A stretch of DNA of 64,000 bases from Komagataeibacter xylinus. Lineage in GTDB: Bacteria > Pseudomonadota > Alphaproteobacteria > Acetobacterales > Acetobacteraceae. A program made the translations under genes and the position numbers. Position 1 is the stretch's first letter; each line of letters starts with the position of its first letter. Positions 1 through 64,000 of this stretch are shown piece after piece. The notes below the pieces were generated by a model. That model was not told the DNA's origin. It saw nothing but the letters and a program-made list of their open reading frames with translations, and ran no database searches. The DNA lies in assembly GCF_031081985.1 (NCBI RefSeq), contig NZ_JARWSK010000002.1:248001-312000 (forward strand), given 5' to 3'.

Positions 1-1228
1 TGCTGTTGAGCAGCCAAGTAGGGCGGTCATGCGGGTCAACTACCTGCCCCGAAAAAATCACCTCGTAGCAGATCAGCGGCCCCACCGGGGCAACACCCGG
101 CAGGTGCCAGGTCTGCACGCCGGGGCCGGGGGTCAGCCCATCTCCCGGCACGACATGAAAAGGCAGGAACGCGGGCTGGTATTCGCCAAACGGCACCAGA
201 TGCGCCTTGTCATAGGGGGGGGCGGGCTGGCCATCAGGCAGCAGGGCCACCATGCTGTTGCGCCAGTGCCTGTCCGCCTCCAGCCAGCGCAGCGTGCCGA
301 TTACACCCGCTGCCGCCCCCTGCCCCGCCCGCATGATCATGGGGCGCGCGATATCATCTTCCAAAAGCAGGCCGGGAAAGGCCGATTCCGGCCACGCAAA
401 CACCACCGGCCTGCCATCCGCCTCGCGCAGGCCCGCCTGCACGCCCGCATGCGTCAGCTCCAGATAGCGCCGGAACACCGCCACATCGGAGTCGCGTGAT
501 ATTTTCTCGGTCTCGGGCACGTTGCCCTGCACCAGCACCACCTCGGGATTATGGCCATAGGTGTCATGGATGCTGGCAATGCGCAGCGCGCCACTAGCCA
601 CCCATGCCACCAGCACACCCGCGCAGGCCAGGCGCCCCGTGCGGCCATAAAGCGGCGCAAGCGCGAGCAGGCAGGTCAGCAGTGTCAGCCCGTCCACCCC
701 GATCCATGCGGCGGGCTGGAGCATGATGTCCCCTGCAAGACCCGGAAACGCCCACACGCTGCCGGGCGGATTCCACGGGAAGCCACTGAACACGTAAACC
801 CGCGCCATGTCCGTCAGCGTCCACAACGCCGCCAGCACCACCAGCCGCCCGGTGCCGCGCGGCACAAGGCGGCTCACCCCGGCCGAGAACGCGCTGAGCG
901 GTGCCAGAATGACCGCGCAGCCCGGCGAGGCCAGTGGCACCAGCCACCAGAAATCATCTGCCCGGATCAGGATGGCATACATGAGCCAGTACAGGCCCAC
1001 GGTGTACAGCCCCATGGCGAACATGAAGCCCCGCCGCGCGGCCTCTTTCCAGCCAGCCGCCTGATCAATGGCCAGCGCCAGCAGGCAGAAGGCCACCGGC
1101 AGCACCACGACCGCATGCACGGGCGGAAAGCCCAGCGCGTACAGCCCGCCCGCCAGCACCATGACAAGGTCCGCGCGCCATCCATGCTGGCGCGACAGCC
1201 TCATATACAGATCAAGAAGGAAGTTCAT
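1..1228 (-). CDS. lnt: apolipoprotein N-acyltransferase Lnt, C-terminus cut by window edge
   Basis: Transfers the third acyl chain from phospholipid to the N-terminal cysteine of lipoproteins in the inner membrane. The frame runs from an ATG at 1228 to the window edge with no stop (409 codons visible; the family is about 510). The first ~200 residues are strongly hydrophobic with several membrane segments. A nitrilase-fold domain follows, with all three catalytic positions visible: Glu in WPES, Lys in YDKAHLVPFGEY and Cys in LICYE. The last ~90 residues lie outside the window. It lies 36 nt downstream of olsB, so fur-olsB-lnt probably form one transcript. Short frames seen elsewhere in this stretch are shadows. 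Confidence 0.93.
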   Translation of the reverse strand, partial: MNFLLDLYMRLSRQHGWRADLVMVLAGGLYALGFPPVHAVVVLPVAFCLLALAIDQAAGWKEAARRGFMFAMGLYTVGLYWLMYAILIRADDFWWLVPLASPGCAVILAPLSAFSAGVSRLVPRGTGRLVVLAALWTLTDMARVYVFSGFPWNPPGSVWAFPGLAGDIMLQPAAWIGVDGLTLLTCLLALAPLYGRTGRLACAGVLVAWVASGALRIASIHDTYGHNPEVVLVQGNVPETEKISRDSDVAVFRRYLELTHAGVQAGLREADGRPVVFAWPESAFPGLLLEDDIARPMIMRAGQGAAAGVIGTLRWLEADRHWRNSMVALLPDGQPAPPYDKAHLVPFGEYQPAFLPFHVVPGDGLTPGPGVQTWHLPGVAPVGPLICYEVIFSGQVVDPHDRPTWLLNS

Positions 1229-1264
1229 GCAGCGCCGCGACCCGCGCCGTGGGGGCGGACGCGC

Positions 1265-2110
1265 CTAGTCCAGCGCGTCACGCAGGCGGCGCTCGTAATG
1301 GCGGTAATACTTGTCAGCGAGCAGTTCGCTCTTGACGAGCACGGCCACATCAATGGTGTTGAACTGTTCATCAATCACCGCGCCATCACCCACATAGCCC
1401 CCAAGCCGCAGGTAACCCTTGATCAGGGGCGGCAGGCGCGCGAGCGAGCGGCGATGGTCGAGGGTCTGCGGGTCGGAGCGCAGCATTTCCACCCGGCGCT
1501 CCGGCACGGCGCTGATGCGCAGCGCGGGCGGGGCAAGGTGGTTGTGATACAGGTAGGTCAGTTCATCGGACAGCGCATCGGGGTTGGTGCCCGGCAGGCT
1601 CGCGCAGCCGAACAGCACGTCAATGCGATGCAGGAAAATGTAAGAGGCAATGCCGCGCCACAGCAGTTGCATGGCCGCGCGACCGCGATAGTTCTGGTCC
1701 ACGCACGACCGCCCCACCTCAAGCAGCCGACCGGGAAACTCGGTCAGGCGCGAGATGTCGTATTCGCCCGATGTATAGAATTTGCCCAGCTTCTTCGCGG
1801 CATCGCCCTGCATGAGCCGATAGGTGCCCACAACGCCCTTCGCACCCGATGAGATGGCATGGTCGATCACCAGAAGGTGATCGGCATATTCATCGAATTC
1901 GTCCACGTCCCGCTTCAGCCGGGCGGTACGGGAATCGGGGCGAGCACCCATTTCCTCATAGAACACACGGTAGCGCAGCGCCTGGGCGGCATCGCGCTCT
2001 TCATCCGTCGCGGCGATCCTGACGCCAAGGTTTCCCCCCCGCAATTCGGGGAAACCGTTGCGCTCGAGGTCCAGAGTGGAAAGGGACTGTATGGTTTTCT
2101 CGATACTCAA
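1265..2110 (-). CDS. olsB: OlsB-type L-ornithine N-alpha-acyltransferase (GNAT fold)
   Basis: 281 residues resembling OlsB, which adds a 3-hydroxyacyl group from acyl-ACP to ornithine to make lyso-ornithine lipid, the first step of phosphorus-free ornithine lipids. Typical family features visible: the early ALRYRVFYEEMGA block, LLEVGRSCV, YRGRAAMQLLWRGIA and LFGCASLPG. The ATG overlaps the fur stop by 4 nt (ATGA), implying translational coupling. No olsA acyltransferase is in the window, so the second acylation must be encoded elsewhere or by a fused OlsF. A plain hemolysin-like acyltransferase of unknown substrate is the alternative reading. Confidence 0.85.
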   Translation of the reverse strand: MSIEKTIQSLSTLDLERNGFPELRGGNLGVRIAATDEERDAAQALRYRVFYEEMGARPDSRTARLKRDVDEFDEYADHLLVIDHAISSGAKGVVGTYRLMQGDAAKKLGKFYTSGEYDISRLTEFPGRLLEVGRSCVDQNYRGRAAMQLLWRGIASYIFLHRIDVLFGCASLPGTNPDALSDELTYLYHNHLAPPALRISAVPERRVEMLRSDPQTLDHRRSLARLPPLIKGYLRLGGYVGDGAVIDEQFNTIDVAVLVKSELLADKYYRHYERRLRDALD

Positions 2111-2598
2111 GGCCGTGACCCGCCCTTCTGCTCCGTTTGCACCGTATGGTCCGTCTGTTCTTGTGCCACGTCGGGCAGCCTGCGCGCAAACAGTTCCAGC
2201 CGATGGGACACCAGCTCGAACCCGAGGGAAGCCGTGATCTGACGCAGCAGTTCGGCATGGGCGGCATGGGTGAACTCAACAACCTGCCCGCTTTCCACGT
2301 CGATCAGGTGGTAGTGGTCACCTTCCTCCGTGGCCTCGTAGCGCGCGCGGCCACCGCCAAAGTCACGGCGTTCGAGAATGCCGTTTTCTTCCAGCAGGCG
2401 AACGGTGCGGTACACCGTGGCAACCGATATGCGCCCGTCAAGTGCGGAGGCACGGCGGTAGAGTTCCTCCACATCCGGGTGGTCATGGGCCTCGGACAGC
2501 ACGCGCGCGATGACACGGCGCTGGCCCGTCATCTTCAGGCCGCGCTCCATGCACATGCGCTCGATGCGCGTCAGTAATCCGTTACGATCTGTTGCCAT
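2107..2598 (-). CDS. fur: Fur/Mur-family ferric (or manganese) uptake regulator
   Basis: 163-residue winged-helix metalloregulator. The N-terminal DNA-binding domain has the recognition helix ISVATVYRTVRLLEENG, followed by the dimerisation domain with DHYHLIDVESGQVVEF. Where E. coli Fur has the CxxC structural zinc pair, this protein has D-V-E-S. This is usual for alphaproteobacterial Fur/Mur, so sensing iron versus manganese cannot be decided by eye. It is the first gene of a likely fur-olsB-lnt transcript. The 57-nt gap to mucR holds an inverted repeat (TATGGAC at 2602-2608, GTCCATA at 2631-2637) that could be an operator. Confidence 0.9.
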   Translation of the reverse strand: MATDRNGLLTRIERMCMERGLKMTGQRRVIARVLSEAHDHPDVEELYRRASALDGRISVATVYRTVRLLEENGILERRDFGGGRARYEATEEGDHYHLIDVESGQVVEFTHAAHAELLRQITASLGFELVSHRLELFARRLPDVAQEQTDHTVQTEQKGGSRP

Positions 2599-2655
2599 AC
2601 CTATGGACGTAGCCGATCAGGCCGATACCTGTCCATATGACCACCCGGCACGGAG

Positions 2656-3060
2656 TCAGTCCTCGCGTTTCGTGCCGAGCCCGATCTGGCGGGCCAGGGT
2701 GGAGCGGTGGCTGGCGTAGCTTGGCGCCACCATGGGGTAGTCATGCGGCAGGCCCCAGCGCTCGCGATATTCATCGGGCGTCATGTTATAGGCGGTCTTG
2801 AGGTGCCGCTTGAGCATCTTGAGCTTCTTCCCGTCCTCGAGGCAGACGATGTAGTCGGGGAAGACGGACTTCTTGAGCGGCACCGCGGGCACCGGCTTCT
2901 CGGGCACGGGCTCGGCACGCCCGAGGGAGGCAACAGCCTCATAGACCTGATGAATCAGACCGGGAAGGGTCTCCGCGTCGATTTCATTGCGCGAGACATA
3001 TGCCGAAACGATTTCGGCAGCGAGTTCGCGCACTTCAACTTCTGCCGCTGCATCAGCCAT
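2656..3060 (-). CDS. MucR/Ros-family transcriptional regulator, apparently zinc-less
   Basis: 134 residues with the Ros/MucR C-terminal fold (FPDYIVCLEDGKKLK, then KRHL, MTPDEYRERWGLP). MucR proteins are H-NS-like silencers that control envelope, polysaccharide and motility genes in alphaproteobacteria. Canonical Ros coordinates zinc with Cys-x2-Cys-x9-His-x4-His. Here Cys73 and His86 are kept, the second Cys is Asp76, and Ala90-Tyr91 stand where the last His would be. It therefore probably folds without metal, as described for some Mesorhizobium homologues. The long N-terminal helical part (residues 5-45) is the likely oligomerisation region. Divergent from the TusA-like gene. Confidence 0.9.
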   Translation of the reverse strand: MADAAAEVEVRELAAEIVSAYVSRNEIDAETLPGLIHQVYEAVASLGRAEPVPEKPVPAVPLKKSVFPDYIVCLEDGKKLKMLKRHLKTAYNMTPDEYRERWGLPHDYPMVAPSYASHRSTLARQIGLGTKRED

Positions 3061-3153
3061 TAATCTGATCCTGTCACTCTGGAATAATGATGCATCCTAT
3101 ATAAATAATTCCAGAAGGATCGCAACCGGTCACAACAGAGGTTTCATGGTAAT
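3061..3153. promoter_or_regulatory. AT-rich divergent promoter region with inverted repeat
   Basis: The space between mucR and the TusA-like gene is clearly AT-richer than its neighbours. It contains an imperfect inverted repeat, TCTGGAAT at 3078-3085 and ATTCCAGA at 3108-3115, around an A/T core. MucR-type proteins bind AT-rich targets and repress their own promoters, so this is a candidate autoregulatory site. No direct evidence beyond sequence shape. Confidence 0.35.
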
Positions 3154-3402
3154 ATGTCTGATATAGAAATGGTCAAACTGGATATCACCCATGAAGTGTG
3201 CCCCATGACTTTCGTGCACACGCGTCTGGCCCTTGACAGACTTCCAGCCGGGGAAAAACTGCTTGTCCGCCTGCGTGGAGCGGGTCCGCTGGACAATGTT
3301 TCGCGCAGTCTGAAGCTGCTTGGTCATGTCGTGGAAGAAATACAGACAGAAACAGATGGCATAACCCACCGGCTGACCGTGCTCAAATCTCCCGCTTCAT
3401 GA
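3154..3402 (+). CDS. TusA/SirA-like sulfurtransferase-family protein
   Basis: 82 residues with the TusA/YedF fold: the beta-alpha-beta start leads to a conserved Cys16-Pro dipeptide at the tip of the first helix (EVCPMTFVHTRLAL). Family members relay sulfur as a persulfide on that Cys for tRNA thiolation, molybdenum cofactor or sulfur oxidation. The usual CPxP motif is CPMT here, which is seen in TusA-like rather than strict TusA proteins. It converges on rimI and the two stop ends overlap by 20 nt. Confidence 0.8.
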   Translation: MSDIEMVKLDITHEVCPMTFVHTRLALDRLPAGEKLLVRLRGAGPLDNVSRSLKLLGHVVEEIQTETDGITHRLTVLKSPAS

Positions 3403-3826
3403 CACACGCATCGGTGCCATCGGGGTAATAGCGCCGCCGCACCCCCACCACAGCGAATCCCGCCGCATGGTACAGCCCCAGTGCGGCCACGTTGTCATCC
3501 GCCACCTCCAGGAACATATGGGCCGCCCCAGCCCGCACGGCCTCTTTGACGCACCGCGCCAGCAGGTCGCGCCCGATGCCCTGCCCCTGCCAGGCAGGGT
3601 CCACGGCAAAGGTCAGGATCTCGGCTTCATCAAACAGGGCGCGCGCCATGATGAAACCAGCCGTGGGGGGAACATTTTTACCCTGCGCAAACAGCACGAA
3701 CACACCGGGCATGGCCAGCAGGGCCGCCATGGCCTGCGCGTCCCACCGGTGCACGGGGGTGAAAGCGGCCGCGTGAATGCGGGCCAGCAGCGCGGCCTGC
3801 CCTGTCAGCGCGGCGGCGTCCGTCAT
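3383..3826 (-). CDS. rimI: RimI-type ribosomal protein S18 alanine N-acetyltransferase (GNAT)
   Basis: 147-residue GNAT acetyltransferase. The acetyl-CoA binding loop is visible as QGQGIGRDLL after ILTFAVDPAW, and the C-terminal NVAALGLYHAAGF plus R-R-Y-Y is typical of RimI. Its ATG overlaps the tsaB stop by 4 nt. The tsaB-rimI pairing is widespread and supports the call over a generic GNAT enzyme. Confidence 0.88.
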   Translation of the reverse strand: MTDAAALTGQAALLARIHAAAFTPVHRWDAQAMAALLAMPGVFVLFAQGKNVPPTAGFIMARALFDEAEILTFAVDPAWQGQGIGRDLLARCVKEAVRAGAAHMFLEVADDNVAALGLYHAAGFAVVGVRRRYYPDGTDACVMKREI

Positions 3827-4533
3827 GGGGTAACGGGGGCTGGCCGCAGGCCCGCAGCCGGCAGCCGGGCTTCCGGCGCATCGACATAAAGCGGCTGGGC
3901 CGCGCGGGGGGGCAGACGCCCATGCAGGCGCAGCAGGGCGGCAACCGCAATGGCCTGCGGGTCGGGTGGCGCATCGGGCAGCAGGTGCATGTCACCTCGC
4001 GGACCTGCAGCCTCCATGATGGCCTGCGCCCCGTTGCCTGCCAGCAGCAGGGGGCCTGGCGGCAGGTCGAGCGCATCAAGCATGCAGGCGCGGACCTGCC
4101 CAAGCGCTGACGGCGCGCCTGGCGTTTCAATAAATACGCGGCCCCGACGGGCCATGGTGCAATGCAGGGCCGTAGCCCCCAGCGCGTCGGCGGCGGCATG
4201 CAGGGCCGGGGCCATGACCTCGCCCCCGGTCACGCCCACCACCGTGCAACCCGCACCCGCCGCCAGCCCGTGCGCAAATGCAAGCGAGGCCCGCAGCCCC
4301 GTAAACGACCCCGGCCCCACCACCACGCCTGCAAGGTCAGGCATGGCATGGCTCCAGCCACACTGTGCGAACAGTTCGGTGGCCAGCAGCGGAAACTGCT
4401 CGGCAGCGCCACGCCCGGTGGCGATACGGGTGGCAAGAAGTGCGGGCAGGCCCGCCGCATCGGCGCTCAGGCAGGCAATCAGAGCCTGTGCCTGCGCCCC
4501 GGTCGCGGCACCATCCATGACCAGAATGCGCAT
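3823..4533 (-). CDS. tsaB: tRNA threonylcarbamoyladenosine biosynthesis protein TsaB
   Basis: 236 residues with an ASKHA-type fold (MRILVMDGA start, VVGPGSFTGLRASLAFAHGLA motif). TsaB partners TsaD and TsaE to put the threonylcarbamoyl group on A37 of ANN-decoding tRNAs. The GPGSFTGLR stretch is the most diagnostic signature. Placed between the nitroreductase gene (3 nt away) and rimI (4-nt overlap) in one tight minus-strand operon. Confidence 0.92.
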   Translation of the reverse strand: MRILVMDGAATGAQAQALIACLSADAAGLPALLATRIATGRGAAEQFPLLATELFAQCGWSHAMPDLAGVVVGPGSFTGLRASLAFAHGLAAGAGCTVVGVTGGEVMAPALHAAADALGATALHCTMARRGRVFIETPGAPSALGQVRACMLDALDLPPGPLLLAGNGAQAIMEAAGPRGDMHLLPDAPPDPQAIAVAALLRLHGRLPPRAAQPLYVDAPEARLPAAGLRPAPVTP

Positions 4534-4536
4534 GGG

Positions 4537-5121
4537 TCAGACAATCACGCAGGCATCATCAAAGCCCAGGCGCGGCGCGCGCGGCGTGGGCGGCGGCCCG
4601 TCGCTATAGCCAAGGCAGAGCAGGAAATTGGCCTGCCAGCCCTGATTGGCCAGGAAGGCGTCTTCCACCATGGCGGCATCGAAGCCTGAAAGCGGCAACG
4701 CCGACAGGCCCAGCGCGCGGGCGGCCATGATCATGTAGCCGCCTTCCAGCGTGCCGTTGCGCTGGGCGGTTTCCTCGGCCAGGCCCACATCGGCGGCGAA
4801 CCACTGGCGCACATGGGCCTGCGGGTTCAGCGTATCCATGCGCTCGAAGAACAGCGGGTCATGCGCCACGATCACCGTGACCGGCGCGGTCATCATGCGC
4901 TGCACGTTGCCCGCCGAGAGTGCCGGGCGCAGGCTCTCGCGCGCGCCCTCCGTGGTCAGGAACACGAAGCGGGCAGGACAGCAGTTGCCCGATGTCGGCC
5001 CAAGGCGCACCAGATCATAAAGCTGGCGCAGCGTATCGGTGCCGACGGGCCGGTCATTCCACGCCACCGGCGTGCGTGCATTACGGAACAGAAGATCAAG
5101 CCCAGCGTCATCAAGCGCCAT
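4537..5121 (-). CDS. RutE/HadB-type nitroreductase family protein
   Basis: 194-residue FMN-dependent nitroreductase-fold protein. LRQLYDLVRLGPTSGNCCPARFVFL matches the RutE/HadB subgroup (malonic semialdehyde reductase or putative NADH oxidase). GYMIMAARALGLSALPLSGFD is the second FMN-site element. No other rut pyrimidine-degradation gene is nearby, so the physiological substrate is open. It sits upstream of tsaB-rimI and downstream of nfu with short gaps. Confidence 0.82.
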   Translation of the reverse strand: MALDDAGLDLLFRNARTPVAWNDRPVGTDTLRQLYDLVRLGPTSGNCCPARFVFLTTEGARESLRPALSAGNVQRMMTAPVTVIVAHDPLFFERMDTLNPQAHVRQWFAADVGLAEETAQRNGTLEGGYMIMAARALGLSALPLSGFDAAMVEDAFLANQGWQANFLLCLGYSDGPPPTPRAPRLGFDDACVIV

Positions 5122-5156
5122 GAAACATTCCCAAGCTTACGCGCAAGACCTGCCGA

Positions 5157-5720
5157 TCAGGCCTCTACCTGCTCCACCGATACCACTTCCGGCACGTAAT
5201 GGCGCAGCATGTTCTCGACCCCGTGCTTGAGGGTGGCGCGTGATGACGGGCAGCCCGAGCACGCACCCTGCATGGTCAAGCGCACCACGCCATCGCGGTA
5301 GCCACGGAAGACGATGTCACCGCCATCACCCGCCACGGCGGGGCGCACGCGGGTGTCGAGCAGTTCCTTGATCTGCTGCACGATTTCCTCATCCCCCGGC
5401 GCGATCAGGTCTTCAACCACCACGGCCTCGCTTTCCACCACGGGCTGTTCGGTGGCAAGGTAATCGGCCAGCACCGAGAGCACCTGCGGGCGCAGGGCCT
5501 CCCACTCGGTGGCATCGGCGCGGGTCACGGCCACGAAGTCATTGCCAAAGAAGACGCGGGCCACGCCATCAAGGTCGAACAGCAGCTCGGCCAGGCGCGA
5601 GCGGCCCGCCACGGAATCGGGGCTGATGAAGTCAGCCGTCGCCCCGCTGGCCATGATCTCGCGCCCGGGCAGGAACTTCAGGGTGGCGGGATTGGGTGTG
5701 TCTTCCGTTTCGATGAACAT
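5157..5720 (-). CDS. Nfu-type iron-sulfur cluster scaffold/carrier
   Basis: 187 residues from an ATG at 5720; the longer open frame upstream of it has no family similarity. N-terminal Nfu_N domain (MFIETEDTPNPATLKFLPGR), C-terminal NifU-like domain with the cluster-binding CSGC pair in MQGACSGCPSS. This architecture matches NFU1/alphaproteobacterial Nfu, which carries 4Fe-4S clusters to target enzymes such as aconitase or lipoate synthase. It heads the nfu-nitroreductase-tsaB-rimI run. Confidence 0.93.
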   Translation of the reverse strand: MFIETEDTPNPATLKFLPGREIMASGATADFISPDSVAGRSRLAELLFDLDGVARVFFGNDFVAVTRADATEWEALRPQVLSVLADYLATEQPVVESEAVVVEDLIAPGDEEIVQQIKELLDTRVRPAVAGDGGDIVFRGYRDGVVRLTMQGACSGCPSSRATLKHGVENMLRHYVPEVVSVEQVEA

Positions 5721-5852
5721 TGCTCGGTCTTCCAGACATGACGGGAAAGGGGGGACAGGCAAAAGTACTTCCCGGGTCCTGTTATATGATCGACCCGCGC
5801 GCAAATCCAACCCCACGCACACGCACGGCGTGCATTTATGCCCAGTGGCCTA

Positions 5853-7214
5853 TCACGGCATGCGTGGCAGGACAATTTCCGCGCACAACCCGCCCTCCAG
5901 CCGGTTGAACAACCTGAACCGCCCGCCGCCACGCGCCACCTCGCGGCTGACAATGGCCAGCCCCAGCCCCAGCCCGCCCGTGCTGCGCGAGCGCGAGCCC
6001 TCAACGCGGTAGAATGGCGTGGTCACCCGGTCGAGTTCGGCCTCGGGCAGGCCGGGGCCGTTATCCTCCACGCGGATGCACAAAGCATCCTCCATCAGCG
6101 TCAGGCTGACATGGGCGTTGCCGCCATAGTTCACGGCATTGTCAATCAGGTTGCCCACCACGCGCTTGAGCGCCAGCGGGCGGACCATGGCCTGCGCCTG
6201 GTCCGGGCCATCATAGGTCACGTTCCGGCCCTGATCGGCCTCGTCATCCACGCGCGTGGCCAGAATGGAGGCCACATTGACCGAACGCGCGGGCTCGGGG
6301 TCCTTCTCGCCCGAAAGATAGGCCAGCACGCCGGTAATCATGGCCTCCATCTCGGTCACGTCGGCCTCGATCTCCTTCTGCGCGTTCGTATCCTCCAGAA
6401 AACCCGCGCGCAGGCGCAGGCGGGCGAGCGGGGTGCGCAGGTCGTGCGATACGGCGGCCAGCGCCTCGGTGCGGTCGGCGATCAGGCGGTTGATGCGCTC
6501 CTGCATGGCGTTGATGGCGCGGGCGAGATAGCGCACCTCACGCGGGCCCTTGTCGGCCAGAGGCACCCACCGGCCAGACCCCACCGTATCGGCCACATCG
6601 GCCAGGGCGCGCAGCGGCATACTCAGCGCGCGCACCAGCATGCCGGTCGCCCCGATGACGGCACCCGCAAGGATGGCCGCCGAGACGAGGCCGCGGCGCA
6701 TATGGTGCGGCTCAAGAATATCGGGGGCGAGGAAGCCCATGTAGCTGCCATCGGGCAGGCGCAGCGTGCCGCGCACATCCGCCGTGCCCATGATGGTGCC
6801 TGCAAGGTTGAGCGCATCGCCCTGCAGCACCGGCAGCGTGCCCGCCAGCCGGTCATGCAGCTTGCGCAGCGAGGGCGGCTCGACCTTGAGCGCGCCCTGC
6901 TGGCCCTGGGTGCGCCAGTCCACCGTAAGATCACTGGTGGAGAGCATGGCGGCGAGCACCATGCGCTGCGAGGTGGGCGTTGCCGCCAGCACGCGCGCGT
7001 CGATCACCAGCCGCTCGCCCACCTGTTCAAGCTGGGCGTCATCTATGGTGTAGGTCTCGGCCTCCTCATAGAAAACCGAGCTGCCCACGAACACGAGCGC
7101 CACCGCAACCAGCAGCACGAACATGACGCGCCCGACCAGCCCGCGCGGCCATAGCGTGATGCGCCGTGCAACCTGTGGCGCGCGCGCGGCCTGTGCGCTT
7201 CCCTGCCCTGCCAC
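5853..7214 (-). CDS. EnvZ-like sensor histidine kinase
   Basis: 453 residues from a GTG start 11 nt after the response-regulator gene. Membrane segment at about 28-47, periplasmic region to about 180, second membrane segment, then HAMP (PLRALADVADTVGSG). The kinase core shows the H box AVSHDLRTPLARLRLR, N box NLIDNAVNYG and G boxes DNGPGLP and GGLGLGLAIV. The H-box type is EnvZ/OmpR-like. The stimulus is not evident. It should phosphorylate the adjacent OmpR-type regulator. Confidence 0.92.
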   Translation of the reverse strand: MAGQGSAQAARAPQVARRITLWPRGLVGRVMFVLLVAVALVFVGSSVFYEEAETYTIDDAQLEQVGERLVIDARVLAATPTSQRMVLAAMLSTSDLTVDWRTQGQQGALKVEPPSLRKLHDRLAGTLPVLQGDALNLAGTIMGTADVRGTLRLPDGSYMGFLAPDILEPHHMRRGLVSAAILAGAVIGATGMLVRALSMPLRALADVADTVGSGRWVPLADKGPREVRYLARAINAMQERINRLIADRTEALAAVSHDLRTPLARLRLRAGFLEDTNAQKEIEADVTEMEAMITGVLAYLSGEKDPEPARSVNVASILATRVDDEADQGRNVTYDGPDQAQAMVRPLALKRVVGNLIDNAVNYGGNAHVSLTLMEDALCIRVEDNGPGLPEAELDRVTTPFYRVEGSRSRSTGGLGLGLAIVSREVARGGGRFRLFNRLEGGLCAEIVLPRMP

Positions 7215-7225
7215 GGCGCGCGGCC

Positions 7226-8011
7226 TCAGACCCGCTCCACTTCGGCAGTGAAGATATAGCCCATGCCGCGCACGGTGCGGATCAGCCCATCCGAATCCGG
7301 CCCAAGCTTGCGCCGCAGGCGGCTGACCAGCACATCCACGCTGCGGTCGGACACATCGCCCAGCCGCGTGCGTGACAGCTCCAGCAGCCGGTCACGCCCG
7401 ATCACGCGCTGCGGGTTGTCAAGGAAGCTGGTGAGCAGGTCATGCTCCGCCCCCGAAATCTCGACCGCCATGCCCGAGGGATCGGTCAGTTCACGCCGCC
7501 GCAGGTCGAGCATCCAGCCGCCGAAGCGCACGGTTTCCTTGCGCTGCCGCCCGGCACTTGGTGTGGTCACGCCACCCCCACGCCTGCGCAGCACCGCGCG
7601 CACCCGGGCGAGCAGTTCCTTCTGGCCAAAGGGCTTGGGCACGTAGTCATCCGCACCGAGTTCGAGGCCCTGCACGCGGTCAAGCTCCTCGCCACGGGCG
7701 GAAACGATGATGACCGGTACCTCCGTCAACGGAGCCTCGCCCGGCACCGAGGGATCAGCCTGCACGCGCAGGCTGCGGCACAGGTCCAGCCCGTTGGTGC
7801 CGGGCAGCATCACGTCAAGGATGATGAGGTCGGCTGCCTGCGCCTTGAGCGCATCCCACATTTCAGGCCCATCCTGCACGCCGCGCACGCGGTAGCCATC
7901 GCCCTGCAGGGCGCGGACGATCAGGGTGCGCATGCCGGGATCGTCTTCCACCACGAGGATGCGGGCGGGCAGATCGGCTGTGGCGGGTATCTGTGTCATT
8001 CTCTTGGCCAT
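7226..8011 (-). CDS. OmpR-family response regulator
   Basis: 261 residues if started at the ATG at 8011 (a second ATG at 7999 and a TTG at 8029 are possible). Receiver domain: acidic pair in VVEDDPG, phospho-Asp in LIILDVMLPG, Thr/Ser and Lys in VSARG and YVPKPFG. The C-terminal winged helix has RDRLLELSRTRLGDVSDRSVDVLVSRLRRKLG. Cotranscribed with the downstream kinase. The nested palindrome at 8111-8167 lies upstream. Confidence 0.92.
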   Translation of the reverse strand: MAKRMTQIPATADLPARILVVEDDPGMRTLIVRALQGDGYRVRGVQDGPEMWDALKAQAADLIILDVMLPGTNGLDLCRSLRVQADPSVPGEAPLTEVPVIIVSARGEELDRVQGLELGADDYVPKPFGQKELLARVRAVLRRRGGGVTTPSAGRQRKETVRFGGWMLDLRRRELTDPSGMAVEISGAEHDLLTSFLDNPQRVIGRDRLLELSRTRLGDVSDRSVDVLVSRLRRKLGPDSDGLIRTVRGMGYIFTAEVERV

Positions 8012-8110
8012 GTTCCGGTTCAGGGGCAAGGCGGAATGCCCTTACATGCAACATTACCCAGCATAACCAACGTGCGGCATGCGGATAAGGCCATCGATCA
8101 TATCATAAAA

Positions 8111-8167
8111 TGTCTGCCACACATGCAAACGGGGCGCCGGATGACCCGGCGCCCCGTCTGGCAGACA
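8111..8167. terminator. nested palindrome between response regulator and TPR gene
   Basis: Two nested inverted repeats: outer TGTCTGCCA (8111-8119) with TGGCAGACA (8159-8167), inner GGGGCGCCGG (8131-8140) with CCGGCGCCCC (8145-8154). It lies downstream of the TPR gene and its palindromic repeat and upstream of the response regulator. There is no T-run, so termination would have to be Rho-linked; it may instead be an mRNA 3' stabiliser. Confidence 0.4.
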
Positions 8168-8183
8168 AGCTGCAAAAGATAAG

Positions 8184-8260
8184 AAGTTTCCGGGTGCCGC
8201 CTTTTTTTAAAAAGGCGGCATCTTTCAAAGCTTTTTGAAAAAAAGCTTCACCAGAAACTT
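8184..8260. repeat. palindromic gene-end repeat, copy 1
   Basis: Full copy of the dispersed repeat: outer inverted ends (AAGTTTCCGGGT ... ACCAGAAACTT) around two hairpins, GCCGCC-T7-A5-GGCGGC and AAGC-T5-G-A7-GCTT. It lies 10 nt 3' of the TPR gene stop. Confidence 0.85.
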
Positions 8261-8270
8261 CTGTTTGTTA

Positions 8271-9527
8271 TCAGTGCGCGGCAGGTGCGGCATTCAGCTT
8301 GAGCACCCAGAACTGCGCGATGTCACGCGCGCCATTGGTGCCTTCCACGCTGTTGAACGTGGTAATGGCAGCCGCCTTCTGGCCCGCTGCCGCCTGCGCC
8401 AGACCATAATGCAGCCGACCGATATTGATGTCCGTCGGCCCCTTGGCCAGGCCCTGCTGCATCAGCGCCAGGCCTTTGTCAGCCTGGCCATTGAGCACGT
8501 AGTTGTAGCCTGCCGTGAGCATGGCATTGCCGGTTGCGGCCTGGCTGGCTGCCGTATCGAGGTTGGCCTTGGTGCTCTCGGCATTCTGGGCCACCATCGC
8601 CTTCAGCTTTTCGCTGCGGGGAGCCGAGGCGTCATGCCCCACCACGCCGCTGGCATAGCCCTGGTTGATGATGTCGAGCGCAAGCTGGGGCAGGCCCGCC
8701 TGCATGGCCAGTTCGGTAATGTCCATATACTCGGCCGAGGTCTTGACCAGACCGGACTCAAGGCGCACGCGGTCGATGTCAAGCCGCAGGCCCGGCGCCA
8801 TGTTGGGGTTGCTCAGCACGGAATGGACCACCTGCGCCCAGTAATCGGGCTTGGGGTAGTAGGTGGCGAGCATGACGTAGGTCTTGGTCAGCGCCGCGTT
8901 GTCCTTGAGCTGCGCCTGGCAGGCGGCAAGGAGCTGGAGCTGGTTCTCGGTGGGCTTGCCGCCCGCCTTGATGGTGGCATCGATCTGGCCCTGCTGCACG
9001 CGCGCCGCGTTGGCGAAGTCATGCTGCAGGTAATAGGCCTGGATCAGGATGGTCAGCATCTGCGGGTTCTTGCCACCCGCCTTGATGTATTTCTCGCTCA
9101 CCGCAACGGCGGTGGGGTAATCCTTGGCGGTGAAGGCCATGCTGCCTTCGGCAAGCGCCATCTGCTCCTTGGTGGCGGCAGGCGTGCGGGGCGAGGCGAT
9201 GAGCTTGTCATAGGCCGAGATGGCGGCAGGCACGTTGCCCGACTGGGCAGCCACGGCGGCGCGCATCTGGGCAATGGTGTAGGATTCGTAATCGGACTTG
9301 CCGCTTACGGCGTCCGCTTCGTCCACATCGGCCATGGCCTGCGGGTATTTCTTGGCGGCCAGGTCGGTCTGGGCCTTCTGCAGCGCCGTGCCCACCTTCT
9401 GGCCAAGCTGGTCAGCCGCATGCGCGCCGTGCATGGGCAGGACGCCCGCCACCGGCAGCGCCATCATGACCCCGGCCAGCAGGCGGCCACGCAGCCGGAA
9501 CAGCGATTTGGATGTGATGTTTTTCAA
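8271..9527 (-). CDS. secreted/periplasmic TPR-like repeat protein
   Basis: 418 residues from a TTG at 9527, preceded by GGAAGGA 8 nt upstream. The N-terminus is a signal peptide: basic RLRGR, hydrophobic core, cleavage near AHAAD. The rest is alanine-rich helical pairs resembling tetratricopeptide repeats (for example YPQAMADVDEADAV, DYPTAVAVSEKYIKAGG, GQADKGLALMQQGLAKGP). Probably a periplasmic scaffold. It follows exbB after a 13-bp perfect hairpin, so it may work with the ExbB complex or in envelope assembly. No specific family recognised. Confidence 0.75.
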   Translation of the reverse strand: MKNITSKSLFRLRGRLLAGVMMALPVAGVLPMHGAHAADQLGQKVGTALQKAQTDLAAKKYPQAMADVDEADAVSGKSDYESYTIAQMRAAVAAQSGNVPAAISAYDKLIASPRTPAATKEQMALAEGSMAFTAKDYPTAVAVSEKYIKAGGKNPQMLTILIQAYYLQHDFANAARVQQGQIDATIKAGGKPTENQLQLLAACQAQLKDNAALTKTYVMLATYYPKPDYWAQVVHSVLSNPNMAPGLRLDIDRVRLESGLVKTSAEYMDITELAMQAGLPQLALDIINQGYASGVVGHDASAPRSEKLKAMVAQNAESTKANLDTAASQAATGNAMLTAGYNYVLNGQADKGLALMQQGLAKGPTDINIGRLHYGLAQAAAGQKAAAITTFNSVEGTNGARDIAQFWVLKLNAAPAAH

Positions 9528-9625
9528 CTGTGATGTCCTTCCATGAACGGGTCATGGCCCGAATGATCGGCCAGGGCATCACGATGGACCCGTGCGGCCC
9601 ATCATTCAATCCGCCCCCGACCGCT

Positions 9626-9655
9626 GGCGCGGCGGCTCGATGGAGCCGCCGCGCC
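9626..9655. promoter_or_regulatory. perfect 13-bp stem hairpin between exbB and TPR gene
   Basis: GGCGCGGCGGCTC (9626-9638) pairs perfectly with GAGCCGCCGCGCC (9643-9655) across a 4-nt loop. There is no T-run on either side, so it looks like an mRNA processing or stabilising structure that could set exbB and TPR-gene expression apart, rather than a simple terminator. Confidence 0.5.
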
Positions 9656-9691
9656 GTGACGTTGAAATCAGGTTACGCGCGGATGGCAGTC

Positions 9692-10459
9692 TTATTCCGC
9701 CGGATCGTGCGTTTCATGGCGGTAACCGCCGATCAGGATGGACTGCACGTCGGCCGCGAAGTTGCGCACCTCGTCCAGCGCGCCCTTGTTGCGGCGGACG
9801 AGCATGTTGTAGCCGAGCACGGCCGGCACGGCGGTGCCGAGGCCGATGGCGGTCATAATCAGCGATTCACCAACCGGGCCTGCAACCTTGTCGATCGAGG
9901 CCTGCCCCGCGATGCCGATGGCGGTCAGCGCGTGATAGATGCCCCAGACGGTGCCGAACAGACCCACGAACGGCGAGGTGGACCCCACCGTGCCGAGGAA
10001 GGCAAGGCCGCCCTGCAGGCGGTTCTGGATGAAGTCCACCGAGCGCTGGATGGACATGGTGGTCCAGGAATACAGGTCGATCGTCTCCTGCATCGTGCCT
10101 TCATGGTGCTCGGCAGCGGTGATGCCGGTATCGGCGATGTAGCGGAAGGGCGATGCGGTATCGAGCAGGGCAGCACCCTCCTTGATGTCATGCGCGGGCC
10201 AGAACTTGGCCTTCACTTCCTTCGCCGCCTTCAGCATGCGGGCCTGCTCGAGGAATTTGGTGATCATGATGTACCATGTCCCGACAGACATCACGACCAT
10301 GATGATCAGCACGGTGCGGGCGATGAAGTCACCATTCGACCACAGCGCGCCCAGCCCGTAGGGATTATCGGCGGCGGCGGCGGGCGTGGCGTAGGCCAGT
10401 GCCGAAAAGGCGGTCAGCAGCGCGGCCGCCATGACTGGTTTACGATGCTGTCGGGTCAT
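9692..10459 (-). CDS. exbB: ExbB/TolQ/MotA-family proton channel protein with signal-like N-terminus
   Basis: 255 residues. Residues 8-30 look like a signal sequence (AAALLTAFSALAYATPAAAA), then TM1 (about 48-66) and two further TMs including FLGTVGSTSPFVGLFGTVWGIYHAL and GESLIMTAIGLGTAVPAVLGYN. The latter is the ExbB/TolQ signature. Energises TonB- or Tol-type transport with ExbD/TolR and TonB/TolA. An N-terminal extension is known in one ExbB subgroup. No ExbD gene is adjacent, which is odd because exbB-exbD is usually fixed. A short TonB-like gene lies just upstream. Confidence 0.88.
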   Translation of the reverse strand: MTRQHRKPVMAAALLTAFSALAYATPAAAADNPYGLGALWSNGDFIARTVLIIMVVMSVGTWYIMITKFLEQARMLKAAKEVKAKFWPAHDIKEGAALLDTASPFRYIADTGITAAEHHEGTMQETIDLYSWTTMSIQRSVDFIQNRLQGGLAFLGTVGSTSPFVGLFGTVWGIYHALTAIGIAGQASIDKVAGPVGESLIMTAIGLGTAVPAVLGYNMLVRRNKGALDEVRNFAADVQSILIGGYRHETHDPAE

Positions 10460-10567
10460 TTACCTCAAATCCTCTGACGAATAGGGCCATGCTTCTGGCC
10501 CGCAACACATTTGATGACTGTTATCTGACCAGTCCGGACGCTGAAAATCAATCCACATGTATCGTTT

Positions 10568-10897
10568 TCAGAACAATTCCGGCTGACGGACCCGGTTATC
10601 ACGCCCGATGACCGGGGCGGGAATGACCGGAACCACCGGCGCGACCATGGCCGGGCGCACGGGCGGCGGCGCGGGGGGCACGGGTGGTGGCGGCTCGGGG
10701 ATGATCCGGATCGCGAGCGGCGGCAGGGGGCGATAGGGCTCGGGAAACATGGGCTTGGCCTTGGGCCGCAGCCCATAGGCCAGCGCCGACACGACAACGA
10801 CATGGACCAGCAAGATCACCCCCGCCACGCGCCAGTACGGCGTGCGCTGTCGCTGCCTGGCGGCATAATCCTTTCCCATGACTTCGTCAGACCACAT
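10568..10897 (-). CDS. short TonB-like protein: one TM plus Pro-rich tail, no TonB C-domain
   Basis: 109 residues from the ATG at 10897, chosen because AGGAG sits 4 nt upstream. A basic cytoplasmic N-terminus (KDYAARQRQRTPYWR), one membrane segment (VAGVILLVHVVVVSALAYG) and a proline-rich periplasmic stretch (EPPPPVPPAPPPVRP) copy the first half of TonB. The ~90-residue receptor-binding domain is absent, and the 108 nt before exbB leave no room for it. Either a truncated TonB, or a dedicated small partner of this ExbB. Confidence 0.6.
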   Translation of the reverse strand: MWSDEVMGKDYAARQRQRTPYWRVAGVILLVHVVVVSALAYGLRPKAKPMFPEPYRPLPPLAIRIIPEPPPPVPPAPPPVRPAMVAPVVPVIPAPVIGRDNRVRQPELF

Positions 10898-10985
10898 GCC
10901 GCTCCTGTCCAGCCCCCTGCGCAGCACCCCGCGCGGGCCTGCCGTTCAAATTGCCCTGAGCGGAATTGGGCGTGCTCAGGGGCGC

Positions 10986-11008
10986 TGTGTCAAGCTTCAT
11001 ATGACACA
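10986..11008. promoter_or_regulatory. inverted repeat upstream of TonB-like/exbB
   Basis: TGTGTCA (10986-10992) and TGACACA (11002-11008) form a 7-bp inverted repeat with a 9-nt spacer, about 90 nt upstream of the TonB-like start. It is followed by an A/T-rich stretch toward the prfB terminator. A dimeric-regulator operator is plausible but unproven. Confidence 0.35.
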
Positions 11009-11058
11009 GATTCGAAACAATTTTTTCTTGGCAGAACAATGCCCAACGCCCATGGCAT

Positions 11059-11089
11059 GAAAAAACCCCGTGGCCTGGGCCACGGGGTT
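11059..11089 (-). terminator. Rho-independent terminator of prfB
   Basis: Read on the minus strand, AACCCCGTGGCC pairs with GGCCACGGGGTT and is followed at once by a T run (the A run at 11059-11065 on the plus strand). It lies 28 nt past the prfB stop. Confidence 0.85.
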
Positions 11090-11116
11090 GCCTGCCTGCA
11101 CGCCCCGGTTGTGGCG

Positions 11117-12248
11117 TTACTGCGCCTGGGCGCTGGCTTCCGAGCGGGTGGCCCCCACGCGGGCGGCAAGGGCTGCTGCCATGAAGTCATCGATATCGCC
11201 ATCCAGAATCGCGTCCGGGTTGGTTTTCTCGACGTTGGTGCGCAGGTCCTTGACCAGCTGGTAGGGGGCCAGCACGTAGGAGCGGATCTGGTGCCCCCAG
11301 CCGATATCGGTCTTGCTGGCCTCGGTCTGGGCGGCGGCGGCCTCGCGGCGCTGGAGTTCCTGCTCGTACATCCGCGCCTTGAGCATGGTCATGGCGGTGG
11401 CGCGGTTGCGGTGCTGCGAGCGGTCGGTCTGGCACGCCACCACGATGCCGGTGGGGATGTGCGTGATGCGGATGGCCGATTCCGTCTTGTTGACGTGCTG
11501 CCCACCCGCACCCGAGGCGCGGAAGGTATCGACACGCAGGTCGGCCTCGTTGATCTCGATCTCGATCGAGTCATCAACCACCGGGTACACCCACACGGAG
11601 GCAAACGAGGTCTGCCGCCTTGCCGCGGCATCAAACGGTGAGATGCGGACCAGCCGGTGCACGCCCGCCTCGGTCTTGAGCCAGCCATAGGCGTTGGGGC
11701 CGGTGACCTGGATGGTGGCGGACTTGATGCCTGCCTGCTCGCCCTCCGAGCTTTCCATCATGGTCACCTTGTAGCCATGCTGTTCGGCCCAGCGGGTGTA
11801 CATGCGCAGCAGCATCTCGGCCCAATCCTGCGCCTCGGTGCCGCCTGCGCCAGCATTGACCTCAAGGTAGCAGTCATTGCTGTCCGCCTCGCCCGAGAGC
11901 AGGCTCTCGGTCTCGCGGCGCTTGGCTTCCTCGGCCAGGGCGCGCAGGGTGCCCAGCGCCTCGGCCACCACGGCCTCGTCGCCTTCCATCTCGGCCAGTT
12001 CAACGAGTTCGATCGTGTCGTTCACATCGGCTTCAAGCCGCTGCACGCCCTCGATCTGGCTGGCCAGCATGGTGCGCTCGCGCATGAGTTTCTGCGCTGC
12101 GTCCGAATCGTTCCACAGGTCAGGGTCTTCGGCCCGGTTGTTCAGTTCCGCGAGGCGGTCAATTGCGACATCCCAGTCAAAGATGCCTCCTCAGCAGCGC
12201 CACCGACTGCTTGATCTGGTCGTTCAGGGCCTCTGTCTCGGCAGACAT
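11117..12248 (-). CDS. prfB: peptide chain release factor 2 with programmed +1 frameshift
   Basis: RF2 recognises UGA and UAA and triggers peptide release. Translation starts at ATG 12248 ([14 protein letters not shown]). Codon 23 is CTT and codon 24 an in-frame UGA (12179-12177). Skipping one base gives GAC and the long frame, which continues as [15 protein letters not shown] to the stop at 11117 (376 aa in total). The frameshift site is set up as AGGAGG-CAT-CTT-TGA-C. The catalytic GGQ ([13 protein letters not shown]) and the UGA-recognition SPF ([10 protein letters not shown]) are present. A shorter 322-codon reading from ATG 12085 misses the N-terminus. Downstream of PBP1A, as in many alphaproteobacteria. 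Confidence 0.95.
12176..12191 (-). promoter_or_regulatory. RF2 autoregulatory +1 frameshift site
   Basis: On the minus strand AGGAGG, then CAT, CTT, UGA, C. An internal Shine-Dalgarno-like hexamer sits three bases before the slippery CUU, directly ahead of the UGA stop. When RF2 is scarce the ribosome slips to +1 and makes more RF2. The arrangement matches the classic site. Confidence 0.95.
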
Positions 12249-12316
12249 GGGCTTGCTCCTTGCTCAACGGTCAACAGTACGGGCATGCGCCATGGCACGC
12301 CCGGCCATAAACGGCG

Positions 12317-14881
12317 TCAATACAGCCCGCCCATGCCAATGTCACCCCCGGAAGGCTGCGGAACGGGTGCTGCCGCCGGTGCCGCAGGGTGGCCAGCCGA
12401 TGTGCTGCCATCAGGCAGGGCGCTGGGGCTGGCCGGCATCGTGGCCATGTCGTTCTCGGAATCGGGCATGTTCTCCGCCCCCGTATCCGCCGCCGTCAGG
12501 GCCATGCCGGAGCCTGCGCCAAGATCCACGCTCTCACCGGGCACCTGGCCGGGCTTGAAGGCGTCGATTGCGATTCCCATGCCGGTATCGTAACGGGCAA
12601 GCTGCACGCCATCAGGCACGCGGAAGTCGAGGCGCGGGCGGGTGGCGAGCGCCGCCTTCATCACCTGGTTCCAGATCGGGCCTGCAATCACGCCGCCGGT
12701 CTCGTTCTTGCCCAGCGACTGCGGCGTGTCGAACCCGATCCACACCACCGTAACCAGATCGGGCGAGAAACCCGCGAACCACGCATCATTGAAGTCCTGG
12801 CTGGTGCCGGTCTTGCCCGCGATGGGCCGGTCGATGCCAGCGCCCGCGCGCACGCCCGTGCCCCGGCGCACCACGTCCTGCATCATGGCCACGATCTGGG
12901 CCGCGCTGGTGGCGGAGACGACCTGCGGGCGCGTATCGGCCACCTGCGGGCCATCGGCTGGCGTGCTGCCGGGCTGCCACGCAACCCCTTCGGACCGCCA
13001 CACCACGTTGCCGTTGCGGTCCTTGATGTCATCGATCAGGGAAGGTGTTACCAGCCTGCCGCCATTGGCGATGGTGGCGTAGGCGCCTGCCTCCTTCATC
13101 ACGGTGGTCTCCACCGCGCCGAGGGCCGCGGGCAGCACCAGCGGCATGGAATGCACGAGGCCAAGCCCCTGCGCGAGGCTGGCCACCGGCTTCATGCCGA
13201 TCTGGGCGGCAAGGCGGATGGTGACGAGGTTGCGCGATTCGCGCAGCGCGTCATGCAGGGTCGTGGGCCCCCAGAAATCCTTCTCGTAGTTGTTGGGGTG
13301 CCACTCGCCGTAGCTGACCGGGGAATCATCGAATTTCTGCGAAGGCGAGATCCCCTGCTCCATCGCCGCCAGATAGACGAACGGCTTGAACGAGGACCCC
13401 GGCTGGCGCGCGGCCTGAATGGCGCGGTTGAACTGCGATTCGCGGAACGACCACCCCCCCACCATCGCCAGCACGCGCCCGGTGCGCACGTCGATGGTGG
13501 CAAGCGCCCCCTCCACGCGCGGCACCTGACGGATGGCGACGCCGCTGCCATCGGCCTGGGGCTCGACCAGCACCACATCGCCCGTCTGCACGCCCTTGCC
13601 GGTGCGCATCCACGCCATGTCACGCGCCAGCACCGCGCCGGTATGGGGCATGACGGGGTCGCGCCCCTCAAGCCAGCCCACCCGGCCCGTAGCGGCCGAC
13701 AGCACCACGGCCACCCGCCACTGCTCCAGCATGGCGGCAGGCGCCGTAACATGCGCGAGCGCATTGGCCCAGTCGCCCTGCGCATCGGCAGCATCAACAT
13801 GCGCGAACGCGCCCCGCCAGCCGCCATGGGCGCGGTCATAGCGCAGCAGCCCCTCACGCAATGCGCCGGTAGCCACCTGCTGCAGGTGCGAATCCAGCGA
13901 GGTATGGACCGAAAGCCCGCCCTCCATGGTGGTGCCGATGCCGTAGCGCTCGATCAGTTCGCGGCGCACTTCCTCGGCAAACCATTCCGAGCCGGGCACG
14001 GGGCCGGGGCGGGTGAAGTTGGCGGGCACGAGGGGTTCAAGCTGGGCCGCGCGTGCCTCCTCGGGCGTAATCACCTTGAGGTCGGCCATACGGTCGAGCA
14101 CCCAGTTGCGCCGGTTGGTCGCCGCCTGCACGTAACGGTGCGGGTTGTAGTTGGTGGGCGATTTGGGCAGCGCGCCAAGGAAAGCGGCCTCGGCATTGTC
14201 AAGCTGGTCGAGCGGCTTGTTGAAATAGGTCTGGGCGGCGGCGCCGATGCCGTACGCGCCCTCGCCCAGATAGATCTCGTTGAGGTAGATCTCGAGGATC
14301 TGCTCCTTGCTCAGCGTCTGCTCGAGGCGCATGGCCAGCAGCGCTTCCTTGATCTTGCGGTCGATGGACACCGCATTCGACCCCAGCAGCATGATGCGCG
14401 CGACCTGCTGCGTGATGGTCGAGGCGCCGATGGGGCGGTGCTTGGTGCCATGCATCATCATGTCGGTGATGCCGGCACGCAGGATGGCCAGCGGGTCCAC
14501 GCCGCCATGGGTGAAGAATTTCTGGTCCTCGGCGGCCAGGAAGGCGCTGCGCACGCGCTCGGGTATGGCGCTGTAGGGCACGAAGATGCGCCGCTCGGCG
14601 GCGAGCTCGGCCATCACCTGGTCATCACCGGAATACAGGCGGCTCATGACGGGAGGCTGGTAGGTGCGCAGGCCATCAACCGTGGGCAGACCCTCGCTCA
14701 GGCGCTCATATTCGTACCAGCCCACAATGCCCGCGCCGCCGCTGCCCAGCAGCAGCACCGCCAGCGTGGTGCCCGCCAGCCAGCGCACCATGCGGTAGCG
14801 CGGGCGGCGCGGGCCACCCCCACCGGGGCGGGAGGGTCCATCCATCCGGCCATCGCGGCCTGATCCGTCAGCAAGCGTCAT
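12317..14881 (-). CDS. mrcA: penicillin-binding protein 1A, bifunctional transglycosylase/transpeptidase
   Basis: 854 residues. Short basic Pro/Gly-rich cytoplasmic start, TM at about 33-55, glycosyltransferase family 51 domain (AAEDQKFFTHGGVDPLA, ASTITQQVARIMLLG, LNEIYLGEGAYGIGAAA), OB-like linker, then transpeptidase with active-site SSFK (RQPGSSFKPFVYLAAME), SRN and KTG (GKTGTSQDFNDAWF). The C-terminal ~70 residues are Ala/Pro/Met-rich and probably disordered. Builds septal and side-wall peptidoglycan. Upstream of prfB. Confidence 0.96.
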   Translation of the reverse strand: MTLADGSGRDGRMDGPSRPGGGGPRRPRYRMVRWLAGTTLAVLLLGSGGAGIVGWYEYERLSEGLPTVDGLRTYQPPVMSRLYSGDDQVMAELAAERRIFVPYSAIPERVRSAFLAAEDQKFFTHGGVDPLAILRAGITDMMMHGTKHRPIGASTITQQVARIMLLGSNAVSIDRKIKEALLAMRLEQTLSKEQILEIYLNEIYLGEGAYGIGAAAQTYFNKPLDQLDNAEAAFLGALPKSPTNYNPHRYVQAATNRRNWVLDRMADLKVITPEEARAAQLEPLVPANFTRPGPVPGSEWFAEEVRRELIERYGIGTTMEGGLSVHTSLDSHLQQVATGALREGLLRYDRAHGGWRGAFAHVDAADAQGDWANALAHVTAPAAMLEQWRVAVVLSAATGRVGWLEGRDPVMPHTGAVLARDMAWMRTGKGVQTGDVVLVEPQADGSGVAIRQVPRVEGALATIDVRTGRVLAMVGGWSFRESQFNRAIQAARQPGSSFKPFVYLAAMEQGISPSQKFDDSPVSYGEWHPNNYEKDFWGPTTLHDALRESRNLVTIRLAAQIGMKPVASLAQGLGLVHSMPLVLPAALGAVETTVMKEAGAYATIANGGRLVTPSLIDDIKDRNGNVVWRSEGVAWQPGSTPADGPQVADTRPQVVSATSAAQIVAMMQDVVRRGTGVRAGAGIDRPIAGKTGTSQDFNDAWFAGFSPDLVTVVWIGFDTPQSLGKNETGGVIAGPIWNQVMKAALATRPRLDFRVPDGVQLARYDTGMGIAIDAFKPGQVPGESVDLGAGSGMALTAADTGAENMPDSENDMATMPASPSALPDGSTSAGHPAAPAAAPVPQPSGGDIGMGGLY

Positions 14882-14980
14882 CCGGTGTCCAATAAGGAAA
14901 GAAAAGGGCTGTTATGTGTCGCAAGGCCCCTGTCTAGCATTGTCCCGCGCTGCCGTCGCCCCCGATCCGCCCGGCCGGGT

Positions 14981-15868
14981 TCAGCCCGCGTTGCGGCTGG
15001 CCCATTCGGCCCGGCCATCATTGTCAAGCTGGCGGAATTCCTCATCGCTGAGCTCAATCGCGGCGGCGGCGGCATTATCGGCCACATGCTCGGGGCTGGA
15101 CGTGCCGGGAATGGGCAGCATGACCGGCGCGCGGCGCAACAGCCACGCCAGCGCGATCTGGCCGGGCTGCACGCCTTTCTCGCCCGCAAGCCGCGTGAGC
15201 ACGGTATCGCCCTTGGTCAACCCGCCCGCCGCAAGCGGCGCCCATGGAATGAAGCCGATATTCTCGCGCGTGCAGTAGTCCAGCACATCCTCCGAATAGC
15301 GGTTGACGAGGTTGAAGCGGTTCTGCACCGTCGCGACCGGGAAATACAGCCGCGCGCGCTCGATCATTTCCACCGTGACCTCCGACAGCCCCACATGGCG
15401 GATCAGCCCCTGCGCGCGCATGGCGGCAATGGCCTCGAACTGCCGCTCGGGCGTGCAGTCGGCCCCCACGCGGTGCAACTGCCACAGGTCAATACGCTCC
15501 ACCCCCAGCCTGCGCAGGCTCATCAGCACGCACTGGCGCAGGTAATCGGGGTTGCCGACGGGCTTCCAGATATCCGGCCCGTGGCGCGTATGGCCGCCCT
15601 TGGTGGCAATCAGCATACCCTCATAGGGGTGCAGCGCCTCGCGGATGAGGTTTTCGCTCACCTCCGGGCCATAGGCATCGGCGGTATCGACAAGATTGAT
15701 GCCGAGTTCGGGCAGGCGCTTCAGCGTGGCGAGCGCCTTCGCCCGGTCGGCAGGCTCCCCCCATATGCCCGGCCCGGTAATACGCATGGCCCCGAAGCCG
15801 AGCCGTGTGACCTCGATATCGCCCCCGATCATGAAGGACCCGGACTGGCGTGCATCAGGCGTGAACAT
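14981..15868 (-). CDS. aldo/keto reductase
   Basis: 295 residues from the ATG at 15868 (GGGAG 6 nt upstream; a longer reading from 15916 exists). TIM-barrel AKR motifs: [11 protein letters not shown], catalytic Asp/Tyr in DTADAYGPE, Lys in LIATKGG, and the NADPH-binding end [23 protein letters not shown]-dependent reductase for a carbonyl compound; the substrate is unknown. It resembles the YajO/pyridoxal-reductase-like group by length. Stand-alone between mrcA and hrcA. Confidence 0.88.
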
Positions 15869-15979
15869 GGCTTTCTCCCTGCGTGACGGGCACGCCCGCG
15901 CCTGTGCGGCGGGCATGCGGTTGCGGTCTGCCCACCATAAGGGCGCGGGGTGGGCACGGTTGCATGAAGATGCCGCAGT

Positions 15980-17053
15980 TCAGCCCAGCAGGCGGCCAAT
16001 CACGCGCGCGGTGTAGTCCACCACCGGGATGATGCGGCCATAATTGATGCGGGTGGGGCCGATCACGCCAATCGCGCCCACGATGCGGTTGCTGTCGGTG
16101 CGCGCGGGGGCGACCACCACCGACATGCCCGCCATGCCGAACAGCCCGCTTTCGGCCCCGATGAAGATGCGCACCCCTTCCGATTCCCGCGCAAGGTCGA
16201 GCAGGCGCAGCATGGTCTCCTGCGTTTCCAGCCGCTCGAACAGCATCTGGATAGTGGTCAGGCGCTCGATCTCAGTCACATCGGCCAGAAGCCGGCCCTG
16301 CCCGCGAATGAACAGCGTGCCGCCGCGCTCCTCGGCATCGCTCCATGTGGCAAGGCCACTGGCCACCACGCCTGCCGTGAGGTGGTCGAGTTCGTTGCGG
16401 TTGGCGGTCATGTCGGTGCTGACCGTCTCGCGCAGGCGGTCGAGCGTCTGGCCCGACAGGTGGGCGTTGAGGTAATTGCCTGCCTCCACCAGCGCCGAGG
16501 GCGGCAGGCCCGGCGGCGTTTCGATCACGCGGTTTTCAACCTGCCCATCCGCGCTGACCAGAATGACCAGCGCGCGCCCCGGGCCAAGGGCCACGAACTC
16601 GATATGCTTGATGGTGGAGGAATCGCTCTTGGGCGCCATGACCAGCCCCGCCGCCGAGGACAGGCCCGAGAGCATGGACGAGGCCTGCGCCAGCATGTCC
16701 TCCAGCGAGCGGCCCTTCACATCGAGCGTGCCCGCGATGCTTTCACGCTCCTCCTCGCTCAGGCTGCCAAACTGCAGTAGGCCATCGACAAACAGCCGCA
16801 CGCCCTTCTCGGTGGGCAGGCGGCCTGCCGAGGCATGGGGCGAGAACAGCAGCCCCGCATCGGTCAGGTCGGCCATGACGTTGCGAATCGTGGCGGGCGA
16901 GAGCGAGAGCGGCAGGCGCTGCGACAGGGTGCGCGAGCCCATCGGCTCGCCCGTTTCCACATACTGTTCCACGATCTCGCGCAGGATCGCGGCGGAACGC
17001 GCATCAAGCCCGGACAGCAGGGCCGGCTGCGATACCGGTGATCGGGTTTCCAT
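15980..17053 (-). CDS. hrcA: heat-inducible transcription repressor HrcA
   Basis: 357 residues from the ATG at 17053, placed 7 nt after AAAGGAGG; the ATG at 17059 sits too close to that site, and the open frame upstream is non-coding. Winged-helix start (LDARSAAILREIVEQYVETGEPMGSRTL, SPATIRNVMADLTDAGLL), GAF-like middle and HrcA C-terminus (IGVIGPTRINYGRIIPVVDYTA). It normally represses groESL/dnaK via CIRCE. I see no CIRCE repeat here, so hrcA itself is probably not autoregulated through it. Divergent from rph. Confidence 0.95.
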   Translation of the reverse strand: METRSPVSQPALLSGLDARSAAILREIVEQYVETGEPMGSRTLSQRLPLSLSPATIRNVMADLTDAGLLFSPHASAGRLPTEKGVRLFVDGLLQFGSLSEEERESIAGTLDVKGRSLEDMLAQASSMLSGLSSAAGLVMAPKSDSSTIKHIEFVALGPGRALVILVSADGQVENRVIETPPGLPPSALVEAGNYLNAHLSGQTLDRLRETVSTDMTANRNELDHLTAGVVASGLATWSDAEERGGTLFIRGQGRLLADVTEIERLTTIQMLFERLETQETMLRLLDLARESEGVRIFIGAESGLFGMAGMSVVVAPARTDSNRIVGAIGVIGPTRINYGRIIPVVDYTARVIGRLLG

Positions 17054-17186
17054 CGCCATGCCTCCTTTGCACGCAGTCATCCGCAAGCCCCCATCATAAC
17101 AGATACCGCACGCCTGTGCCCACGCAGGACTGGAAATAGGGGCGGATTGCGCGCTATGCCGCCCCCTCACCTTGCGGAGTTGCCCC

Positions 17187-17915
17187 ATGCGCCCATCCGG
17201 CCGCGCCCCCGACGCGCTGCGTCCCGTCTTCATCCAGACCGGCTTTGCCCGCCATGCGGAAGGCTCTGCCCTGATCCGCATGGGCGGCACCGAGGTGCTG
17301 TGCGCCGCCAGTGTCGAGCCGCGCGTGCCCTCCTTCCTGCGTGGCAAGGGGCAGGGCTGGGTCACGGCGGAATACGGCATGCTGCCCCGCGCCACCCATA
17401 ACCGTGGCCCGCGCGAGGCGGCGCGCGGCAAGCAGAGCGGCCGCACGCTCGAAATCCAGCGCCTGATCGCCCGCGCGCTGCGCGCCGTGGTGGACCTCAA
17501 GGCGCTGGGCGAGATCTCGATCACGGTGGATTGCGACGTACTGAACGCCGATGGGGGCACGCGGTGTGCGGCCATTACCGGCGCGTGGATCGCGCTGCGC
17601 CTCGCACTGGAAAAGCTGGTGCGTGAGGGCAGGCTGCCTGCCGTGCCGCTCAAGGGGCAGGTCGCGGCCATATCCTGCGGGCTGACCGAGGCTGGCGCCG
17701 TGCTCGACCTTGACTATGATGAAGACAGCAATGCCAGCGCCGACGCCAACTTTGTCCTGACCGCCGATGGCGGCATTGTTGAGATTCAGGGCACGGCGGA
17801 AAAAGATCCCTTTACCGAGGCACAGTTCAACACGCTCATGCGCCTGGCCCGCACCGGCACCGCCGAACTGTTCCATATCCAGACCGTAACCGTGAATGAG
17901 GCGCTTGCATCATGA
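17187..17915 (+). CDS. rph: ribonuclease PH
   Basis: 242 residues from ATG 17187 (a TTG frame extends 15 nt further). 3'-5' phosphorolytic exoribonuclease that trims tRNA 3' ends. Signatures: [64 protein letters not shown] and the phosphate/metal segment [10 protein letters not shown]. Overlaps rdgB by 4 nt, so the two are coupled. Confidence 0.96.
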
Positions 17916-18526
17916 CCCTCCCCCACCTCAACCGTGGCGATACGCTGGTGCTTGCCACGCATAACAGGGGCAAGATTGCCGAATTCGCGGCCCTGCTGGG
18001 CGGCTATGGCATCCGCGTCATTTCCGCGGGCGACCTGTCGCTGCCCGAACCGGACGAGACGGCGGACAGCTTTGCGGGCAATGCCGCCATCAAGGCCATC
18101 GCTGCGGCAAAAGCGGCCAACCTGCCCGCGCTGGCCGATGATTCCGGCTTCTGTGTCGCGGCCCTCGGTGGCGCGCCGGGCATTTTCTCGGCCCGCTGGG
18201 CTGGTCCTTCCAAGGACTACCCCGACGCCATGCGCCGCATCCATGAGCAGATGGGCGACAACCCCGATCGCAGCGCGTGGTTCATTTCCGTGCTGTGCCT
18301 GGCCTGGCCTGATGGCCGCACCGAAACCTTCGAGGGTCGGATTGATGGCCACGTCATCTGGCCACCACATGGCACCAACGGGCATGGCTACGACCCGCTT
18401 TTCGCCCCCGGCACCGGCACGCGCAGCTTTGCCGACATGACGGACGCCGAAAAGAACGCCATCAGCCATCGCGGCCTGGCCTTCGCGCTGTTCAGCGAGG
18501 CCTGCCTGCCCAAGACAGAAGGATAA
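17912..18526 (+). CDS. rdgB: RdgB/HAM1 XTP/dITP pyrophosphatase
   Basis: 204 residues. House-cleaning NTPase that hydrolyses dITP, XTP and other non-canonical purine triphosphates to monophosphates. Motifs: [16 protein letters not shown] (substrate loop), [36 protein letters not shown] and SHRGLAFA. The ATG overlaps the rph stop. A palindromic repeat starts at the very next base after its TAA. Confidence 0.95.
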
Positions 18527-18604
18527 AAGTTTCCGGGTGCCGCCTTTTTTCAAAAAGGCGGCGTTCTTTTCGAAGCTTTTTGGAAAAAGCTTCACCAAAA
18601 ACGT
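18527..18604. repeat. palindromic gene-end repeat, copy 2
   Basis: Full copy: AAAGTTTCCGGGT end, GCCGCC/GGCGGC hairpin, GAAGC-T5/A5-GCTTC hairpin, CACCAAAAACG end. Directly abuts the rdgB stop codon. Confidence 0.85.
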
Positions 18605-18612
18605 CTTCATTG

Positions 18613-18648
18613 AAAAAGGCCGGTCCCTTTCGGGCACCGGCCTTTTTT
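18613..18648. terminator. bidirectional terminator between rdgB and the convergent gene
   Basis: AAAAAGGCCGGT and ACCGGCCTTTTT flank a CCCTTTCGGGC loop region, with A and T runs on both sides. It can therefore stop transcripts from rdgB and from the convergent nitronate-monooxygenase-like gene. Confidence 0.85.
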
Positions 18649-18664
18649 CGTGATCCGATCAGGC

Positions 18665-20089
18665 TCAGCGCCCGGTCATGATCCGCTCGAGCAGTTGCGC
18701 CACGGTGGGCACAAAGCCGTTGGCATAGAACGGGTCGGTGGCGAACCGCCACGCATTGGTGCCGCCAAACATGAGGTTGTGGTCGATCACCTCGGCCTGG
18801 TCCGGCCCATGGGCGTGGGCTGCATCCTGAAGGGTTTTCTGGATGCAGTAGGAACGCGGGTCCGCCTTGTGCCCGTTGGAATAGGCAGGCGGCTTCTGCG
18901 ACCAGTTGGAAAAGCGGCACTCCGACAGGCAGCCCATGCAGGCCCCCTGATCGGTCAGGATTTCACGCGCGCGTTCGGGCGAGACGAACACCAGCGTGTT
19001 GTCCGGCGTGCGCATGGCCTCGGTGTGGCCTTCTTCCATCCACAGATGGGCACGCTGCCCGTCAGCGGGGGTAACGAACACCTGCCGCCCGCGCGCGCCA
19101 ATGGCCAGCGCCATGGTGTGCTCGCCAAGGGCTTCGGGCGAGAACGGGATCTGGCGCTCCGAGCGCCCGCGCAGCTCGCGCAGGAAGCTGTTATTGACGG
19201 CGGAGGAATAGAAACCCGTAGGCGAGAAGCGGTTGAGGAACACATCCCCCTTCTTCAGCGTCAGCAGGCGGTCTTTCCATGCCTGCGGAATCGGGCTTTC
19301 CTGCGTGAGCAGCGGGCGGGTGCCAAACTGGAACACGATCGGCCCGAGTTCGGGGTTGTCGATCCAGTCCTGCCATTCCTCCAGCCACCACACGCCACCG
19401 GCCATGATGATGGGGGTCTCATCCAGCCCGAAGGCCCGCATCTGCTTGCGCAGCGCCAGCACGCGGGGGAACGGGTCTTCCGGCGCCAGCGGGTTCTCGG
19501 TGTTGGACAGGCCATTATGGCCGCCTGCCCGCCACGGGTCTTCATACACCACCGCGCCAAGCAGTTCGCCGGTCTTGTGATATGACCGCCGCCACAGGGC
19601 GTTGAAGGCGCGGGCGGAGGAGACGATGGGATAGTAATGAATGCCGAATTTCGCCGCGATGTCCGACAGGCGGTACGGCATGCCCGCGCCACAGGTCAGG
19701 CCCTGGATGAGGCCCGGCGCCCCTTCGAGCACGCCATTGATGACCCGCTCCGCCCCGCCCATTTCCCACAGGATATTGGCGTGGATGCGGCCCTTGCCAC
19801 CGGCAATCTCGTGCGCGATCCGGGCCTGGGCGATGCCGCCACGAATGGCGTAGTCGACCAGTTCCTCATGCCGCTCGCGCCGGGTCTTGCCGTGATAGAT
19901 CTGCGGCACGATGTTGCCGTCCGCATCATAGGAATCGGCGTTCACGATCGAGACCGTGCCCGCCCCCCCGGCTGCCGCCCAGTGCCCGGCGGAAACGCCG
20001 GTCGAGATCGAGACGCCCTTCCCCCCCTCGACCAGGGGCAGAATATCCGTCCCGCCCATACGGATCGCATTGATCGGCTTCATCACCAT
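18665..20089 (-). CDS. nitronate monooxygenase-like flavoprotein with C-terminal Cys cluster
   Basis: 474 residues from ATG 20089 (ATG 20083 possible). TIM-barrel FMN oxidoreductase of the 2-nitropropane dioxygenase/enoyl-ACP-reductase-like superfamily. The GVSAGHWAAAGGAG start, GLTCGAGMPY and RAGGHNG (His191, catalytic His position) fit the family, as does MAGGVWWLEEW. It is longer than typical NMO (about 320-380). The extra C-terminus holds four Cys: Cys384, Cys387, Cys391 and Cys415, spaced C-x2-C-x3-C-x23-C, which could bind an Fe-S cluster. Substrate unknown. Confidence 0.8.
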   Translation of the reverse strand: MVMKPINAIRMGGTDILPLVEGGKGVSISTGVSAGHWAAAGGAGTVSIVNADSYDADGNIVPQIYHGKTRRERHEELVDYAIRGGIAQARIAHEIAGGKGRIHANILWEMGGAERVINGVLEGAPGLIQGLTCGAGMPYRLSDIAAKFGIHYYPIVSSARAFNALWRRSYHKTGELLGAVVYEDPWRAGGHNGLSNTENPLAPEDPFPRVLALRKQMRAFGLDETPIIMAGGVWWLEEWQDWIDNPELGPIVFQFGTRPLLTQESPIPQAWKDRLLTLKKGDVFLNRFSPTGFYSSAVNNSFLRELRGRSERQIPFSPEALGEHTMALAIGARGRQVFVTPADGQRAHLWMEEGHTEAMRTPDNTLVFVSPERAREILTDQGACMGCLSECRFSNWSQKPPAYSNGHKADPRSYCIQKTLQDAAHAHGPDQAEVIDHNLMFGGTNAWRFATDPFYANGFVPTVAQLLERIMTGR

Positions 20090-20174
20090 TCCATCGTCAT
20101 GTGTCTACCCGGCCACGAGGGCGCCCGGCAGGCGCGCCTTGATGGCCGGGGTGTTATAGGCCGGAACCGCGCGC

Positions 20175-22313
20175 TTAGCGTGCGGCGGGAGCACGGCCGG
20201 GCTTGGCGCCCACGGTCTCGGTGATGTCGGCACCGGTCTCCTGATCAACCACGCGCATGGACAGCTTCACCTTGCCGCGGTCATCAAAGCCCAGAACCTT
20301 CACCTTCACCTCGTCGCCCTGCTTGACCACGTCCGTCGTCTTGGAGACGCGGCCCTGTGCCAGCTCGGAGATGTGCACCAGGCCATCACGCGGGCCGAGG
20401 AAGTTGACGAACGCCCCGAAATCGGCGGTCTTGACCACCTTGCCGTTGTAGATGTGGCCCACTTCGGGTTCAGCCACGATGCCACGGATCCGCTCGATGG
20501 CTTTTTCGGCCTGATCGTCGGAGGATGCGGCGATCATGATCGTGCCGTCATCGTTGATATCGATCTTCGCACCCGAATATTCAACGATCTCACGAATGAC
20601 TTTACCGCCCTGGCCGATCACATCACGGATCTTTTCCTTCGGCACGGAGATCGTGGTGATCTTCGGCGCGGAGGAGGAAACATCCGTGCGGCCTTCGGTC
20701 AGCGCCTTGGCCATCTCGCCCAGGATGTGCATGCGGCCATTGCGGGCCTGGCCCAGCGCGATCTTCATGATCTCGGGCGTGATGGACGTGATCTTGATGT
20801 CCATCTGCAGCGCGGTCACGCCCTGCTCGGTGCCCGCCACCTTGAAGTCCATGTCGCCAAGGTGATCTTCATCGCCCAGGATGTCGGACAGAACCGCGAA
20901 GTCGTCCTCTTCCTTGATCAGGCCCATGGCGATACCGGCCACCGGACGCTTGAGCGGCACGCCCGCATCCATCAGCGCAAGCGAGGTGCCGCACACCGTC
21001 GCCATGGAGGAGGAGCCATTGCTTTCCGTGATCTCGGACACCACGCGCATGGTGTACGGGAAGGTGTCCTTGCCCGGCAGCAGCGGGTGGATGGCACGCC
21101 ATGCCAGCTTGCCATGGCCGATTTCACGGCGGCCCGGCGAGCCCATGCGCCCGCACTCACCCACCGAGAACGGGGGGAAGTTGTAGTGCAGCATGAAGTT
21201 GTTGCGGTACTCGCCTTCCAGCGCGTCCACGATCTGCTCGTCCTGACCGGTGCCAAGGGTCGCGACCACAAGGGCCTGCGTCTCGCCACGGGTGAACAGG
21301 GCGGAGCCATGCGCGCGCGGCAGGATGCCAACCTCGGACACGATCGGGCGGATCGTCTCAAGGTCGCGGCCATCGATGCGGTAGCCGGTGTCGAGCACCT
21401 CGGTGCGCACCACGTCGGCCTCGAGGTCCTTGATCATCGGCTTGGCGGCGTCGGCCTCGGCCTCGCCGATCTTGGCGAGGATCGCCTCACGGGCGGCGGC
21501 GACCTTCTTGTAGCGCACCTGCTTGGCGCGTTCCTTGTAGGCCTCGGCGATCAGGGCGCGACCGACCTTGTCCACCTTCTTGCGCAGCTTGATTTCCTCT
21601 GCCGTCGGCTCGGCGAGGTCCCACGGGGCCTTGGCCGCATCTTCGGCGAGGTCGATGATCAGGTCGATCACCGGCTGGAAGGCTTCGTGGCCAAACGTCA
21701 CGGCGCCGAGCATCACGTCCTCGGACAGTTCGACCGCCTCGGACTCGACCATCAGCACGCCTTCGGCGGTGCCGGCCACGACCAGGTCAAGCGCGCTGTC
21801 CTTGAGCTGCGAGATGGTCGGGTTCAGCACGTATTTGCCATCGGAATAGCCAACGCGGGCCGCACCCACCGGGCCGAAGAACGGGATACCGGACAGCGTG
21901 AGTGCCGCCGAGCAGCCGATCAGCGCCACGACGGCGGGATCATTTTCCATGTCGTGGCTGAGCACGGTGGCCACGACCTGAACTTCATTGCGGAAGTTCT
22001 CGGGGAAGAGCGGGCGCAGCGGGCGGTCGATCAGGCGCGAGTTCAGCACCTCGGCCTCGCTCGGGCGGCCTTCACGCTTGAAGAAGCCACCGGGGATCTT
22101 GCCCGCTGCGTAGGCCTTTTCCTGGTAGTTGACCGTAAGCGGGAAGAAGTCCTGCCCCGGCTTGACGCTTTTGGCGCCAACGGCCGTGCACAGCACCACC
22201 GTGTCGCCATAGGTTACGACCACCGCGCCATCGGCCTGACGGGCAACCTTGCCCGTTTCCAGCACCAGCGGGCGACCGCCCCATTCCATTTCCTTGCGAA
22301 AATAATTGAACAT
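20175..22313 (-). CDS. pnp: polyribonucleotide nucleotidyltransferase (PNPase)
   Basis: 712 residues. Two RNase PH-like cores ([28 protein letters not shown]; later [35 protein letters not shown]), then KH ([22 protein letters not shown]) and S1 ([22 protein letters not shown]) RNA-binding domains. Phosphorolytic mRNA decay and degradosome component. Downstream of rpsO with a structured 303-nt spacer, as in most proteobacteria. Confidence 0.97.
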
Positions 22314-22617
22314 CCAGACAAACCCTGTCCGTTGACTGCCGCAATGCAGGCGGGCCGGACATTGGAACGTATGATGGCAGCGCCTCGGACGGCATGGAGC
22401 GATGGCGGCACATACCGCCAGAACACCATGTGGCCTGAAACGCTGCGATCCGGTCCGGACATCTCCGCCGTGGCGTCGGCAGCGTGTTGGCGGCGCCCGT
22501 CAGGGGCGCCTGAAAAAATGCGGCCCGGCGGAGCATGGCCATGCCTGTGCACGCACCATGCCCGCATGGGCCACGCGGGGGGCGGCCATTATGCCCGCCC
22601 GCCCGCGCGGTCGCAAA
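22314..22617 (-). promoter_or_regulatory. structured rpsO-pnp intergenic leader
   Basis: No gene is supported in these 304 nt. Two hairpins are visible: TGGCGG/CCGCCA around 22403-22419 and GGCGCCC/GGGCGCC at 22492-22510. In E. coli the pnp leader contains an RNase III hairpin through which PNPase autoregulates, so one of these may serve that role. This is inference from position. Confidence 0.4.
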
Positions 22618-22887
22618 TCAGCGACGCAGGCCGAGGCGCTTGATCAGCGTTTCGTAACGGGCCACGTCCTTGCGCTTGACATAGTCAAGCAGGCGGCGGC
22701 GGCGGCCGACCAGCATCAGCAGGCCACGGCGGGAATGGAAATCCTTCGCGTGGGTCTTGAGGTGGTCGGTCAGGTTCACGATACGCTCGGTCAGCAGGGC
22801 AACCTGCACTTCCGGCGAGCCGGTATCGGTCGCAGCGTTGCGGTATTCACCAATAAGCGCCGTGCGGCGTTCGGCAGTAATCGACAT
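22618..22887 (-). CDS. rpsO: 30S ribosomal protein S15
   Basis: 89 residues from ATG 22887 ([12 protein letters not shown]), the usual length; the upstream ATG at 22899 adds MERM and is less likely. Contains the family core [16 protein letters not shown] and [19 protein letters not shown]. Binds 16S rRNA helix 22 early in 30S assembly. Between truB and pnp as usual. Confidence 0.97.
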
Positions 22888-22911
22888 CATTCTCTCCATT
22901 GATCATTCGGT

Positions 22912-23832
22912 TCAGAGCATACGCACTGATCGCAGCACGCCGCCTTCGGGGCGGCACAGTCCGACCACGCGCGCCCCATCCATCGCACGCACGACCCCGC
23001 TGCGGGGGTCGGTGTGCGCGGGCATCCGGCCTGCCAGCTGCGCCAGGTCGATCACCTGGCCAAATGACAGGGCATCCGCTTCCTCACGGGTCAGGGCCAG
23101 CGCCGGGATGTCGGCCAGCGCGGTCGCGACCGGAAGCAGCAGATCCGGTGGGGCAGGCGCGTTGTCGGCGCTTGCGACAATTTTGTCCAGCGGAATCGCA
23201 TGGGATTCATCAAATGGCCCCACGTTCAGCCGCCGCAGCGCCGCCACATGCCCCACCGTGCCGCAGGCCAGCGCAATGTCACGCGCGAGTGCCCGCATGT
23301 ACACCCCCTTGCCCGATTCCACCTCGAACACCGCCGTATCGGCATCAGGCCGGGCAATCAGCTCGAAGCGGTCGATGCGAGCGGGCCTTGGCGCAAGTTC
23401 GGGGGCATTGCCCGCGCGCGCCATATCATAGGAGCGCTGGCCGCCCACCTTGAGTGCAGAGAACACCGGCGGCACCTGCATGATCTCGCCACGGAAGGCG
23501 GCAAGGGCGGCCTCGAACGCCGCGTTGTCGGGCCGCACGTCAGAGGTTGCGGTGACCGCCCCTTCGGCATCATCACTATCGCGCGCCTCGCCGATGCGCA
23601 GGGTGAAGTGGTAGCGTTTGGTGCCATCCATGATGTAGGGCACCGTCTTGGTCGCCTTGCCGAAGGCGATGGGCAGCAGGCCGGTGGCCAGCGGGTCGAG
23701 CGTGCCGCCATGGCCCGCCTTGGCGGCATCGAACAGGTAGCGCGCACGGCCCACCACCTGGGTGGAGGTCATGCCCAGGGGCTTGTCGATGATCAGCCAG
23801 CCGTCAAGCGGGCGGCCACGTCTGCGTCGCAT
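22912..23832 (-). CDS. truB: tRNA pseudouridine-55 synthase TruB
   Basis: 306 residues. Makes pseudouridine 55 in the T-loop of tRNAs. Signatures: GWLIIDKPLGMTSTQVVGR, catalytic-Asp loop GHGGTLDPLATGLLPIAFG, KRYHFTLRIG, and SGKGVYMRALARDIALACG. First gene of the truB-rpsO-pnp part of the translation block, here separated from rbfA. Confidence 0.96.
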   Translation of the reverse strand: MRRRRGRPLDGWLIIDKPLGMTSTQVVGRARYLFDAAKAGHGGTLDPLATGLLPIAFGKATKTVPYIMDGTKRYHFTLRIGEARDSDDAEGAVTATSDVRPDNAAFEAALAAFRGEIMQVPPVFSALKVGGQRSYDMARAGNAPELAPRPARIDRFELIARPDADTAVFEVESGKGVYMRALARDIALACGTVGHVAALRRLNVGPFDESHAIPLDKIVASADNAPAPPDLLLPVATALADIPALALTREEADALSFGQVIDLAQLAGRMPAHTDPRSGVVRAMDGARVVGLCRPEGGVLRSVRML

Positions 23833-24086
23833 TGCACGGCACCTTGCATGGAATTGGGGAGTGCCGTGCGTTTAGACGAGGCACGCATGCACTTCAATGC
23901 CCCATTGAGCCACGGGGGCTGGCCGCCTGCGCCACACATGTTAAAAGGACAGGCGGGCACATGCCTGCCATCCCTTCAGGCTGCTTGGCCATCGGGGCAT
24001 GGAGTGCCATCTTGCAGCAAAACGGATGCATGGATAACCGTGTGCCACAGTATTTTTCATTCTGCGTCTAGGGAGACCTGAACACC

Positions 24087-25058
24087 ATGGCTGAACGGCA
24101 GACCACGGTCGGTGCATTTGTGTTGGGTGGAGCCCTGCTTGGTGTGACGGCCATAGCGCTGTTCGGACAGTTTCATCCCTTCTCCCCCACCAACCGCGCC
24201 GTGGTGGTTTTTGACAGCCCGATCAACGGGCTGGGCGTGGGCGCGCCGGTCACGTTCGATGGCGTGCAGGTCGGCCATGTGGAGCACATCGCCGTTCAGT
24301 TCGACCCCCAGACCCATCAGGCCTATATCCCGGTTACGGTGGAGCTTGAGGCCAATGGCGCGCGCATGGCGGGCTCGCACGGTCGCGCGCTTGATGCCAA
24401 CGAACTGCCAAAGCTGATTGAAAACGGACTGCGCGCGGAACTGCACATGCAGAGCTTCGTGACCGGGCAGGAAGAGATTGATCTGACCTTCGACCCCGGA
24501 ATCCCTGCCCACCTGCATCCCGGCCTGAGCCCGCTGATCGAGATCCCGATCCGCGAATCGGAAATGCAGAAGCTGACCGATGCCCTGACGGCCCTGCCGC
24601 TCAAGAACATTGCCAACAATGCCGACGCCATGCTGGTGAGCATCCGCACCCTGGCCGACAAGCTGGACAAGGACCTGCCGCCGCTCGTCGATAGCGTGCG
24701 CGACACATCCGACCATACGCGCGTGACTGTTGATACCGCGACCGACACCATTCGCGACCTCGACAAGCACCTCGACACCACGCTGGCCTCCATCGACCAT
24801 CTGGCCGATACCGGCACCGCCCAGCTTGATGCGCGTGGCGGCGAACTGCACACGCTGCTGGTCAACTCCAACGATACGGTGACCGAGGCACGCGGTGCGC
24901 TGGCCGGGCTGCATGACATTACCGCCCCGAGTTCGGCTGACCGCTCCAATATCGATTCGTCACTACGCGACTTGGCCGCCGCCGCCGCCGCCCTGCGCGG
25001 GTTCGCGACCGACGTGGAGCGCAACCCCCAGCTCCTGCTCATGGGACGGCGCAACTGA
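24087..25058 (+). CDS. orphan MCE/MlaD-family protein
   Basis: 323 residues. Single N-terminal TM (about residues 8-27), one MCE domain (VVVFDSPINGLGVGAPVTFDGVQVGHVEHIAV ... IPVTVELE), then a long helical tail (about 150-300) with alternating short helices, probably forming the tube or coiled-coil of a hexameric lipid-transfer channel. MlaD-type proteins normally sit beside MlaE permease and MlaF ATPase genes. None is here, so it must borrow them from elsewhere or act alone. It is on the strand opposite to the flanking translation genes. Confidence 0.85.
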   Translation: MAERQTTVGAFVLGGALLGVTAIALFGQFHPFSPTNRAVVVFDSPINGLGVGAPVTFDGVQVGHVEHIAVQFDPQTHQAYIPVTVELEANGARMAGSHGRALDANELPKLIENGLRAELHMQSFVTGQEEIDLTFDPGIPAHLHPGLSPLIEIPIRESEMQKLTDALTALPLKNIANNADAMLVSIRTLADKLDKDLPPLVDSVRDTSDHTRVTVDTATDTIRDLDKHLDTTLASIDHLADTGTAQLDARGGELHTLLVNSNDTVTEARGALAGLHDITAPSSADRSNIDSSLRDLAAAAAALRGFATDVERNPQLLLMGRRN

Positions 25059-25090
25059 CCGGGCGTTTCACCCGCCAACGACATGAAAAA

Positions 25091-25125
25091 GGCCGGTCGA
25101 GCAATGCTCCGACCGACATTTTTCC
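25091..25125. terminator. terminator after the MCE gene
   Basis: GGTCGAGCA/TGCTCCGACC imperfect hairpin followed by an A-T5 tract, about 35 nt past the MCE stop. A short A run on the other side could let it work in both directions. Confidence 0.6.
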
Positions 25126-25150
25126 TAAAAATGCTTTACCAAAAACCCTT
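25126..25150. repeat. fragment of palindromic gene-end repeat
   Basis: The last quarter of the repeat only (TAAAAATGCTTTACCAAAAA then CCCTT), lying between the MCE terminator and the convergent AT-rich gene. Confidence 0.5.
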
Positions 25151-25151
25151 A

Positions 25152-25619
25152 TCATTCGGTGGAAAGGGAAAACACATTATCCAGGTCACGAGCGCCTTTA
25201 TAGAATTCAAGGATAAACCGGACCATTCCTGAAACGATCTGGATACTCTCTTCCTTGTTCCACCCCTCAAGACCGATCTCATACAGGACGTAACTGTCCT
25301 TGACCTGCCAGGTCACAAACAGATTATGTCCTGGCTCCCGCCAGAACTGGACATTTTTCAGGCATCCGTTTTCAATATCACGGTAAAAATTGTCTATGCT
25401 GCCCTTATTGAGGCAAGTCAGATGTCGTGGGCGTTCATCCGACATTTTATTTTCCGGAACATTCCACTGCGCGACATCATGATCACCATCAAAAACAAGC
25501 GAAATAATAATGCCGTTATGATCAAATAGGGAAAATCCTATATCCTTCATCAGATTAACTATGTGGCAGAATGCTTCTTTTTCGTTTCCGGTAATTTTTA
25601 TTTCGCAATCAAATTTCAT
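25152..25619 (-). CDS. AT-rich orphan protein, function unknown
   Basis: 155 residues. Soluble, acidic, with many aromatic residues (DNFYRDIENGCLKNVQFW, YVLYEIGLEGWNKEESIQI), no signal peptide or TM. I do not recognise the family; size and composition resemble small contact-system immunity or chaperone-like proteins, but that is a guess. Base composition is clearly lower in GC than every neighbour and codons such as ATA and AAT are common, a sign of horizontal transfer. No strong Shine-Dalgarno. The partner MITE lies just upstream. Confidence 0.65.
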   Translation of the reverse strand: MKFDCEIKITGNEKEAFCHIVNLMKDIGFSLFDHNGIIISLVFDGDHDVAQWNVPENKMSDERPRHLTCLNKGSIDNFYRDIENGCLKNVQFWREPGHNLFVTWQVKDSYVLYEIGLEGWNKEESIQIVSGMVRFILEFYKGARDLDNVFSLSTE

Positions 25620-25689
25620 ATCAATGACCCATGCCCTTTCCGATCGGATTTTACCCCGAAACGGCCATGTTCAGTTTACAAGAGCCCAA

Positions 25690-25841
25690 GAGGCTGTTTG
25701 AAAAACAACTCATTGATAAAAGTTTTCAGATGTCTTTTTTTTCAAAAAGGCGGCGTTCTTCGAAGCTTTTTGAAAAAAGCTTCGCCAAGAACTTTCTTAT
25801 GACTACTGGATATTTTCTGAGCTGACTTTTCAAACAGTCTC
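25690..25841. mobile_element. MITE-like element with terminal inverted repeats
   Basis: Left end GAGGCTGTTTGAAAA (25690-25704) and right end TTTTCAAACAGTCTC (25827-25841) are inverted copies with one mismatch. The 152-bp interior contains no gene but a full copy of the palindromic gene-end repeat. Size, TIRs and lack of transposase fit a miniature inverted-repeat transposable element, probably mobilised by an IS5-type transposase elsewhere. The flanks (CAA left, TAA right) do not give a clean target duplication. Confidence 0.6.
25718..25795. repeat. palindromic gene-end repeat, copy 3 (inside the MITE)
   Basis: AAAGTTTTCAG end, degraded first hairpin (TGTC-T8-CAAAAAGGCGGC), intact GAAGC-T5-G-A6-GCTTC hairpin and CCAAGAACTTT end. 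The only copy in the window still bracketed by both terminal repeats. Confidence 0.8.
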
Positions 25842-25848
25842 TAAAAAA

Positions 25849-25874
25849 CGGCTCCCTGAAACATCAGGGAGCCG
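25849..25874 (-). terminator. Rho-independent terminator of the rimP-rbfA operon
   Basis: CGGCTCCCTG pairs perfectly with CAGGGAGCCG around AAACAT. Read on the minus strand it is followed by a T6 run (A run at 25843-25848). It lies 45 nt past the rbfA stop, so it ends the rimP-nusA-ylxRQ-infB-rbfA transcript, and it touches the MITE end. Confidence 0.9.
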
Positions 25875-25919
25875 TCGGCACTGACAGGACACAGAACACA
25901 GCATGGTTCGCCGTGGCGT

Positions 25920-26366
25920 TCAGTCTTCATCCTTAAGGTCGCGCTGCACTTCAGGCTGGCGCAGCATGGTATCGACTTCCATGGCGTAATCGAGCGCCGT
26001 GTCCGGCTGAAAGTGCAGGTCCGGCACGCCACGCAGCCTGAGCGCATGCGACAGGCGGGTGCGCAGGAACGGCGTCACGCGCTTGAGCGCGGGCAGCAGT
26101 TCCGCCACATCGCTCCGGCCCAGACGGGCTACGAAAACCGTGGCATGCTTGAGGTCGGGCGAGATGCGCACTTCGGTGACCGTAATGCGCACATCTGCCA
26201 GATCCGGGTCACGGAATTCGGTGCGGGCAAATATTTCCGCCAGCACGCGACGGACTTCTTCCGCCACGCGCAACTGGCGCTGCGAGGGACCAGACGCGGA
26301 ATGGCCGGCAAGTTTCCCTGCCGGCCCACTCTCGCTCATCCCTTTTCTGGATGAATTGCGGCTCAT
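25920..26366 (-). CDS. rbfA: ribosome-binding factor A
   Basis: 148 residues. KH-like 30S maturation factor that processes the 16S 5' end and is needed in the cold. Core motifs: [37 protein letters not shown] and [28 protein letters not shown] 25-residue Ser/Gly-rich N-terminal extension precedes the core. ATG overlaps the infB stop by 4 nt. Confidence 0.95.
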
Positions 26367-29059
26367 GCCGGGACGAGTTCCATTTCATAGCACTCGACCA
26401 CGTCACCCTCGCGCAGGTCGTTATACCCGGCAAAGGACAGGCCGCATTCATAACCGCGTGCCACTTCCTTGACGTCATCCTTGAAGCGCTTGAGCTGGCT
26501 CAGTTCACCTTCATGGATCACGACGTTGTCACGCAGCAGGCGCACGCCACAGCCACGCTTGACCACACCTTCGGTCACGTAGCAACCGGCAACCTTGCCC
26601 ACCTTGGTAATTTCGAAAACCTTGCGGATTTCGGCGTAGCCAAGGAACTTCTCGCGATGCTTGGGCGCGATCTTGCCACGGACCAGCTGCTCCACATCAT
26701 CCGCAACCTGGTAGATGATCGAGTAGTAGCGGATATCCACGCCTTCGCGCTGCGCAAGTTCGCGGGCCTGTGCGGTCGCGCGGACATTGAACGCGATGAT
26801 GATCGCGCCCGATGCCTTGGCAAGCTGCACATCGCTTTCCGTAATCTGGCCCACGGTGGCGTTGAGCACGCGGATCTTGACTTCCTCATGCTCAAGCTTC
26901 TGCACGGTGGCTTCAAGCGCCTCCGCCGAACCCTGCACATCGGCCTTGATCAGAACCGCGACTTCCTTCTGCGCGCCTGCCTGAATGCGGGCGAGCATCT
27001 GGTCGAGCGTGCCGCGTGCGGCAGTCTGGCCGGCAGCCATACGCTCCTTGATCACGCGCTGGCGGAACTCGGAGATTTCGCGGGCGCGATTCTCGTTTTC
27101 CACCACCACGAACGGCTCGCCTGCGCCCGGAACCCCGGTAATGCCCAGGATTTCCACCGGCATGGACGGACCCGCCTCGCCAAGCTGGCGATTGCGGTCG
27201 TCGATCATGGCGCGCACGCGGCCCCATTCGGCCCCGGCCACCACGATGTCGGTGCGGCGCAGCGTGCCCTTCTGGACCAGCACGGTCGCAACCGGACCAC
27301 GCCCACGGTCAAGGCGGCTTTCAATCACCGAACCTTCGGCCACCCGGTCTGGGTTGGCCTTGAGGTCAAGGATTTCGGCCTGCAGCAGGATCGCTTCCTC
27401 AAGCTTGTCGAGACCCGTGCGCTTGAGCGCCGAAACCTCGACATCCTGCGTGTCGCCACCCATGCTTTCCACCACGATCTCGTGGTTCAGCAGTTCCTGG
27501 CGCACGCGGTCGGGGTTCGCACCCGGTTTGTCGCACTTGTTGATGGCCACGATGATCGGGGCATCAGCCGCCTTGGCGTGCTTGATGGCCTCGATCGTCT
27601 GCGGCATCACGCCATCATCGGCGGCCACCACCAGAATAACCACATCGGTCACCGAGGCGCCACGGGCACGCATGGCGGTAAACGCCTCATGGCCCGGCGT
27701 ATCGATGAAGGTGATCTTGGCGCCCGAGGCCAGCGTGACCTGATACGCGCCGATATGCTGCGTAATGCCACCGGCTTCGCCATTGGCGACATCGGTCGTG
27801 CGCAGCGCATCGAGCAGCGAGGTCTTGCCGTGATCGACATGACCCATCACGGTCACGACCGGCGGGCGGGGCTTGAGGTCTTCTTCGCTGTCCTCGATGC
27901 CCTCGATGCCGATCTCGACATCGCTATCGGAAACACGGCGCACACGATGGCCGAATTCCTGCACGATCAGTTCCGCCGTGTCCGCGTCGAGCGACTGAGT
28001 CACAGTGGCCATCACGCCCATCTTCATCAGCGCCTTGATGACCTCGCCCTGACGGGCGGCCATGCGGTTGGCAAGTTCCTGCACCGTAATGCTCTCGGGC
28101 AGGACAACATCGCGCACCACACGCACCTGGTCGGAACGCAGGCGTTCAAGTTCGGCCTGACGGCGCTCGCGCTCACGCTGGCGGCGGACCGAGGCGAGCG
28201 AACGGGTCTTGTCGTCATCCCCTTCGATCGCAGCCTGCACGTCAATGCGGCCAGCGCGACGGCTGTCGCTGTTCTTCTTGGCGCCGCCCGAGGGGCGGCG
28301 GTTCGGCACGGCGCTACCGGGGCGACGGCTGGGGCGACGCTCTTCCTCACCACCATCCGCACGGCCCGTGCGCAGGCGCAGCGTCTCGCCAGCGCCGCCT
28401 GCGGGGCGTGCCGTGGTTGCGGCACCACCGCCACCGGCAGGGCGCGACGGCCGCAGCGGCTGGGCGGGCATGATCGCACGCTCGGCCAGCGGGCGCAGGC
28501 GCTGCATGGGGGGAGCGAGCGTCACTTCACCCGGAATGGGCACGGACGACACGACCGGACCTGCCGGATCTGTCGAGTCGGGCGCTGCGGGGGCCGGCGC
28601 GTTGCTGGCCTCCTGCTTGCGGGCTTCCTCGGCTGCCGCTGCGGCATCTGCCTTGGCGCGTGCCTCTTCTTCGGCACGGCGGGCATTTTCCTCTTCAGCG
28701 CGGCGGGCTTCTTCCGCGGCGGAGAGAATGGTGATCTTCTCCTGTTCGCGGGCCTCTTTCTCGCGCTGGATTGCGGCACGACGCTGCTCGTCGAGCACGC
28801 GCTGGCGTGTTGCCAGTTCCGCTGCCGTCAGCGCGCGACCGCCCCGACCACCGGCGCGACCGCCAGCCGGCCCCGATCCGTTACCTGCGGCCCCGGCCCC
28901 GCGCTTCTTGCGCACCTCGACCTGAACCACCTTTGAACGACCATGGCTGAAGCTCTGTCGCACGGAACCGGCATCCACCGTCCGTCCGACCTCCCTGCGG
29001 CCCGCCGGCCGCAGAGACAAGCGTCCCTTACCCTGATCCTGATCGTTGCCTTCGCTCAT
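26363..29059 (-). CDS. infB: translation initiation factor IF-2
   Basis: 898 residues. A long charged N-terminal region (Arg/Glu/Ala-rich, about 70-330) precedes the IF2_N domain and the GTPase domain: G1 [20 protein letters not shown]3 DTPGHEAF, G4 NKCDKP. Domains III and IV follow. Positions the initiator tRNA on the 30S subunit. Overlaps both neighbours (ylxRQ stop, rbfA start) by 4 nt. The large plus-strand frame across it is a shadow. Confidence 0.97.
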
Positions 29060-29688
29060 GTACCCGCCTGTTCACACCGTCCGGCGGAACGATCCGCCGA
29101 ATTCGGGCCAATCCTGCCGGACAGACCCGCAAAACGTTCACTCTCGATACGGAAACGGCGCGCCAGTTCACCATGCAGAATCGCTGCATGAACAACATGG
29201 TCGCGGCCAAATGCCGCACCCAGACCCGATGCCGTAGGAACAGCCACAACCGGCAGTTCCCGTGCACCAGACAAAACTCTCTTCCTCTCGTCGGGGCTGC
29301 CATCGGCGGCCTGTATGACCAGACCGGCACGACCGCCCACAACCCACTCACGCACCTTGGCGAAACCACAGACAATCTGCCCGGCCCGCCGTGCCAGCCC
29401 TGCGACATCCATCATGCGCCGCAGCAGCCCATCCTGCACAAGATGGGTCAGGTCAGGGGGAATAACAACCCTTCCCCTCGCCGCGCGGGCAAATACGCCG
29501 CGTGTGCGTGCTGTTTCTAACACATCCGCGCGTGCGCTCAACCAAATTCCCCGTCCGGGCAGCCGTGCGGAAAGATCAGGGATCACGACTCCATCGGGAG
29601 AAATGACAAACCTGATCATTTCCTCCTTGGGCAGCCGGAGCCGGGTCACGGCGCAACGGCGCAGCGGCCCGCGCTCTTCAGGCTCCAT
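29056..29688 (-). CDS. YlxR-YlxQ fusion: RNA-binding protein of the nusA operon
   Basis: 210 residues from ATG 29688; the open frame reaches back into nusA but that part is not real. The N-terminal YlxR (DUF448) domain reads [20 protein letters not shown] and [10 protein letters not shown]. The C-terminal L7Ae-like YlxQ domain reads [20 protein letters not shown] and [23 protein letters not shown]. In Bacillus these are two genes; alphaproteobacteria carry the fusion. Likely RNA binding linked to translation or RNase P. Start codon is 35 nt past the nusA stop. Confidence 0.85.
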
Positions 29689-29722
29689 GCCTTCCGGATC
29701 TTCCGCGTTCAGGTCGGTTTGC

Positions 29723-31282
29723 TCAGACGTCGGACGTCTCCTCTTGCGCGGGCTTTTCCTCACCCTCGAACCAGTGGGCGCGTGCCGCCATGATGATCTC
29801 GTTGGCCGCATCCTCGTCAATGGCATCGCTGCCCAGGATCTCGACGAGTTCGTCACCCGCCAGGTCAGCCAGATCATCAAGCGTCTTCACGCCCTTTTCA
29901 CCCAGCGTCACCAGCATCTGGTTGGTGAACACGCCCAGCACGGCGATGTCATCGCTCACGCCCAGCGTGCGGCGCTTGGTGTCAAGCTCCTCTTCCTGGC
30001 CCGCCAGGTAGCCTTCGGCGCGGCGGACCAGTTCGCTGGCCACGTCCTCGTCAAAGCCTTCGATGTTGGCCAGTTCCTCGGGGTCGGCAAAAGCCAGTTC
30101 CTCGATGGAATGGAAGCCCTCGGTCACCAGCAGGCCCGCAATGACATCATCCACGTCCAGCGCTTCAACAAACAGGTTGCTGCGGCGGCGGAATTCTTCC
30201 TGGCGGCGCTCCGATTCCTCGGCCTCGGTCAGGATGTCGATGTCCCAGCGCGTGAGCTGGCTGGCAAGGCGCACGTTCTGGCCGCGGCGACCGATGGCCA
30301 GGCTGAGCTGGTCATCGGGCACGACAACCTCGACGCGGCCCGCTTCCTCGTCCATCACCACCTTGCTGACCTCAGCCGGGGCAAGGGCGTTGACCACGAA
30401 GGTCGCGGCCTGCGGGCTCCAGGGAATGATATCGATCTTCTCGCCCTGAAGTTCCTTGACCACTTCCTGCACGCGGCGGCCACGCACGCCCACGCAGGCG
30501 CCGACCGGATCGATCGAGGCGTCACGCGAGATGACGGCCATCTTGGCACGCGAGCCGGGGTCACGCGCCACGGCCTTGATCTCGATGATGCCATCATAGA
30601 TCTCGGGCACTTCCTGCGCGAACAGCTTGGCGAGGAACGCCGGATGCGTGCGCGAAAGGAAGATCTGCGGGCCACGCGGCTCGTCGCGCACGTCATAGAT
30701 ATAGGCGCGCACGCGATCGGAATTGCGGAAGCTTTCACGCGGGATCAGCTCATCGCGGCGCAGCAGGGCCTCGGCATCGCCGATCTCGACGAGCAGGTTG
30801 CCATATTCCGTGCGCTTGACGGTGCCGTTGACGATCTCGCCCACGCGGTCCTTGAAGTCATTGAACTGGCGGCGGCGCTCATATTCACGCACGCGCTGGA
30901 CAATGACCTGCTTGGCCGTCTGCGCCGCGATGCGCCCGAAATCGATGGGCGGCAGCGGGTCGATCAGGTATTCGCCAAGCTGGATCTCGGGCTTGAACTT
31001 GCGCGCGATGTAGAGCGGGATCTGGGTTTCCTCGTTCTCCACCGCCTCGACCGCCTCGGTCCAGCGCGACAGGCGCACATCGCCGGTGCGACGGTCGATG
31101 GTGGCGCGGATATCCTTTTCATGACCGTATTTCGCGCGGCCGGCCTTCTGGATGGCCTGCTCCATCGCTTCGAGCACTTCCTCGCGGTCAATCGACTTTT
31201 CCCGCGCTACGGCATCGGCCACCAGCAGCAGTTCGGGACGGGCAACGGACGTATCCATCAGTGTCTCCACAACATCGTTCAA
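29723..31282 (-). CDS. nusA: transcription termination/antitermination factor NusA
   Basis: 519 residues. N-terminal RNAP-binding domain ([23 protein letters not shown]), S1 ([34 protein letters not shown]), two KH domains ([50 protein letters not shown]), and acidic C-terminal helix-hairpin-helix repeats ([30 protein letters not shown]). Modulates pausing, Rho termination and antitermination. Overlaps rimP by 4 nt. Confidence 0.97.
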
Positions 31283-31968
31283 TTGGCCTTGCGGGCCGAC
31301 TTGCGACCCGGCTTAGCAGCGGGCTTGCGGTCTTCGGCCGGGGAAGGGTCTTCCTCCAGGCCAGTCTCATCGGGGCTTGCGGCCGGCTTCATCATCCGGG
31401 CGCTCGCCGCGATCAGTTCATCGGTCAGGACAAGGCGGGCCTTGCGCATTTCAGCAAAAGGCAGCGCGACCTCGCTCCCGTCATCAAGCCGCATCAGGCC
31501 GCAGCCCTCGCGCGCGCCGAGCACGATCCCGGCAAAACGCTTGCGGCCTTCAATGGGCATGTTCATCTCGGCGCGGGCAAGATGGCCTGCAAACCGCTCC
31601 CAGTCCTTCGCACGGGTCAGGGGGCGGTCGATGCCGGGAGATGAGACCTCAAGCGTCCACGCGCCGGGCAGTGGGTCTTCCACGTCCAGTATCGCGCCAA
31701 CCGCATGGCTGATCTGCTCGCAGTCCTCGATGGCGAGGAGCGCGCCATCCATGCGATCCGCCATGATCTGCACGGTAGGGGACTCGCGGCCCAGCACCGC
31801 CACGCGCACGAGGTCGAACCCCATGTCGGCCAGCGCGGGGGCGACCATTGCGGCGATGCGGGCATCGAGGCCCGACAGGAAAGGCAGATCAGCGTCCAAT
31901 GCAAAAAAGGCAGCCCTGCGGCCACCCCCCAAAGAAAAAACCATAGATGAAGGAATAGTCGACAACAT
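31279..31968 (-). CDS. rimP: ribosome maturation factor RimP
   Basis: About 229 residues if begun at ATG 31968. The family core ([48 protein letters not shown]) starts near residue 37, so an internal start (ATG 31944 or a TTG near 31902) is also possible. The ~40-residue Lys/Arg/Pro tail ([19 protein letters not shown]) is common in alphaproteobacterial RimP. 30S maturation factor; first gene of the nusA-infB operon. Confidence 0.92.
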
Positions 31969-32074
31969 AGGTCACGCCATGCCTGACCGCAAGGACTATA
32001 TGGGCACGCAGGGGTTACATTTCCTCTCTCTTAACGTCTTGCCATTCTCCCCGCCCCGCCCGCATTATGTACGC

Positions 32075-32713
32075 ATGATACCCACGCCCTCCGCGCCGGA
32101 ACCGACACGGGAACGCAGTGAACGCTCTTCTGGCCGCAAGCTGGTTGTGGTGGGGCTGATCGCGGCCGTGGTGGCGGGCGGCGGCCTCGGCGCAGGCGGC
32201 TTCCTGACCCCGCAGGAGAGCGGCAGCGGCAGCCAGACACCCCCCGTCGCAGCCGAGGCTGGCGGCGGCAGGGGCAATGGCGGCAATCACCTTACGCTCA
32301 ACGCGCCGGTGCAGGGCAGGCCCGACATGATGGGCGAGATGCCCATGATCTCGCCCGAGCGCGCGGCGGAAATGCTGCGCCAGACAAATTTCACATTGCA
32401 GCAGCAGGCCGAGATCATGGCCGCGTTGCGCCGACGCGAGATCATACTGGCTGACATGCCGATGTATGACATGGCAGGCGGCGGCGCGGTCGTGAACGTG
32501 GAGTCCCTCGGGCTCGTGCAGACCGTGCATCTCGGCCCGCAGCCCCGCAGCGTGATCCTGCCCATCCGCATAGCAGGCAATGTGTCGATCACGCCCGTGG
32601 GCGATCCGGGGCCGATGGGCGTGCATGCCGGGGCGGTGTTCGTGCCGGGGCCAACGCCGCTGCCGGTGCTGATGCGCGGGAGCAATCTTGTCATCGGGGT
32701 TGTGGTACAATGA
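32075..32713 (+). CDS. bitopic membrane protein, first gene of AAA+ membrane operon
   Basis: 212 residues from ATG 32075; the open frame extends far upstream but overlaps rimP and nusA. Charged cytoplasmic N-terminus (RERSERSSGRK), one TM (about 22-43, LVVVGLIAAVVAGGGLGAGG), a Gly/Ser-rich linker, a Met-rich helical stretch (PERAAEMLRQTNFTLQQQAE), and a beta-rich C-terminal domain (VHLGPQPRSVILPIRIAGNV, LPVLMRGSNLVIGVVVQ). Predicted to expose its C-terminus to the periplasm. No family recognised. The stop overlaps the AAA+ gene start (ATGA), so the two are made together. Confidence 0.75.
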   Translation: MIPTPSAPEPTRERSERSSGRKLVVVGLIAAVVAGGGLGAGGFLTPQESGSGSQTPPVAAEAGGGRGNGGNHLTLNAPVQGRPDMMGEMPMISPERAAEMLRQTNFTLQQQAEIMAALRRREIILADMPMYDMAGGGAVVNVESLGLVQTVHLGPQPRSVILPIRIAGNVSITPVGDPGPMGVHAGAVFVPGPTPLPVLMRGSNLVIGVVVQ

Positions 32714-33981
32714 AGCCGCTTTATCCGATCCTGATGGAACGGGTCGTGCCGATCGCCATGGTCATTTTCCTGGTGCTCGGCAGTTTTCAGGCCGCCATGG
32801 CGTTGCATCTTTCGCTCGCCAGCATACGGCATTTCATGGAATGGTGCGCACCGGCCTATCCGGTCATAGCGGCGGCAAGCGCCCTGCTGGCGCTGAGCGG
32901 GCTGTGGTTCGAGGGCCGGGCCGAGAAACTCGCCCGCAAGGGAATCCGACGCAGACGGGGATGGATGATGGACGTACTGGCCAGGCTGACCAATCGTAGC
33001 GCGCTTGAAGAGATGCTGGCGCGCGAACAGAAAGAAACCGTGATCGACGCCGAGGAACTCGCCGCCAGCCTGCGCGCGCGCGTGATCGGCCAGGATCAGG
33101 TGTGCGAGGACGTGGCAACCCAGCTGCGCCGCCGCATGGCGCTGCAGGTGCGCGGCAAGCCGGTGGGCATCTTCCTGCTTGCCGGGCCGCCGGGCACGGG
33201 CAAGACCTATCTTGCCAAGCAGCTTGCCCGCCAGCTCGACCGCCCGCTGCTCAACTTCGACATGACGCAGATGAGTTCGCCGCATGCCGCAACGCAGCTG
33301 TTCGGCTCACCCAAGGGGTATGTCGGCTCGGACACCTACGGCAAGCTGACCGGCGGCCTGAAGGAAAAGCCCGACGCGGTGGTGCTGCTCGATGAAATCG
33401 AGAAGGCGCACCCCGATGTGTTCAAGAAATTCCTGACCGCATGGAATGACGGGCACGTGACCGAGGCCTCGACGGGGCAGCAGATCTCGACCGTGCGCTG
33501 CATCTTTATCCTGACATCAAACATCGCCACCGATGCGCTGTCCGAGATCGCGGACCGGCTGGCCGATGAGCCTGACAAGATGCGCGCCGAGTCGGTCGAG
33601 GCGCTGCGCCAGGCAGGCTTCGCGCCCGAAGTGCTCAACCGCCTGGACCGCATCTTCGTGTTCCGCCCGCTCGAGGGGCTGGACATCGCCCGCGTTTCCG
33701 CGCTGGAAATCGAGTCGATGATCGACAGCTATGGCCTCAAGGTCGAGACCGGGGGCATCGACCCTGCCCTGCTGTTCGAGGTCATGCGCCGCCAGGACCG
33801 CATGGGGCCTGCCGCCAGTGCGCGCGATCTGGCCCGCTCGATCGAGGACATGATCAGCGACTCGCTCATCACCGCCCGCCAGCAGGGCGCCAAGCTGGTG
33901 CGCGTGGTGCAGAACGAAGATGGCATCGTGGCCGAAATCGCGGACAAGAGCGACGCGCAGCAGGCCCGGATCAGTTCCTGA
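32710..33981 (+). CDS. membrane-anchored single-ring Clp/ClpB-D2-like AAA+ ATPase
   Basis: 423 residues. Two TMs at about 11-32 and 49-67 place the AAA+ module in the cytoplasm. Module: Walker A GPPGTGKT (159-166), pore loop GYVG (203-206), Walker B VVLLDE (224-229), sensor 1 Asn271, Arg finger Arg311 in LNRLDR, sensor 2 Arg372. The DEIEKAHPDVFKKFL and FGSPKGYVGSDTYGKL stretches are those of the ClpA/ClpB second ring. A conserved aromatic pore loop implies it threads polypeptides. The N-domain and first ring of ClpA/B are missing, and I see no ClpP-docking IGF/LGF loop. Neighbours on both sides are membrane proteins, pointing to membrane protein remodelling or extraction. Confidence 0.88.
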   Translation: MKPLYPILMERVVPIAMVIFLVLGSFQAAMALHLSLASIRHFMEWCAPAYPVIAAASALLALSGLWFEGRAEKLARKGIRRRRGWMMDVLARLTNRSALEEMLAREQKETVIDAEELAASLRARVIGQDQVCEDVATQLRRRMALQVRGKPVGIFLLAGPPGTGKTYLAKQLARQLDRPLLNFDMTQMSSPHAATQLFGSPKGYVGSDTYGKLTGGLKEKPDAVVLLDEIEKAHPDVFKKFLTAWNDGHVTEASTGQQISTVRCIFILTSNIATDALSEIADRLADEPDKMRAESVEALRQAGFAPEVLNRLDRIFVFRPLEGLDIARVSALEIESMIDSYGLKVETGGIDPALLFEVMRRQDRMGPAASARDLARSIEDMISDSLITARQQGAKLVRVVQNEDGIVAEIADKSDAQQARISS

Positions 33982-34047
33982 CCCATGGCCGCGCTGTTCC
34001 GCCCTGCCCCCGTGGCCTCCCGCATGGCAAAAGGCATGGCCTGCTGA

Positions 34048-34989
34048 ATGTCCGCTTTTTCGCGCCTCTGGCATCGTGCGCCGCTATGGCGGCTTTGCCT
34101 GTATCTTATTTTGCCCTTCGTGGTGCTGACGTTCATTTTCCCGCCAGCCTATCTTACGCGCAGGCTGCCCCGGCTGGCGCAGATCGCCACGGCCATCCAT
34201 AACCGCCTGGGCATGCAGGACGCACCGGCCGATGGCGACCAGGCCGGTGGCGGCGGCCCGGGCGATGGGGTCGTGACCATGATGCCCATGACCGACCGGC
34301 TGACCAAGGCCATTCCGTTTGCCGGGCGCATCCTGCCGCTGCCCGCAGGCGTATGGCACCCGATCATCAACGTGATCGAAGGCCCGCATGGCGAATTGCT
34401 GGAAAATGTCCTGGTGCGGGTGCAGGGCCATGTCGTGACCGGCCTGATCGTGGCCAAGGGCACGACACAGCCGGTACCGGACGTGGCCAGCCCGCCGATG
34501 GACATAGAATGCCATGACGACCGCAACTACATGTCGCATATCGGGGCCAGTCACCCGCCCATGACGGAATGCTGGTTCACGCGTCTGGTTGATCCGGCCT
34601 CGATCAACCACATGAACGTCATTGCCGGGCGACTGCAGCAGGAAGGCTTCGTGCTGCCGCCGGTCATGCTCAGGGCGAACTGGGTCAACAGCACGCCCGC
34701 CACCGATGACAACATGAATGCGGAGACGGTGACGATCTATCTCAACCCCGTCAATGTCAACGACACCAAGATCCTGCGCTCGCCTGATTTCTGGACCAAG
34801 GACGCGCTGGCGCAGCAACCGGCAGCGGCCACCTTCGTCAAGCTCATGAATACATGGATGACAGGCTGGGCGCCGGTGCTGCATGATGGCTTCAACAGCG
34901 ACATGCTGGCCTCGAGTGACGAGCAGCGCGCCCGGCTTTCGGCTGACCCGGCAGCGCCCCGCCCCGGCGAAGGCAACCCGCTGGACTGA
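34048..34989 (+). CDS. membrane-anchored extracytoplasmic protein, third gene of AAA+ operon
   Basis: 313 residues. One TM at about 13-36 (LWRLCLYLILPFVVLTFIFPPAYL), then a soluble domain with two Cys (in DIECHDD and TECWFTR, possibly a disulfide) and NHMNVIAGRLQQEGFVLPPV, NAETVTIYLNPVNVND. The acidic/Pro tail is disordered. No family recognised. The ATG follows directly on the TGA of a 20-codon frame at 33985-34047, so coupling is possible; no clear Shine-Dalgarno. A palindromic repeat closes the operon 18 nt downstream. Confidence 0.75.
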   Translation: MSAFSRLWHRAPLWRLCLYLILPFVVLTFIFPPAYLTRRLPRLAQIATAIHNRLGMQDAPADGDQAGGGGPGDGVVTMMPMTDRLTKAIPFAGRILPLPAGVWHPIINVIEGPHGELLENVLVRVQGHVVTGLIVAKGTTQPVPDVASPPMDIECHDDRNYMSHIGASHPPMTECWFTRLVDPASINHMNVIAGRLQQEGFVLPPVMLRANWVNSTPATDDNMNAETVTIYLNPVNVNDTKILRSPDFWTKDALAQQPAAATFVKLMNTWMTGWAPVLHDGFNSDMLASSDEQRARLSADPAAPRPGEGNPLD

Positions 34990-35007
34990 ACGAAGCCTGA
35001 CACCCGG

Positions 35008-35087
35008 AAAGTTCCTGGGTACCGCCTTTTTTCAAAAAGGCGGCATTCTTCTGAAGCTTTTTGAAAAAAGCTTCACCAAAAACTTTT
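35008..35087. repeat. palindromic gene-end repeat, copy 4
   Basis: Full copy (GAAAGTTCCTGGGT end, ACCGCC-T6-CAAAAA-GGCGG hairpin, GAAGC-T5-G-A6-GCTTC hairpin, CACCAAAAACTTT end). The following ATTGTTTTTTATCAAT resembles the sequence next to the terminal repeat at 53094-53110, so this is a decayed longer element. Confidence 0.85.
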
Positions 35088-35112
35088 ATTGTTTTTTATC
35101 AATATTCTATTT

Positions 35113-36009
35113 TTAGCCCTGACGCAGCACGTCCGATATCTCGATCAGGAAATCGAGCACCGTGCGCGTGCGCAGCGGCAGCGTGCGCGGGCCGGTATGC
35201 ACGGCATAGAAGGGCAGCTCGGGAATGGTCCATTCCGGCAGCAGGTGCACCAGGCGGCCTGCGGCGATGTCCTCTTCCACCTGAAATGTCGGCAGCATGC
35301 CAATGCCAAGTCCCGCCCGCACGGCCTGCAGCACAGCCTCGCTGCTATTGGCGCGGAATGGCCCGTTGGCCGCCACCGTGGTCTCGCTCTCGCCCTTGCG
35401 GGTGAACTGCCAGTCATGCCGCGTGCCGCCATAGCTGTAGGCAATGCAGGGGTGATTGAGCAGGTCGCGCGGGTGGACGGGGGTGCCCCGGCGGGCAAGG
35501 TAATCGCTTGAGGCAATAACGCAGCGATGCACCGAGCCCAGACGGCGGGCAATCAATGAACCCTCGGCAATGGAGCCGATGCGGATGGCAAGATCCAGCC
35601 CCTCTTCCACCAGATCGCCAAACCCGTCGCGCATGACCAGTTCAACCGACAGGTCGGGATGTTCCTCCAGCAGGCTGCTCAGCCGGCTGGTCAGGTACAG
35701 CCCGAACGCCGTGGTCACGCCCAGCCGCACCAGCCCCGACACCGAGGCCCGCCTGCGCCCCAGCGCGGTTTCCGCCGTTTCAAGAATTTCCAGCACTTCA
35801 TAGGCATGAGGCAGGAGGCTGCGCCCGTCTTCCGTCATCATCAGGCTGCGGGTGGTGCGGGCAAACAGGGTCGCGCCGTAATGGGCCTCAAGCAGGGCGA
35901 TATGGCGGGAAATGGTCGGCTGGCTGGCGCCAGTCTCCCTTGATACGGCGGAGAACGATCCCGTCGCAGCCACACGGACAAAGCTGTGCAGGGCGGAAAG
36001 CAGATCCAT
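35113..36009 (-). CDS. LysR-family transcriptional regulator
   Basis: 298 residues from ATG 36009 (MDLLSALHSFVRVAATGSF), the standard LysR start; an upstream ATG at 36042 is less likely. HTH: SAVSRETGASQPTISRHIALLE. The substrate-binding domain follows (VRLGVTTAFGLYLTSRL, DLAIRIGSIAEGSLIARRLG), of the CrgA/PA0477-like group. Its target is unknown: no metabolic gene is divergent from it. The 140-nt AT-rich region upstream may hold its own operator. Confidence 0.9.
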   Translation of the reverse strand: MDLLSALHSFVRVAATGSFSAVSRETGASQPTISRHIALLEAHYGATLFARTTRSLMMTEDGRSLLPHAYEVLEILETAETALGRRRASVSGLVRLGVTTAFGLYLTSRLSSLLEEHPDLSVELVMRDGFGDLVEEGLDLAIRIGSIAEGSLIARRLGSVHRCVIASSDYLARRGTPVHPRDLLNHPCIAYSYGGTRHDWQFTRKGESETTVAANGPFRANSSEAVLQAVRAGLGIGMLPTFQVEEDIAAGRLVHLLPEWTIPELPFYAVHTGPRTLPLRTRTVLDFLIEISDVLRQG

Positions 36010-36151
36010 GGGGCCTATTACATCCGGTATGTTATTACACAACTACGGCTTTAAACGGCATCGTATTTATACACAATATAGAGAAAAAACACCGCCGATA
36101 TGTGTGAAACGCAGAGGTAACTTATACCACTCACGCATAGATGAACGGCCA

Positions 36152-36192
36152 TAAAAAAACGGCGGCCCGCATGATACGGGCCGCCGCCTTCA
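36152..36192 (-). terminator. Rho-independent terminator of acnA
   Basis: On the minus strand GGCGGCGGCCCG pairs with CGGGCCGCC around TATCATG and is followed by a T7 run. It lies 40-80 nt past the acnA stop. Confidence 0.85.
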
Positions 36193-36233
36193 TCGTTCCA
36201 TCCCGGTGCGAACCGGGGTGGTGCCGCCTGTTA

Positions 36234-38927
<2,694 letters not shown>

Positions 38928-39125
38928 TGGCTTTGTTTCCTCCGAGGCATCAGCAACGGATCGTCCCGTATGATCGTGTATCCTCCGCTGCCTTTTTTCC
39001 TGGCGCGGGGTTTGTGACCTTGTCGGGGACAACCTGCTTGATCTCCCAACGGTGGTAGAACATACCCGGACGCGGTTGCGACACAAGCTGGAGCCGGTAA
39101 CAAGAAACCGGGAGCAGGCATTTTT

Positions 39126-39854
39126 TTGCCCGGCCCCCACTTTTTGCCCCTTGCCTGGAGGATTTCCGTCATTCCTGCCTTTACTCCCCCCGGCCACCCG
39201 CTGCTGGAAGTGGAAAATATCTCGGTTTTCCGCGGTGAACGGCTGGTTCTGGACCGTGTTGGCTTTACGCTCGAAGCGGGTGACGCCCTGCTCCTGACCG
39301 GCCCGAACGGGGCTGGCAAGTCCACCTTGCTGCGCGTGCTGGCGGGATTGCACAAACCGGAAGGCGGCCATGTGCTGTGGTCTGGCGTGGATGCGCTGGC
39401 CGATCGCAGCCAGCATGCGGGGCGGGTGGCCTATCTGGGCCATCAGGATGCGCTCAAGCTGGGGCTGACATTGCGCGAGAACCTGACGCTGGCGGCGCGC
39501 GCAAGCGGCGGAAATCCTGACCTGTGCATGGAATCACTCAACATTTCCGGCCTGGCCGACCTGCCCGCGCGCATGCTCTCGGCGGGGCAGAAACGCCGCG
39601 CGGCGCTGGCGCGCGTGCTGCTGGCGCAGGCGCCGCTCTGGCTGCTCGATGAGCCAAGCCTGGGGCTGGATATCAACACGATGGGGCTGCTTGGCACCCT
39701 GTTCGCCGCCCACCGGCAGGCTGGCGGAATTGTGATTGCAACCACCCATGTTCCCCTGCCCCTGCCCGATGCCCGCACGCATGCGCTGCCGGGGCTGAAC
39801 GAATCCGACATCCCCCAGCCGCTGGAGGATTTCCCCGAGGACGACCTGCTGTGA
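39126..39854 (+). CDS. ccmA: heme exporter ATP-binding protein CcmA (start uncertain)
   Basis: ABC ATPase of the CcmAB complex in cytochrome c maturation. Walker [11 protein letters not shown], signature [11 protein letters not shown], Walker [13 protein letters not shown] and the H-loop in ATTHVPLP. The coding frame has no ATG near the start. TTG at 39126 or 39144, an ATT 8 nt after GGAGG, or the GTG in LEVEN could be used, so the 5' end given is an outer limit. Its TGA overlaps the GTG start of ccmB. Confidence 0.9.
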
Positions 39855-40531
39855 CACTCCGGATTCCCGCCCTCATCACCGCCATCCTCGAACGCGACCT
39901 GCGGCTCGCACTGCGCCACGGGGCCGACACGCTGGGGGCGGTGCTGTTCTTCATCCTCGCGGGCGCACTGTTCCCGCTCGCCCTTGGCCCTTCGCCCGAG
40001 CTGCTGCGGCGCATGGCGCCGGGCATCGTGTGGGTGTGCGCGCTGCTTGCGGCCCTGCTGCCGCTTGACCGGCTGTTCGGCTCTGAGCTGGAAGATGGCT
40101 CGCTGGACCAGTTGCTCATGACCGGCCTGCCGCCCTCGCTCATCGCGCTGGCCAAGATGATCGCCCACTGGCTGACCACCGGCCTGCCGCTGCTGCTGGC
40201 CGCAGGACCGCTGGCCATCATGCTCGGCATGCCCACCACCTCCATGGTGGTGCTGCTGACGGGGCTGCTGCTCGGCACGCTCATCCTCTCGCTCATTGGC
40301 GGCATGGCGGCATCGGTCGTGCTTGGCGCACGGCGTGGCGGCGTGCTGCTGCCGCTGCTGGTGCTGCCGCTGACCACGCCCGCGCTGATCTTTGGCGCAG
40401 CAGCCCTTGATGCGGCGCAGACCGGCCTGTCATGGGGGCCGGACCTTGAACTGCTTGGCGCGTTCCTTGCCGCGGCCCTGCCACTGTGCCCGCTCGCCGC
40501 GGGTGCCGGGCTGCGGGCAGCGGTGGAATAA
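39851..40531 (+). CDS. ccmB: heme exporter membrane protein CcmB
   Basis: 226 residues from a GTG that overlaps the ccmA stop (GTGA). Six hydrophobic segments; the conserved start ERDLRLALRHGADTLGAVLFF and LEDGSLDQLLMTGLPPSLIALAKM are typical. Works with CcmA to release heme-loaded CcmE. No ccmC-I gene follows, so the rest of the system is elsewhere. Relevant to the cytochrome c subunits of periplasmic dehydrogenases in acetic acid bacteria. Confidence 0.94.
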   Translation: MTLRIPALITAILERDLRLALRHGADTLGAVLFFILAGALFPLALGPSPELLRRMAPGIVWVCALLAALLPLDRLFGSELEDGSLDQLLMTGLPPSLIALAKMIAHWLTTGLPLLLAAGPLAIMLGMPTTSMVVLLTGLLLGTLILSLIGGMAASVVLGARRGGVLLPLLVLPLTTPALIFGAAALDAAQTGLSWGPDLELLGAFLAAALPLCPLAAGAGLRAAVE

Positions 40532-40536
40532 GGCGA

Positions 40537-40947
40537 CTATTTCCCGCCCGCAGGCGCCACGGCGTTTACCGGGCCTGCGGGGTCGACATCAAAGGGTACA
40601 TTGCCTTCCGCAGGCGTGCCGCCGGGCGCGCGCATGCGCCAGTGCAGCACGTAATGCCCCGGCGTGAGCGCCACGGTGGTGGCCAGGCCCTGCTGTTCAT
40701 CATCACTGGGAGAGGCCGCAAGCAGTTGCGGCACGCCGCTCGGGCCAAGCAGGAGCAGGCGCGCGCGGAACGGGTCGATCACGCTGTTATAGCCCAGCTT
40801 GATCGCCACATTGCCCGCAGGCACATGCTGCCCTGCCGCTGGCGTGGCGTGAACCAGCACGGGGGCTGCAAATGCCCGCGCTGCCACGACGCACCCGATG
40901 AAGGACAGGCCCAGCAAACGCAGCGTTGAAACACGGAACACGGGCAA
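40537..40947 (-). CDS. CopC-domain periplasmic protein
   Basis: 136 residues. Signal peptide (residues 1-27, LLGLSFIGCVVAARAFAAP), then a single CopC/YobA-type beta-sandwich (HATPAAGQHVPAGNVAIKLGYN ... LTPGHYVLHWRMRAPGGTPAEGNVPFDV). CopC family proteins bind copper in the periplasm. The N-terminal His after cleavage is a usual Cu(II) ligand, and here it is 4 residues past the predicted cut (PVLVH). No CopD neighbour. Convergent with ccmB, 5 nt apart. Confidence 0.8.
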   Translation of the reverse strand: MPVFRVSTLRLLGLSFIGCVVAARAFAAPVLVHATPAAGQHVPAGNVAIKLGYNSVIDPFRARLLLLGPSGVPQLLAASPSDDEQQGLATTVALTPGHYVLHWRMRAPGGTPAEGNVPFDVDPAGPVNAVAPAGGK

Positions 40948-41000
40948 GGAACACCTCCGGCATGGATGGAACTGCCCCGTGTATCCCCCCGATACACGCA

Positions 41001-41028
41001 GGGCGGCAAGACTTTCGTCCTGCCGCCC
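41001..41028. terminator. hairpin downstream of the decarboxylase gene
   Basis: GGGCGGCA (41001-41008) pairs with TGCCGCCC (41021-41028) around a 12-nt loop; no T-run follows on the minus strand. Probably a transcript end or stabiliser for the decarboxylase gene 37 nt away. Confidence 0.45.
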
Positions 41029-41064
41029 CGTTATTCAGACGTGTTCAGATGGTGCTGAACGCGA

Positions 41065-42195
41065 TCAGATATAGTGTTCCTGAATGGGCTTGAGGCCATT
41101 GAACCCGGTCGAGCAATAGGTCGAAACATACGCCCCGGTGGAGAGCAGTTCGATCCGGTCGCCCGATTCCAGCCCCAGCGGCAGGGCATAGGGGGTCTTT
41201 TCATACATGATGTCCGCCCCGTCGCAGGTCGGGCCTGCAATGGCGACCGGGCCGGTTTCCATGCCATCATGCGGGGTGCGGATGCCATAGCGGATGGCCT
41301 CGCCCTCGGTCTCGGCCAGGCCGCCAAAACGCCCGATGTCGAGATAGACCCAGCGCACGCCATCATCCATGCCGCGACGGCTGACCAGCACCACTTCCGA
41401 TGACACCACGCCTGCATCGCCCACCATGAAGCGGCCCGGCTCGATGATCATTTCCGGCAGGTCATTGCCGAAATGCTCGGTCATGGCGTGGCTGATGGCC
41501 ACGGCAAAGCGGTCGATGCCCGGCACGTCGTCACGGTAACGGATGGGGAACCCGCCGCCAAGATTGACCATGCGCAGGTCAAGACCCGCCGCCTTGAGGT
41601 CGGTGAACAGCATGCCCACGCGGGCGATTGCCGCCTCGTACGCGCTGGTCTCGGTCTGCTGGCTGCCTACGTGGAAGGACAGGCCATAGGGGTCGAGGCC
41701 AAGGTCACGCGCGCGCAGCATCAGGTCGCGCGCATTGTCCAGCGTGGTGCCGAACTTGCGTGACAGCGGCCAGTCCGCGCCCTCATTCTCCACGATCAGG
41801 CGGCAATAGACGCGCGAACCGGGTGCGTGGCGGGCCAGCTTTTCCAGCTCTTCCGCGCAGTCAAAGGCAAACATGTCCACGCCTGCGGCAAAGGCGCGGG
41901 CGATGTTCGATGCTTTCTTGACCGTGTTGCCGAACGAGACATCCGCCGGGCGCGCGCCTGCTTCGAGGCACATGGAAATCTCTTCCCACGAGGCAGCATC
42001 GAACGACGAGCCAAGACCCACGAGGCGGGTCAGGATCTCACGGGCGGGATTGGCCTTTACGGCGTAGTAGATCCGGGCCAGTGGCAGCGCCTCGCGCAGG
42101 GCGCGGTAGCGTTCTTCCACCCGGTCGACATCAACGATAAGGCATGGCGTAGCAGGAGCCTGCTCAGCCAGATAACGAGCGATTTTGGGAGTCAT
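41065..42195 (-). CDS. group IV (alanine racemase-fold) ornithine/lysine decarboxylase
   Basis: 376 residues from ATG 42195. PLP Lys in IYYAVKANPA, HVGSQ, glycine-rich phosphate loop NLGGGFP, EPGRF, catalytic Cys in GPTCDGAD and the substrate-site Tyr in GAYVSTYCSTGFNG. This matches short bacterial ornithine decarboxylases that make putrescine, although lysine or diaminopimelate specificity cannot be excluded by eye. Monocistronic. Confidence 0.88.
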   Translation of the reverse strand: MTPKIARYLAEQAPATPCLIVDVDRVEERYRALREALPLARIYYAVKANPAREILTRLVGLGSSFDAASWEEISMCLEAGARPADVSFGNTVKKASNIARAFAAGVDMFAFDCAEELEKLARHAPGSRVYCRLIVENEGADWPLSRKFGTTLDNARDLMLRARDLGLDPYGLSFHVGSQQTETSAYEAAIARVGMLFTDLKAAGLDLRMVNLGGGFPIRYRDDVPGIDRFAVAISHAMTEHFGNDLPEMIIEPGRFMVGDAGVVSSEVVLVSRRGMDDGVRWVYLDIGRFGGLAETEGEAIRYGIRTPHDGMETGPVAIAGPTCDGADIMYEKTPYALPLGLESGDRIELLSTGAYVSTYCSTGFNGLKPIQEHYI

Positions 42196-42573
42196 CGCAC
42201 CCAAATCCCTTCTGTACTGCCGCCCGGATGAACACAATTCTGGAATTGCACAAACGGACAGATGTTGCGAAACGGTCTAACGGACCAGCGACCAATAAGG
42301 ACCCCCACCATGTGGCGGCCCGATTGCCAGAACGCTTGACGTCGTTGCGTAACCTCAGAGGGCCAGTGGCACGTGCGTTGTTGCGTAGGGAGCGCATATG
42401 CGCACAATACGCGCCTGACGCAATAGAAAAATCCGCACGGTCCGTAATTTTTCCTTTAAGATCACACGATCGTGGCACAATGCACACAGGCCGATCCATT
42501 CCGCGCCCGGCGTGCCACCGCACAACAGGACAAGACGCCCGCCTTGATTGGTTCCTCCTCTACTGAAATCGAT
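42196..42573. other. intergenic region with perfect 12-bp palindrome
   Basis: No convincing gene. Contains GCGCATATGCGC at 42392-42403, repeated TTGCGTA-type words on both sides, and an A/T-rich stretch at 42424-42460. Probably carries the divergent promoters of the decarboxylase and yihY. If yihY starts at the GTG at 42472 the region is shorter. Confidence 0.4.
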
Positions 42574-43515
42574 ATGACGGACATGCCCCCGCCCGCACAT
42601 CACCTGCCGCATTTTTCCATGCAGCAGGTCAAAAAAGTGCTGCGTCAGGTCGCCCGCAACATCGTATCCGACCAGATCACGCTGGCTGCGGCAGGGTGTG
42701 CGTTCTACGCCACGCTGTCGCTGTTTCCGGCCATGAGCACGCTCATCTCGCTCTATGGCCTCCTGTTCGACCCGCAGACTGTGGAACCCCAGCTTGTGGT
42801 GCTGCGCAACGTGCTGCCCCCTTCGGCCTATGACATGATCGGCGCGCGCATCCACCTGCTGGTGGCCGAATCGCACTCATCGCTCACGCTGAACCTGATC
42901 ATCTCCACCACCATCGCCACATGGTCGGCCTCGGCGGCCACGCGCTCGCTCATCCTGGCGATGAACGTGGCCTACAACACGCCCGAGACCCGCAGCTTCC
43001 TGCGTTTTCAGGCCATGGGCATGGCGCTGACCTTCTGCTCGATCTGTGGCGGCATCCTCACGCTTGCCCTCATGGTGGGGCTGCCGTTCCTGCTCGACTA
43101 CCTGCCCCAGAAGCTCGAACTCGCCCCCCCGCCCGGCTCGGTCGAGCTGCTGGTGCGCACGGGCGGGCCGATGCTCATGCTCCTGTTCGTGCTGTCGCTG
43201 TGTTCGGCGCTGTACCGCTTTGGCCCGAACCGGCCCCATACCTACTGGCGGTGCATCCTGCCCGGCTCGATCGGGGCCACGCTGCTGTGGCTGCTCTCCT
43301 CGGTGGGGTTCTCGTATTATGTCAGCCATATCGCGGGCTACAGCGTCACCTATGGTCCGCTGGGCGCGTTCATCGCCATCATGATGTGGTTTTATGTCTC
43401 GGCCTATGTGGTGCTGCTCGGCGCGGAACTGAATGCGGGACTCGAGATCGAGATGAAACTGCGCTGCTCGCCCGACAAGACCATGGAAGGCTGGACCAAG
43501 CACCAGCGCCTTTAA
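42574..43515 (+). CDS. YihY/BrkB-family inner membrane protein
   Basis: 313 residues from ATG 42574; a GTG at 42472 gives a 34-residue longer form. Six membrane segments; the family signature LAAAGCAFYATLSLFPAMSTLISLYG and the closing YGPLGAFIAIMMWFYVSAYVVLLGAELNA are clear. Once annotated as ribonuclease BN, now regarded as a transporter-like family of unknown substrate. Convergent with rlpA. Confidence 0.9.
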   Translation: MTDMPPPAHHLPHFSMQQVKKVLRQVARNIVSDQITLAAAGCAFYATLSLFPAMSTLISLYGLLFDPQTVEPQLVVLRNVLPPSAYDMIGARIHLLVAESHSSLTLNLIISTTIATWSASAATRSLILAMNVAYNTPETRSFLRFQAMGMALTFCSICGGILTLALMVGLPFLLDYLPQKLELAPPPGSVELLVRTGGPMLMLLFVLSLCSALYRFGPNRPHTYWRCILPGSIGATLLWLLSSVGFSYYVSHIAGYSVTYGPLGAFIAIMMWFYVSAYVVLLGAELNAGLEIEMKLRCSPDKTMEGWTKHQRL

Positions 43516-43553
43516 AATAAAAACAGCCCACCCCTGTGCGCGTGATGTGTCCT

Positions 43554-44111
43554 TTAATAGAGGCGCCCCTGGCGCGTGGCGCTGGCCACCTGCGCATGCA
43601 CGTCGCGCGCGGGTTCTATATCCACCATCGAGACCCCACGGCTTATGATACCGAGCTGCCGCGCGGCCGCGGCCGACAGGTCGATGATGCGGCGCCCATG
43701 ATACGGCCCCCGGTCATTGATCCGGACCACGACCGAGCGCCCGGTGCTCACCGCATGCACCCTGACCCGCGTGCCCAGTGGCAACTGGCGGTGGGCGGCG
43801 GTCAGCGCATCGGGGTCAAACCGCTCGCCTGATGCCGTGGCATGCCCGTCCTGCATGTTCGTGCCATACCAGCTTGCCAGGCCGTGCTGGTTCCAGTGCG
43901 CGGGCACGGATGCCATGACGGATGGCCGCCTGACGCTGGCGCGCCCCCCATGCCGGGTGGTGCCCGCCGCATGCCGGACCGCCGCCTGCGTCGCGCTAAG
44001 CAGGCCGGATGTGGCCAGCATCAGGCATGCCACCGCCACGGAGGCGCCCAGGCGCGTCGTATTGCCGCCTTGCGCCGCGCAGGCAGGCCGATGGTCGGTG
44101 TTTCCTGTCAT
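43554..44111 (-). CDS. rlpA: RlpA-like septal lytic transglycosylase/lipoprotein domain protein
   Basis: 185 residues from ATG 44111 (MTGNTDHRP). Hydrophobic stretch at about 20-40 acts as signal or anchor. A double-psi beta-barrel follows: GLASWYGTNMQDGHATASGERFD, LTAAHRQLPLGTRVRV, VVVRINDRGPYHGRRIIDLSAAAARQLG. Cleaves denuded glycan strands at the septum in Pseudomonas. No SPOR domain and no clear lipobox Cys, so it is a short secreted form. Confidence 0.88.
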   Translation of the reverse strand: MTGNTDHRPACAAQGGNTTRLGASVAVACLMLATSGLLSATQAAVRHAAGTTRHGGRASVRRPSVMASVPAHWNQHGLASWYGTNMQDGHATASGERFDPDALTAAHRQLPLGTRVRVHAVSTGRSVVVRINDRGPYHGRRIIDLSAAAARQLGIISRGVSMVDIEPARDVHAQVASATRQGRLY

Positions 44112-44244
44112 GCCGCGACCATAACATAATTTGGACCCACAGGGCATAATTCAGCCTGCCGGCACGGTGGAGTCGGCCCCTCAGGGAGGGCTGACACATG
44201 ATCGGACTTGGAACCGGACGGCGGGCGTGCTAGGCGCGTGCATC

Positions 44245-44700
44245 ATGGAGCGCCCTCTCATTGCCGTGTTGAACGGCCCAAACCTGAACATGCTCGGACT
44301 GCGGCAACCCGAAGTCTATGGCCGTGCCACGCTTGATGACGTGGAACAGGTCTGTGTCCAGGCGGCTGAACGGCTCGATGTCGCCATCGACTTCCGCCAG
44401 ACCAATGGCGAGGGGGAGCTCGTTTCATGGATACAGGAATGCCGGGGCCGCGCACGCGGCATCATCATCAACCCGGCGGCCTATTCCCACACCTCGGTGG
44501 CCATACTCGACGCGCTGCTGGCCGTTGATCTGCCGGTCATCGAGGTGCACATCTCCAACATTCACCGCCGTGAAGCCTTTCGTCATCACTCCTACGTCTC
44601 CCGCGCCGCCATTGGCGTCATATGCGGGCTGGGCGTACGGGGGTATGCCCTGGCGCTTCAGGCCATGACAGACATGATTCTGGACGAGGACGATCAATGA
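44245..44700 (+). CDS. aroQ: type II 3-dehydroquinate dehydratase
   Basis: 151 residues from ATG 44245 (the open frame starts earlier). Third step of the shikimate pathway. VLNGPNLNMLGLRQPEVYG includes the catalytic Tyr, with QTNGEGELVSWIQE, INPAAYSHTSVAI and HISNIHRREAFRHHSY following. Overlaps accB by 4 nt. aroQ-accB-accC is a common proteobacterial operon. Confidence 0.96.
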   Translation: MERPLIAVLNGPNLNMLGLRQPEVYGRATLDDVEQVCVQAAERLDVAIDFRQTNGEGELVSWIQECRGRARGIIINPAAYSHTSVAILDALLAVDLPVIEVHISNIHRREAFRHHSYVSRAAIGVICGLGVRGYALALQAMTDMILDEDDQ

Positions 44701-45161
44701 GCCGACTGCTCGTGGATGCGGATGCCATACGGGCATTGGCTGAAATTCTCACCGATACCGGCCTGACCGAAATCGAGATCGCGGAAAAGGACAACCGCAT
44801 CCGCGTGGTGCGCGCCGCCGCCCCCGTGGCGCATGCCGTGCCCGCCCCGGCTCCCGTGGCCGCGGCACCGGTTGCGCCCACGCCCGTGGCCCCGCCCGCA
44901 GCACACCCGGCCGACCTGTCCAAGCACCCCGGCGCCGTGACCAGCCCGATGGTGGGCGTGGCCTACCTGGCGCCCGACCCGTCCTCGCCCGCTTTCGTAT
45001 CCGAAGGCCAGCAGGTGGCCGCGGGCCAGACGCTGCTGCTGATCGAGGCGATGAAGACCTTCAACCAGATCAAGGCTCCGCGCGCAGGCACGGTCAGCCG
45101 GATCCTGGTGCAGTCGGGCGACCCGGTCGAGTTTGGCGAAGCGCTGGTCATCATAGAGTAA
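44697..45161 (+). CDS. accB: acetyl-CoA carboxylase biotin carboxyl carrier protein
   Basis: 154 residues from ATG 44697. N-terminal region ([22 protein letters not shown]), Ala/Pro linker (about 42-75), C-terminal biotinyl domain with the modified Lys in [10 protein letters not shown] and the thumb-containing [17 protein letters not shown]. Carries carboxybiotin between AccC and AccAD for malonyl-CoA synthesis. Overlaps aroQ, and its stop shares one base with the accC start. Confidence 0.97.
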
Positions 45162-46510
45162 TGTTTTCCAAGATCCTCATTGCCAATCGTGGCGAGATTG
45201 CCCTGCGCATCCTGCGGGCCTGCCGCGAACTGGGCATCCGGACCGTTGCCGTGCATTCCACGGCCGATACGGATGCCATGTATGTCCGCCTTGCGGATGA
45301 AGCCGTGTGCATCGGGCCGCCCGCCAGCCGCGATTCGTACCTCAATGTCGCGGCCATCCTGTCGGCTGCCACCATCACCGGGGCGGACGCCATCCATCCC
45401 GGCTACGGCTTCCTGTCGGAAAACGCCGATTTTGCCGAGACGGTCGAGGCCCACGGCCTGACCTTCATCGGGCCGACGGCAGAACATATCCGCATGATGG
45501 GCGACAAGATCACCGCCAAGACCACCATGATGGCGCTGGGCGTGCCGCTGGTGCCCGGCTCGGATGGCGCGCTGGAAAGCCTGGAGCAGGCACGCGATGT
45601 TGCGGCGAAAGTCGGCTACCCCGTGCTGATCAAGGCGGCTGCCGGTGGCGGCGGGCGCGGCATGAAGGTCGCCCCCACCGAGGCCGACCTTGAGGAAGCC
45701 TGGAGCGTGGCCCGCACCGAGGCCCGCGCCGCCTTTGGCAATGACGAGGTCTACCTTGAAAAATACCTCGACAAGCCGCGCCATATCGAACTCCAGATCA
45801 TGGCCGACACGCATGGCAACGTGGTGCATTATGGCGAGCGTGACTGCTCGCTGCAGCGCCGCCACCAGAAGCTGCTGGAAGAGGCAGGCTCCCCTGCCCT
45901 GACCGCCAAGCAGCGTGACGAGATCGGCGCAATCGCCACCGCCGCCCTGACCAAGCTCGGCTACCGCAACGCGGGCACGCTGGAGTTCCTGTACCAGGAC
46001 GGGCAGTTCTGCTTCATCGAGATGAACACCCGCCTGCAGGTGGAACATCCGGTGACGGAAATGGTGTGCGACGTGGACCTCGTGCGCGAGCAGATCCGAA
46101 TCGCGGCAGGCGAGCCGATCGGCTACAGCCAGTCGGACATCAAGTTCTCCGGCCACGCGATCGAATGCCGCATCAATGCCGAAGACCCGCAGACCTTCAT
46201 GCCCACGCCGGGCACGATCACGGTCTACCATCCGCCGGGTGGCCTGGGCGTGCGAATCGATAGCGCACTGTATGCGGGCTACCGCGTGCCGCCGTATTAC
46301 GACAGCATGATCGCCAAGCTGATCGTGCGCGCGCCGACCCGCCTCGAGGCGATCGAGCGCATGCGCCGTGCGCTGGATGAATTCGTGATCGAAGGCGTCA
46401 AGACGGTCATCCCGCTGCACCGCAAGATCCTCGAAGACCCCCAGTTCCGCAAGGGTGACTATACCATCCACTGGCTGGAAAACTTCGTGGCCCGCCAGCA
46501 GCAGGGCTGA
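45161..46510 (+). CDS. accC: acetyl-CoA carboxylase biotin carboxylase subunit
   Basis: 449 residues. ATP-grasp enzyme: [34 protein letters not shown], glycine-rich [11 protein letters not shown], catalytic [15 protein letters not shown] and [15 protein letters not shown]. Carboxylates the biotin of AccB. End of the aroQ-accB-accC operon; accA and accD are not in this window. Confidence 0.98.
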
Positions 46511-46534
46511 ACGGTCGGTCACGCTCCAAAACAG

Positions 46535-46573
46535 AAAAGCGATCCATGCTGAAAGGCACGGATCGCTTTTTTT
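46535..46573 (+). terminator. Rho-independent terminator of aroQ-accB-accC
   Basis: AGCGATCC (46538-46545) pairs with GGATCGCT (46560-46567), ending in a T7 run. It lies 25 nt past the accC stop; the A run before the stem allows some bidirectional use. Confidence 0.85.
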
Positions 46574-46589
46574 ATGACTGAAAAGTAAG

Positions 46590-46624
46590 GAAGTTTTTGG
46601 TGAAGCTTTTCCCAAAAAGCTTCA
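46590..46624. repeat. fragment of palindromic gene-end repeat
   Basis: Only the outer arm AAGTTTTTGGTG plus the second hairpin (AAGCTTTTCCCAAAAAGCTT) remain, placed after the accC terminator. Confidence 0.65.
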
Positions 46625-46670
46625 GATAACGTCCCTCATGCGCGTATCAGCGTAAAAATCATGCCGCGCG

Positions 46671-48905
46671 TCACGCCATGACCGGATCAAGATACGGGCT
46701 GGAGGCATCAAAGAATTTCTGGTTGTGGTCCAGTTCGAACGAAATCACGTACAGGCACCCCAGCGCACTGTCTATTTCCAGCCGCACGCCCAGATTGTCG
46801 GTCTGCCCCGCAAGCTGCTGCAAGTGCACGATGGCGAATTTGGCCGAGCGCGCCGTGCGCCCGTAATGCCCGCCATAACGGCCACTGAACTGTGCCATGC
46901 GGCCCATCATCTCGCCCAGCACCCGCTGCGCCTCGGGCGGCAACAGGTGCCGCTCAAGGATGGCGCGCAGGCGGATGATGTTCAGCCCGATGGTCATGGC
47001 GGACAGGATGCCCTGCAGGTAGGCGTCGATAATGGTATCGGGCGTATTTTCGGCATTGGTCAGCAGGCGCACGAAGCGGTCCACGTTGTGCTCGACCACA
47101 TACAGCGTGGTGGGCAGCGTGCGGGCGCGGGCCACGTAGCGCAGCCCGCGCAGGATGCCGGTGCGCATCTGCCAGCGCATGTCGTTCGTATCGAACGGCA
47201 GCACCAGCCGGAACGCCCACATCGCGTACCACAGCCCCACCACCAGCGGCATGGCGGTGTTGAAGAACGCCACCTCGTCCAGCCGGCTCTGGTTGCCCGG
47301 CCCGAGCAGGATGGGCAGGAACAGGTTGTAAGACACGGCGCCAAGGATCAGGGCCGGATAGGCAAAGGCCAGCCCACCCGCCAGCATGGGCAGGAACAGG
47401 CACACCGCCATGATTTCATATGTGGTGGGCTCGGCCAGCCGCCACAGCACCAGTATGCCCCCCACGATCGAGGCGATAATGGCGCCACCGAGGAAGGCCC
47501 GGGTGGCCAAGGCCGGTTTTTCCAGCGTGGAGAACAGGCTGCACACGATGGAGACGAACATGATGAAGGTCAGCCCCGCCGACCATGCGGTCGTGATCCA
47601 GATCACCCCCGCCCCGAAGATGGTGACCGAGGCGCGCAGGCTGTTGGTAAAGGCCTGCTGCCAGTCACGGAAGGTCTTGAGCCGGTAGTGAAAATGGTCA
47701 TGCGCCAGCGGGTTGCGGCTGGCGTCAAACTGGATCAGCGCCTGTTCCAGTTCATCAAGGATCTGGCCCAGCGCGTAATTGAGCATGCGCTGCTGCGAGA
47801 GCATCTGCACCAGTTGCGGGTCAACCGGCAGGCTGCCGGGGCTGCCCATTTCCTGGTCGAGGGAATCGGCCACGCTCTGCCGGCACGCCGCCTGCAGTTC
47901 CGCCAGCCGGGCCAGCACGGGGTGGATGTCGTCACTGGCCTCAAGCTCGCCTGCCATGTCCTTGAGGAAGGCCTGCACCTTGCTCGATGTCGCGTTGAAG
48001 GCGGCATCGGGGCGGCCCACCGGCCCCTGCATGAGGGCGGCAAGATCCAGCCCGCGCGAGAGCAGCATGGCCACCCGCGCAAGGGCCGCGCGGGCATGAT
48101 CGCCCTCATGGCCGCGATGGGCGCCCATCTCGACCTCAGCAAACTCGATCTGGTCGCTCAGCGTGGTGATGTTGGAGAACACGCCCCGCGCCTGCTTGAG
48201 CACCTGCGTATTGCCCGACAGCAGGGAGGCCAGTGTCTGGGCCGCGCCGTTGATGGCGGTCATGAAATTGTCGGCCAGCCGGTCTTCCGCGCGCTTGGCC
48301 AGCTTGAACTGGAACAGCGAGGAAACCGTGCTCTCCAGCACGATGCCCAGCACGATATAGGTCGCGCGTGACATGGCGGTCATGAAGATGTGCTGCGGGT
48401 CGGCAATGCCATCAAGCGAGATGATGGCATAGGTGAACCCGCTCGCCCGCATGCCGTGAATGCGGTAATTGGTCATGGTGGCGGGGCCGGGCAGCAGCGT
48501 GCCGATAAAACAGAACGTGCCGATGCCGATGGCCAGCAGCAGGATGAACATGAGCGGCGCCTGCGGAAACGCCGCCACCAGCAGCACGGCGCAGATCGTG
48601 CCCACCACCATGCCGAACAGATGCCACCGCGCCTTGGCAACACTCTTGCCGCGCGTGCCCTGCGCCACCATCCACACCGTAAGCGCCGCCCATTGCGGGC
48701 TGCCAAGCTCCCACCACAGCGCAATGCCCAGCGCGATGAGCGAGGTGATGGTGGTGCGCAGCGCATAGCCGAAGGTGAAGATGCCCGGCGCGTACAGCCA
48801 CCGCAGATGGTCCTGGCGCACGGTCATGCCCGGCGGCCACAGCCGCCGGAAAAATGCCCGTATCTGGTCCTGAAAACGGGTCAGGGAAAGCTCAAGACCT
48901 TTCAT
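46671..48905 (-). CDS. FUSC-family (YccS/AaeB-like) membrane transporter
   Basis: 744 residues. Two sets of membrane segments, at about 45-190 and 425-560, each followed by a large helical cytoplasmic domain. This is the duplicated fusaric-acid-resistance-protein architecture (TTITSLIALGIALWWELGSPQWAALTVWMVAQ at the first). Such proteins export aromatic acids; the substrate here is unknown. No HlyD-type adaptor gene (as in aaeA) is adjacent. Confidence 0.85.
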   Translation of the reverse strand: MKGLELSLTRFQDQIRAFFRRLWPPGMTVRQDHLRWLYAPGIFTFGYALRTTITSLIALGIALWWELGSPQWAALTVWMVAQGTRGKSVAKARWHLFGMVVGTICAVLLVAAFPQAPLMFILLLAIGIGTFCFIGTLLPGPATMTNYRIHGMRASGFTYAIISLDGIADPQHIFMTAMSRATYIVLGIVLESTVSSLFQFKLAKRAEDRLADNFMTAINGAAQTLASLLSGNTQVLKQARGVFSNITTLSDQIEFAEVEMGAHRGHEGDHARAALARVAMLLSRGLDLAALMQGPVGRPDAAFNATSSKVQAFLKDMAGELEASDDIHPVLARLAELQAACRQSVADSLDQEMGSPGSLPVDPQLVQMLSQQRMLNYALGQILDELEQALIQFDASRNPLAHDHFHYRLKTFRDWQQAFTNSLRASVTIFGAGVIWITTAWSAGLTFIMFVSIVCSLFSTLEKPALATRAFLGGAIIASIVGGILVLWRLAEPTTYEIMAVCLFLPMLAGGLAFAYPALILGAVSYNLFLPILLGPGNQSRLDEVAFFNTAMPLVVGLWYAMWAFRLVLPFDTNDMRWQMRTGILRGLRYVARARTLPTTLYVVEHNVDRFVRLLTNAENTPDTIIDAYLQGILSAMTIGLNIIRLRAILERHLLPPEAQRVLGEMMGRMAQFSGRYGGHYGRTARSAKFAIVHLQQLAGQTDNLGVRLEIDSALGCLYVISFELDHNQKFFDASSPYLDPVMA

Positions 48906-49041
48906 CCCGGCGCGTGGCTCCCCCTGTCCAGATACGATGCCTGCATATCGTACACCATACCGGTTGTACGAACAGGCTCACAGCCGAATGGCCGCATGGA
49001 AGAAAGCGTATGCCGCATGCCACCAGCGCCCGGACGGCAGG

Positions 49042-49572
49042 TTATTCGTCGTAAGAGACGAGCGTCTTGACCGGCACGTCCAGCCGGTCGCGGCCACCAA
49101 GGCCGGTCAGTTCGATCAGGGTGGCAGCCCCCACCACATTGGCACCCACCTTGTGCAGCAGGGCCACCGAGGCGACCAGCGTGCCGCCGGTGGCCAGCAG
49201 GTCATCCATCACCACCACGCGCTGGCCGGGCAGGATCGCATCGGCCTGGATGTGCAGCGAATCGGAGCCGTATTCCAGGTCATAGCTGTAGGACACCGTC
49301 TCACCCGGCAGCTTGCCGGGCTTGCGCAGCATGACCAGCCCGCAGCCCAGGCGGCTGGCCAGCGGCGCTGCCGTGAGGAACCCGCGCGATTCGATGGCGG
49401 CCAGCACATCGGGCGCCCACGGCGCCACGGCTGCGGCAAGGCGGCCCATGGCGATCTGCCAGGCATCGGCGTTCCGCATCAGCGTCGAGATATCGTAGAA
49501 CAGGATGCCGGGCTTGGGAAAATCCGGGATATGGCGAATATACTGTTTCAGGTCGATCTGGGCGGTCGTCAT
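49042..49572 (-). CDS. apt: adenine phosphoribosyltransferase
   Basis: 176 residues. Salvages adenine to AMP with [23 protein letters not shown] start, [37 protein letters not shown] flexible loop, and PRPP motif [16 protein letters not shown]. Separate gene, 136 nt downstream of the FUSC gene start on the same strand. Confidence 0.96.
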
Positions 49573-49755
49573 GATCGGTGCACGGTCCCCGTTGCATGGT
49601 CATACAAATCCGGGACATACGCGCCCCGTTCACGAAACTGTCGCCCACTGGACGGCCCCCCGCTGTAGCCGCCACGCGCCAGCCCGACAACCCCATCCGC
49701 ACCCCTTGCGCATGCTTTGGCATCCATCACGCGCCGGGGTGAAGGGAAGAAGATT

Positions 49756-51054
49756 TTATTCCTCAGCCGCCCCGGCAGGCAGCGAAGTCGGCACGCGGGC
49801 GGGGCGCAGCAGCACCATCACCATCATGATCGCGGCCCCCATCAGCATCACGCCCGCCATGGGCAGCGGCGAGTTGGCAGGCAGCATGCCCACGAACGCA
49901 CCGGCCACGGCGCCAAGCACATATTGCAGCGTGCCGACAAAAGCCGAGGCGCTGCCCGCAAAACGCGGGTGGTCGGCCAGCGCGCCCACCGTGGCATTGG
50001 GGCCGATGATGCCGGTCGTGCCCAGCGAGACCATCATGGCCAGGATCAGGCAGCCCAGCATCCATAGCGGCGGATGGCCGCCATGCTGCATGGCAAAGGC
50101 AATGACAATGGCCATGACCGTCATGGCCATGGTGCCTGCCACCGCAACCCCCACCGACACGCCGAGGATACGGGCGGCGTCAATACGCCCCACCAGCACG
50201 CCATTGAGCTGCGACGCCCCGATCATGCACACCGCAAACACGCCAAACATCATGCCGAAATGCGCCGGCGTAAGCCCGAACTGGTGAATGAACACCGAAG
50301 GCGCGGCCGACAGGTAGGTAAAGGACATGAAGCACGCAAAGCCCGCGATCATGGCATGGGTAATGAACCCCCGGTCCCGCGCCAGCATGACATAGCGGCT
50401 GAACAGGGTTACGGGCGAGAACTCGCTGCGGTTGGCAGGCTGCAGGGTCTCGGGCAGGACGCGCCAGATCAGCCCGATGCAGATCACGCCATAGACTGCC
50501 GCCGCCCAGAAGATCGACCGCCACGACGCGATCGACAGCACCAGCCCGCCCAGCGTGGGCGCCAGGATGGGCACGACCCCCATCACCAGCACCAGCCGCG
50601 ACATCAGCCGCGCGGATTCATTGCCATGCGACATGTCGCGCACGCAGGCGCTCGGAATGATCAGGCTGGCCGAAGCCCCGAGCGAGGCCACGAAGCGGAA
50701 GAACGAAAAGGTGGGAATGTCGCGCGCCATGGCGCAGCCAACCGAGGCCAGCGTATAGACCAGCGTACCCACCAGCATGGGCCTGCGGCGACCGAATCGG
50801 TCCGATAGCGGGCCCATGGTGATCTGGCCGATGGCCAGCCCCACGAACCACACCGCCAGCGTCATCTGCGCCGAGCCCGCGCGGCCATGCAGCGTGGTTT
50901 CAAGCTCGGGGAAGGCAGGCAGGTAAATATCGGTCGAGACCGGGCCGACCGCGGTCAGGAACCCCAGCAGGATCGCGATCCAGCCCATGGGGCGGCCGGT
51001 CGTTTCAGGCACGGGGGTTTCTGCCGGACGGCCCGCCGTTGCGGATGAGCCCAT
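49756..51054 (-). CDS. Bcr/CflA-family MFS multidrug transporter
   Basis: 432 residues from ATG 51054 (GGAG 7 nt upstream; a TTG frame begins at 51066). Twelve membrane segments. MFS motif A GPLSDRFGRRRPML and the Bcr/CflA-type STDIYLPAFPELETTL at the first TM. Drug:H+ antiporter of the bicyclomycin/chloramphenicol group; actual substrate unknown. Confidence 0.9.
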   Translation of the reverse strand: MGSSATAGRPAETPVPETTGRPMGWIAILLGFLTAVGPVSTDIYLPAFPELETTLHGRAGSAQMTLAVWFVGLAIGQITMGPLSDRFGRRRPMLVGTLVYTLASVGCAMARDIPTFSFFRFVASLGASASLIIPSACVRDMSHGNESARLMSRLVLVMGVVPILAPTLGGLVLSIASWRSIFWAAAVYGVICIGLIWRVLPETLQPANRSEFSPVTLFSRYVMLARDRGFITHAMIAGFACFMSFTYLSAAPSVFIHQFGLTPAHFGMMFGVFAVCMIGASQLNGVLVGRIDAARILGVSVGVAVAGTMAMTVMAIVIAFAMQHGGHPPLWMLGCLILAMMVSLGTTGIIGPNATVGALADHPRFAGSASAFVGTLQYVLGAVAGAFVGMLPANSPLPMAGVMLMGAAIMMVMVLLRPARVPTSLPAGAAEE

Positions 51055-51140
51055 GAGGCGCTCCAATATTAAAAGACTGTGGGGACTAGTAGACCAGCGT
51101 GGTCCATTTTTTCACCCTCTAATTACAACATCACTGCAAT

Positions 51141-51833
51141 TCATTCCTGCCATGGCCGCAGGCCGCGCATGCGGCGCATGAGCCACACCCCCACCAGCGC
51201 GGAGAGGCCAAAAAGCCCGATGGCAACCCCGATGCGCGCCCCGCCACCGAGCCGCATACCCGTGCCCACCAGCACGAACACCACGGTCTGCGGCAGGCTG
51301 CCCAGCAGGGTAGCCAGCACGAACGGCACGACCCTGACCCCCAGCATGCCTGCGGCCAGGTTGAGCAGCAGCGCCGAGCCGACCGGCATGAGCCGCAGCG
51401 CCAGCACCGAGGCGAAGGGGGCCGCGCGTACGCAACCTTCCACCCGCGCCAGGGTTGCACCAAGGCGGGCGGGCATGCGCATGCGCCCCGCCCACCGGCC
51501 CCAGCCATAGCCCCACAGGCACCCGGTTACGGTAGCCAGCGTGGCCAGCGCGCATCCGGCCCCGATTCCGTAAGCAGCACCCGCGGCGAAGCACACCGCC
51601 TGCCGGGGCAGGCCCAGCCCGCAGAACACGCTGCCCACCAGCACGAACACGGCCACGCCGCCTGCGCCCGCATGCAGGCCATGCCCCGCACTCAGCATCT
51701 CGCGCACGCCGGGCAGGCGGCCGAGCGCCACCGTCAGCGCGACAAAGGCCGCCAGCAGAAGCAGAGGCCGGACCAGCACGCGCAGACTGCCCTGTGCCAC
51801 GGGCGCGGGCGGTGCGGCGTGCGGTGCTGTCAT
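51141..51833 (-). CDS. TVP38/TMEM64 (SNARE-associated/DedA-superfamily) membrane protein
   Basis: 230 residues from ATG 51833. About six hydrophobic segments with the VTT-domain features CGLGLPRQAVCFAAGAAYG (re-entrant motif), LRLMPVGSALLLNLAAGM and a basic C-terminus. DedA-superfamily proteins act in lipid flipping or membrane homeostasis. Divergent from ctaA across an 87-nt gap. Confidence 0.82.
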   Translation of the reverse strand: MTAPHAAPPAPVAQGSLRVLVRPLLLLAAFVALTVALGRLPGVREMLSAGHGLHAGAGGVAVFVLVGSVFCGLGLPRQAVCFAAGAAYGIGAGCALATLATVTGCLWGYGWGRWAGRMRMPARLGATLARVEGCVRAAPFASVLALRLMPVGSALLLNLAAGMLGVRVVPFVLATLLGSLPQTVVFVLVGTGMRLGGGARIGVAIGLFGLSALVGVWLMRRMRGLRPWQE

Positions 51834-51920
51834 GCGTGCGTCCCGGTTGTGGAAGAATATATGTTCCTCCGCGCCTAGCATCGCCTTGCGGCTGACTGCA
51901 AGGGCGGTCTAAATCCGGTT

Positions 51921-53021
51921 ATGTCCGCATATCCTTCCACTGGCTCCCTGATGGGCCGCACGCCCCCTTCCGCGCAGGATCTGCGCAACAGGCAGCGTAT
52001 CTCCACCTGGCTGTTCGCCATCTGCTTCATGCTCGTGGGCATGATCGCCCTTGGCGGCTACACGCGCCTGACCGGCTCGGGCCTGTCCATCATGGACTGG
52101 CGGCCGATCACCGGCATGATCCCGCCGCTGAGCCATGCGGAATGGGAGCGGCAGTTCGAACTGTACAAGACCATCCCGCAATACAAGATCCTGCATGATG
52201 GCTTCGGGCTTGCGGGCTTCCAGCAGATCTTCTGGGCGGAATGGACGCACCGCTTCTGGGGGCGGCTGATGGGCTTCGTGCTGCTGGTGCCGCTGGTGTG
52301 GTTTTCCATCACCGGGGCGCTAAGCCGGGGGCTGGCGCTGCGGCTGGTGCTGTTTTTCGTGCTGGGCGGGCTGCAGGGCGCCATCGGGTGGTTCATGGTG
52401 GCATCGGGCTTCAACCCGGACAGCACGGCCGTGGCCCCGGTGCGGCTGGTGCTGCACCTGTGCTGCGCCTTTGCGCTCTACATCGCCATTTTATGGACGG
52501 CGCTGTCCGTGCGCACGCCACGCCCCGTCTTCATTCCCGCAACGCCTGAAGTGCGGCGCATTCATGCACTGGTCTGGGCCATCTGCCTGCTGGTGGGCAT
52601 AACCGTGATCGCGGGCGGCTTTACAGCGGGCACGCATGCGGGCTTTGCCTACAATACCTTCCCCCTCATGGATGGGCACCTGATCCCGCAGGGTTATGCC
52701 AGGCTGCACCCCTTCTGGCTGAACTGGTTCCAGAACATTCCCGCCATCCAGTTCGACCACCGGCTGCTGGCCACCACCACGGCGGTGCTGATTGGCGTGA
52801 CGATCGTGCTGGGGCTGCGCACCCCGCAACTGGGCAAGGACGTGCATGCGGCCCTGGCCGTGCTGGGCTGGCTGGTGCTTTTGCAATACGCACTGGGTGT
52901 TACCACGCTGCTGCTGGTCGTGCCGGTTTGGGCGGGCACGGTGCACCAGACCTGTGCCGCGATCGTACTGACGGCGGCCATCATCACGCTGCACCGGCTG
53001 CGGGGGGTTGGCCGACCCTGA
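51921..53021 (+). CDS. ctaA: heme A synthase (COX15/CtaA type 2)
   Basis: 366 residues, eight TMs. [26 protein letters not shown] is the family hallmark. The heme-ligand histidines sit in [27 protein letters not shown] and VHQTCA. Converts heme O to heme A for a-type oxidases, consistent with the cytochrome a1 (ba) oxidases known in acetic acid bacteria. Its ctaB partner is not in the window. Confidence 0.95.
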
Positions 53022-53045
53022 GCGTATTGGAATACGCGATGGATC

Positions 53046-53128
53046 AAAAGAACGCCGCCTTTTTGAAAAAAGGCGGCACCCAGAAACTTTTGTTATTTTT
53101 TATCAATGAATTGTTTTCAAACAGTCTC
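53046..53128. repeat. one-ended remnant of the MITE with half a palindromic repeat (copy 5)
   Basis: In reverse orientation: GCCGCC-T5-GAAAAAA-GGCGGC hairpin, CCAGAAACTTTTG end, A/T-rich TATCAATGAA spacer and a terminal repeat GTTTTCAAACAGTCTC (53113-53128). The second hairpin and the other terminal repeat are missing. Starts 24 nt after the ctaA stop. Confidence 0.65.
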
Positions 53129-53427
53129 TTAGCTTCTGTCTGTTTCGATAACGGTTTGCTGGCCATGCACACCTGATCCGGCGCTGAGGCCGGTTTATGC
53201 TACGGAGTGTTACGGCGCTGCACCCCACGCTTGCGCATCGGCCCAAACCGGGCAGAAATGCCATTCATGAATAAAGAGGCGCGCACCCGTCTCGCTGCCC
53301 CACAAGGGCATCCGGCGCGGCAATCCCTGCGTTATGCAATGCGGCGTCAGGAAAGCGGCCGCGCCGCGTCTTTTCCCGATCGGTGATTTTCTGCGATAAA
53401 CCCCATCAAGACATGCAGGAATGGAAC
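53129..53427. other. gene-free stretch upstream of the Gly/Trp-rich gene
   Basis: No supported gene; a 42-codon frame at 53258-53386 has no Shine-Dalgarno or recognisable product. Presumably the promoter and leader of the secreted protein at 53428. Confidence 0.4.
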
Positions 53428-54000
53428 ATGCACAAGCTCAAACAGGCACTGACAGGCGTGACGCTGGCCCTGATTGCGTGCGGCTCACTGAGCCTGCCCG
53501 CCCATGCTGCCCCCCATGGCGGCGGCGGCTTTGGCGGGGGCGGTCGCGGCGGGGGTGGCTGGCATGGCGGCGGAGGTTGGCATGGTGGCGGTGGCTGGGG
53601 CGGCTGGCACGGTGGATGGGGCTGGGGCGGCTGGGGTGCGGGCTACTACCCCGGCTATGTCGGCTGGGGTTACCCCATGGGCGGCTGGGGCTGGGGTTGG
53701 GGCGGCGGCTGGGGTGGCTGGGGCTGGGGTTGGCCCGGTTATTATGGCGCGGGGGCCGCGATGGGGGCTGCCGCGGCAAGTGCCAGCTACCGGGCCGCAC
53801 CCGAAGTCTATAACGCCACGGGCAACAACGCGCCTGAAGACGATTCCGTCTATGACAAGGATCTGTCCACCCTGCTGGCCCCAGCTCCGGCACAGCCGCA
53901 GCCCGGCACGCAGGGCCAGCCTGCGCCACAGCGCCCTCCGGCTTCATGTCCTAAAGGGCAGGTCTATAATGACCTGACCGAAAGCTGCGACCGGCCCTGA
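53428..54000 (+). CDS. secreted Gly/Trp/His-rich low-complexity protein
   Basis: 190 residues from ATG 53428 (other ATGs at 53413 and 53383). Signal peptide MHKLKQALTGVTLALIACGS to LPAHA, cleavage near AHA-AP. About 80 residues of GGGGW, HGGG and WGWG repeats follow, then a short Ala-rich segment, an acidic part (NNAPEDDSVYDKD), Pro/Gln linker and a terminal two-Cys motif CPKGQVYNDLTESC. Extracytoplasmic; function unknown, possibly surface or outer-membrane associated. A shorter relative lies at 57211. Confidence 0.75.
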   Translation: MHKLKQALTGVTLALIACGSLSLPAHAAPHGGGGFGGGGRGGGGWHGGGGWHGGGGWGGWHGGWGWGGWGAGYYPGYVGWGYPMGGWGWGWGGGWGGWGWGWPGYYGAGAAMGAAAASASYRAAPEVYNATGNNAPEDDSVYDKDLSTLLAPAPAQPQPGTQGQPAPQRPPASCPKGQVYNDLTESCDRP

Positions 54001-54020
54001 CAGGGAGCACATCATCAATG

Positions 54021-54095
54021 CTTTCGGGTGCCGCCTTTTTGCCGGAGGCGGCACTTCCTGAAGCTTTTTGAAAAAAGCTTCACCAAAAAACTCTT
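54021..54095. repeat. palindromic gene-end repeat, copy 6
   Basis: CTTTCGGGT end, GCCGCCTTTTTGCCGGAGGCGGC hairpin written here as 5' GCCGCC and 3' GGCGGC arms with an altered loop, GAAGC-T5-G-A6-GCTTC hairpin, CACCAAAAAACT end. Lies between the convergent Gly/Trp-rich gene and hemH. Confidence 0.8.
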
Positions 54096-54119
54096 TTCCG
54101 TTAGCGGGCAGGAAAGACC

Positions 54120-55175
54120 TCAGCCAACCGAGGCTGCCGCCTTACGTGGCAACCAGCCTGCCAGTTCCTCGCGCACCAGGGTCTCGAGCAGGTCGATGGC
54201 ATCGGGTGAGTTGTTCAGGCATGGGATCAGGGCCAGTTCCTTGCCGCCCGCCTTGATGAAGTCTTCCGCCGCCTCGTTGCCGATTTCATCAAGCGTTTCG
54301 ATGCAGTCGGAAATGAAGCCCGGCGTAATCACCGCAATACGCTCGATGCCCTGCCCGGGCAGCGACTCGATAAACGGCGCGGTATAGGGCTCCAGCCATT
54401 TTGCCGGGCCAAAGCGGGACTGGAAGGTAAGCGGCATCATGCGCTCGTCATACCCCATGGCCTGACGCAGCGCGATGATGGTGCGCGCGCATTCATCGGC
54501 ATAGCTGTCACCCTTTTCCACATACACCTTGGGCAGGCCATGGAAGGAGGCGACAATCATCTGCGGCTTGAAATCAAGCGTTTCGAGCCGGGCCGTGATC
54601 GAGCGCCCAAGGGCCGCGATATAGGCCGGATGGTCGGGGAAAGCCGGCAGGGTGCGGATGGCGGGCTGGTTGCGCAACCGCATGAGGGCACGAAACGCCT
54701 GGTCATTGGCCGTGGCCGTGGTGGTGGCGCTGTATTGCGGGTAAAGCGGGGCAAGCAGGATGCGGTCGCACCCCTGGGCCACCAGCTCATGCAGCGCCTG
54801 GCTGATGGAGGGCTGGCCATAGCGCATGCCCCAGGCCACCGGCACATTGTCAGCTTCCAGCCTTTTGGCCAGCATTTCCGCCTGGTCGCGCGTATAGGTG
54901 CGCAGCGGGCTTTCATTACGGTCATGATGCCAGATGCGGTGATACGCCTCGCCCGACTTGCGCGGGCGGAAGGTCAGCACCGGGCCATACAGGATCGGTT
55001 TCCAGATCAGGGGACTGGCTTCGATAATGCGCCGATCTGACAGGAATTCAGCCAGATAGCGGCGCACAGGGCCATAGCCGGTGCCATCGGGGGTGCCGAG
55101 ATTGCTCAGCAGTACCCCGGTGCGCGGCGGTGCATCTTCATGCCCCGCCGCGCGCTTTATGGTAATAAATGTCAT
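54120..55175 (-). CDS. hemH: ferrochelatase
   Basis: 351 residues from ATG 55175, with CGGAGC just upstream. Inserts Fe2+ into protoporphyrin IX, the last step of heme b synthesis. GVLLSNLGTPDG start, SPLRTYTRDQAEML, RYGQPSISQAL, the active-site His in VASFHGLPKVYVEKGDSY and FQSRFGPAKWLEPYT are all present. Supplies heme for ctaA and ccm functions encoded nearby. Confidence 0.96.
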   Translation of the reverse strand: MTFITIKRAAGHEDAPPRTGVLLSNLGTPDGTGYGPVRRYLAEFLSDRRIIEASPLIWKPILYGPVLTFRPRKSGEAYHRIWHHDRNESPLRTYTRDQAEMLAKRLEADNVPVAWGMRYGQPSISQALHELVAQGCDRILLAPLYPQYSATTTATANDQAFRALMRLRNQPAIRTLPAFPDHPAYIAALGRSITARLETLDFKPQMIVASFHGLPKVYVEKGDSYADECARTIIALRQAMGYDERMMPLTFQSRFGPAKWLEPYTAPFIESLPGQGIERIAVITPGFISDCIETLDEIGNEAAEDFIKAGGKELALIPCLNNSPDAIDLLETLVREELAGWLPRKAAASVG

Positions 55176-55247
55176 GCTCCGGCTGCTACAGGAAGCCGGA
55201 GGAGGATGCAAAACAGGAGCGGACCCACACCCTGCACGGGCTGCATC

Positions 55248-55370
55248 CTAGCGGCGCGCGCGCACCCGGACCGGCTGCATGGCACGCGCGGGGGCTGAAC
55301 AGTAACGGGCGGCGGCAACAAGGCCCAGCAGGGCCACAACGGGGGAAAGCATCTGGACAAAAGCGAACAT
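55248..55370 (-). CDS. possible 40-residue hydrophobic small protein
   Basis: ATG 55370 preceded by GGAAAGGGA at about 6 nt. MFAFVQMLSPVVALLGLVAA would form one membrane helix, followed by a basic tail rich in Arg. It fills an otherwise empty gap between mutY and hemH. Too short for confidence; no homologue recognised. Confidence 0.3.
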   Translation of the reverse strand: MFAFVQMLSPVVALLGLVAAARYCSAPARAMQPVRVRARR

Positions 55371-55430
55371 TACGGTCCCTTTCCTGATCGGACACCCATC
55401 ACTCAACCGCGCGGATCATATCGGCGTCAA

Positions 55431-56504
55431 TCAAAAAATACCGGCCTTGCGTGCAACCTTGACGCATTTGCCCATGAGCGAGGGCAGCGCCACAGCGCCA
55501 TCAGCGGGGTAATGCACGTATCCCTGTGCCGCCAAACTGTTGGGAAAGGCCGCAATCGTGGCTGCGTACACATCCACAAGCAGTGTAAAATGGGTGAATA
55601 CATGCTTCACCTGCCCCACCATGCGCCAGTGCGGTTGCAGGTGGGGGGTAGCAGGCGCCTGCGCCAGCGCTTCCGCCTGGGGCCACGGGTCATCGCGCCA
55701 GTGCGGCCCCGGCAGGCCCATCATGCCGCCAAGCAGCCCCTTTTCAGGGCGGCGGACCAGCAGCAGGCCACCGGCTTCATCCACCAGGCAGAAATGCACG
55801 CCATGCCGCACGGGCCGCACGGGCTTGGGCGCGCGGCGCGGCAGGGTGGCGGCAATGCCCTGCGCATGGCCCGCGCAGGCCTCGCGCCACGGACACAGCA
55901 CGCAGGCGGGATTGCGCGGCGTGCAGATGCCTGCGCCAAGGTCAAACAGGGCCTGCGCGAAATCAGACGGGCGGGCTTTTGCCTGCGCATCCGCGTTCAG
56001 GGTCACGGCGTGGGCGGCAATGGCCTTGCGGGCACCGGGCAATGGGTCGGTCAGGGCGAACAGGCGGCTGGTCACGCGCTCCACATTGCCATCCACCGGC
56101 ACCACGGGGCGGCCAAAGGCGATGGCGGCAATGGCCGCTGCGGTATAGGCCCCGATTCCCGGCAGTTCCAGCAGCCCTTCCACCGTATCGGGAAAGGTGC
56201 CGCCCCGCGCTGCCACGGCCTTGGCGCAGGCATGCAGGTTGCGTGCGCGGGCGTAGTAGCCAAGCCCCGCCCACAGCGCCATGACCCGGTCCTGGGGCGC
56301 GCGGGCCAGCGCCGTGACATCGGGGAAGGCGGCAAGGAAGCGCTCGAAATAGGGGATGACCGCCGTAACCGTGGTCTGCTGGAGCATGATCTCGCTCAGC
56401 CAGACCCGATAGGGATCAACACTCTGGCCGGGCAGCGCGCGCCATGGCAGAATGCGACGGTGCCGGTCATACCAGCGTAACAGATCGGTAGCACAAGATA
56501 ACAC
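55431..56504 (-). CDS. mutY: A/G-specific adenine glycosylase MutY
   Basis: 357 residues from a GTG at 56504 (VLSCATDLLRWYDRHRRILPWR aligns with the known MutY start); the longer open frame overlaps the divergent gene. Catalytic Glu in SEIMLQQTTVTAVIPYFERF, HhH LPGIGAYTAAAIAAIAFGRPVVPVDGNVERV with catalytic Asp, Fe-S cysteines C-x6-C-x2-C-x5-C in CTPRNPACVLCPWREAC, and a C-terminal NUDIX-like 8-oxoG-recognition domain. Removes A opposite 8-oxoG. Confidence 0.95.
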   Translation of the reverse strand: MLSCATDLLRWYDRHRRILPWRALPGQSVDPYRVWLSEIMLQQTTVTAVIPYFERFLAAFPDVTALARAPQDRVMALWAGLGYYARARNLHACAKAVAARGGTFPDTVEGLLELPGIGAYTAAAIAAIAFGRPVVPVDGNVERVTSRLFALTDPLPGARKAIAAHAVTLNADAQAKARPSDFAQALFDLGAGICTPRNPACVLCPWREACAGHAQGIAATLPRRAPKPVRPVRHGVHFCLVDEAGGLLLVRRPEKGLLGGMMGLPGPHWRDDPWPQAEALAQAPATPHLQPHWRMVGQVKHVFTHFTLLVDVYAATIAAFPNSLAAQGYVHYPADGAVALPSLMGKCVKVARKAGIF

Positions 56505-56514
56505 GGACCCGTTT

Positions 56515-57015
56515 ATGACGAACCCGCCACCACGCAGCAAGAAAAAGAACGAAGCCGCCGCTGCCCCCGAGCCGCCGCGCCGGGCCTTTCGCGCGCGCAG
56601 CATGGCGGCCCTGCTGCCACAGATCAGCCAGCCGGTCTTTCGCAAACAGTCAGCCGCCGCCGTGCAGGTGATGACGGACTGGGCGGATATTGTAGGCCCG
56701 CATCTGGCAGCACTGACCGTGCCGCGCAAGCTCTCGGCCGGCACGCTGACGGTGGGCTGCCAGGGGCCGGTGGCAATGGAACTGCAACATCTCGCGCCCA
56801 CCGTCATTGCCCGCATCAACACCACCTGCGGCCACGGCGTGGTCAAGCGGCTGAAAATGGTACAGGACCTGCTCGCACTGCCCCAGCAGGCCCCATCCCC
56901 TGCCCCGCCGCGCACGCCACCGCCACCCGTGGAGATTGACGACATGCCCGACGGCCCGCTGAAAGAGGCGCTGGCATCACTCGGCGGATGGCTTCGCGCC
57001 CGACAGGGTCAGTGA
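56515..57015 (+). CDS. DciA/DUF721-family protein
   Basis: 166 residues from ATG 56515. Lys/Pro-rich start, DUF721 core (QVMTDWADIVGPHLAALTVPRKLSAGTLTVGCQGPVAMELQHLAPTVIARINT, a KH-like fold) and a disordered Pro/Asp tail. DciA proteins help load the replicative helicase DnaB in bacteria lacking DnaC. Divergent from mutY with only 10 nt between the chosen starts; mutY-DUF721 adjacency is common in alphaproteobacteria. Confidence 0.8.
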   Translation: MTNPPPRSKKKNEAAAAPEPPRRAFRARSMAALLPQISQPVFRKQSAAAVQVMTDWADIVGPHLAALTVPRKLSAGTLTVGCQGPVAMELQHLAPTVIARINTTCGHGVVKRLKMVQDLLALPQQAPSPAPPRTPPPPVEIDDMPDGPLKEALASLGGWLRARQGQ

Positions 57016-57021
57016 AAAGAC

Positions 57022-57057
57022 AAAAGTTTCTGTTGAAGCTTTTTTCAAAAAGCTTCG
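57022..57057. repeat. fragment of palindromic gene-end repeat
   Basis: Outer arm CAAAAGTTTCTGTT plus the second hairpin (GAAGC-T6-CAAAAA-GCTTC), 6 nt past the DUF721 gene stop. Confidence 0.65.
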
Positions 57058-57210
57058 TTTGATCAGCGAGATGCGCACTGTCATGAAAATGCCCGGTTCC
57101 CCGGGTTTCCTGACCCGTAACATCACGGAACGGTGAGGCATGAGGGCTGGATATCTGGCCGATCCATGCCAATATCGCGTTTGCAATGGTACAAAAAAGG
57201 AACCCGTCAG

Positions 57211-57534
57211 ATGCGTAAGTTGGCCCTGCTGCTGGCTGTATCCATGGGATTGGTTGGCGTTCTGCCCGCTCCTGCGGCCCATGCATGGGGTGGCGGCTGG
57301 CGCGGTGGCCCCGGTTGGGGCGGCGGCTGGCACCGTGGCTGGGGCTGGGGCGGCTTTGGCATGGGCATGGCCGCTGGCACCGCGCTGGGGGTTGCCATGT
57401 CGCCCTATCGCTACCGGCCCTATGGCTACGGGTATGGCTATCCGGTCTATGGTTATCCGCCGCCCTACCCGGTCTATGCCTATCCGCCGCCACCACCCCC
57501 GCCGCCCCCGGCCTATTACGGTTATTACCGCTAG
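57211..57534 (+). CDS. secreted Gly/Trp/Tyr/Pro-rich low-complexity protein
   Basis: 107 residues from ATG 57211 (AAAAAGGAACCC upstream). Signal peptide MRKLALLLAVSMGLVGVLPA to AHA, then GGGWRGGPGWGGGWHRGWGW, a short hydrophobic segment GMGMAAGTALGVAM, and a Tyr/Pro-rich tail (YGYGYPVYGYPPPYPVYAYP, ending PPAYYGYYR). Similar plan to the 53428 protein. Probably periplasmic or outer-membrane; function unknown. Confidence 0.72.
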   Translation: MRKLALLLAVSMGLVGVLPAPAAHAWGGGWRGGPGWGGGWHRGWGWGGFGMGMAAGTALGVAMSPYRYRPYGYGYGYPVYGYPPPYPVYAYPPPPPPPPPAYYGYYR

Positions 57535-57560
57535 GTTCTGGGACGGCAGCAAGGCTGCTG

Positions 57561-57589
57561 GTAAAGCGTTTTGAAAAAAGGCGGCGCTT
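57561..57589. repeat. fragment of palindromic gene-end repeat
   Basis: GTAAAGCGTTTTGAAAAAAGGCGGCGC only: pieces of the two hairpins fused, 26 nt past the Gly/Trp/Tyr-rich gene. Confidence 0.45.
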
Positions 57590-58085
57590 TTGCCTCAGTT
57601 GCGCCCTGGCGGAACTGGCAGCGCGGGCAGGCCCCAGATCACCTGCCAGGAATGGAACGGCGACCACGCATCCCCTAACGCACGGTGCTGCATGCGTGGC
57701 CGGCATGCTTTTGCCTATCCATGCCGTGCCACACGCTCAAGCGCCAGCCGCACCTGCATGCCACGCGATGCTGACGGGTCGAGGCAGGATTTTACCATCC
57801 CGGCATACACCAACCGACAGCAGCGACGGGTCTGTCACTCTGGCGACCTGGCAGGGCACCATCAGCCATGCCGGATCAAATGCCCCTGCATCACGGGCAA
57901 CCCGCCGCGCCTGCAGGATGGCGTGCGTCAGGCCATGGGGCCGTGCAGCCTCGGAGGGCCAATCAGTCCATCCTGGTGCGGGTCTACATCATGGCTGGAA
58001 TGGTGCCGGAAAGGTTGAAATCAGGGCGGCAGGACCGTATGGTCATGCCTCATGCCCCGACCGCGACAGGGCAGGAAAGGATCGC
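57590..58085. other. gene-free stretch of about 500 nt
   Basis: No gene supported. A minus-strand open frame of 83 codons (57740-57988, containing THAILQARRVARDAGAFDPA and SVGVCRDGKILPRPVSIAWH) reads like protein but lacks a start codon; it could be a gene remnant. The end of the region is the leader of the gene at 58086, with AGGAAAGG as ribosome site. Confidence 0.4.
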
Positions 58086-58484
58086 ATGCACTCTCTCCTC
58101 CGCGCCGATACGCTTGATACGTGCGTCCTGACACGCAGCCAGTACAGCATCATCATGGACCTGAAGGAAATTGACGGCCTGCGCGGCATATGGGAGCGCA
58201 TGGGCCGCGTACGCGCCAACCCCGCCGCGAACCTGCCCGATCTGTGGCTTGAAGTTGAAACCATGGAGTACATGGCCGAGGGCCTGCTGTTATACTGCCC
58301 CATGGCAACCGACCCGGACGGCACCACCACATTCGACCTTGATAACGTGCTGATGATCCTTGGGCGCTATGAGGATGTCACCACCATTCCCGGCTGGCTT
58401 GCGCCCGAACGCACGCTGTACCGCATTGACGCCAGCAGGTTGCTGCCAGATGAAGTCGAGCTTGACCCGGTTGAATACGACTGA
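58086..58484 (+). CDS. hypothetical protein
   Basis: 132 residues from ATG 58086, with AGGAAAGG 4-5 nt upstream. Soluble and acidic, no signal or TM. Contains YSIIMDLKEIDGLRGIWERM, LEVETMEYMAEGLLLYCPMA and a C-terminal LMILGRYEDVTTIPGWLAPE. I do not recognise a family. Composition and codon use match the surrounding genome, so it looks native. Followed by a repeat fragment and trpF in convergent orientation. Confidence 0.7.
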   Translation: MHSLLRADTLDTCVLTRSQYSIIMDLKEIDGLRGIWERMGRVRANPAANLPDLWLEVETMEYMAEGLLLYCPMATDPDGTTTFDLDNVLMILGRYEDVTTIPGWLAPERTLYRIDASRLLPDEVELDPVEYD

Positions 58485-58501
58485 ATACTTCAGAACGGAT
58501 C

Positions 58502-58536
58502 AAAGTTTCTGGTAAAGCCTTTTGCCCAAAAGCGTC
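58502..58536. repeat. fragment of palindromic gene-end repeat
   Basis: AAAGTTTCTGGTAAAGCC then TTTTGCCCAAAAGCGTC: outer arm plus a decayed second hairpin, lying between the convergent ends of the 58086 gene and trpF. Confidence 0.5.
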
Positions 58537-59162
58537 TACAGGCTGCGGGCCGCCTGCACGAACGCTTCAATCAATGCAGGCGACTTGATGCCGGGGGCGG
58601 TTTCCACCCCGGATGAGACATCCACCGCCCGCGCCCCGCTGCGCATCACGGCCGCGCGCACGTTATCGGGCCGTAGGCCACCGGCCAGCATCCACGGCAC
58701 CGGTGCCTGCCAGCCCTCGGTCAGGCTCCAGTCAAAGGCCTGTGCATTGCCGCCGGGGCGCTGTGCGCCTGCGGGCGGGCGGGATTCAATCACCAGCCCA
58801 TCTACAGTACAGTTTTGCGGCAGGTCGGCGCGTGCGGCAATACCGGCGGCCAGCCACACCTTCACGCCAAAGCGCGCGCGGATGGCGGCGGCACGGGCGG
58901 GGGTGTCATAGATCTGCAACCCATCCAGCGTGACAGTGTCCAGCACGTGACGGATCTCGTCATCCGTCGGGCGGACGAACAGGCCGATGGCGCGCGGGCC
59001 ATCAGGCGGCAGGTGGCGCACCAGCGGGGCGGCCTGCGCGGCCGTGACATGACGGGGCGAACGGCTGAAAAACACGAACCCCACCCAGTCGGCCCCGGCA
59101 GCACTGGTGGCCTCCAGCCCTGCCCCGTCACGGATGCCGCATATCTTGACCCTGACTGTCAT
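58536..59162 (-). CDS. trpF: phosphoribosylanthranilate isomerase
   Basis: 208 residues, TIM barrel. Third step of tryptophan synthesis. VKICGIRDGAGLEATSAAGADWVGFVFFSRSPRHV with the catalytic Cys and later Asp (LAGGLRPDNV, AVDVSSGVETAPGIKS phosphate loops). Downstream of pyrF with a full palindromic repeat between them. trpB/trpA, usually next in line, are not seen here. Confidence 0.96.
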   Translation of the reverse strand: MTVRVKICGIRDGAGLEATSAAGADWVGFVFFSRSPRHVTAAQAAPLVRHLPPDGPRAIGLFVRPTDDEIRHVLDTVTLDGLQIYDTPARAAAIRARFGVKVWLAAGIAARADLPQNCTVDGLVIESRPPAGAQRPGGNAQAFDWSLTEGWQAPVPWMLAGGLRPDNVRAAVMRSGARAVDVSSGVETAPGIKSPALIEAFVQAARSL

Positions 59163-59189
59163 GATGTTTCCGCCGCTACTTTAAGGTTC

Positions 59190-59270
59190 AAAAGTTTCTG
59201 GGTGCCGCCTTTTTTCAAAAAGGCGGCGTTCTTTCAAAGCTTTTTGAAAAAAGCTTCATCAAAAACCTTT
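59190..59270. repeat. palindromic gene-end repeat, copy 7
   Basis: Full copy, nearly ideal: AAAGTTTCTGGGT, GCCGCC-T6-CAAAAA-GGCGGC, AAGC-T5-G-A6-GCTT, CATCAAAAACCTTT. It lies between pyrF and trpF, which are in the same orientation, so it may attenuate or split that transcript. Confidence 0.88.
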
Positions 59271-59271
59271 T

Positions 59272-59991
59272 TCAGGAAAGCGCCGTTTTCAGTTCGGCAG
59301 CAATCGCAGCAGCCGCAGCGGCGGGGTCAGCAGCACGAGTAATGGGGCGGCCCACCACGATCCAGTCAGCCCCGGCAGCACTGGCCTGTGCGGGGGTCAT
59401 GACCCGCTTCTGGTCACCCAAAGCGCTGCCTGCCGGGCGGATGCCAGGCACCACCAGCACCGGTTTATCACCAAGCGCTGCCCGCAGCGGCGCGATCTCG
59501 TGCGAGGAACAGACCAGCCCATCCGCCCCGGAGTCCATGGCCAGCGCGCCAAGGCGCAGCACCTGCGCCACCACGCTGCCTTCCACCCCGGTCTCGTGCA
59601 GGGCGGCTTCATCCATGCTGGTCAGCACGGTCACAGCCAGCAGCAGCGGGCGGGCATCTGCGGGAAAGGTCTCGTCAATCGCCTTGCGGGCGGCAGCAAT
59701 CATGGCGCGGCCACCGCTGGCATGGATGGTCAGCATGGCAGGCCGGAGTGCAGCAAGGCTACCAATGGCCGAGGCCACGGTGTTGGGAATGTCGTGCAGT
59801 TTCAGGTCAAGAAAAAGCGGGCTGTCGCCTGCCGCCTCGCGCACCGCATCGAGCCCGCAGGCATAGGTGAACTCAAGCCCCAGCTTGACCATGCAGGCAG
59901 GCCCCGCCACCTGTTCGCGCCAGCTTACGGCCTGCGCGGTGTCCTTGGTGTCGAGGGCAACGATAAGGCGGGTGGACCGTCCATGGCTCAT
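59272..59991 (-). CDS. pyrF: orotidine 5'-phosphate decarboxylase
   Basis: 239 residues from ATG 59991 with GGAG 8 nt upstream; the longer open frame overlaps lapA. Last step of UMP synthesis. RLIVALDTKD start, catalytic LFLDLKLHDIPNTVASAIG (Asp-Lys-x2-Asp array) and the C-terminal VVPGIRP and ADWIVVGRPIT phosphate loop. lapA-pyrF-trpF order is usual for alphaproteobacteria. Confidence 0.96.
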   Translation of the reverse strand: MSHGRSTRLIVALDTKDTAQAVSWREQVAGPACMVKLGLEFTYACGLDAVREAAGDSPLFLDLKLHDIPNTVASAIGSLAALRPAMLTIHASGGRAMIAAARKAIDETFPADARPLLLAVTVLTSMDEAALHETGVEGSVVAQVLRLGALAMDSGADGLVCSSHEIAPLRAALGDKPVLVVPGIRPAGSALGDQKRVMTPAQASAAGADWIVVGRPITRAADPAAAAAAIAAELKTALS

Positions 59992-60031
59992 TGGCGGCGC
60001 TCCAGTGGCAGAAATGGCGGGTTGGTCAGGA

Positions 60032-60454
60032 TCAGGAATGCTCGGGCGGCTTGGGCAGTTGCGGGGCCGCCTCAGCGGTTGGGGCCACCTCGGGCGCAGG
60101 CGGCGTCTCGACCGGCTGGGGCGCGGCATAGGCCTTGAGCATGGGGGAATTGGCCGGGGCCGATGTCAGGCCCGGCGGGCGGGTCGGCGCATCGGTATCA
60201 GGCAGGCTGGCGCGCAGGGTGCGCAGTTCCTGTTCGGCGCGGCGCGCGCGGCGGATCTGGCGCAGCACCACGATCCAGACACTGGCCGAGCCGGTGGCAT
60301 AGAACAGGGCGGCCACCAGCAATGCCAGCACGCCGGGCGATGACGTCCATTTCCACTGCAGCCATGACAGTTCCACCGGCGCCTGGTTGCAGGCCGCGAA
60401 AATGATGAGTGCCACGGTCACGGGCAGGGTAATGAAAAGACGTATCATGATCAT
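60032..60454 (-). CDS. LapA-domain (DUF1049) membrane protein
   Basis: 140 residues. Two TMs (about 4-22 and 41-63) with the LapA-type WLQWKWTSSPGVLALLVAALFYATG turn between them, a short basic coiled stretch (RQIRRARRAEQELRTLRASL) and a Pro/Ala-rich tail. In E. coli LapA works with LapB in LPS assembly control. Here it precedes pyrF, a conserved alphaproteobacterial arrangement. Confidence 0.82.
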   Translation of the reverse strand: MIMIRLFITLPVTVALIIFAACNQAPVELSWLQWKWTSSPGVLALLVAALFYATGSASVWIVVLRQIRRARRAEQELRTLRASLPDTDAPTRPPGLTSAPANSPMLKAYAAPQPVETPPAPEVAPTAEAAPQLPKPPEHS

Positions 60455-60569
60455 GTTTCCCTACCCCCAACAACCAGTGCCTGCAAGAAAATCAATTCAT
60501 GCGGCGCTGCCTTGATCGGGCGGCACGGGCATGGTTGCCTGTAGCACACAGGGCGCAGGGAGCGAGGCA

Positions 60570-60857
60570 ATGGGCAAGGTTGTCGTTTTTCGCAACGCGG
60601 CGCGGCGTGATGAATCCTGGGCGGTTGAAGCCCGCACCGGGCGCAAGACGTGCATCGCCAGCATCTATGCCACGCGCGCCGCGGCCGAGGCCGATTGCGC
60701 GTGGCGCAACAGCCAGGTTGCGGCCTATCGTACCTTCCTTGAGCGCAACGCGGTGGCGGTGCCGCAATACAGCATCCGCCCCTATCGCCGTGCCGACCTG
60801 CCGCGTGCGTGGCGGCCCCTGCCCGCGCTGGGCTTCCTGCATGGGCAATTCCACTAA
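60570..60857 (+). CDS. small hypothetical protein
   Basis: 95 residues from ATG 60570 (an ATG at 60531 gives 13 more). Basic, soluble; VVVFRNAARRDESWAVEART, IYATRAAAEADCAWRNSQVA and a Pro/Arg C-terminus. No recognised family. Divergent from lapA and closed by a full palindromic repeat, which fits a real transcription unit. Confidence 0.55.
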   Translation: MGKVVVFRNAARRDESWAVEARTGRKTCIASIYATRAAAEADCAWRNSQVAAYRTFLERNAVAVPQYSIRPYRRADLPRAWRPLPALGFLHGQFH

Positions 60858-60876
60858 TTAATTGATTAAAAATAGT

Positions 60877-60957
60877 AAAAGTTTTTGGGTGTCCCCTTTT
60901 TTCAAGAAGGCGACGTTCTTTTGAAGCTTTTTGAAAAAAGCTTCACCAAAAACTTCT
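60877..60957. repeat. palindromic gene-end repeat, copy 8
   Basis: AAAAGTTTTTGGGT, GTCCCC-T6-CAAGAAGGCGAC first hairpin with several mismatches, GAAGC-T5-G-A6-GCTTC hairpin, CACCAAAAACTT. 20 nt past the small hypothetical gene; the preceding ATTGATTAAA echoes the MITE spacer. Confidence 0.85.
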
Positions 60958-61066
60958 TCAGGTTTTTTCCCTGCCCCCGGCCTTCGCTCACCCACCGTGG
61001 GGTATGGTATAAAGCACGGTCAGGCCCAGACCCGGCCACAAGCCGATTGCAGCAAACGGAGATTTC

Positions 61067-62473
61067 ATGACCGCGACCGCCTCCCCCCTTTCTCCCGTTC
61101 TGGAACAGGCGGACCGCACGCTCGATGCGGCCCTTGAGCGGCTTTTTGCCTTCCTGCGCATTCCCAGCATTTCCACCCAGCCCGAACATGCCGATGACTG
61201 CCGCCGTGCGGCGCAATGGCTGCGTGATGAACTCGATGGCCTCGGCTTTGACGTGACCCTGCACGAAACGCCCGGCCACCCCATCCTTGTCGCCCATGAC
61301 CGCACGCCGCCCGCAGGCCCGCATGTGCTGTTCTATGGCCATTACGACGTGCAGCCCGTCGACCCGCTGGAACTGTGGGAAAGCGGACCGTTCGAACCCA
61401 AGCTGGTCACGGCGAAAGACGGCACGAAGCGCATCGTCGCCCGGGGGGCTTCGGATGACAAAGGCCAGGTCATGACCTTTATCGAGGCCATCCGCGCCAT
61501 TCGCGCAACAGGCGGGCAGATGCCGGTGCGCATCTCGCTGCTGATCGAGGGCGAGGAAGAATGTGGCGGCCCCAGCCTGCTGCCCTTCATGGAAACGCAC
61601 CGCGAGGAACTGCGCGCCGATATTGGCCTGATCTGCGATACCGCAATGCTGCCCGGCGTGCCCGCCATCACCACCACGCTGCGCGGCATGCTTGGCGAGG
61701 AGGTGCATCTGCGCTGCGCCTCGCGCGACCTGCATTCCGGCATTTACGGCAATGCCGCGCGCAACCCCGCCGAGGTACTGTGCCAGGTCCTGTCCTCCAT
61801 CCGTGATGAGGCGACGGGCCGGGTCACGCTGCCCGGCTTTTATGCGGGCGTGCAGGACCCCACGCCCGAACTGCGCGCGCGCTGGCGCGAGATTGCGCCC
61901 GATGACGCAACCTTTCTGGGCGAGGTCGGGCTTTCATGCCCGGCGGGGGAAAAAGGCTACACCGCCATCGAGCAGACATGGTGCAGGCCGAGCTTCGAGA
62001 TCAATGGCATTTCCAGCGGTTATGCTGGCGCAGGCTTCAAGACCGTGCTGCCCGGCGAGGCCGTGGCCAAGGTGTCGTTCCGGCTCGTCGCCGGGCAGGA
62101 CCCGGTGCATATCCGCCAGGCTTTCTGCAGTCATGTGCGCAACATGGTGCCCGAGGACTGCACGGTCACGTTTACGCCCTGCGGGGGATCGGTAGCCAGC
62201 GCCCTGCCCGATGATGCCTTTGGCCTGCAACCCGCCCTCGACGCGCTGGGTGCTGAGTGGAACACCCCTGCGGTGACCATCGGCTGTGGCGGCTCGATCC
62301 CGGTGGCTGCTGACATGCAGCGCGTGCTGGGCATGCCCGCCCTGCTGGTGGGCTTTGCGCTTGATGATGACCGCGCCCATTCCCCCAACGAGAAATACGA
62401 CCTGACCTCCTTCCACAAGGGCATGCGCTCATGGATCCGCATCCTGCACGCCATGCCCGCGACCGATGCCTGA
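61067..62473 (+). CDS. M20-family metallopeptidase (dipeptidase-type)
   Basis: 468 residues with GGAG before the ATG. Zinc site: [11 protein letters not shown] (first His), GASDDKG (bridging Asp), EGEEECGG (catalytic Glu and ligand Glu), DTAMLPG and the final His in [12 protein letters not shown]. Dimerisation lid between about 190 and 330. Length and motifs match the CNDP/DapE-ArgE-like dipeptidase subgroup; the substrate is unknown. Its last 8 nt overlap pdxA. Confidence 0.9.
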
Positions 62474-63455
62474 GCCCATGCCCCCCCTTGCCCTGACCAT
62501 GGGCGACCCCGCCGGGATCGGGCCGGAAATCACCGCAGGCGCCTGGCGGGCCATGCGGGCCGGCGCCACGACCTTTGCCGTGATTGGCGATGCGGCCCTG
62601 ATCGCCCGCTCCGGTGTGACAGTGCGCGAGATTGGCAGCATTGGCGAGGCTGCGGGCGTGTTTGCCGATGCCGTGCCGGTGCTGCCGGTCACGCTGGCCG
62701 CCCCTGCCGTGGCGGGCCAGCCGGACAGCCGCAACGCTGATGCCATCACCACCTCCATCGCGCGCGCGGTGGAACTCGCCCGCCACGGGCACGCGGCGGG
62801 TGTGGTGACAAACCCCATCAGCAAGATCGTGCTGAAAAAGGCGGGGTTCGCCTATCCCGGCCATACCGAATACCTTGCCGCCCTGTGCAACGTGCCGGGG
62901 CGCGAGGTGATGATGCTCGCCTGCCCGGAACTGCGCGTGGTGCCCATTACCATCCATGTCAGCCTGCGCTGCGCGCTTGATGAACTCACCACCGAAGGCA
63001 TCATCGCCGCCACCCGCACCACCCATGCGGCATTGATGCGTGATTTTGGCATTGCCCGCCCACGCATCGCCATGGCCGGGCTGAACCCGCATGCGGGCGA
63101 AGGCGGCACCATGGGCACGGAAGAACAGACCATCATCATCCCCGCCATGGAGGCGCTGCGCGCGCACGGCATGGATGTAAGCGGCCCGTGGCCACCGGAT
63201 ACGATGTTCACGCCCCCCGCCCGCGCGCGCTATGACGTGGCGATGTGCATGTATCACGATCAGGCGCTGATCCCGCTCAAGACCATCGACATGACGCAGG
63301 GGGTCAACACCACGCTGGGGCTGCCGATCATCCGCACATCGCCCGATCACGGCACCGCCTTCGATATTGCAGGCCAGGGCACGGCTGACCCCTCCAGCCT
63401 TGTCGCGGCATTGCGCATGGCCATGCAGATGGCTGAATACAGGAACAGGTCATGA
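62466..63455 (+). CDS. pdxA: 4-hydroxythreonine-4-phosphate dehydrogenase
   Basis: 329 residues. NAD-dependent oxidation of 4-phosphohydroxy-L-threonine in vitamin B6 synthesis. [16 protein letters not shown] start, [13 protein letters not shown], metal-binding His in [27 protein letters not shown] and [12 protein letters not shown]. Overlaps pdxJ by 4 nt, so both pyridoxal-phosphate ring-forming enzymes are made together. Confidence 0.97.
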
Positions 63456-64000
63456 GCGCATCTTCTCCCGCCGCCATCCGGCTGGGCGTGAACATCGATC
63501 ACGTCGCCACCGTGCGCAACGCGCGCGGCGGCACGCATCCCGACCCGGTCAAGGCCGCCCTGCTGGCCCAGAAATCAGGCGCTGATGGCATTACCGCCCA
63601 CCTGCGCGAGGACCGCCGCCACATCCGCGATGCCGACCTCGAGCGCCTGCGCGCGGAACTGGCCATTCCCCTGAACATGGAAATGGCCGCGACCGAAGAA
63701 ATGACTGCCATCGCCACCCGCCTGCGCCCGCATGCCTGCTGCCTCGTGCCCGAGCGGCGGCAGGAAGTCACGACCGAGGGCGGGCTGGACGTAATGGGGC
63801 AGGCCGAGACGCTGGCCCCGCGCATTTCACGGCTCAATGACGCAGGCATCCGCGTCTCGCTGTTCATCGACCCTGATGCCGCGCAGATTGAAACCGCGGC
63901 AAAGCTGGGTGCTGCCGTGGTGGAACTGCATACCGGCGCCTATGCCGATGCGCCCGATACGGCTGCCCGCGCGGTGGAACTCGGCCGCCTGACCATAGGC
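63452..64000 (+). CDS. pdxJ: pyridoxine 5'-phosphate synthase, cut by window end
   Basis: 183 codons visible, no stop before the edge (family about 240-250). Condenses 1-deoxyxylulose 5-phosphate with the PdxA product. [58 protein letters not shown] and [12 protein letters not shown] are the usual phosphate and active-site segments. Coupled to pdxA. Confidence 0.96.

Follow-up and report, generated by a model that had tools for sequence, protein, structure and literature searches.

A membrane-anchored, Clp-type AAA+ ATPase operon of Acetobacteraceae with two bitopic partners and recurrent loss of motor motifs

The window, i.e. the whole stretch of 64,000 nucleotides of Komagataeibacter xylinus that was analyzed, serves as the reference for a trio of genes, g1, g2 and g3, at 32075..34989 (Table 1). 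The three ORFs were found exactly at the listed positions, with the sequence ATGA at 32710-32713 overlapping the g1 stop with the g2 start, as expected from the 4-nt overlap of a predicted three-gene operon; this ATGA overlap recurs in 26 of the 34 loci that were fetched and contain g1. The trio, which forms one operon in Komagataeibacter, is divergent from rimP and is followed by two terminator-type hairpins, the second of which includes the gene-end repeat GAAGCTTTTTGAAAAAAGCTTC, present at eight places in the window, in agreement with a self-contained unit closed by this repeat. The hexamers of the candidate promoter, CTTGCC and CATTAT, are unchanged in all nine aligned upstream regions (from two genera), with a spacing of 18-19 and a distance of 6-7 nt to the g1 ATG, and CTTGCC-N16-19-CATTAT has a single match within the window, namely this candidate. 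Given its position, the g1 mRNA is possibly leaderless. Control of the RpoH type was considered, using a loose pattern (CTTGNN-N15-20-CATNNT); this had no convincing match before the organism's own clpA or clpB. Comparisons of the window with four relatives (three Komagataeibacter and one from a neighboring genus) gave dN/dS values of 0.02-0.09 for g2, 0.14-0.46 for g1 and 0.20-0.35 for g3, and these low values indicate that all three ORFs are real genes.

Table 1. Coordinates of the trio and associated features in the window
Feature	Position (nt)	Strand	Description
Candidate promoter	32038..32068	+	CTTGCC-N19-CATTAT; ends 6 nt before g1 ATG
g1	32075..32713	+	212 aa; bitopic: cytoplasmic tail, one N-terminal TM (residues ~23-41), periplasmic domain
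g1 periplasmic domain	32339-32710		Conserved; residues ~89-212
g2	32710..33981	+	423 aa; two TMs and one AAA+ module of the ClpB/ClpA second-ring type; single ring
g2 TM1	32743-32799		
g2 TM2	32848-32904		
g2 Walker A	33184-33204		
g2 pore loop	33316-33327		GYVG
g2 Walker B	from 33379		
g3	34048..34989	+	313 aa; bitopic, one N-terminal TM
g3 N-terminal module	34048..34155	+	LWxRAPLWR and TM; residues 1-36
g3 periplasmic domain	~34270-34947		PLPxGxW domain; residues ~75-300; Cys155 and Cys175 invariant
Terminator-type hairpins	35022-35043 and 35052-35075	+	Downstream of g3; fold z -5.6 for the stretch

The ATPase g2 combines two hydrophobic N-terminal segments (residues 12-30 and 47-65, measured on locus L035, whose g2 is 100% identical to that of the window by tblastn) with a complete AAA_2 module (131.4 bits against a Pfam cut-off of 27) containing Walker A, Walker B, sensor 1, Arg finger and sensor 2. 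The corresponding motifs, GPPGTGK (residue 159), the aromatic pore loop GYVG (203-206), VVLLDE (224), LTSN (268), NRLDR (310) and SARDL (370), follow the same order as in the D2 rings of ClpB/Hsp104 and ClpA; motifs and domain score thus agree with the original prediction of two N-terminal TMs preceding a complete module in the style of the second Clp ring. The stretch of 25 residues that follows TM2 contains eight K/R on average (34 rows), and because of it the ring is predicted to be cytoplasmic. Scans with Pfam and NCBIfam detected no protease domain in g1-g3, which upholds the claim of a motor without a protease of its own, and no peptidase domain is found among the 25 Pfam families listed.

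The top PDB matches of g2 are Clp/Hsp104 chains and its best NCBIfam matches are ClpB (178.9 bits) and ClpA (167.5 bits), with the equivalog cut-offs of these models (1232.1 and 993.15) lying far above. In contrast to ClpB and ClpA, it possesses one ring, lacks the N domain, D1 and the middle domain, and has two N-terminal TMs. Where the organism's own ClpA carries its IGF loop, g2 has nothing equivalent, i.e. no IG[FL] ClpP-docking loop is present, and the [ILV]G[FL] strings seen in 10 of 34 aligned g2 rows occur at other places. ClpV/TssH of type VI secretion is similarly remote (144.9 bits against an equivalog cut-off of 884.95). FtsH likewise pairs two N-terminal TMs with a cytoplasmic AAA+ ring, but belongs to a different AAA clade and bears a zinc protease; its model scored g2 at 18 bits, the cut-off being 600. 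CLPB/SKD3, too, has one ring. This mitochondrial protein, which PMC9934407 describes as ClpB-D2-type and free of a protease, is also among the g2 PDB matches; it differs in carrying an ankyrin domain in place of the TM anchor, in its location in the intermembrane space and in having no operon partners.

The two partners had been described as each having one TM and an extracytoplasmic domain without a placeable family, and the family scans concur. The short cytoplasmic tail of g1 is variable, its periplasmic domain is conserved and its C-terminus is mostly VIVQ/VVVQ-like. It has no Pfam family at E <= 1 and no match above cut-off in Pfam, NCBIfam, PADLOC or PHROGs; an NCBIfam match of 14 bits (cut-off 100) and its profile matches to solved structures (all E 0.15 or worse) are not believed. 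Against 230 genomes of the class, a g1 profile recovered eight matches besides the window, the best of which (L117, E 9e-5) is attributed to chance, as it covers 51 profile positions and no g1-like ORF is present among those read there; the remainder have E 0.003-0.007. Similarly, g3 has no family in Pfam (E <= 1), NCBIfam, PADLOC or PHROGs. A weak profile match of its N-terminal segment only to the solved structure of FAM155A (E 0.02-0.16) is not believed, and its periplasmic domain has no sequence match to any solved structure at E <= 1, the identity to proteins of the Mog1/PsbP-type fold (Mog1, PsbP, CyanoP, LpqN and Tsi3) being 5-8%. In none of these four libraries did g1 or g3 have a credible match to a described family concerned with secretion, conjugation, proteolysis, phages or defence, and the prediction that the operon lies outside the described secretion, conjugation and protease systems is to this extent sustained. 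The LWxRAPLWR motif is present in all 36 operon g3 rows; elsewhere the periplasmic domain is a free secreted protein, which in L111, L112 and L114 adjoins genes that are FecR-like by reading rather than by family search. Thus g3 is a composite of an N-terminal TM segment fused to a periplasmic domain.

Within Acetobacteraceae, g2 was found in 35 of 150 genomes, and in each of these 35 it is immediately followed by g3, which is broken in one genome. The ATPase is therefore not encountered without its conserved neighbor in these genomes. Most of the fetched family loci with g2 (29 of 34) adjoin rimP-nusA-infB; the trio is also kept in five loci (L065-L068 and L073) without rimP/nusA in the fetched stretch, so that the genes stay together away from rimP as well.

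Examination of 54 operons, comprising 34 alignment rows (window included) and 20 further loci hand-picked from 139 genomes with matches, revealed that the motor is not always intact. Dropped before these counts were L070 (genome G126; g2 start and g3 broken), L069 (contig begins inside g3) and L035-L038, near copies of the window having an intact motor with g1; L070 was retained in the NusA tree, scored as not dead. The g1 genes of L048, L050, L051 and L058 were spotted by eye in the ORF list and then aligned. Motor motifs are intact in 30 of the 34 rows (L043 carries GFVG) and in 17 of the 20 further loci, and all 47 of these motors keep the aromatic pore loop. The ATPases of the other seven operons are without the pore loop and have an altered Walker B. 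Whereas g1 is present beside 47 of 47 intact motors, it is absent from the 6-15 kb fetched around each of the seven dead ones. One g1 next to an intact motor (L057) is frameshifted, reflecting either a sequencing error or that g1 can go first. The LWxRAxxWR motif is retained in g3 beside all seven dead motors and the dead g2 keeps its hydrophobic N-terminus. Hence, while the trio is conserved as originally predicted, the two bitopic partners are not equivalent, since g1 is missing where the motor is dead and g3 is kept. On the NusA tree motor loss amounts to five independent changes, three of which are opposed to a well-supported intact sister. In the one dead pair that is measurable (L147/L148), dN/dS is 0.053 for g2 and 0.058 for g3; that of the AAA part is 0.043 as against 0.011-0.015 in an intact pair, the dead form being less constrained. 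Synonymous sites are saturated in the second dead pair (L056/L059). The value of 0.05 in L147/L148, together with the retention of g3 and the TM anchor, argues that the dead g2 is, as judged from this pair, a pseudo-ATPase under purifying selection and not debris.

A single relative was recovered outside Acetobacteraceae, a Microvirga ATPase (46% identity over residues 15-403, two TMs) encoded on a plasmid, with IS elements and a gene for an FRG-domain protein in its vicinity. It is followed after 10 nt by an unannotated 63-aa ORF that matches the g3 profile at positions 4-51 only (E 5e-7; hhalign probability 95 over 32 columns), and thus resembles only the N-terminal LWxRAxxWR-TM segment. Because the match is to that segment alone, the core of the system is likely to be the ATPase with the LWxRAxxWR-TM segment, with g1 and the g3 periplasmic domain as probable additions. 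There is no g1 at this locus (one record), and therefore some active motors of this type can do without g1. As queries, the Microvirga ATPase retrieved itself alone at E <= 1e-40 and the 63-aa ORF nothing but itself above noise. The plasmid collection yielded no g3 match and g2 matches in 1478 records; among the best 20, only the Microvirga protein (H1) spans the TM region, and two others were rejected as relatives, H2 being a full ClpA-like ORF and H8 an ATPase of 964 aa whose gene has Hsp20 and ftsH genes as neighbors. At the class level (142 genomes, E <= 1e-20), the matches listed besides the window start at profile position 89 or later and lack the TM region, most residing in frames of at least 700 aa, like ClpA/ClpB. 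A phylum-level search (398 genomes, E <= 1e-55, up to four candidates scored per genome) retrieved, apart from the genome of the window itself, just one more from Acetobacteraceae. In the phage collection 145 records matched, and the 10 matches listed are ClpB-type and start at query residue 68 or later; viral contigs held no g2 or g3 relative. A literature search listed no paper on the g1-g2-g3 operon.

Combining these observations, we consider there to be an even chance that the trio is an inner-membrane machine of acetic acid bacteria, namely a protease-free unfoldase or dislocase with g1 as its client or client receptor, the hexamer, threading and role of g1 being drawn from family knowledge. 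Six g2 subunits would assemble into a ring on the cytoplasmic side, held in place by a TM bundle including the LWxRAxxWR TM segment of g3, and this ring would draw a polypeptide out of the membrane or from the membrane face via its pore. As g2 has neither a ClpP-docking loop nor a protease domain, the polypeptide would be released unfolded or extracted and not degraded. If g1 is the client or client receptor, it would be useless after the motor stops. The periplasmic domain of g3 may instead act through the g2 scaffold without needing ATP-driven threading, such that g2 could survive as a constrained pseudo-ATPase. Protein unfolding or extraction is the economical reading of the motor, and nothing was seen in favor of membrane remodelling in the sense of lipid reshaping. 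More tentatively, and with somewhat lower confidence, we propose an undescribed unfoldase family whose minimal form is an ATPase with a 63-residue, single-TM LWxRAxxWR micro-protein; in acetic acid bacteria the latter would have been fused to a secreted sensor-like domain, with the second bitopic protein as a dedicated client, and the motor would have become a pseudo-ATPase about five times with loss of the client, kept by selection where measurable. To our knowledge, protease-free membrane-anchored bacterial AAA+ unfoldases have hardly been described, and the clients of membrane-anchored unfoldases are usually hard to find. The co-loss of g1 and the motor without loss of g3, and the Microvirga pair of ATPase and 63-residue ORF, are new here. 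The motor-dead lineages serve as repeated natural knock-outs that open an undescribed machine to experiment, suggesting that g1 is the part that depends on the motor and that g3 together with the TM anchor has a function independent of it; they would offer direct predictions for bacteria with industrial uses, Komagataeibacter among them, as well as a natural example of an unfoldase turned scaffold.

It is unlikely that the operon is instead a mechano-signalling or gating device, in which ATP would switch envelope-sensing periplasmic domains of g1 and g3 without threading and g1 would be the switched output. The conserved periplasmic domains on both partners, the secreted g3-type domains beside FecR-like genes and the absence of g1 where the motor is dead are all compatible with it, but the aromatic pore loop of every intact motor argues for threading and the operon has no regulator. 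Rather doubtful, too, and a step less probable, is a membrane-anchored degradation machine coupling the motor to ClpP or another protease, soluble or membrane-bound, with g1 and g3 as substrate adaptors: membrane-anchored ring proteases have a precedent in FtsH and g2 is a Clp-type ring with a pore loop, yet the missing protease domain and docking loop and the misplaced [ILV]G[FL] strings speak against it.

We regard as very improbable a torsin-like arrangement, i.e. an assembly-regulated ATPase whose bitopic partners are activators rather than clients. Torsins with LAP1/LULL1 do parallel the trio in being Clp/HSP100-related, single-module, membrane-associated ATPases with bitopic partners, and g2 has a weak match to the torsin family PF06309 (24.6 bits, cut-off 27); however, torsins sit in the lumen of the ER/nuclear envelope, while the g2 ring is predicted to be cytoplasmic and the partner domains periplasmic. 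According to PMC5425593, the activators are type II membrane proteins, and torsins are without aromatic pore loops and receive the Arg finger from the activator, whereas g2 has both its own GYVG and its own Arg finger (NRLDR). Least probable of all is an anti-phage or other conflict system, which would fit the plasmid setting of the Microvirga copy and the matches of g2 to the ClpB-type ATPases PDC-M37B (E 5e-25) and DolB (E 3e-21) of PADLOC. These concern the AAA module only, and neither g1 nor g3 has a PADLOC family at E <= 0.01 that would mark it as a partner gene of a Dodola or PDC-M37B system. Also against it are the viral contigs lacking a relative, the prevalent location beside rimP-nusA-infB, the low dN/dS of g2 and the pseudo-ATPase form kept under selection.

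The three ORFs of the original prediction, g1, g2 and g3, are present in the window as it described them, and the closest named relatives by g3 identity (K. xylinus, 98 and 94%; K. melomenusus, 87%; K. nataicola, 82%) place the genome in Komagataeibacter. The ATPase g2 matches AAA_2 far above the cut-off, and its closest known module is the second ring of ClpB/ClpA: by sequence it is assigned to the Clp/HSP100 D2 type, while it scores below the cut-offs of ClpB, ClpA, ClpV and FtsH. TM segments and positive-inside charges predict that its ring is cytoplasmic and that the domains of the bitopic g1 and g3 are periplasmic. Peak hydropathy over 19 residues reaches 1.5 or more in 27/32 rows for g1, 34/34 and 29/34 for TM1 and TM2 of g2, and 29/36 for g3, whose invariant cysteines 155 and 175 would fit an oxidising compartment.

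Within Acetobacteraceae, 35 of 150 genomes (the window plus 34 fetched loci) match a g2 profile at E <= 1e-50, 37 match the g3 sequence and 39 a g3-type profile at E <= 1e-5. The genes stay together, as the proposal of a self-contained unit had it: g3 directly follows g2 in 35/35 genomes, although broken in one (G126). A g3-type match occurs without g2 in four genomes: the contig of G049 begins inside g3, and the matches in G011, G063 and G076 are weak. The unit adjoins rimP in 29/34 fetched loci; in the other five (L065-L068, L073) rimP is absent from the fetched stretch and the g1-g2-g3 order is retained. An ATGA overlap joins g1 to g2 in 26/34 fetched loci in which g1 was found (23/29 loci, plus L048, L050 and L051 out of five more). 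A larger draw from the order gave g3-type matches in 139/299 genomes. The g3 frame is split in L070 (G126), L150 and L151, reflecting either assembly error or decay; in L070 an in-frame start region of g2 is missing as well.

The motor motifs are kept, conservative changes included (e.g. GFVG in L043), in 30/34 aligned g2 proteins. In the remaining four (L056, L059, L062, L063) the pore loop is missing and Walker B altered; the Walker A Gly-Lys is retained in all, the Arg-finger position is gone in three, and L063 retains the sensor 1 Asn. In exactly these four, the ~300-350 nt that separate rimP from g2 contain no g1-like ORF, and the 15 kb fetched yields no believable g1-profile match. Twenty further loci, a non-random sample hand-picked for small genomes and lower scores from 139 genomes with a g3-type match, comprised 17 intact motors, all with g1, and three dead ones (L147, L148, L159), none with g1. 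The damage in L147/L148 is partial: the pore loop is gone and the Walker B acidic pair changed, with NRLDR retained. Combined, g1 accompanies 47/47 intact operons and 0/7 dead ones, the latter having been searched around the locus only. In L057 (G101) the motor is intact and g1 frameshifted, which suggests, if this is no sequencing error, that g1 is lost before the motor.

A NusA tree of 39 genomes requires five changes to the dead state, three of which face a well-supported intact sister (L063/L064, L167+L168/L057, L169/L174); the branches of L062 and the L056/L059 pair are less certain. That the first four dead motors arose only once was rejected in an earlier 29-row tree. A sister lineage of L057, L147/L148, has neither g1 nor the motor motifs. 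The dead g2 is not debris, since L147 versus L148 gives a dN/dS of 0.053 for g2 (TM part 0.08, AAA part 0.04) and 0.058 for g3, an estimate from this one pair; synonymous sites of L056/L059 are saturated (pN 0.32, pS 0.78). The AAA part of L147/L148 is less constrained than in intact pairs (0.011-0.015), as expected of a part with a changed role.

At the level of sequence, the comparison shows linkage, intact motor motifs, the lack of a ClpP loop, and absence of g1 with retention of g3 at dead-motor loci. We read this as g1 being dependent on a running motor, and g3 with the g2 TM scaffold as probably having a job apart from it. We give roughly even chances to the fuller reading: g2 would form a hexamer, tethered via its two TMs and that of g3, whose GYVG loop would thread a polypeptide and release it without proteolysis, g1 being the motor's client or client receptor. 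The missing ClpP loop speaks against the rival of a protease-coupled machine, and the conserved pore loop against that of a switch without threading. As to a torsin-like activator system, g2 does not show the torsin features given in PMC5425593; a defence system is a further rival. We found no publication on the operon in the open full-text literature, a coverage that excludes most subscription journals.

The operon is preceded by a candidate promoter whose -10-like CATTAT stops 6-7 nt short of the g1 start codon ATG in each of the two aligned genera, suggesting a leaderless transcript. Two hairpins terminate the unit. The gene-end palindrome GAAGCTTTTTGAAAAAAGCTTC recurs at eight places in the 64-kb window with <=2 mismatches (0 expected by shuffling); its copies form a family of terminator repeats in this genome.

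Regulatory features of the window
Feature	Position	Strand	Remark
Candidate promoter CTTGCC-N18-19-CATTAT, up to the g1 ATG	32038-32075	+	invariant in 9/9 upstream regions, two genera
Palindrome GAAGCTTTTTGAAAAAAGCTTC	18572, 25762, 35053, 46602, 54060, 57035, 59236, 60923		

Outside the family, 230 genomes of the class gave no convincing g1 relative, and the periplasmic domain of g3 occurs in 9/239 other genomes; among the ORFs listed, these proteins look secreted and the LWxRAxxWR segment is absent. This PLPxGxW domain is a free secreted-looking protein in Alphaproteobacteria (L071, L072, L106, L110-L115), over which no Pfam or NCBIfam model falls in the eight proteins scanned. That of L113 has a SHOCT tail, and a neighbouring ORF looks FecR-type in L111, L112 and L114. 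On plasmid pMVF16-3 of Microvirga sp. VF16, a single record, an unannotated 63-aa ORF directly behind a two-TM ATPase (L141:9220-9411) contains a g3-type RLWxxAxxWRW-TM segment.
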